Positions 1 through 11,345 of a stretch of DNA of 11,345 nucleotides are shown here, piece by piece. This DNA comes from Collinsella aerofaciens. GTDB taxonomy: Bacteria; Actinomycetota; Coriobacteriia; Coriobacteriales; Coriobacteriaceae. The translations under genes and the position numbers were made by a program. Under the pieces are notes generated by a model. It had not been told where the DNA came from and made no database searches. It saw only the letters and a program-made list of their open reading frames with translations. Position 1 is the first letter of the stretch. Each line of letters opens with the position of its first letter. Where the stretch lies: contig RKAY01000133.1 in the NCBI GenBank assembly GCA_014846205.1, forward strand, positions 1 to 11,345, in the 5' to 3' direction.

Positions 1-1
1 G

Positions 2-484
2 CTGCGTCGCGCCCAGCTCGTCATCGACCGCTTTGGCTTGCCGGCCGACGAGGCGCCCTTCTCGCTCTCGCGCGGTCAGCGCCAGATGGTGGCACTCGCC
101 TCCGTCGTGGTCGTAGAGCCCAAAATCGTGGTACTCGACGAGCCCACGAGCGGCCTTGACTACCGCGAGTGCATGACCGTCATGGAAACCGTGCGCACCA
201 TGGCCGAGCGCGGCTGCGCCGTCATCATGGTCTGCCACGACATGGAAGTCGTTTCCGACTTTGCCGAGCGCATCGTGGTGATGGCCAACGGTTGCATCCT
301 CGAGCGCGGTCGCACGCACGAGTTGTTCTCGAACATCGAGCTCATGCAGCGAGCCTACGTTGAGCCACCCCAGGTCATAGAGCTTTCTCGTCGCCTGGCA
401 TCCTCCGTCTCTCCCGCCTTTGCACAGGTGAGCGAGGTCACCGATATCGTTCGCATTACCGAGGAGATGGTCCACCGTGGTTAA
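2..484 (+). CDS. ECF transporter ATPase (EcfA-type), C-terminal part, truncated by window edge
   Basis: This is the end of an ABC ATPase that powers an energy-coupling-factor (ECF) vitamin or micronutrient importer at the cytoplasmic face of the membrane. The reading frame is open from base 2, so the true start lies before the window. Visible in order are the ABC signature as LSRGQRQ, Walker B with catalytic Glu and D-loop (IVVLDEPTSGLD), and the switch His in MVCHDME. The tail with YVEPPQVIELSRRL is typical of EcfA C-terminal regions. The signature has Arg in place of the second-position Gly of LSGGQ, a variant I associate with the second half of fused double EcfA ATPases. Whether this is such a fusion cannot be told from here. 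The gene overlaps the next gene, ecfT, by 8 bases, which suggests coupled translation. The substrate is unknown because no S component is in view. Confidence 0.93.
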   Translation: MRRAQLVIDRFGLPADEAPFSLSRGQRQMVALASVVVVEPKIVVLDEPTSGLDYRECMTVMETVRTMAERGCAVIMVCHDMEVVSDFAERIVVMANGCILERGRTHELFSNIELMQRAYVEPPQVIELSRRLASSVSPAFAQVSEVTDIVRITEEMVHRG

Positions 485-1223
485 CGTCATCGACTATATG
501 CCGGGTGACACGCTGCTGCACCGCTTGAACCCGGTCGTCAAACTGGGCCTTGCCGCCGCCATCATCATCGGCATCTTCCTGTCCGACACCTACGTGGCGC
601 TGTTGGGTTTTTTGGCGCTCACCCTTGCACTGGGCGCCTACGCCGGCGTCGTCGACCGCCTGCTCTCGCTGCTCAAGCTGCTGATTCCGCTCGCGCTCAT
701 CATGTTGGTGCTTCAGCTAGCCTTTATGCACGACGGCAACATGGTGTGGGGCTTTATCACCGACACGGGCCTCATTACCGGATCGAAGGCCTGCCTACGC
801 CTGCTGGGCGTGGCGCTGCCACTCATCCTCATGCTTATGGTGACCAAGCTCAACGACCTCGCCAACGCCTGCGTCGAGGTGCTGCACGTGCCATATCGCT
901 ATGCCTTCACCTTTACCACGGCGCTGCGCTTTGTCCCGGTATTTGGCCAGGAAATGAACGCCATCATGGAGGCGCAGACTGCACGCGGTGTCGAATACGA
1001 CACTAAGAATCCCATCAAGAAACTCAAGCTCATGCTGCCGCTGTGCGTGCCACTGCTTATCTCGAGCGTGGGCAAGACCGATGCCACCGCGCTCGCCGCC
1101 GAGCAGCGCGGCTTCTATCTGCGCACGCGTGCAAGTTCGTATAAGCGCTATCCCGTCAAGGGCTTGGACATTGCCGTACTTATCGTCAGCATCGCCCTCA
1201 TCGTTCTCGGCTTCCTGTTCTAA
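477..1223 (+). CDS. ecfT: ECF transporter transmembrane coupling protein EcfT
   Basis: EcfT is the membrane scaffold that joins the ATPase pair to the substrate-binding S component of an ECF importer. The product has 248 residues, a normal size for the family. Hydrophobic segments lie at about 22-36, 40-60, 66-84, 106-122 and 230-248. The long cytoplasmic coupling region (about 125-225) carries the two short Arg-Gly motifs that dock into the ATPases: ARG at 169-171 and EQRGF at 209-213. The GTG start at 477 is supported by GAGGAG at 461-466, ten bases upstream, and by the conserved opening with a short amphipathic segment (YMPGDTLLHRLNP). The gene lies inside the 3' end of the upstream ATPase gene, so the two are cotranscribed. 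Transcription probably ends at the hairpin beginning at 1255. Confidence 0.93.
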   Translation: MVNVIDYMPGDTLLHRLNPVVKLGLAAAIIIGIFLSDTYVALLGFLALTLALGAYAGVVDRLLSLLKLLIPLALIMLVLQLAFMHDGNMVWGFITDTGLITGSKACLRLLGVALPLILMLMVTKLNDLANACVEVLHVPYRYAFTFTTALRFVPVFGQEMNAIMEAQTARGVEYDTKNPIKKLKLMLPLCVPLLISSVGKTDATALAAEQRGFYLRTRASSYKRYPVKGLDIAVLIVSIALIVLGFLF

Positions 1224-1254
1224 CCCATCGCCATCGGAAACCGACAAACGAAAA

Positions 1255-1287
1255 AGGCCCCGGCTCGCATCAAACGAGCCGGGGCCT
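1255..1287. terminator. Strong hairpin between convergent genes, likely bidirectional terminator
   Basis: A perfect 13-bp GC-rich stem pairs 1255-1267 with 1275-1287 around a 7-base loop. It lies between the 3' ends of ecfT (plus strand) and the racemase gene (minus strand). On the minus strand the stem is followed by a run of four Ts (As at 1251-1254 on plus). The plus side has only scattered Ts. It therefore probably works best for the racemase operon and partly for ecfT. Confidence 0.85.
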
Positions 1288-1347
1288 CACTGTTTCCCCA
1301 GATAAAACCTACCAAAACAAACCTGTCCCTTATTGGCAGGTCGAAAG

Positions 1348-2094
1348 TTATAAGCGGTAGGAGGCGCCACTGCGGATGATGGATTCGCGCACCAAGACGT
1401 CCATGGCGTCAAGGGTGATCTCGGGCATCTCGCGGTACTTCTGCAGCACCGAGAGCTCTGTACAGGCCAGGATGACGCGATCGCAGCCGCTACGGGCGAA
1501 CTCCCACATCACGCGGTCGAACTTGTCCATATCGGGCTCGCGTCCAGCCTTCACGTCATCATAAATCAGCGACATTACATCGGCCTGGCGCTTCTCGCTG
1601 GGATAGACGACCTCGACGCCCGCAGCCTCACACTCGCGCCCATAGACGCCGGCACCCACGGTGCCGTCGGTGCCCATGATGCCGATCTTGCGCACCGGCT
1701 CGGACGGCATGCTCAGGTTGGGATCGAACTCGCACTCCCCCATCACCGCGCCCGCCAGGGCATAGCGCACCGACTCACGCGGCATGTGGATAATCGGCAC
1801 CTTGGTAAACGACTGAATCTGATCGTAGAAGTAGTGCGACGTGTTGCAGGGAATGGCAATGTGCGTGCAGCCCAGCGTCTCGAGTGCCTGAGCGCACTCC
1901 TTCATGGTCGCCAGCAACTCGGCATGCTCGCCGGTCTTGATGGCCAGCGTACGGTCGGGCATGGTCGACTTGGAAAGCACCACCATGTCGATATGCTCCT
2001 GATCACAGGTAGCAGCCGTATGACGCACGACCTGGTCGTAGTAATACGACGTAGCCTCGGCGCCCATGCCGCCGATAACTCCCAGCTTTTCCAT
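1348..2094 (-). CDS. Aspartate/glutamate racemase family protein, probable aspartate racemase
   Basis: This is a cofactor-independent two-cysteine racemase, most likely converting L-Asp to D-Asp. It has 248 residues and opens with KLGVIGGMGAEAT, the typical start of aspartate racemases. The first catalytic Cys is C83 in IPCNTSHYFYD and the second is C211 in ILACTELSVL. The frame extends upstream to an ATG at 2178, directly next to the stop of the preceding gene. I chose the start at 2094 because AAGGAGG (minus strand, 2100-2106) sits five bases ahead of it and the family's N-terminus begins there. The gene follows the ATP-grasp ligase on the same strand after an 84-base gap and is probably in one operon with it. 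That pairing points to D-Asp for peptidoglycan rather than to amino-acid catabolism. A broad-specificity racemase cannot be excluded. Confidence 0.88.
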   Translation of the reverse strand: MEKLGVIGGMGAEATSYYYDQVVRHTAATCDQEHIDMVVLSKSTMPDRTLAIKTGEHAELLATMKECAQALETLGCTHIAIPCNTSHYFYDQIQSFTKVPIIHMPRESVRYALAGAVMGECEFDPNLSMPSEPVRKIGIMGTDGTVGAGVYGRECEAAGVEVVYPSEKRQADVMSLIYDDVKAGREPDMDKFDRVMWEFARSGCDRVILACTELSVLQKYREMPEITLDAMDVLVRESIIRSGASYRL

Positions 2095-2099
2095 CGCCG

Positions 2100-2106
2100 C
2101 CTCCTT
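2100..2106 (-). promoter_or_regulatory. Shine-Dalgarno sequence that decides the racemase start
   Basis: AAGGAGG on the minus strand lies five bases before the ATG at 2094. It is the strongest ribosome-binding site in this operon. It argues against the longer reading from 2178, which would add 28 residues not expected in the family. Confidence 0.8.
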
Positions 2107-2178
2107 GGTGACGCCCACGCAATTGCTCGCATCATACCCGCGCCCGTCCGATGCAAACCGGGCGGGCGCCGCGCTCAT

Positions 2179-3435
2179 CTACTTGTAATACGTCTTGAAC
2201 AGCTTAAAGTGACGCAGCTTGGTGTGCCACATGCGCAACCAGCGGTTAAAGACAAAATCACCCTTCATAAACGAAGGATCGGCAGCCTTGCCCTCCTTGG
2301 CCAGACGATGTGCCTTCGCACGCAGCTCGGGGTCCTTGACATACTTGTCAACGACGCCCATGGGGACGACCATCCACAGGGCCTCGTCCTGCGCCGTCAC
2401 AAATTCCGGCTCAAACGGACGGTTATAGACGTACTCATCCACCACGTATTTAGCAACGTTAAAGCCACTATTGGTGACATAGTAATTACTGCGGCCCTGA
2501 CGCGTGTTGAAGTCGAAGAACTTAAACGAGCCATCGCGCTCGTCGTATTTGACGTCGAAGTTGGAGAAGCCCGTAAACTTAAGGTCCTCAAGCAGCTTGC
2601 GCACGCCATCCATGAGCTCGTCGTTGGGCTCAGTGATGATGCAGGCGTGGTTGCCGACACCATGGGGCTGATGCTCCTCGAGCAGCACGTGGCCCAGGCA
2701 CATCATGCGAACCTTGCCGTTGCGGTCGGAATAACTGGTAAGCACGCGCATGTACTCGTCGTTGCCGGGCACGCGGTCCTGCAAGATGAGGTCATCGGTG
2801 TAGCCACTGGCGTACACATCGCGAATGACCTGCTCCAGCTCGGCGCGATCGGCAATCTCGTAAGCCTTCTTTTGGCCCTCGAACTCGTGCTCCCACCACA
2901 TGATGCCGTCAGAGGGCTTCAGAATCATCGGGAAGGGGAAGTCGATCTGGTCGAGCACCTCGGCGGGAGCCTCGCCCTGGGCGTTGAGCATCGCCATGGT
3001 AAAGGTAAACGTGTGCGGATAGGGCACACCGTGCTTCTCGCACAGCTCGTAGAAGATCTCCTTCTTCTGGCACTGCTCGAGCATGCTGTAGGGCGCATAG
3101 GGCGCAATGACGTTCGAGGCAAGCTGACCGGCGTCCTGAGCCTGCGCGGCAAGCGCGACGTAGTTGTCGCCGCAGCCCATGAGAATAATCTTCTTATCAG
3201 GATTGGCCCGTGCGACGCCGTTAACGGTCTCGATCATGACCGGCATGGTATCGATATTCACGTTGGGCGTGTAATCGATAATTTGGCTGCGATACGCGGG
3301 GCCGGTCTGGTACTTGCCAAAGACCAGGCTCTTAACCTGATACTCCTCGTAGAAAGCGCGCGCCACCGAATACGCGTTGATGTCGCCGCCGAGCAGCACG
3401 GGGATAAACTCGCGCTCTGTAAACTGCAATGCCAT
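2179..3435 (-). CDS. ATP-grasp carboxylate-amine ligase, probable D-aspartate ligase of peptidoglycan synthesis
   Basis: The product has 418 residues. An N-terminal Rossmann-like part (VLLGGDINAYSVARAF, then KKIILMGCGDNYV) precedes an ATP-grasp domain. The nucleotide-binding Lys is in MILKPSDG (K173). The metal-binding strand is KFFDFNTRQGRSNYY (about 305-319), equivalent to the FEINPR motif of the superfamily. Overall layout and length match D-aspartate ligase of Enterococcus faecium (Aslfm). That cytoplasmic enzyme joins the beta-carboxylate of D-Asp to the side-chain amine of residue 3 in the UDP-MurNAc-pentapeptide, forming the interpeptide bridge. The racemase gene directly downstream would supply the D-Asp, and this supports the assignment. 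An AGGAAG element five bases ahead of the ATG supports the start. The exact acceptor (Lys or Orn) and amino-acid specificity are inferred; another ATP-grasp amide ligase remains possible. Confidence 0.78.
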   Translation of the reverse strand: MALQFTEREFIPVLLGGDINAYSVARAFYEEYQVKSLVFGKYQTGPAYRSQIIDYTPNVNIDTMPVMIETVNGVARANPDKKIILMGCGDNYVALAAQAQDAGQLASNVIAPYAPYSMLEQCQKKEIFYELCEKHGVPYPHTFTFTMAMLNAQGEAPAEVLDQIDFPFPMILKPSDGIMWWEHEFEGQKKAYEIADRAELEQVIRDVYASGYTDDLILQDRVPGNDEYMRVLTSYSDRNGKVRMMCLGHVLLEEHQPHGVGNHACIITEPNDELMDGVRKLLEDLKFTGFSNFDVKYDERDGSFKFFDFNTRQGRSNYYVTNSGFNVAKYVVDEYVYNRPFEPEFVTAQDEALWMVVPMGVVDKYVKDPELRAKAHRLAKEGKAADPSFMKGDFVFNRWLRMWHTKLRHFKLFKTYYK

Positions 3436-3461
3436 GGAAACTTCCTATCTAGAACTGCCCC

Positions 3462-3490
3462 AGAACGGGCGGTCTCTGAGCAACCGTTCT
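3462..3490 (-). promoter_or_regulatory. Inverted repeat at the predicted 5' end of the ligase mRNA
   Basis: AGAACGG (3462-3468) and CCGTTCT (3484-3490) form a perfect 7-bp inverted repeat with a 15-base loop, directly downstream of the candidate -10 box. A further AGAACT copy at 3451-3456, next to the ribosome-binding site, could pair with the same partner. Two alternative leader folds, or an operator, are therefore possible. The rest of the 221-base intergenic stretch (3436-3656) shows only a 10-bp palindrome at 3626-3635 and a small hairpin at 3579-3591. Confidence 0.35.
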
Positions 3491-3520
3491 ATTTTAGCGT
3501 GCCGAGCCGCCGGCACCCAA
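3491..3520 (-). promoter_or_regulatory. Candidate promoter of the ligase-racemase operon with an inverted repeat in its spacer
   Basis: Read on the minus strand, TTGGGT (3515-3520) and TAAAAT (3491-3496) are 18 bases apart, a reasonable sigma-A-type promoter ending about 56 bases before the ligase ATG. The stem GTGCCG/CGGCAC (3499-3504 with 3511-3516) lies in the spacer. It might be an operator or simply GC-rich chance pairing. Confidence 0.4.
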
Positions 3521-3656
3521 AGCTCCACCGTATCTATGGCAATCGGTGCGACCATCCAGCGATGAGACGGCGCTCACCGGTGTATGACACCCGGCAGTGA
3601 ACCCACCGTTGTTGTAGGATTCAGCATATCGATATCCTCAAGCGAAAGGCGCACGC

Positions 3657-4289
3657 GTGCCCCAAGACCATCCGACCGACAACCCCATCCTCAACGCCGC
3701 AAGGCGCGAACTGACGGAGCGTGCACAAACGACCGCTCCTCTGCGCACGGCAGACGATGCCTACAGCGGGTCCGCCCACATCGTCTCAATCAACACATCG
3801 GCGCACAAGGGAACGCGCAAAACACCCATCGCCGATGGGCACGACACCGTAATCGAGCAATTTGGCCTTGCCTCCGACGCGCACGCCGGACATTGGCACC
3901 GCCAAGTCTCGTTTTTGGCAGTGGAGTCCATCAATACGGCACGGACACGCGGGCTCGATGTGTGCGAGGGCGACTTTGGAGAGAACTTCACCACCCAGGG
4001 TATCAACCTGCTCTCACTCCCCTTGGGCACGCAGCTCAAGCTCGGCAGCGAAGTACTCGTCGAAATCAGCCAGATCGGCAAAGTCTGCCACACCCGCTGT
4101 GCCATCTACTATCTCGCCGGCGACTGCATCTTCCCCCACGAGGGCATTTTTGGCGTCGTGCTGCAGGGCGGAGAAGTCCATATCGGTGACGACATACAGG
4201 TGGTCAAGCTCGGCGATGGCACCTGTTCCTTCACTCCCGCCGAGGCACTCAAAGAGGTGAAGCAGGCTCGTCGCGAAGGAACCCTGTAG
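3657..4289 (+). CDS. MOSC domain protein
   Basis: This is a stand-alone 210-residue MOSC-domain protein. MOSC domains (MoCo sulfurase C-terminal) are beta-barrel modules tied to molybdenum-cofactor handling and to reduction or sulfuration chemistry. The domain spans about residues 40-185, from HIVSINTSAHKGTRKTPI through GDFGENFTTQGI and the Cys-containing core QIGKVCHTRCAIY (C144, C148), to C157 and FGVVLQGGEVHIGDDI. About 37 polar residues precede the domain, and the C-terminal tail is short and charged. The GTG start is supported only by a weak GAAAGG eight bases ahead, so the start is less certain than the product. No other molybdenum-cofactor gene is nearby, so its partner is unknown. It is divergent from the ligase operon and likely has its own promoter. 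Confidence 0.87.
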   Translation: MPQDHPTDNPILNAARRELTERAQTTAPLRTADDAYSGSAHIVSINTSAHKGTRKTPIADGHDTVIEQFGLASDAHAGHWHRQVSFLAVESINTARTRGLDVCEGDFGENFTTQGINLLSLPLGTQLKLGSEVLVEISQIGKVCHTRCAIYYLAGDCIFPHEGIFGVVLQGGEVHIGDDIQVVKLGDGTCSFTPAEALKEVKQARREGTL

Positions 4290-4318
4290 TTGCAAAACCC
4301 CACGTGAGGGCAACTTTT
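4288..4318 (+). terminator. Weak candidate terminator after the MOSC gene
   Basis: AGTTGC (4288-4293) pairs with GCAACT (4310-4315), with two further C-G pairs inside after a four-A bulge, and is followed by TTTT. The downstream CCCTCAC at 4330-4336 could instead pair with GTGAGGG at 4304-4310, so the fold is ambiguous. Confidence 0.3.
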
Positions 4319-4415
4319 ACAGCCAAAAACCCTCACAAACAGGGTTCCGTAACGTTAAAGTTGAACTCTATGGTTTCTCAACAATTCGCTATAACTGCAG
4401 GTCAAAGCCAAAGCC

Positions 4416-4480
4416 TCAAGTTTAACTTGACCCTTTGATACCTTTAAGGTTCAAGTTGAGGTCGAAAGCAGTAGTAGAAT
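4416..4480 (+). promoter_or_regulatory. Promoter and operator region of the secreted cell-wall protein gene
   Basis: The 233-base stretch 4290-4522 holds repeated TCAAGTT/AACTTGA elements. A perfect 15-base palindrome lies at 4416-4430 (TCAAGTT, one base, AACTTGA), with another TCAAGTT half-site at 4451-4457. A perfect ACCTT-T-AAGGT palindrome lies at 4440-4450. A related AAGTTGA occurs at 4358-4364 and again at 4453-4459. TAGAAT at 4475-4480 is a good -10 box; TTCAAG at 4450-4455 is a weak -35 with a long 19-base spacer that overlaps the half-site. This arrangement suggests a regulator binding at or just upstream of the -35, but the regulator is not identifiable here. Confidence 0.5.
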
Positions 4481-4522
4481 ACACTTCGACCAATAACCTA
4501 CGATTGATTGCAGAGGGACTGG

Positions 4523-5656
4523 ATGCAGCATTCGAACCATCGCACCGCAGCGCTCATCGCGTCGAAGCCGGCTCGCATTATCACGAGCGCCGCGCTCGCC
4601 GTTGCGCTGACGGCCACGCCGATGCTCTCCCCCGTCGCGGCCTATGCCGCCTCGCAGGCAACGCAGGATCAGCTTTCCGCCGCCCAGAAAAAGATCGAGG
4701 ACGCTACGAGCGCCTACAACGACGCCCGCACCAAGCTCGAGGACCTGCAAAAGCAGATAGACTCCAATGAGGCGAACATCGAAAAGATTGAGGCCGAGCT
4801 GCCCGAACAGCAGGCCAAGGCAAGCTCTGCCATGCGCGATCTGTATAAGTACCAGAAGGGCACCAGCCCCATCGTGAGCTTCCTGGTGAACACGCAAAGC
4901 CTGGGCGACTTTATCACCACTTGCAAGTACACCAACCAGATCACCAGCTCGAGCGTCGACGAGATCGAAGAACTCAACAAGATGCAGACCGAGCTCGAGC
5001 AGAACAAGACTGAACTCGAGCAGGCCAAGTCTCAACTCGAGGGCGAGCAGAAAAATGCCGAGGATGCGCTGGCGCAGGCTCAGCAGCTCCGCAGCGAGGC
5101 GCAGGCAAAGGCCGAGCAGGAAAATGCCGCCGAGCTGGCAAAGCTCGAGGCCGACAAAGCCGCTGCCGCCGAGAAGCTCGCGGGTACCGGCGTGAGTGGC
5201 AATAACTCCAACAGTCAGGCCACTAACTCCAACACCACCATCGACACCACGGTGAACAACTCCAACAGCGGCAATTCCGATTACGACTCGTTCATTAACG
5301 AGTGGACGCGGCGCATCGACAACTACCTTGCCGGCTCCCCCATGGCAGGCCAGGGCTACAACTTTGCCGTTGCCGCCTGGAACACCGGCGTCGATCCTCG
5401 CTGGTCTCCCGCCATCGCCTGCATCGAAAGCAGCAAGGGCCTCTATTGTGCCGGCTCCTATAACGCCTGGGGCTGGAGCGCCCGCGGCGGCGGCTGGCGG
5501 AGCTTTGGCAGCTGGAGCGAGGGCGCCTCTGCCCACGTCGCCTACCTGGGCGCCAACTATGGCTCCACGCTTACCCCGGCAGCGGCCAAAAAGTACTGCC
5601 CGCCCACGTGGCAGGACTGGTACAACAAGGTTGCTTCCCAGATGAACCGCATTTAG
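4523..5656 (+). CDS. Secreted coiled-coil cell-wall protein with C-terminal lysozyme-like domain
   Basis: The product is a 377-residue exported protein, probably acting on peptidoglycan. Residues 1-43 form a signal peptide (basic start, hydrophobic 20-37, AYAA near the cleavage site). Residues 44-215 are a long Glu/Gln/Lys/Ala-rich coiled coil with a central non-coiled piece (about 108-145, YKYQKGTSPIVSFLVNTQSLGDFI). This is the pattern of the N-terminal regulatory domain of CwlO/PcsB-type hydrolases. An Asn/Ser/Thr-rich linker (about 224-255) leads to a compact Trp-rich C-terminal domain (about 256-377). E302 in ACIESSKGLY is the best candidate for a catalytic Glu, and NAWGWSARGGGWRSF to YLGANYG resembles lysozyme or glucosaminidase-like folds. 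It is not NlpC/P60, the usual partner of such coiled coils. The ATG at 4523 is preferred over an upstream TTG because AGAGGG lies just ahead of it and the signal peptide begins properly. Confidence 0.8.
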   Translation: MQHSNHRTAALIASKPARIITSAALAVALTATPMLSPVAAYAASQATQDQLSAAQKKIEDATSAYNDARTKLEDLQKQIDSNEANIEKIEAELPEQQAKASSAMRDLYKYQKGTSPIVSFLVNTQSLGDFITTCKYTNQITSSSVDEIEELNKMQTELEQNKTELEQAKSQLEGEQKNAEDALAQAQQLRSEAQAKAEQENAAELAKLEADKAAAAEKLAGTGVSGNNSNSQATNSNTTIDTTVNNSNSGNSDYDSFINEWTRRIDNYLAGSPMAGQGYNFAVAAWNTGVDPRWSPAIACIESSKGLYCAGSYNAWGWSARGGGWRSFGSWSEGASAHVAYLGANYGSTLTPAAAKKYCPPTWQDWYNKVASQMNRI

Positions 5657-5675
5657 GCTCGCAAGCCTCAACTGC

Positions 5676-5701
5676 AAAGGGCCCCAAACGGGGCCCTTTT
5701 T
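5676..5701 (+). terminator. Intrinsic terminator after the cell-wall protein gene
   Basis: A perfect 10-bp stem (5676-5685 with 5690-5699) around an AAAC loop runs into TTTTT (5697-5701). It lies 20 bases after the stop codon. On the minus strand it may also help end the kinase transcript, whose stop codon is at 5709, but the T run there is only three and lies in the stem. Confidence 0.9.
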
Positions 5702-5708
5702 CGTATAT

Positions 5709-7136
5709 CTAGGAGACGACGCCCGTCGCGTTGCCGATAACGACGACAACGAACATAACGGCAAACATAAACCCGAGCGCTTTGAACCATAGTTCGACAA
5801 AGGCGCCTCCCCGATACCGATCGAGCACGGGAAAGCGACGCCGAAGCCCGCGGCGGTCGAGCATACCAAACGTAATAAGCAGCACCAAGCCATCGACCAT
5901 AAAGAAATACTCAAGCGCCAAAAACCACGTTGGATAGTTGCGGTTTTCACCTGTCGGCTGAAACACAGCAAAATGGCTCCCCATCAGGAGCAGCAGCGTC
6001 GTCGCATAAACGCATCCATTCCATATGCGCCCCACAGGCTCGGGAATATGCGAGAGCAGGCTTACGCACTTGGACGCCAAGGGCTCGGACGCCGAGGACG
6101 AGATAGTCGAATGCTGACTTGTAGAAGGCGAAAGCGCAGGGGCAACCGGTTGCTGCACCCGATGCACTTGCGGCACCGCGGTCCGGGACACGGCGGCGGC
6201 AGGAGCCGTTGTGAGCGACGACGCAGGGGCGCACAAGCCGTACGCTGTGCGCGCAGCATTGCCCAACGCCTTTGCACTTGCAAAACGTTTGGCGGGATCG
6301 AGCGCCATCGCCATGTAAATCACATCCGTCAGCGGGACGGGAATGCCATGCGCCTCGCATTGCTCGCGCATGTCGCGCCCGGGTTTGGGATCAGCCACCG
6401 TCAGGCAGAAGAACAGCAGCGCGCCGAGCGCATAAATATCGCTACGCACACTCGTCTGCCCAAAACCGTACTGTTCGGGCGGCGCATAGGAACGCGTGCC
6501 AAACTTAACGGTATCGGCATCGGCACCGTCACGCCAGACACGCGCGATCCCCAGGTCGATAATCACCAGCGACGAGAAGGTCATGCCAGCATCGGGCGCA
6601 TAGTTCGCGCCCGACACGATGATATTCGAGGGCTTCAGATCGCGGTGAATCACCGGCGCAGCCATCTCCCCCGCCGACGCAAAGCCGGCATGGAGCTCGG
6701 CAGCCGCATCGCAAAGGGCGCCAAACAGCTCGCAAGCATAATCGGGCGTCGCGCCCAAACGCCCCACGAGCGCCTCGAGCGTCTCACCTTCGACATATTC
6801 CATCACCACATCGAGTTCCTCGCCCGCGCGGCGGCAGTCGACGATCCGGGGTAAGTGTTCAAAACGGCGTCCGGCCTGCTGAGCCGCAAACAGGCGCTCA
6901 TAGGCCCCGCCAATTTGAGCCGAAGCATCGATGCGCTTGCGGACAAAGGGACCAAGCGAGCCGCCGCCAGAGCCCTCAAAGTACACAAGCTCGGTTGTCT
7001 CGACATCGGAGCGCTTGAGCACGCGCTCTACGCGATAGCTATCATCACGCTCGAGCGACGCCAGGTGCCCGGCGAGCGCGGCGGTTAACTCATCATCGGA
7101 ATATGTTGGGTTCTGAGTATCCATGGCGTCCATCAT
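5709..7136 (-). CDS. Membrane-anchored Ser/Thr protein kinase
   Basis: This is a Hanks-type kinase with 475 residues from the ATG at 7136. The kinase domain covers about 35-300. The N-lobe Lys is probably K67 in FVRKRI and the hinge is VMEYVEGETLE. The catalytic loop is HRDLKPSNI (H164-D166, K168), the metal-binding DFG is DLG (194-196), and the activation segment ends in FGTRSYAPPEQ with SDIYALG after it. No canonical GxGxxG loop is visible: the region holds EGSGGGSLG after a RVERVLKRSDVETTEL stretch. After a Ser/Ala/Pro linker (about 305-365) come three hydrophobic segments (about 374-392, 404-424, 451-470). There are no PASTA repeats. The start is uncertain: a GTG at 7154, ATGs at 7136 and 7133, and an ATG at 7124 are possible, none with a good ribosome site, and the GTG falls inside a hairpin. 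The gene follows the HTH gene by 67-85 bases and belongs to its operon. Confidence 0.9.
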   Translation of the reverse strand: MMDAMDTQNPTYSDDELTAALAGHLASLERDDSYRVERVLKRSDVETTELVYFEGSGGGSLGPFVRKRIDASAQIGGAYERLFAAQQAGRRFEHLPRIVDCRRAGEELDVVMEYVEGETLEALVGRLGATPDYACELFGALCDAAAELHAGFASAGEMAAPVIHRDLKPSNIIVSGANYAPDAGMTFSSLVIIDLGIARVWRDGADADTVKFGTRSYAPPEQYGFGQTSVRSDIYALGALLFFCLTVADPKPGRDMREQCEAHGIPVPLTDVIYMAMALDPAKRFASAKALGNAARTAYGLCAPASSLTTAPAAAVSRTAVPQVHRVQQPVAPALSPSTSQHSTISSSASEPLASKCVSLLSHIPEPVGRIWNGCVYATTLLLLMGSHFAVFQPTGENRNYPTWFLALEYFFMVDGLVLLITFGMLDRRGLRRRFPVLDRYRGGAFVELWFKALGFMFAVMFVVVVIGNATGVVS

Positions 7137-7140
7137 AGCG

Positions 7141-7174
7141 CAGGGCGCGGACACCCCATGGCATCCACGCCCTG
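7141..7174 (-). promoter_or_regulatory. Hairpin just ahead of the kinase start
   Basis: In the minus-strand RNA, CAGGGCGUGGA pairs with UCCGCGCCCUG, giving an 11-bp stem with one G-U pair and a 12-base loop. It ends four bases before the ATG at 7136. It could limit ribosome access or stabilise the kinase part of the message. No T run follows, so it is not a typical terminator. Confidence 0.5.
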
Positions 7175-7221
7175 TTCATTCGCATAGTTGTTTCGGCAAC
7201 AGCCAACTCAGCCATCGGCCG

Positions 7222-7644
7222 CTAACTCACCGTCTCCTCGCCAAAGCGATACAGTTCCTCGTTGACCTTTTGCAGGCTGCAGCCGCGATCGATACAAAAG
7301 ATGACAATCGCATCGCGACGGTCCTTACAGTTGAGGACGCTTACCCCGGCAGCCGTCAGAGCGCGGTTGGTCTCCTTGAGCGTCAACGCCATCGCAAAGG
7401 CAATCTGCAGCACCTTATTACGGCTTGGGTGGCGCGCACCGGTAAAAATTTGATAACCAAAGGTCTCGTTGAGGTCGGCCATGCGCACCACGCGCGAACG
7501 CTCTAAGCCCTTTTCCTGCAGCAGCTGCTTAAGGTAGTCCGAAAGCGACGGGGCGGCAAAGTCGTGTTCTTTGATATAGCCATCGATGTTTGGCGCGTCG
7601 AGGAGCTCATTGAGCAACTCGTCCGTCAGCTTTTTATCGGGCAT
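7222..7644 (-). CDS. HTH (XRE-like) protein encoded beside a Ser/Thr kinase
   Basis: The product is a 140-residue cytoplasmic protein. Residues about 35-95 (LSDYLKQLLQEKGLERSRVV, then FGYQIFTGARHPSRNKVLQIAFAM) have the pattern of a lambda-repressor-like helix-turn-helix, with the GARHPSRN segment in the place of the turn after the recognition helix. The C-terminal 45 residues (ALTAAGVSVLNCKDRRDAIVIFCI) are not typical of classical XRE repressors. They match a small family I recall being encoded next to Ser/Thr kinases in Clostridia and Coriobacteria. A role as kinase partner or substrate, or as transcription factor, is inference. The start is well supported by GGGAGGTGA nine bases upstream of the ATG. 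It sits 39 bases after the lipoprotein stop and ahead of the kinase gene. Confidence 0.75.
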   Translation of the reverse strand: MPDKKLTDELLNELLDAPNIDGYIKEHDFAAPSLSDYLKQLLQEKGLERSRVVRMADLNETFGYQIFTGARHPSRNKVLQIAFAMALTLKETNRALTAAGVSVLNCKDRRDAIVIFCIDRGCSLQKVNEELYRFGEETVS

Positions 7645-7683
7645 ACGACCTCACCTCCCATACGGCGCAACAGTAGCGACATG

Positions 7684-8226
7684 CTAGGCCAGCACCCAGC
7701 TTGCAGTGGCAGACTTATCAAACATGTTGGCAAAATACAGTGCCTTCTTGATATCGCCGGCAAAGTAGATATTGCCCGCCACGGAGCCACCGGCGGCAAG
7801 GGTACCAGACTGCAGCTCATCGGAGCCCTCGCTGTAGTAACCCTGATTCTGTTGAGCCCCGTTGGCGTCCTCGCCCTTCCAGTCGTAGATATTGTAATCT
7901 GCGCCCTCATCGCCATTGTTGACGTACGTGACGTGAATGCCCGTCATGGTCGAACCGTCAAAATTTGTGAGGCCGGGCTGAACGGAATCGACAACGACGG
8001 AAAGGCCGGCAGCCGTGGTCACCGTCGCACCAACCGCCAGGTCAGTCGTAGACTGCTCTTTCTTCTTCGTCTCTTCCTTCTTGTTGCCATCGCCAGCGTC
8101 CTCGGTGACGGTCGCCTTATCGCTACCACAACCGGCAAGAAGACCGGCAGTCCCCAAGGCGACGGTGGCGAATGCGCCCAGTGCAGCGCGACGGCTCAAC
8201 AGCACTTCGTTTTCGAGCTTTTTCAT
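7684..8226 (-). CDS. Lipoprotein with Tat-like signal and DUF4352-like domain
   Basis: The product is a 180-residue surface lipoprotein. The signal has paired arginines (LSRRAALGAF, residues 10-19), compatible with Tat export, and a lipobox LLAGC with C33 as the lipidated residue. A charged Lys/Glu/Thr linker (about 38-62) leads to a small beta-rich domain (about 63-180). Its pattern VTYVNNGDEGADYNIYDW, then SGTLAAGGSVAGNIYFAGD, resembles DUF4352/MPT63-like immunoglobulin-type domains, whose ligands are mostly unknown. AGGAAGGAT seven bases ahead of the ATG is the ribosome-binding site and is buried in a leader stem. It is the first gene of the operon that continues into the HTH protein and the membrane kinase. 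Acting as an extracellular sensor for that kinase is an inference. Confidence 0.82.
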   Translation of the reverse strand: MKKLENEVLLSRRAALGAFATVALGTAGLLAGCGSDKATVTEDAGDGNKKEETKKKEQSTTDLAVGATVTTAAGLSVVVDSVQPGLTNFDGSTMTGIHVTYVNNGDEGADYNIYDWKGEDANGAQQNQGYYSEGSDELQSGTLAAGGSVAGNIYFAGDIKKALYFANMFDKSATASWVLA

Positions 8227-8231
8227 TATGC

Positions 8232-8285
8232 ATCCTTCCTACGATCCGGCTACCGCGCCGGCACACAGCACATCGTAGGAAGGAT
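8232..8285 (-). promoter_or_regulatory. Leader hairpin sequestering the lipoprotein ribosome-binding site
   Basis: A perfect 14-bp inverted repeat (8232-8245 with 8272-8285) encloses 26 bases that themselves hold CCGGC/GCCGG (8246-8250 with 8257-8261). In the minus-strand transcript the 3' arm is ATCGUAGGAAGGAU, which contains the Shine-Dalgarno element and ends five bases before the AUG at 8226. Once transcribed from the proposed promoter, the site would be closed unless melted. It does not look like a terminator because no T run follows. Confidence 0.65.
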
Positions 8286-8320
8286 TAAAGTTGAATTCAT
8301 TAGCTGAGAGCTAAGGTTGC

Positions 8321-8349
8321 CATATAGAAGAGCATGAAGCGCGTGTCCA
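8321..8349 (-). promoter_or_regulatory. Candidate promoter of the lipoprotein-HTH-kinase operon
   Basis: On the minus strand, TGGACA (8344-8349, five of six matches to TTGACA) and TATATG (8321-8326, four of six) are exactly 17 bases apart. Transcription would begin near 8313, giving a leader of about 87 bases that contains the whole 14-bp hairpin. TTAGCT-GAG-AGCTAA (8300-8314) covers the predicted start and could be an operator or a first small hairpin. Confidence 0.4.
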
Positions 8350-8680
8350 TCGCCGATAACGCCTCGAGGCTTGCCAACATTGATTTGAACTACTGGTTCT
8401 ACGGCTGCAGCGCCTTGTCTCGATTTCCGACATGACGAATCCGCACGACGTGGTCCATGCGGACGACGACGCTCTCGAGCATGCCCTGCACGCTCGATGC
8501 TCACACGAGCTCGACAGAATCCTGGTAGATTCAGGCTAAGAACCGCCCAAGGGTCACATGGGCCCGACCACATTCAACAACCGCAAGGCCATCGTGGGCG
8601 GCAATGACACGGCCTGTGACTCAAAGCAGACGAGCACGCGATACGCCGCGACGACGGCGAGGGGCAGGCGGGCTAGCTGA
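8334..8680 (+). pseudogene. Possible decayed plus-strand gene, identity unknown
   Basis: An ATG at 8334 opens a 33-codon frame (MKRVSIADNASRL...) ending in TGA at 8433-8435. A second frame, readable from before the ATG at 8432 (LVSISDMTNPHDVVHAD...), runs to TAA at 8537-8539. The same frame then stays open (GPTTFNNRKAIVGGNDTA...) until TGA at 8678-8680. Codon use with G/C in third positions looks coding-like throughout, so one ancestral gene broken by a frameshift and a stop is plausible. The minus strand is also open across 8554-8800, so orientation is not certain. I do not recognise the product. Between 8681 and 8824 I see only a weak 6-bp inverted repeat at 8740-8760. Confidence 0.3.
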
Positions 8681-8824
8681 CGGCTGGATGAGGCTTGAAA
8701 CTGCACCAAATAGCACCCCTGACGGCTGCGCAGACGTCTTTCCTGCGCTGCTGCCAGGAATGAGTGCGCCGCCCCAGCGGTGCAGGCTTGGCGTTGGGCG
8801 TAATGGCGCGCAGCAAGAACCGGC

Positions 8825-9322
8825 CTACCCCTCATTGAGATATTGCCTTCGGTCGGCCATGTGCTTTCCGGCGAGGGAACTTCCATGACGCAGTCCGTCC
8901 GAAATCGTCTCTCGGAAATAGTCGTCTTTCTCATCGCAGAGATTCTCGAGCTCCACCACTCGCGATGCCAAACGGTCTGAGACCTCGCGCTCTATTACGA
9001 GATCGTCTGACAGCTGAGCGTTTTCTTCCGTCAGCCGAGTATTCTTTTCCAGCAGCTGATCTTTCTCATGCGAGTTGTTGGCAACGTAGGCGACAGCCCC
9101 AATGGCAGCCGCCCAGGCGACAATCTCCTTCTTATGTTCTTTGACGAGTTGGACGGCTTTCGCTGCGCCCTCCCTAACGATATCGGGAATGGCTTCCACC
9201 TTTTCTCGGGTAGCCTGCATGAGAGGCTTCTTTTCCGCATCGTCATGCTCAAGGTCGGTTTCCGTCAGCATTGTCTTCACGTTCTCTTCCTGCTGCTCGT
9301 CCTTGAGCTCGAACTCTTCCAT
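8825..9322 (-). CDS. Unidentified protein with one membrane segment and a coiled coil
   Basis: The product is a 165-residue protein I cannot assign. Residues 1-35 are strongly acidic. Residues 36-66 form a probable amphipathic helix. A short hydrophobic stretch at 67-81 (IVAWAAAIGAVAYVA), preceded by KEHKKE, looks like a single membrane span with the N-terminus inside. A Glu/Leu-rich coiled coil follows (about 86-130, QLLEKNTRLTEENAQLSDDL), and then a polar tail (RHGSSLAGKHMADRRQYLNEG). The start is supported by GGAGG six bases ahead of the ATG, and a TAAAAT (9352-9357) further upstream could be a -10 box. It lies alone between two stretches of decayed plus-strand sequence. Intact codon structure and a good ribosome site suggest a live gene. 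A role in the envelope or as an accessory-element protein is open. Confidence 0.7.
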   Translation of the reverse strand: MEEFELKDEQQEENVKTMLTETDLEHDDAEKKPLMQATREKVEAIPDIVREGAAKAVQLVKEHKKEIVAWAAAIGAVAYVANNSHEKDQLLEKNTRLTEENAQLSDDLVIEREVSDRLASRVVELENLCDEKDDYFRETISDGLRHGSSLAGKHMADRRQYLNEG

Positions 9323-9426
9323 TTCAGCCTCCGTTCCTTCCTCTTTAGCGTATTTTACCCCGTGTTTTAGGCCGATTACTCAGTTGCCAGCTGATTTGTG
9401 ACCGCAGCGGATAATGCACTCGCAAG

Positions 9427-9747
9427 TTGACCTATGTCCTGCCAGGAGGTCCAGTGGAGTCTATTGCAGTGACGCTCATCGGCGTCACTGCAACACCGAT
9501 CGGAGTGGCCGAGTCCAACTCGCGCAGCCGCGCGGTTATGGAGCTCAAGATGGACGAGCTCGCATCGAGCGAGCCTACAAACTCGAGCAGGAAATGGCCG
9601 TGGTCAAGGTCGACGTTGACGCGCTTTTGCGATGAGCTGGCATGGGGACTGGCGATCGCGACCTGTATCCCCGTGTTGCTGGCGGCGGCGCTCTCACGCC
9701 AAACGCCTGTACATTCGGATTGCTACACAACGAATGAAACTTGTTGA
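9427..9747 (+). pseudogene. Relic of a prophage XhlA-like small membrane protein gene
   Basis: Two reading frames must be combined to recover the protein. The first frame gives a hydrophobic start (VESIAVTLIGVTATPIGV) followed by SNSRSRAVMELKMDEL. At about 9555-9563 the coding frame moves to another frame that gives IERAYKLEQEMAVVKVDVDAL, ending in TGA at 9633-9635. The first frame then resumes with DELAWGLAIATCIPVLLAAAL. The order of N-terminal membrane segment, S-R-S-R-A, MELK.DEL and ERAYKLEQ..AV matches the small membrane proteins next to holin and endolysin genes in prophages of Gram-positive bacteria. The usual RRVEKHN-like stretch between DEL and IERAYKLEQ appears to be missing. No start codon with a good ribosome site is visible. 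I conclude that this is a decayed copy; the remainder of 9748-9810 shows nothing I recognise. Confidence 0.5.
9464..9493. repeat. Perfect 12-bp inverted repeat inside the prophage relic
   Basis: TTGCAGTGACGC (9464-9475) and GCGTCACTGCAA (9482-9493) are separated by TCATCG. The stem is perfect and stable, but no T run follows on either strand, so a terminator role is unlikely. Confidence 0.7.
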
Positions 9748-9810
9748 TGTGGGACGCGGTTCATTCAGGGTCCGTCCCCCTCGCTTCATCCTCAAGAAGC
9801 TCGTCGAAGC

Positions 9811-10128
9811 TTACCCCACCGTGACGGGTTCCCCGGTAAAGGTGCTTACAAGCAACAGGATAAAGAAGGCTAAATAGCTGATGCTCATTAGGTAGGCGAC
9901 AACCAAAAAGATGGTCCATCCAACATTGGTCTTACCATCGGCACGACGTTGCTCACGAGAACGGCACAGCCAGACCGTCACGCCAATGGCCACAATCAAC
10001 AGCACAAGTGCTGCCGCAGCCAGTCCAGCAAGCGCAAACATCACGCCAATGCTCACAGCAATAACCGGGAGCAGCAGCAAGCCGCACCCACCCGGACTAT
10101 ACACGGCAGTCTGTCGGCGCTTCATCAT
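9811..10128 (-). CDS. Small multi-span membrane protein downstream of higBA
   Basis: The product is about 105 residues, almost entirely hydrophobic. A short basic start (MMKRRQTAVYSPGG) is followed by two membrane segments (roughly 15-55), a basic loop (CRSREQRRADGKTN), and a further hydrophobic stretch of one or two spans (WTIFLVVAYLMSISYLAFFILLLV). I do not recognise a family. Tandem ATGs at 10128 and 10125 follow GAGG and GGAG elements; a GTG at 10155 is less likely because it overlaps the upstream stop region. The gene starts about 26 bases after the higA stop on the same strand, so cotranscription with the toxin-antitoxin pair is likely. Whether it has a role in that system or is only carried along is unknown. 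Confidence 0.65.
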   Translation of the reverse strand: MMKRRQTAVYSPGGCGLLLLPVIAVSIGVMFALAGLAAAALVLLIVAIGVTVWLCRSREQRRADGKTNVGWTIFLVVAYLMSISYLAFFILLLVSTFTGEPVTVG

Positions 10129-10154
10129 CACTCCAACCTCAACATCTTTGAACA

Positions 10155-10496
10155 CTACAATGCAATAGCCTGCTGAACGGGAACAATCTTATCCAGTTCC
10201 GGCTCGATGCGTCTCTTCTCCGCCTCGAGATCAAACGCTATCTGAGCGCGCAGCCAATAACCATCCGTCAGGCCAAAGTAGCGGCAAAGGCGAAGGTCGG
10301 TGTCGGCCGTCACACGACGCCTTCCCAAGATAATCTGTCCAATGCGTTGAGCCGGAATCCCGGTCTCCTTAGCAAGGCGATATTGAGAAATGCCCATAGG
10401 GACAAGAAAATCCTCTTTGAGAAGCTCACCAGGAGTCACCGGCGGCAGCAAATCGGACGCAGTCTCATCACTTGTGATAATCGACGATTTCGACAT
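10155..10496 (-). CDS. higA: HigA-type antitoxin
   Basis: This is the antitoxin of a HigB/HigA pair; it neutralises the toxin by binding and normally represses the operon. From the ATG at 10496 it has 113 residues. A short N-terminus leads into PVTPGELLKEDFLVPMGIS, the standard HigA/VapI opening, then an XRE helix-turn-helix (QYRLAKETGIPAQRIGQIILGRRRVTADTDLRL, about 38-70). A helical tail (YFGLTDGYWLRAQIAFDLEAEKRRIEPELDKI) follows. The frame is open upstream to 10550, but the ATG at 10496 gives the normal family N-terminus. It lies 29 bases inside the 3' end of higB in another frame, so translation is probably coupled to the toxin; no strong ribosome site of its own is visible. The order toxin then antitoxin is the usual one for this family. 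Confidence 0.9.
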   Translation of the reverse strand: MSKSSIITSDETASDLLPPVTPGELLKEDFLVPMGISQYRLAKETGIPAQRIGQIILGRRRVTADTDLRLCRYFGLTDGYWLRAQIAFDLEAEKRRIEPELDKIVPVQQAIAL

Positions 10497-10749
10497 TCCA
10501 AGCCATCCCCTGTCTCCACTCAAAACAGACCCGATAGCGCTCATTGACACGGATACTATATTGACCGGCGCGATCGCCCTTCAACGCTTCAAGACGATTG
10601 CCTGGCGGAACGCGAAGATCATCAAGCGAAGCGCAGATTTGCAGTTGGCGAATCTTCCTCAAGGCGACCCGCTCAAAAGGAATGAACTTCCTAATCCGCG
10701 CACCCATTGCAAGGCGTTCAGTGTCTTCATCTTTATATGATGCAATCAT
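10468..10749 (-). CDS. higB: HigB-type toxin (RelE/ParE superfamily mRNA interferase)
   Basis: HigB toxins cut mRNA on the ribosome when released from HigA. The 93-residue product has the full family pattern. It opens MIASYKDEDTERL, where the family usually has IxSFxDxxTExLF. The helix KIRQLQICASLDDLRVPPGNRLEALKGDRAGQYSIRVNERYRVCFEW and the C-terminal VEIVDYHK follow. The Arg residues of SIRVNERYR and the terminal His of DYHK are in the positions of the active-site and RNA-contacting residues of the family. AAGGCG lies about five bases ahead of the ATG, and a perfect TATAAT at 10801-10806 lies 52 bases upstream. Length and motifs are complete, so it is likely functional. Confidence 0.92.
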   Translation of the reverse strand: MIASYKDEDTERLAMGARIRKFIPFERVALRKIRQLQICASLDDLRVPPGNRLEALKGDRAGQYSIRVNERYRVCFEWRQGMAWNVEIVDYHK

Positions 10750-10760
10750 AGTATCGCCTT

Positions 10761-10806
10761 ACGTTAATAACGTCAAACGTTTCTATAGACTTACATCTCT
10801 ATTATA
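10761..10806 (-). promoter_or_regulatory. higBA promoter -10 box and palindromic operator candidates
   Basis: On the minus strand a perfect TATAAT (10801-10806) is present. No good -35 is seen at the usual distance. Between it and higB lie a perfect 13-base palindrome, ACGTTA-A-TAACGT (10761-10773), and the 8-base AAACGTTT (10775-10782), both built on ACGTT. They are good candidates for HigA autoregulation sites. The stretch 10750-10850 holds no other feature. Confidence 0.55.
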
Positions 10807-10850
10807 CCGTACATCTGTTCGTGTTTTCTAGGACCGGTATCCTTCGTCAC

Positions 10851-11345
10851 TTAAGCAAGCAAAAGCAATCGTTTGTAGACATCGAGACCCTTGAGTAGGA
10901 TTTCCTCGTCAAAGAGCATGGTATCCGTATGCAGGGCACTCGCGGCATAGGCGGGGCAGCCCTCGGCGTCGCTCGGATTATCCCGACTGACAGGAACGCC
11001 CGTGCCCAGTAGGAAGAACACGCCCGGCAGATGGCGCTGATAGAAGGCGAAGTCCTCGGCAATCAGCAGCGGCTCGTCCACGAGTTGCAACTCGGGTAGA
11101 GCGGGCTCGATTCGGGCAAACAGCTCGGGGTCGTTGTCGACCGGCGGATAGCCCTCGGCAAAGTCGAGATCGTACGTACAGCCTGTTGCGGCGCAGGCCT
11201 CGTCCAGCACGCGGCGCACGCCCACGCGCGCGCGGTCGAACATGTCGTCCGTAAACACACGCAGGCTGCCGGCAACATGGGCCTCCCCCGCCACCGCATT
11301 GCAGACGGTGCCTGCCTGCAGCAGGCCGAACTTGCCAATGCAGGG
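10851..11345 (-). CDS. M20-family amidohydrolase/peptidase, C-terminal part, truncated by window edge
   Basis: This is the last 164 residues of a metal-dependent M20 amidohydrolase of the hippurate hydrolase / N-acyl-amino-acid deacylase type. The 5' end lies beyond the window. The visible part starts in the dimerisation (lid) domain (IGKFGLLQAGTVCNAVAGEAHVAGSLR). It returns to the catalytic domain with LIAEDFAFYQRHLPGVFFLLGTG, where the Glu of AEDF is a metal-ligand position. It ends with SALHTDTMLFDEEILLKGLDVYKRLLL, where the His is another metal ligand. These segments match the C-terminal consensus of the family closely. The substrate cannot be read from the sequence. It is transcribed towards higB with 101 bases between. 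Confidence 0.92.
   Translation of the reverse strand, partial: PCIGKFGLLQAGTVCNAVAGEAHVAGSLRVFTDDMFDRARVGVRRVLDEACAATGCTYDLDFAEGYPPVDNDPELFARIEPALPELQLVDEPLLIAEDFAFYQRHLPGVFFLLGTGVPVSRDNPSDAEGCPAYAASALHTDTMLFDEEILLKGLDVYKRLLLLA

What the first reader, a model, noticed from the sequence alone, without database searches (positions are those of the whole stretch)
8232..8285. Ribosome-binding site of a signalling operon buried in a 14-bp perfect leader stem
The arms 8232-8245 and 8272-8285 are exact inverted copies, and the 3' arm in the minus-strand RNA contains AGGAAGG, the Shine-Dalgarno element of the lipoprotein gene. A candidate promoter with 17-base spacing at 8321-8349 would place the whole stem in an 87-base leader. 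This is a strong design for translational control: a ligand-binding RNA, a thermometer-like element, a small-RNA target or a leader opened by a protein. A nested GCCGG hairpin in the loop could offer a second fold. It resembles no riboswitch class I know.
Basis: partly seen in the sequence, partly recalled or inferred. Interest (0 to 1): 0.7.

Follow-up and report, generated by a model that had tools for sequence, protein, structure and literature searches.

The report
Promoter that silences read-through RNA

Summary
The conserved promoter overlaps the stem: palindrome 8300-8314, -35 ATGAAT, 17 nt, then -10 TACGAT (8277-8272) inside the 5' arm. In Collinsella the -10 lies exactly 22 nt after the palindrome; the combined pattern occurs in 128 of 395 genomes of the order. 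The predicted start (about 8265) is in the loop. The promoter's own mRNA therefore lacks the 5' arm (SD predicted 0.82 open), whereas RNA from upstream holds both arms (0.00 open). Across loci with unrelated arm sequences, the -10 region pairs with its own SD better than with swapped SDs (window locus excluded; best window z -7.3, 94 loci). The excess is strong where the upstream gene is co-directional (49 loci, 0 of 20,000 permutations) and weak where it is opposite (34 loci, 531 of 20,000). In four sister genomes with an opposed neighbour the 5' arm is mismatched while -10 and SD are kept. Best reading: a promoter-embedded anti-SD that silences read-through RNA. No start site or translation was measured.

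The parts
8300..8314 (.). 15-bp palindrome TTAGCT-N3-AGCTAA, candidate operator, centred near -42 of the predicted start
   Evidence: 35 of 43 genus genomes hold TTAGCTNNNAGCTAA; with -10 at fixed spacing in 128 of 395 genomes of the order
8295..8300 (-). -35 element ATGAAT (first base shared with the palindrome), 17 nt before the -10
   Evidence: ATGAAA or ATGAAT at this place in 68 of 102 loci
8272..8277 (-). -10 element TACGAT, inside the 5' arm
   Evidence: hexamer with at least 4 of 6 consensus matches exactly 22 nt after the palindrome on every operon-facing strand listed
8262..8268 (-). predicted transcription start region (about 8265)
   Evidence: inferred from the -10; not mapped
8272..8285 (-). 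5' arm: anti-Shine-Dalgarno, promoter DNA, present only in read-through RNA
   Evidence: pairing; promoter position, folding by 5' end
8246..8261 (-). nested hairpin CCGGC-GCGGTA-GCCGG in the short 5' UTR
   Evidence: kept in 22 of 22 leaders
8232..8245 (-). 3' arm, contains the SD AGGAAGG (8240-8234)
7684..8226 (-). first gene: lipoprotein-like protein with DUF4352 match
   Evidence: replaced by another small membrane protein behind the same leader in 17 of 21 genomes
7222..7644 (-). helix-turn-helix protein with predicted XRE-type domain, candidate regulator
   Evidence: orthologues in 40 of 43 genus genomes; pLDDT 90.9; best folds DdrO and C.AhdI, none at E <= 0.001
5709..7154 (-). protein kinase (Pkinase) gene
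8825..9322 (-). nearest codon-scored upstream reading frame, co-directional; a possible source of read-through
   Evidence: its coding stretch ends 537 nt before the palindrome

Best explanation
The inverted repeat is a promoter-embedded anti-Shine-Dalgarno that silences read-through RNA. SHOWN by sequence: a palindrome, -35 and -10 at fixed spacing precede this operon in Collinsella, the combined pattern recurs through the order, and in the window the -10 lies in the 5' arm. INFERRED: transcription starts in the loop (about 8265), so the operon's own mRNA lacks the 5' arm and its SD is open. SHOWN by statistics: in loci with unrelated arm sequences the -10 region is more complementary to its own SD than to swapped SDs, mainly where the upstream gene is co-directional. 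INFERRED: RNA running in from upstream folds the -10 copy onto the SD, so the first gene is translated only when its own promoter fires. INFERRED, weaker: the operon's HTH protein binds the palindrome and controls the promoter.
For: Fixed -10 spacing found without asking for it (30 of 56 strands have at least 4 of 6 at +37, among them every operon-facing strand listed; the other 26 have 0-3). Order-wide pattern, 128 of 395 genomes against one hit of the reversed control. Swap test 0 of 20,000 over 102 loci; 5 of 20,000 for 20 Collinsella loci; 0 of 20,000 for 82 others. Excess peaks at positions 32-51, over the -10 at 37-42, and is gone from 44 on. Predicted SD openness 0.59 in own-promoter RNA, 0.34 in read-through RNA; 55 of 102 loci drop by more than 0.2, 1 rises. 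Orientation: co-directional z -7.1 (49), opposite z -2.0 (34); start-anchored test z -7.7 (51), +0.2 (34), ordinary genes -0.9 (144) and -1.1 (103). 18 of 18 loci with a co-directional neighbour keep 14 standard pairs; 4 of 4 with an opposed neighbour have three mismatches in the 5' arm with -10 and SD core kept. Precedent in phage T4.
Against: No start site, read-through or translation is measured. Absolute SD pairing is no stronger than at 268 ordinary genes (mean -13.1 against -13.7, p 0.82); 62 of 268 of those and 19 of 102 palindrome loci reach -17. Many palindrome loci show no excess. Collapsed by genus the orientation contrast weakens (p 0.012 with Collinsella split by species, 0.09 strictly by genus). 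A longest-ORF orientation call gave no difference (p 0.42). Loci with no clear upstream gene also show some excess (16 loci, z -2.7), as do opposite loci in the aligned test (z -2.0). Pairing on the antisense strand gives nearly the same excess (z -6.4 against -7.1; paired p 0.064). No double compensatory change within the aerofaciens-type clade.
Confidence: 0.7

Rival explanations
1. One reading: the whole stem lies in the operon's own leader and acts as a riboswitch, thermometer, sRNA target or protein-opened translational switch.
For: Stable SD-burying stem, kept in 18 of 22 compared leaders with all 14 pairs standard.
Against: The conserved -10 lies inside the 5' arm; the proposed upstream promoter is not conserved nor listed by the scan; no Rfam family; the excess follows upstream-gene orientation.
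Confidence: 0.12
2. DNA-level constraint: the -10 region and the region before the start codon resemble inverted copies because of promoter or mutational biases, or act as a DNA structure, without RNA pairing being selected.
For: Pyrimidine stretches recur before the -10 (matches); antisense pairing shows nearly the same excess.
Against: Swapping SDs between loci lowers pairing; the effect depends on upstream orientation; arm substitutions in the aerofaciens-type clade all keep G.U on the mRNA strand; 67 G.U in sense against 44 in antisense duplexes.
Confidence: 0.1
3. The long RNA is not a leak but a second regulated transcript: with the first SD closed it serves only the HTH and kinase genes, so two promoters set the ratio of first gene to downstream genes.
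For: Fits every sequence observation that supports read-through silencing; in some loci the HTH is itself the first gene.
Against: No conserved second promoter upstream of the palindrome was seen; not tested further.
Confidence: 0.08

Closest known systems
Phage T4 gene e (lysozyme) (PMC3014915, passages seen)
   Same: Longer transcripts form an RBS-inhibiting structure; transcripts from late promoters immediately upstream lack the 5' portion and are well translated; related phages have the late promoter in the region coding the 5' strand.
   Different: Phage, late-promoter timing, measured about 100-fold effect. Here a chromosomal operon, a palindrome promoter, an order-wide recurrence with changing arm sequences, and no measurement.
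T4 I-TevI, segB and Aeh1 mobE homing endonucleases (PMC2988022, passages seen)
   Same: A late promoter placed so that late transcripts lack enough sequence to form the RBS-hiding hairpin.
   Different: Mobile phage genes in long early transcripts; here signalling operons next to unrelated neighbours, and dependence on neighbour orientation.
IS10/IS50 protection of transposase from outside transcription (recalled; my searches gave no passage on it)
   Same: RNA entering from outside is thought to hide the transposase start.
   Different: Mobile element ends; not compared here.
Riboswitches and RNA thermometers
   Same: SD occlusion by a stem.
   Different: Here the 5' arm is predicted to be absent from the promoter's own mRNA; no Rfam match.

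Membership tests
T4-type promoter-in-hairpin translational control | stem in the long RNA hides the RBS | tested here: met
   predicted only: SD openness 0.00 for 5' ends at 8285 and upstream
T4-type promoter-in-hairpin translational control | a promoter lies in the DNA of the 5' strand so its RNA lacks that strand | tested here: met
   conserved -10 at 8277-8272 inside the 5' arm; start not mapped
T4-type promoter-in-hairpin translational control | transcription enters from upstream on the same strand | tested here: inconclusive
   co-directional upstream frames in 18 of 18 loci of the clade and no terminator-like site on the operon's strand in 8200-9900; no RNA data
T4-type promoter-in-hairpin translational control | long RNA is translated much less than short RNA | not testable with these tools
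   needs reporters
Known riboswitch or thermometer family (Rfam 15) | match at the family's gathering score | tested here: not met
   0 matches in the window
Intrinsic terminator | GC-rich stem followed by a run of T | tested here: not met
   no T run follows either arm (sequence); scan lists none there
Sigma-70-type promoter with a regulator site near -42 | -10 and -35 at 16-18 nt spacing with conserved operator | tested here: met
   -10 at fixed distance, ATGAAA/ATGAAT 17 nt before it in 68 of 102 loci
Sigma-70-type promoter with a regulator site near -42 | a regulator binds the palindrome | not testable with these tools
   an HTH relative lies downstream at 63 of 89 order sites: association only

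The most novel reading that the evidence does not exclude
Bacterial chromosomes can insulate a regulated gene from its neighbour at the level of translation: selection writes an anti-Shine-Dalgarno into the promoter's own -10 region, so that only RNA started at that promoter can be translated, and the feature is kept or lost with the orientation of the upstream gene.
Probability: 0.6. Interest if true: 0.82.

Novelty: new variant of a known kind. Interest (0 to 1): 0.68.

Why it matters
Promoter DNA would carry information for an RNA that the promoter itself never makes: a -10 region selected both for polymerase and for pairing with the SD. That gives a simple, testable answer to how tightly controlled genes avoid leaky expression from co-directional neighbours, and it predicts gain and loss after inversions. 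It also points to an apparently uncharacterised order-wide palindrome promoter in front of an HTH-kinase signalling operon of gut Coriobacteria (none of my listings, among them, named it).

Tried and rejected

Results against or neutral: no double compensatory change within the aerofaciens-type clade, only G.U-keeping ones. Longest-ORF orientation gave no difference (p 0.42). Absolute pairing equals background. A background sample (150 of 268 genes) gave one window at z -3.0, which fell to -1.2 with all 268. Control windows: one upstream window (-30) z -2.8, coding window +10 z +3.3. Loci without a clear upstream gene: z -2.7, 16 loci.

Rows dropped before the swap test: 7 of 89 order sites (L171, L172, L173 with misassigned starts, two without a reading frame, two with a start beyond 165 nt); 82 kept. 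The 20 Collinsella loci were picked by hand after I had seen some pairings by eye; one (G031) had its leader end set 3 nt short. The aligned tests need leaders long enough, so n varies (94-101 near the peak; 100 of 102). The orientation tests leave out 16 loci with no clear upstream gene.

HTH: no PDB sequence relative with the profile, no NCBIfam match for the window's protein, only a sub-cutoff Pfam HTH match. Papers whose passages I saw and set aside: PMC9413887, PMC12802891, PMC4265352, PMC8450116. Literature searches that ran; judged from titles and starts of abstracts, and searches listed only part of what they found (10 of 1,341 and 15 of 42). Scripts that gave nothing: error; time limit; empty through a loading error.

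Full report
What is there. The window comes from Collinsella (its closest named relatives are mostly C. aerofaciens records). On the minus strand an operon runs lipoprotein-like gene (DUF4352), HTH gene, protein kinase gene. Upstream of the ATG at 8226 the arms 8285-8272 and 8245-8232 pair perfectly over 14 bp and bury AGGAAGG.

Where transcription starts. A 105-nt leader query has strong hits (E 2e-26 or better) in 21 of 43 genus genomes; further hits are weak, E 0.004 or more. The gene behind the leader is the lipoprotein in 4 of the 21 and an unrelated small membrane protein in 17. Conservation ends just upstream of a palindrome TTAGCT-N3-AGCTAA at 8300-8314, so the promoter proposed at 8321-8349 is not shared. 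The palindrome alone, with no -10 asked for, occurs in 35 of 43 genus genomes. Read against the HTH matches, 33 of the 35 have it within about 1.3 kb upstream of the HTH gene on one contig; G007 is split between contigs and G036 has no close HTH. Among 56 distinct strands next to palindromes in fetched genus loci, 30 have a hexamer with at least 4 of 6 matches to TATAAT exactly 22 nt after the palindrome, including every operon-facing one listed; the other 26 have 0-3 there. ATGAAA or ATGAAT sits 17 nt before that -10 in 68 of 102 loci. The combined pattern occurs in 128 of 395 genomes and 35 of 123 genera of the order, against one hit of the reversed control; that control does not test the spacing, which rests. 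An HTH relative lies within the fetched 2 kb downstream at 63 of 89 order sites. In the window the -10 is TACGAT, 8277-8272, inside the 5' arm; the predicted start, about 8265, is in the loop.

Pairing of the -10 region with the SD. Other clades show the same arrangement with other letters: CCCTTTCCCTATATT facing TAGAGGGAAAGG in G041 and G042, CTTTCCAATAA facing TTATTGGAAGG in G023. I therefore asked whether each -10 region pairs better with its own SD than with SDs of other loci. Over 102 loci the native mean is -11.36 and the permuted mean -9.82 kcal/mol, 0 of 20,000 permutations as low; 20 Collinsella loci give 5 of 20,000, 82 others 0 of 20,000. With the window left out, 16-nt windows show z -6.6 (positions 32-47, 98 loci) and -7.3 (36-51, 94 loci), where the -10 is 37-42; z is -2.9 at 40-55 (79 loci) and there is no excess from 44 on. 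Control windows upstream of the palindrome mostly show none (one, at -30, has z -2.8), and coding windows show none. Folding predicts the SD 0.59 unpaired in own-promoter RNA and 0.34 in read-through RNA over 102 loci; RNA from the palindrome's end gives 0.38, and six rounds of chimeras with swapped promoter segments 0.46-0.50. In the window SD openness is 0.00 for RNA starting at 8285 or further upstream, 0.03 at 8282, and 0.63-0.82 for 5' ends from 8279 to 8260.

Orientation of the neighbour. If the pairing silences read-through RNA it should matter where the upstream gene points the same way. With codon-scored upstream genes, co-directional loci have a mean excess of -3.31 kcal (26 of 50 below -3, window included), opposite ones -0.54 (3 of 34), loci without a clear gene -1.59 (4 of 16 below -3); one-sided p 8e-4 for the first two. 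Swap tests without the window give z -7.1 (49 loci, 0 of 20,000) and z -2.0 (34 loci, 531 of 20,000); one co-directional locus per genus (18) gives 9-62 of 20,000 in three draws. A start-anchored test gives z -7.7 (51) and +0.2 (34), and -0.9 (144) and -1.1 (103) for ordinary genes. The co-directional signal stays without genera g44, g66, g67, g69, g75 (33 loci, z -3.8) and in Collinsella alone (9 loci, z -3.0). Collapsed by genus the contrast weakens (p 0.012 or 0.09), and a cruder orientation call missed it (p 0.42). A natural comparison fits: 18 of 18 aerofaciens-type loci (window and L020-L036) have a co-directional upstream frame and 14 standard pairs, each arm substitution going to G.U; in 4 of 4 sister loci (L037-L040) the upstream gene is opposed and the 5' arm has three in-register mismatches although TACGAT and GGAAGG are kept. 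A bulged pairing of about 11 bp remains possible in those four (my reading of the letters), and which state is ancestral is unknown.

Mechanism. The best reading is that the 5' arm is promoter DNA copied into RNA only by polymerase arriving from upstream. Such RNA hides the SD; RNA started at the promoter does not. Phage T4 does this for gene e (PMC3014915, passages) and for I-TevI, segB and mobE (PMC2988022, passages). Nine literature searches (titles and starts of abstracts seen) listed no bacterial chromosomal case, but most subscription papers are not held and two lists were cut. Likely but untested: the HTH protein, modelled at pLDDT 90.9 and nearest in fold to XRE-type regulators such as DdrO and C.AhdI (no match at E <= 0.001), binds the palindrome near -42.

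Limits. No start site, read-through or translation is measured. Absolute SD pairing at these loci equals that of ordinary genes; the claim rests on the native-versus-swapped excess, its position over the -10 and its dependence on orientation. The feature is missing at many palindrome loci, and the sense strand is only slightly favoured over the antisense strand.

Noticed in passing
7684-8226; loci L021, L024-L034, L036-L040: The first gene is exchanged behind an almost unchanged leader: lipoprotein in 4 of 21 genomes, an unrelated small membrane protein in 17; further kinds of first gene occur in the order.
   Followed up: partly
G129:C8:121222-121292 (L127), G151:C4:22895-22965 (L134), G018:C3:1647244-1647314: One palindrome can carry a -10 at the right distance on both strands, so it may serve two divergent promoters.
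   Followed up: no
L230 (G029:C20) and L111 (G036:C92): The palindrome-plus-22-nt promoter also stands before other genes away from the HTH-kinase operon, which suggests a small regulon.
   Followed up: no
8320-9815: The window and L017/L022 carry about 1.5 kb of different, partly decayed-looking sequence where other homologues have the DUF2304-like gene directly upstream.
   Followed up: partly
10155-10749: HTH_3 gene with an overlapping small frame at 10468-10749 that looks like a HigB/RelE-type toxin by eye; its Pfam scan failed on another entry and was not repeated.
   Followed up: no
1255-1287 and 9464-9493: Two further perfect inverted repeats of 13 and 12 bp with 7- and 6-nt loops.
   Followed up: no
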